Origin: an uncultured Roseburia sp.
GTDB taxonomy: Bacteria; Bacillota; Clostridia; Lachnospirales; Lachnospiraceae
DNA: 6,207 nt
Reading direction: 5' to 3'
NCBI GenBank assembly: GCA_946055175.1
Contig: CAMGET010000088.1
Coordinates: 1 to 6,207 of the forward strand
Under the pieces are notes generated by a model. The model saw only the letters and a program-made list of their open reading frames with translations, was not told the origin of the DNA and searched no databases. Below are positions 1-6,207 of the stretch, piece by piece; the stretch's first letter is position 1, and each line of letters opens with the position of its first letter. The position numbers and the translations under genes were made by a program.

Positions 1-1052
1 CTTTCCAGTTGGTCCTCCGGAATATTCATTAGTATTCCGGTCGCACTGAGCATCTGATACGGAACTCCTACCCAGATATTTATCAAAATAATCATTACAT
101 GTGCCCAGCCCGGTTTCGATAAAAAAGGAATATAGGAGAGTCCCTTTCCAACCAGACCCACTTCCTGTAAAAAAGCAGTTAGTCCAATCTGGTTACAAAA
201 GCTATTGACAATTCCATAATCTCCAAACAGTTTTCCTACCAAAAGCAATGTAACAAATTGTGGAATGGCAATGGTCACAACAAAAATTGATCTCCACATT
301 TTCTTACAACGAGTCATTTTATTATTAATAAATTTTGCAAGAAAGATTCCACCAAAAAAAGAGGTGCTTGTTGCCACAAATGCCCATATAAGTGTCCATA
401 TTAGCACGCGGACAAACACATATCCGAAGGTGATGGTAGTGGTAGAAGTAAAAAGTGTCTTAAAATTGTCCAATCCAACCCAGGTAAACAAATAGGTAGG
501 CGGCTGATGGTCCATATCATAATTCGTAAATGCAATGCAGACCATAAAAATAATCGGAATCACATTGATGAGTAACACACCAATACCGGGTAATGTTAAT
601 AATGTCACATAGAATTTTCCGTTTATTAATTCGCGCAAATCCTGACCAAAACTATTGATGTGTTCCCCTTTCTCTTTCATAACCTGAAGTCGGTATACTG
701 TTTTCATGTTGCTAATATAGAGCAGAATAAATGCCACAATCAGCAGGATTCCTATAATTCCGCCAAGTAAAATGAGCAGTGAATTGTCATAATCGTTTAC
801 CGTCTTAGTCAGTGTCGCAAGATCAAGTTTTTCCTCTCGCTGTACACTTCCCAATGTATTCAGTTTCAAAATGTACTGCAAAGAAAATTGTATGGTAAAT
901 GTAAAAAAGCCAATCTCTATCAGGGTCATCAAGATCCCTTTTACAAATTGCTTTCTTCCCCAATATCCTGCTCCCATGATGAGCAGTGATAACCTTGTCC
1001 AGAAGTCTCCCTTTACGACTGCTGTTCCAAAATCAGTAAAATACTTTTTCAT
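1..1052 (-). CDS. MalF-like carbohydrate ABC transporter permease (3' end outside window)
   Basis: This is an inner-membrane permease subunit of a sugar ABC importer, probably for maltose, maltodextrin or a related oligosaccharide. No stop codon occurs before the window edge; 350 codons are visible, starting with MKKYFTDFGTAVV. An AAGAGG ribosome site (1059-1064) lies 6 nt ahead of the ATG. Membrane stretches are seen near residues 38-60, 91-113, 150-175, 209-240, 254-273 and 317-333. Two extra hydrophobic segments before the core domain, with a polar stretch around 64-90, resemble the long N-terminus of MalF. The sequence stops at NIPEDQLE, where the cytoplasmic EAA loop that contacts the ATPase normally begins, so that loop and the last membrane segments are missing. 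It follows the binding-protein gene on the same strand with a hairpin-rich 90-nt gap. The MalF-type family call is firm; the substrate is inferred. Confidence 0.9.
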   Translation of the reverse strand, partial: MKKYFTDFGTAVVKGDFWTRLSLLIMGAGYWGRKQFVKGILMTLIEIGFFTFTIQFSLQYILKLNTLGSVQREEKLDLATLTKTVNDYDNSLLILLGGIIGILLIVAFILLYISNMKTVYRLQVMKEKGEHINSFGQDLRELINGKFYVTLLTLPGIGVLLINVIPIIFMVCIAFTNYDMDHQPPTYLFTWVGLDNFKTLFTSTTTITFGYVFVRVLIWTLIWAFVATSTSFFGGIFLAKFINNKMTRCKKMWRSIFVVTIAIPQFVTLLLVGKLFGDYGIVNSFCNQIGLTAFLQEVGLVGKGLSYIPFLSKPGWAHVMIILINIWVGVPYQMLSATGILMNIPEDQLE

Positions 1053-1073
1053 ATAAAACCTCTTCTTGTAAAT

Positions 1074-1091
1074 GTGCGCCGCCGGGCGCAC
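1074..1091 (-). other. GC-rich hairpin ahead of the permease ribosome site
   Basis: GTGCGCC pairs perfectly with GGCGCAC across a 4-nt loop. On the minus-strand transcript it lies between the upstream terminator-like hairpin and the permease ribosome site, ending about 8 nt before the purine-rich site. It has no following T-run, so it is not itself a terminator. It could protect the 5' end of a processed permease message or tune its translation; that role is inference. Confidence 0.6.
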
Positions 1092-1095
1092 TCTT

Positions 1096-1129
1096 AAAAA
1101 GCGACCCACGCATCTTGCGCGCAGGTCGC
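1096..1129 (-). terminator. Intercistronic intrinsic terminator between binding protein and permease
   Basis: On the minus strand GCGACC pairs with GGTCGC. The stem continues through two G-T wobbles and three GC pairs to a loop of about 7 nt (GCAAGAT). TTTTT follows at 1100-1096. It begins about 14 nt after the binding-protein stop codon. Since the permease follows in the same direction with no obvious strong promoter in the gap, this is best read as a partial terminator that lets some transcripts continue. Sugar ABC operons commonly make more binding protein than membrane subunits by such a device. Confidence 0.75.
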
Positions 1130-1142
1130 AAAAACGATTCTT

Positions 1143-2465
1143 TTATTGTGGTGCCTGAGTAATTCCGGCTACAGCCTCATCCAGGATTGCCTGTACATCG
1201 GTATAGGAACCTTCTACCAATAGCTGTCCCAAAGTTGCCGCAGGTCCCCAATATTCATTTCCAACTCTCTGAAGGCTTGCAAATTCGGATTGCGCTGCAA
1301 GTGCTGCAAGTGCCGGAGCAGATGCGATTTCTTCTGAACTTGCTGCAACAAGATTAGACGGACCTTCACCGGTAGCAATTCCGATTTTAGTCTGGCTGCT
1401 CTCATTGGTGATAAACTCTGCCAACAGCATTGCCCATCCTGTATTTTTTGAATAAGCATTGACACCTACAAATTTATATCCTGCGAAGGATCCCATCTGA
1501 ACCTGGTCTCCGTTAACGGTAAAGGTAGGGAGCTTCGCTGCTGCATATCCGTCTCCGTATGCCTCCTGGAATGCGGTGGTCGCCCAAGTTCCGTTCACGT
1601 CCGCAATCATCTCTCCGTTCAACGCGAAGGCCTGTGCATCCTCATTCACGCAGTTAACCAAGGTACTGTTTGCACAGATGGCGGAAATTGCTGTTGCCAC
1701 ATCGGCGCCGGTGTATTTTGTATCGGTTGCATTCCAGTTACAGGTGTTGGTTCCGTCTTCGTTGCCGTACATATCCAGTCCCGCTCCTGCGAAAAATCCA
1801 TACAGATACCAAGCTCCGGACACTTCCATACCAACGGTCTTTCCCTGTGCCTCTGCCGCTGCCAGAAGGTTATCCCAGGAAGCCACATCCCCCTCACTCA
1901 AGTAATTCTTATTGTAGAATAAGAAATATCCGTTGGAAGCTGTCAGCGGATATGCATATAATTTGCCATTCACAGTTGCAGCCTCAACCGTTGTCGATGC
2001 ATTGGTCTTCGCCGGGTCATAAGTGTAGGTGGCATCAATACTCTGAAGCGCTCCCGCATTTACCAGATCAACCAGCTGGTCATCCGGGAACACGAATACG
2101 TCTGCAGCCGCCTCCACATCGGCGAGCACATCATCCTTACAGTTGGCTTCTGACTCAACACCGATTGTGATATTGAAATCAACCTCCGGATATGTTGTCT
2201 CAAATTCATCCACAAGTTCACGTATTACAGTCTGATATGCGTCTGTTTCGTTGCACCATAAAGTAAGTTCCACGGTTCCTTCCGTTGCTGCAATCAGGTT
2301 TGCAATCGCATCATCCGTTGCTGCGGTGTTACTTTCTACATTTTCTGTTCCTGCCTTTTCTGTTCCGGCGCTTTCGTTAGCTGCCGGGGTCTTTGATCCG
2401 CATCCTGTCATCATAGTAGCAGTCATAGATGCAGCCAAAATCATTGCGATTAATTTCTTCTTCAT
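1143..2465 (-). CDS. MalE-like extracellular sugar-binding lipoprotein of an ABC importer
   Basis: This 440-residue protein captures sugar outside the cell and delivers it to the permease encoded next to it. Residues 1-22 form a lipoprotein signal: a KKK start, a hydrophobic stretch, and a lipobox-like MTGC with Cys22 as the lipid-anchored residue. Residues 23-60 are a flexible Ala/Thr/Glu-rich tether containing a short AGTE repeat. The family-1 solute-binding fold starts near residue 64 (VELTLWCNETDAYQTVIREL) and continues through the FVFPDDQLVDLVNAGALQ block around 124-141, typical of MalE-type proteins. Aromatic residues throughout, including WYLYGFF, suit carbohydrate stacking. AGGAGGGG (2471-2478) supports the start. 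A palindromic operator sits immediately upstream, so the divergent LacI-type regulator probably controls it. Maltose or maltodextrin is the likely ligand class but cannot be fixed from sequence alone. Confidence 0.93.
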   Translation of the reverse strand: MKKKLIAMILAASMTATMMTGCGSKTPAANESAGTEKAGTENVESNTAATDDAIANLIAATEGTVELTLWCNETDAYQTVIRELVDEFETTYPEVDFNITIGVESEANCKDDVLADVEAAADVFVFPDDQLVDLVNAGALQSIDATYTYDPAKTNASTTVEAATVNGKLYAYPLTASNGYFLFYNKNYLSEGDVASWDNLLAAAEAQGKTVGMEVSGAWYLYGFFAGAGLDMYGNEDGTNTCNWNATDTKYTGADVATAISAICANSTLVNCVNEDAQAFALNGEMIADVNGTWATTAFQEAYGDGYAAAKLPTFTVNGDQVQMGSFAGYKFVGVNAYSKNTGWAMLLAEFITNESSQTKIGIATGEGPSNLVAASSEEIASAPALAALAAQSEFASLQRVGNEYWGPAATLGQLLVEGSYTDVQAILDEAVAGITQAPQ

Positions 2466-2480
2466 TTCTTCCCCTCCTAG

Positions 2481-2492
2481 GAAACCGGTTTC
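2481..2492. promoter_or_regulatory. Probable LacI-family operator O1
   Basis: GAAACCGGTTTC is a perfect 12-bp palindrome with a central CpG, the form typical of LacI/GalR-family operators. It lies in the divergent control region, only a few bases upstream of the binding-protein ribosome site, so a bound repressor would block initiation or act as a roadblock to the transporter transcript. A further CGGTTT half-site copy follows at 2494-2499. The neighbouring LacI-type gene is the obvious candidate binder. Confidence 0.8.
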
Positions 2493-2538
2493 ACGGTTTA
2501 AATATATTTTTTGCAGTTTCCTGCTTGCCTGTAACCTA

Positions 2539-2568
2539 TATTTATCACCTATCCCCTAGTAAATTCAA
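2539..2568 (-). promoter_or_regulatory. Candidate promoter for the transporter operon
   Basis: On the minus strand TTGAAT (2568-2563) and TAAATA (2544-2539) are spaced 18 nt apart. Both boxes are imperfect. Transcription from here would begin near 2531 and place the palindrome at 2481-2492 in the leader as a roadblock site. A TATATT at 2506-2501 is an alternative -10 but lacks a convincing -35. A real promoter must exist in this intergenic region; which hexamers serve is uncertain. Confidence 0.35.
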
Positions 2569-2588
2569 CGAATATTTTCCATTTCACG

Positions 2589-2620
2589 TTGACTTTGTTA
2601 GGAAACCGCTATACTATACT
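2589..2620 (+). promoter_or_regulatory. Promoter of the LacI-type regulator gene
   Basis: TTGACT at 2589-2594 is a good -35 box. The -10 lies in the overlapping TATACTATACT stretch at 2610-2620: TACTAT at 2612-2617 gives a 17-nt spacer, while the two TATACT copies give 15 or 20. The spacer holds an operator-like half-site, which suggests autoregulation. Confidence 0.6.
2599..2613. promoter_or_regulatory. Degenerate second operator O2 inside the regulator promoter
   Basis: The 10-nt string TAGGAAACCG occurs at both 2478-2487 (within O1) and 2599-2608. Here only the left half matches; the right half (GCTATA) keeps three of six palindromic positions. It sits between the -35 and -10 boxes of the regulator promoter and about 121 bp from O1, compatible with weak autorepression or looping between the two sites. 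This is inference from sequence similarity. Confidence 0.45.
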
Positions 2621-2641
2621 AACATATTTATTCAATTTTAT

Positions 2642-2647
2642 GGGAGG
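2642..2647 (+). promoter_or_regulatory. Ribosome binding site fixing the LacI-type start
   Basis: GGGAGG lies 6 nt before the ATG at 2654. The open frame continues upstream into the transporter gene, but only this ATG has a ribosome site and begins where LacI-family proteins begin, right at the helix-turn-helix. Confidence 0.8.
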
Positions 2648-2653
2648 ATTAAT

Positions 2654-3679
2654 ATGTCGATAACCATTACAGACGTTGCAAACGAAGCCGGGGTGTCAAA
2701 ATCAACTGTTTCCAAGGTACTCAACAATTGGACCACCATTTCTCCTGAGACAGTAGCCCGCGTCAATGCGGCAATCGAGAAACTTCATTATGTTCCAAAT
2801 TCCAGAGCTGTCAGCTTTGCACGACAAATCACGCAAAACATTGTATATCTCACTGACTTGGGTAAAAATTCTGCCTATCTTTATCCTCATATGTTTGACA
2901 TGATGTGTGGAGTTCATCATGCACTTACCTCCAGAAATTACACACTGACTTTAGTTGACACCTCCGAAGAATCCTATCCCGGAGAACGTGCTATGAACGA
3001 AATCACCCGTCGCTCTGCAGACGGTCTCATCATCCATGGTTCCGCCATCAACGAAGAATTGGCAAAGCATATTATCGCAGAAAAAGTGCCTCATATTATC
3101 ATCGGCCATCCAAATTTTGAAAACCGCCTATGCTGGATTGATACAAATCATGCGCTTGCCGGCGAATACGCAGCGGACCACATGACAGACTGTGGCTATT
3201 CGGATGTCATGTTTGTGGCAGGCAGAAAAAGTGATGTAATCTCCAATCAACGGCTCAAGGGGTTTACAAAAGGCATGCTCAATCATACCATTCATATTCC
3301 AAGCCGTAGAATCATATACACCTCCAATACACGGGAAAGTTCATATACGGAGGTTTTATCTGCATTAAAAAACCAGCCGTACCCCCAGGCAATTGTCTGT
3401 GAAAATAATATGCTGGCTTTAGGTGTTGTCAAAGCATTAAACGAACTATGCCTTCAGATTCCGGAGGACATAGCTATCCTAACCTTTGACATTTATCCAT
3501 ATTCCGATATTGTTGATCCTATTTTATCTGTTATTGACATTAATGTATATGACATGGGCGTTCAGGCAGGTGAAATGATGATTCGCAAGTTGGAAAATCC
3601 GGATTTATTAATTCAAAGTTATACAACACTTCCTGTTCTGATTCAAAGAGGAAGTACAAAGTCACGAACAACTGTCTAA
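2654..3679 (+). CDS. LacI/GalR-family transcriptional regulator
   Basis: This 341-residue DNA-binding protein has the usual LacI-family length. Residues 4-25 form the helix-turn-helix (ITDVANEAGVSKSTVSKVLNN) and 46-58 the hinge helix (YVPNSRAVSFARQ). The rest is a periplasmic-binding-protein-like sensor, with recognisable RLKGF, ENNMLALGVVKAL and a terminal LIQRGST. Two details are unusual. The hinge residue usually Leu, which wedges into the central CpG of the operator, is Phe55. The usual GFDD near the effector site reads TFDIYPYSDIVDP. It is divergent from the sugar-binding protein gene and faces palindromic sites, so it probably represses, or less likely activates, the transporter in response to a sugar, and likely controls itself. 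The ATG at 2654 is preferred over upstream in-frame codons, which overlap the transporter gene and lack a ribosome site. Confidence 0.93.
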   Translation: MSITITDVANEAGVSKSTVSKVLNNWTTISPETVARVNAAIEKLHYVPNSRAVSFARQITQNIVYLTDLGKNSAYLYPHMFDMMCGVHHALTSRNYTLTLVDTSEESYPGERAMNEITRRSADGLIIHGSAINEELAKHIIAEKVPHIIIGHPNFENRLCWIDTNHALAGEYAADHMTDCGYSDVMFVAGRKSDVISNQRLKGFTKGMLNHTIHIPSRRIIYTSNTRESSYTEVLSALKNQPYPQAIVCENNMLALGVVKALNELCLQIPEDIAILTFDIYPYSDIVDPILSVIDINVYDMGVQAGEMMIRKLENPDLLIQSYTTLPVLIQRGSTKSRTTV

Positions 3680-3690
3680 AATGAAATTCA

Positions 3691-3719
3691 TTGTCAATCG
3701 ACTAACATAGTGCTATAAT
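3691..3719 (+). promoter_or_regulatory. Strong sigma-A-type promoter for the GGDEF gene
   Basis: TTGTCA (five of six matches to TTGACA) and a perfect TATAAT are separated by exactly 17 nt. It begins 12 nt after the regulator's stop codon, and transcription would start around 3726. No copy of the GAAACC operator half is seen near it, so the GGDEF gene is probably expressed independently of the LacI-type switch, though readthrough from the regulator is possible because no clear terminator separates them. Confidence 0.8.
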
Positions 3720-3745
3720 TTACATATCTATTCACATTGCACTTT

Positions 3746-3751
3746 AAGAGG
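3746..3751 (+). promoter_or_regulatory. Ribosome binding site fixing the GGDEF start
   Basis: AAGAGG ends 8 nt before the ATG at 3760. The in-frame TTG at 3754 would be only 2 nt from it, too close to be used, so the ATG is the start. Confidence 0.75.
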
Positions 3752-3759
3752 AATTGCGA

Positions 3760-5394
3760 ATGAGAAAATATGTGAGAATCATTTATGGAATCAGTGTTAC
3801 GCTTGCGTTTTTAATGCTTCTGCTCTTTCATTTTCATGAAAAAACAGATTCTGTTGTCATGCGCACAGATGATAGCTATGAAATAGTGAATGATTACGAA
3901 TTTTCCACTTATGACGATGAGACCGCACCTATTGGCGTTGTTCAAGAATATAAATGGGTTCTTGGAAACATTCCAAAGCACGATGCCTGTGTTACCTTCT
4001 ATCTCATTCATCAGGAAGTGGAAGTTTATATCGGAGATGAATTAATATATAGTTTAAAGCGCCCTACCGAGCACAATTTTTCTAAAACAACCGGTTGCCT
4101 CTGGCCACAGATTTTTTTATACGAAGAAGATGCCGGGAAAGAAATCCGTATCCTTGTCCGCCCGATTTACCAGAGCAGCCTTCGGAATCACCTTACGATT
4201 TATCTGGGTGATCACAGCGTCATTCTGGATACGCTTGTTGAAAGGAATATACCTATTCTGGTTATCAGCCTTTTTGCGGTTTTAGTTGGTTTAGCTTTCC
4301 TTATCTTCATTTTTTATAATATAAAGAATGTGGAAATTGACCGAAGTATTTTTATGCTTGGAATTTTTTCTATTTTAACAGGTTTATGGAAAATTTCTGA
4401 TATGGAAGCGGCAACTTTAATTTTTCATGATTCTCTGGTGATGTCCGCAATTTCCATTATTGCAATTTCCTTAGCGCTTGTGCCATACATGTATTTCATT
4501 CAGAGACAGTTTCAGCATTCTAATCGTTTTATCTGGGATTTACTATGCATTATTATCAGTGTCATTACCATTGGACTAACTCTTTTACAGTTATTCGGTA
4601 TTGCAGATTTAAGAGAAACACTTACTATCTGTCATGGTACGGCCATCTTCGGTATTATTTTTATTCTATTAACGTTAATGAAAGAAGCAAGACAGGGGAA
4701 TTTTTCACCAAAGCTTAAGCTGACTGCAGTTTGCTGCGCTCTCTGCATGATTGGTGCCATTGTAGATTTAACAATTTACTATACTTCCGGTAATTCCGGA
4801 AATATGTTATTTTGTTTAGTAGCTTTTCTGTTCTATGTTATCGCAATGGGATATGTAACCTTAAAAGAAACCAAACAGTTAATGGACCGTGGTCAGAAAG
4901 CCACTCATTATCAGAATCTTGCCATGCACGACGAGCTTACCGGGCTTTTCAACCGCGCCCATTATGCAGATTTTATCTCTAAAAACAATGTTTTACAAAG
5001 TGACTGTTTTGTTATCATGATGGATGTCAACAATTTAAAACTTTGCAATGATACGCGTGGACACGACTGTGGTGACCATCTGTTAATTAATAGTGCGAAC
5101 CTGATCAGACAGGCCTTTCCATCCGGTGTCTGCCATCGTATCGGTGGAGATGAGTTTTGCATTTTACTTTGTAACTCCAGCGCTGAAGAATGCCAGAACT
5201 GTCTGAATCATTTTGAACATTTAACAGCAGAATTCAACGCTGCTCACCCGGAAGAATTCCCTGTGAACATTGCTTATGGCTACGCAAGCCATATTGTAAA
5301 CATTGATTTTGACTTTAATGATACTGTGCGCCGTGCAGATCGTATGATGTATCAGGTGAAACTCTCGATGAAGACACAGGGAAGGGGTATTTAG
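3760..5394 (+). CDS. Membrane diguanylate cyclase with 7TM-type sensor and GGDEF domain
   Basis: This 544-residue enzyme should make cyclic di-GMP from two GTP at the inner face of the membrane. Layout: TM1 at about 7-25; an extracellular beta-rich domain at about 27-162 (VEVYIGDELIYSL, EIRILVRPIY); seven TM helices at about 163-186, 195-212, 225-247, 257-280, 287-307, 320-341 and 348-367; then a short linker and GGDEF domain from about 390. This resembles 7TMR-DISM receptors, in which the outer domain often binds carbohydrate-like ligands. The catalytic parts are intact: DELTGLFNR (391-399), metal-binding Asp422 in DVNNLK, GHDCGD (434-439), GGDEF (462-466) and RADRMMYQVK near the end. The RxxD inhibitory site expected at 453-456 reads FPSG, so product feedback there is absent. 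It has its own promoter. A link to sugar sensing is suggested by its neighbours but unproven. Confidence 0.93.
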   Translation: MRKYVRIIYGISVTLAFLMLLLFHFHEKTDSVVMRTDDSYEIVNDYEFSTYDDETAPIGVVQEYKWVLGNIPKHDACVTFYLIHQEVEVYIGDELIYSLKRPTEHNFSKTTGCLWPQIFLYEEDAGKEIRILVRPIYQSSLRNHLTIYLGDHSVILDTLVERNIPILVISLFAVLVGLAFLIFIFYNIKNVEIDRSIFMLGIFSILTGLWKISDMEAATLIFHDSLVMSAISIIAISLALVPYMYFIQRQFQHSNRFIWDLLCIIISVITIGLTLLQLFGIADLRETLTICHGTAIFGIIFILLTLMKEARQGNFSPKLKLTAVCCALCMIGAIVDLTIYYTSGNSGNMLFCLVAFLFYVIAMGYVTLKETKQLMDRGQKATHYQNLAMHDELTGLFNRAHYADFISKNNVLQSDCFVIMMDVNNLKLCNDTRGHDCGDHLLINSANLIRQAFPSGVCHRIGGDEFCILLCNSSAEECQNCLNHFEHLTAEFNAAHPEEFPVNIAYGYASHIVNIDFDFNDTVRRADRMMYQVKLSMKTQGRGI

Positions 5395-5400
5395 TCCATT

Positions 5401-5680
5401 AAATTATTTTGACATAAAGTAGTTGCACAATAAGAAAGAGTATCCTTTATTTTTTATGCGGTCATACATGTATAAGAAACTCTACCATTCCTATCTGTAA
5501 GTTATTCAAAGCTGACGCGCCGCATCGTAGCGGAGTCCATTCCGCTCGATGCTGAAAATGACATCCTGTCATTTTCTCGCTGTTAATGTAATAGGAATGA
5601 AGAGTTTCTAATACATTCCAAAACGCATTAAAAATAAAGGATACTCTTTTTTATTGCAATCTACTTTATGGAAATAATTT
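5401..5680 (+). repeat. Structured palindromic element, copy A (3' of GGDEF gene)
   Basis: This 280-bp noncoding unit starts 6 nt after the GGDEF stop codon and folds on itself over its whole length. Paired arm segments are 5401-5422 with 5661-5680, 5423-5460 with 5624-5660 (including a 20-bp perfect run with AAAGAGTATCC), 5475-5483 with 5601-5609 (AGAAACTCT/AGAGTTTCT), and CATTCCTAT with ATAGGAATG. The stem closes a core at 5514-5581 holding two side-by-side hairpins. Copy B further right is homologous along the full length in reverse orientation. No open reading frame is evident. It could be a structured RNA or 3' UTR element, a complex terminator, or a non-autonomous mobile palindromic repeat. 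Family not recognised. Confidence 0.85.
5514..5581 (+). ncRNA. Conserved two-hairpin core of copy A
   Basis: Hairpin 1 (5522-5552): GCATCG, one bulged T, AGCGGA, loop GTCCAT, TCCGCT, CGATGC. Hairpin 2 (5554-5576): GAAAATGACA, loop TCC, TGTCATTTTC, ten perfect pairs. A short GCG/CGC pairing encloses both, giving a three-way junction on top of the long stem. By eye 62 of 68 bases match the core of copy B, and one pair covaries (G5527-C5547 here, A-T in B). Such conservation with covariation is the signature of a selected fold. Calling it an RNA, rather than a DNA-level palindrome, is inference. Confidence 0.55.
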
Positions 5681-5689
5681 ACTGAAGCC

Positions 5690-5736
5690 AAATACTAGCT
5701 TTAAAAGTTTCGCAAGCCTTGGAAATGCTAGTGTTT
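5690..5736. other. Hairpin between the two palindromic elements
   Basis: AAATACTAGC (5690-5699) pairs with GCTAGTGTTT (5727-5736) through ten positions including one T-G wobble, with a 27-nt loop. It sits in the 64-bp gap between elements A and B. Read on the plus strand it ends in GTTTTG and on the minus strand in ATTTGG, so it might weakly stop transcripts from either convergent gene, but the T-runs are short. The gap holds nothing else I can identify. Confidence 0.4.
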
Positions 5737-5744
5737 TGCTACAA

Positions 5745-6028
5745 AATTTAATTTATCGTTACGTATATTGAAGAGAGAAAGAGACTGACTTTTTTCTGTT
5801 CGTTTGGAAGCATACTAGAAATTCTTTATCCATATTTCATAACATAGCGCGAAAATGACACGATGTCATTTTCAGCATCAAGCGGAATGGACTCCGCTTT
5901 GATGCGGCGCGTAAGCATTAGAAAACTTACTTATATGGATAATTGAATTTCTTGTATGCGTACATCCGAATAGAAAAAAGTCAGTCTCTTTCTCTCTTCT
6001 TCAATATACGAAACTATAAATTCAAATT
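5745..6028 (-). repeat. Structured palindromic element, copy B (3' of CPBP gene)
   Basis: This 284-bp noncoding unit is in reverse orientation to copy A. On the minus strand it begins 13 nt after the stop codon of the partial membrane protease gene, mirroring copy A's place after the GGDEF gene. Arms 5762-5802 and 5967-6010 are near-perfect inverted repeats (one 3-nt insertion, one G-T wobble). Pairing extends outwards through 5745-5761 with 6011-6028, and inwards via AGAAATTC (5952-5945 with 5824-5817) and TTATCCATAT with ATATGGATAA. The core lies at 5846-5913. Distal arms differ in sequence from copy A but align with it and remain paired. There is no coding capacity. Possible identities are as for copy A. 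Confidence 0.85.
5846..5913 (-). ncRNA. Conserved two-hairpin core of copy B
   Basis: Read on the minus strand, hairpin 1 (5905-5875) has the same GTCCAT loop and AGCGGA/TCCGCT stem as copy A, with an A-T pair in place of G-C and a bulged A in place of T. Hairpin 2 (5873-5851) has the same ten-pair GAAAATGACA stem with loop TCG instead of TCC. Changes fall in the loop, the bulge, at the edges of the core, or as a compensated pair, so pairing is preserved. A four-base GCGC/GCGC closing helix is present, one pair longer than in copy A. Confidence 0.55.
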
Positions 6029-6041
6029 CTGCACTAAATAT

Positions 6042-6207
6042 CTATAACGCAAGGCATGCCACAATAAAATTCATCGTACCATGCAGCAGCCAGCTGGAAA
6101 CAATGGAACCGCCGCATCGCTTTTCGTTAAGCCATCCCTGGAACCAGCCAAAAGCCCCCGGAAGAATGGTTAATAACACAGTAACTGTTATATTATGCAT
6201 AGCTAAA
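6042..6207 (-). CDS. CPBP-family intramembrane metalloprotease, C-terminal fragment
   Basis: Only the last 54 codons are in the window; the start lies beyond the right edge. The visible part has a hydrophobic segment (ITVTVLLTILPGAFGWFQGW), a short polar turn NEKRCGGS, and SSWLLHGTMNFIVACLAL to the end. HGTMN matches the HxxxN motif near the C-terminus of CPBP (CAAX-protease and bacteriocin-processing, Abi/Rce1-like) membrane proteases, where the His is a metal-site candidate. The EExxxR and FxxxH motifs expected upstream are outside the window, so activity cannot be judged. Roles in this family include peptide processing and self-immunity to bacteriocins. It converges on the GGDEF gene and has palindromic element B directly after its stop. 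Family call moderately firm, substrate unknown. Confidence 0.7.
   Translation of the reverse strand, partial: LAMHNITVTVLLTILPGAFGWFQGWLNEKRCGGSIVSSWLLHGTMNFIVACLAL

Follow-up and report, generated by a model that had tools for sequence, protein, structure and literature searches.

TwoAYGGAY RNAs as dispersed elements: a divergent pair in an uncultured Roseburia, with self-matching arms and cores found inverted in place in related genomes

Two elements, A and B, in a 6,207-nucleotide stretch of DNA from an uncultured Roseburia sp. (GenBank assembly GCA_946055175.1, contig CAMGET010000088.1; this whole stretch is ‘the window’ below) are two divergently placed copies of a known RNA family, TwoAYGGAY (Rfam RF01731). 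What is new is the form this family takes: a dispersed element whose fast-changing arms match each other within a copy, and whose core has been found flipped in place. The explanation that we favor, and regard as fairly probable, has two parts: the RNA core would sequester CsrA through GGA-containing loops, and the arms would be kept matched by copying at the DNA level, which would also flip the core.

Comparison with Rfam places element A on the minus strand with 98.5 bits and element B on the plus strand with 104.3 bits, against a cutoff of 43, and both matches cover model positions 1-168, the whole of the model. Another Rfam match, n00280, was dropped at 24.8 bits, below its cutoff of 65.2. 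In the repeat scan A and B form an inverted pair over 132 nt at 80%, which bears out the inverted homologous pair reported in a preliminary description made from the letters alone. That description saw no known RNA or repeat class in the elements, which the Rfam comparison shows to be wrong, and placed them at 5401-5680 and 5745-6028, correctly as to location, with ends judged by eye now slightly wider. The features of the pair are as follows.

about 5387..5699, minus strand: element A, whole (ends by eye, from an alignment of the five copies of its own genome and the orthologous locus L193)
5461..5623, minus strand: element A RNA core, TwoAYGGAY RF01731, 98.5 bits
5554..5576, minus strand: element A hairpin 1, loop CAGGATG, GGA present
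5530..5545, minus strand: element A hairpin 2, GCGGAATGGACTCCGC, ATGGAC loop
5428..5483, no strand: element A distal and middle stem, arm 1 (partner 5601-5656, 84%; repeat scan)
5601..5656, no strand: element A distal and middle stem, arm 2 (repeat scan)
5691..5735, no strand: A-B junction, where the facing element ends, AATACTAGC and GCTAGTGTT, form a near-inverted repeat (from the sequence)
about 5729..6044, plus strand: element B, whole (ends by eye, from alignments)
5803..5966, plus strand: element B RNA core, TwoAYGGAY RF01731, 104.3 bits
5851..5873, plus strand: element B hairpin 1, loop CACGATG, GGA lost
5882..5897, plus strand: element B hairpin 2, GCGGAATGGACTCCGC, ATGGAC loop, GGA present
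5770..5824, no strand: element B distal and middle stem, arm 1 (partner 5945-5999, 89%; repeat scan)
5945..5999, no strand: element B distal and middle stem, arm 2 (repeat scan)

The distal stems span 56 nt in A and 55 nt in B, and the repeat scan adds outer arms at 5397-5409 / 5672-5684 in A and at 5744-5774 / 5998-6028 in B (31 nt, 87%). The distal stems had been described as unlike in sequence and perfectly paired; unlike and paired they are, but at 84-89% complementarity over their full length rather than perfectly, while the middle-stem change from AGAAAC/GTTTCT in A to AGAAAT/ATTTCT in B is as claimed. Anchored arm scores reach 64 in A and 80 in B, where 300 shuffles each gave no more than 7 and 11, and the predicted RNA folds have energies of -120.5 kcal/mol for A (z -16.0 versus shuffles) and -136.5 kcal/mol for B (z -19.4). 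The two RNAs point apart; they are flanked by a GGDEF gene and by a short frame on the minus strand for which Pfam gives no match. The TAG stop codon of the GGDEF gene (window 5392-5394) lies inside the conserved outer end of A, so that gene and element adjoin without a gap. The same divergent pair stands beside homologous sequence covering the GGDEF gene in an uncultured Roseburia MAG (locus L193).

Five TwoAYGGAY copies are present in the window's own genome, which is 69% complete, and 24 of 60 genomes of the same genus carry between 1 and 38 copies each. In a phylum survey of 398 genomes, 34 pass the RF01731 cutoff and 51 match at E 0.001 or better. The set of 156 copies used below includes 36 of the 38 copies counted in G016, 32 of 33 in G014, 21 of 24 in G052, 15 of 22 in G054, 18 of 22 in G004, 13 of 15 in G050, 5 of 5 in G000 and one from each of 16 more genomes; it omits L022, one genome's representative, which is cut by a contig end.

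Pairing within a copy, combined with differences between copies, is a family-wide trait of the arms. Scored outward from the core, 147 of the 156 copies pair with their own arm at 30 or more (mean 54.5), whereas pairing with the arm of another copy reaches that level in 18 of 1248 comparisons (mean 1.5). It is these counts that extend what the preliminary description saw in two copies, and proposed to check in further ones, to the family at large. The two highest of the 18 cross-copy pairings come from orthologous sites. The top score, 152, belongs to a flipped site, and arises because the left arm and flank of one genome equal the right arm and flank of the other. For 19 more distant genomes, represented by one locus each, arms are shorter and weaker, with own scores of 0 to 50. 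By eye, the inner and terminal stretches of the arms are more alike between sites than the outer arms are, and a coupled change in arm length can be seen at C10:14095 / 2273859. An automatic count of matched indels in the arms was discarded, as it mostly reflects the position of the stem end. At G014 C16:94699 and G016 C1:2999324, the same place by their flanks, the arms are wholly unlike and each pairs with itself; replacement or a separate insertion could have produced this.

Cores are also found in both orientations between the same flanks. Flank matching between G014 and G016 yields 22 orthologous sites, with the core in the same orientation at 16 and in the opposite orientation at 6. At some of the 16 the strong match is confined to one side, and at 94699 / 2999324 the arms are the unlike ones just described. 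In alignments of 4 of the 6 opposite sites, the core is reversed while the flanks and outer arms around it are alike. All six flipped cores are closest to their positional ortholog (0.92-0.99), the next among the 36 G016 cores being at most 0.895. Between G036 and G051 there are 7 orthologous sites, 3 of them opposite; the core is the positional ortholog at two of the three (0.976 and 0.982) but not at the last. A strict tally therefore gives 8 cores inverted between the same flanks among 29 orthologous sites in two species pairs. Within Agathobacter rectalis (NZ_CP143948.1 versus G016), none of 4 common occupied sites is flipped, so flipping appears to be slow; at a fifth site both flanks are present without a core match.

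There is a likely common source for these two properties. In the favored explanation, one outer arm would be copied onto the other at the DNA level, by template switching or by recombination, which would keep the arms complementary, and the same copying would flip the core in place. We infer that arm copying and core flipping are one process and that a dedicated recombinase would be unneeded. Template switching and recombination between the arms are expected to leave the same marks. Template switching between inverted repeats is described as homogenizing the arms and inverting the spacer in the accessible portion of PMC8604942, and as creating and maintaining RNA stems in that of PMC8794818. 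The systems in these excerpts have in common with ours arm homogenization with spacer inversion, and multi-base stem repair, but the yeast spacers are a few bases long, whereas the position of the spacer is taken here by a conserved RNA, ~165 nt in length and belonging to a dispersed family.

One pattern would count against DNA copying, as it would be unexpected if single cores flipped freely: in the fetched set, close pairs (less than 2.5 kb apart) are divergent in 14 of 14 cases, likewise the window pair, although the 14 are not independent, some being orthologous or paralogous to each other. Genomes with close divergent pairs are G016, G014, G052, G004, G050, G051 and G027, and in G052 the spacers of several such pairs are alike. 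A bolder reading, which we hold only tentatively, is that of a self-inverting mobile element with a regulatory RNA as its payload: a dispersed CsrA decoy between arms rewritten in step, which would spread and flip through Firmicute genomes and whose copy number would tune CsrA. Mobility itself is compatible with the DNA-copying explanation.

In RNA, G-U pairs are tolerated and A-C pairs are not, and the mismatches of arms and core differ in this respect. Isolated mismatches in the distal arms, defined by at least 3 pairs on both sides, comprise 64 G-U, 68 A-C and 62 others, and a second arm set of 42 copies, 3 of them common to the first, gives 17, 24 and 15 respectively. In the core, 33 pairs reach 80% Watson-Crick pairing, and these show 85 G-U against 26 A-C. 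The contrast between arm and core has p 1e-5, with copies that are related and not independent. However, an arm G-U becomes an A-C when the core flips, and for this reason equal G-U and A-C in the arms is insufficient as an argument against RNA selection, with which it is by itself compatible. Independent of this caveat are coupled transversions, which have no G-U intermediate. Among 716 aligned arm pairs at orthologous sites (omitting two sites, one whose arms are non-homologous and another whose core is non-orthologous), there are 19 coupled changes, 13 transitions and 6 transversions, beside 52 other changes. Single changes between orthologs are of transversion type in 15 of 46 cases, a similar share, and include 19 G-U and 12 A-C, a slight lean toward G-U that would weigh against DNA copying.

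The same lean would favor a distal stem that is part of the working RNA and is kept paired by ordinary compensatory selection, a reading that we judge rather unlikely. The retention of pairing but not sequence in 147 copies, the very stable predicted folds and the 13 coupled transitions, for which a G-U route is possible, all agree with it. It is opposed by the missing G-U excess in both arm sets next to a clear one in the core, and by the coupled transversions in their single-change proportion, and it leaves inversion in place unexplained. Copying of whatever had mutated would likely fit the arms better than compensatory selection, on small numbers. The preliminary description had offered a choice between selection for the fold and a process that rebuilds the palindrome. 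The first alternative suits the core, a Rfam family with G-U excess in its well-paired positions and with GGA loops retained; the second is the better fit for the distal arms, given their equal G-U and A-C, their coupled transversions and the cores inverted in place.

Inversion in place is also what an inverton would show; the core would then be turned around between inverted repeats by a site-specific recombinase, and might act as a switch. The 8 sites that hold this DNA in both orientations between species would be explained, but outer arms that are unlike from site to site, as the cross-copy comparisons show, are unsuited to a single recognition site, an objection softened by the greater likeness of the inner and terminal stretches. 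No flip was found at the four sites within A. rectalis, and orientation relative to the nearest upstream frame of at least 100 aa is balanced at 71 versus 71, with 14 of the 156 copies without a call. We consider an inverton distinctly improbable. A cis-regulatory or 3′ UTR reading was rejected on the same balance of orientation. The crude frame call places 21 of the 156 cores inside a frame of at least 100 aa.

REPINs and BIMEs are dispersed palindromes that often occur as inverted pairs. The TwoAYGGAY copies share these traits with REPINs and BIMEs (see PMC3116915) and differ in being ~300 bp long with an RNA-like core. If the copies were MITE- or REPIN-like mobile elements, opposite orientations would be separate insertions at the same place, which we regard as very improbable. 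Copies are dispersed, patchy, intergenic-looking and found in inverted pairs, and unlike cores or arms do occur at one place (G036 C5:972 / G051 C2:30239 and G014 C16:94699 / G016 2999324). Nine G014 sites without a listed G016 counterpart were resolved in G016 as empty (2), other sequence (1) or a copy (4, of which 3 partly deleted), with 2 unresolved. The two empty sites favor mobility, yet no clear target-site duplication was found at them, and the 6-7 bp direct repeats seen there by eye fit insertion and deletion alike. Against separate insertions, the flipped core is the positional ortholog at 8 of 9 opposite-orientation sites. The case made earlier against a mobile element, that its copies would keep like ends, is nonetheless weak, since copies are dispersed at 1 to 38 per bearing genome, patchy within the genus and missing from 2 of 9 tested sites in a relative.

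Several replicons and records touch on the placement of copies. On the 243-kb second replicon of G054 (C2), equal in sequence to the Roseburia sp. 831b plasmid NZ_CP135163.1, there are 3 listed copies. One A. rectalis copy with its flank had no match in the phage collection and matched one record in the plasmid collection, where the window A/B pair had none. NZ_CP143948.1 (Agathobacter rectalis DFI.5.28) bears a plasmid label, yet it holds genes for ribosomal proteins, RNA polymerase and elongation factors, and looks like a piece of chromosome. Contigs of the MAG CALZGM01 stop within copies (L187, L190, L192, L197), and L191 and L190 join as half-copies at hairpin 2; these are likely assembly breaks at the repeat.

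Misassembly at repeats in draft genomes is a hardly credible source of the inversions. G014, G036 and G051, which bear flips, are drafts, contigs of the draft G027 stop within copies, and long perfect arm matches occur at one flipped site (51 bases, G014) and at another (36 and 43, G036/G051). At 7 of 9 opposite-orientation sites, however, the longest stretch of perfect arm matching in the drafts measures 13-29 bases, short relative to usual assembly words. Site 512070 is flipped in G014, and there a complete A. rectalis record bears out the one-contig G016.

The RNA part of the favored explanation concerns the core, a candidate for CsrA sequestration through its GGA hairpin loops. CsrA binding of TwoAYGGAY was proposed by Gardner and colleagues from motif matches (PMC4333381, in its accessible part), and the C-ANGGAN-G context is the loop form of RsmE/CsrA ligands in the part of PMC7652899 available to us. 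GGA is present in both hairpin loops, in this context, in 137 of 156 near copies and in 19 of 19 distant ones; loop 1 has lost it in 14 of the 156 and loop 2 in 5. Window A has GGA in both loops and window B in loop 2 only, the loss in loop 1 being common to B and two sister copies in its own genome. These one-GGA copies would count against a CsrA sponge. One CsrA gene is present in the window's own genome. Across the survey, with the RNA called at E 0.001, CsrA accompanies it in 49 of 51 genomes and occurs in 236 of 347 others (Fisher p 3e-6, kinship ignored); with the RNA called at the cutoff, the figures are 33 of 34 and 252 of 364 (p 1e-4, kinship likewise ignored). The two RNA-bearing genomes in which CsrA was not found are 94% and 75% complete, and within the genus 56 of 60 genomes have CsrA whether the RNA is present or absent. 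Judged from sequence, GGA retention and co-occurrence with CsrA support the published sponge proposal, and the core would be transcribed and bound by CsrA. Much like CsrB/RsmZ-type RNAs, as covered in the same part of PMC7652899, TwoAYGGAY presents GGA in ANGGAN hairpin loops in a host with CsrA; the CsrB/RsmZ type has many sites on one RNA, whereas a TwoAYGGAY molecule has two and its gene is repeated many times, with CsrA binding putative. One core pair, 15/149 in L001 numbering, lies in the middle stem and is an oddly constant wobble, being G-U in 148 of 155 copies.

The TwoAYGGAY motif has been known since 2010 (Weinberg et al. 2010, PMC2864571, available excerpt), and its external stem is called ‘not well conserved’ in the accessible text of PMC4333381. 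Both window elements match the whole Rfam model; that model describes the core only, and the copy-specific, invertible arms found here extend beyond it. In the TwoAYGGAY/RF01731 literature within reach of the search, outside which subscription journals mostly lay, neither inversion and multi-copy spread nor divergent pairs and up to 38 copies per genome were found described, as far as the accessible portions of those papers go.

Taken as an RNA family, TwoAYGGAY gains a testable target in CsrA and an unusual multi-copy, mobile-like lifestyle. A functional RNA structure is ordinarily proven by covariation of its base pairs. The TwoAYGGAY element combines two situations: its core bears the signature of RNA selection, and its arms covary likely through DNA copying, a process of which inversion in place is a further sign. 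The family is a natural test bed for the claim that covariation in RNA can be imitated or sustained by template switching.
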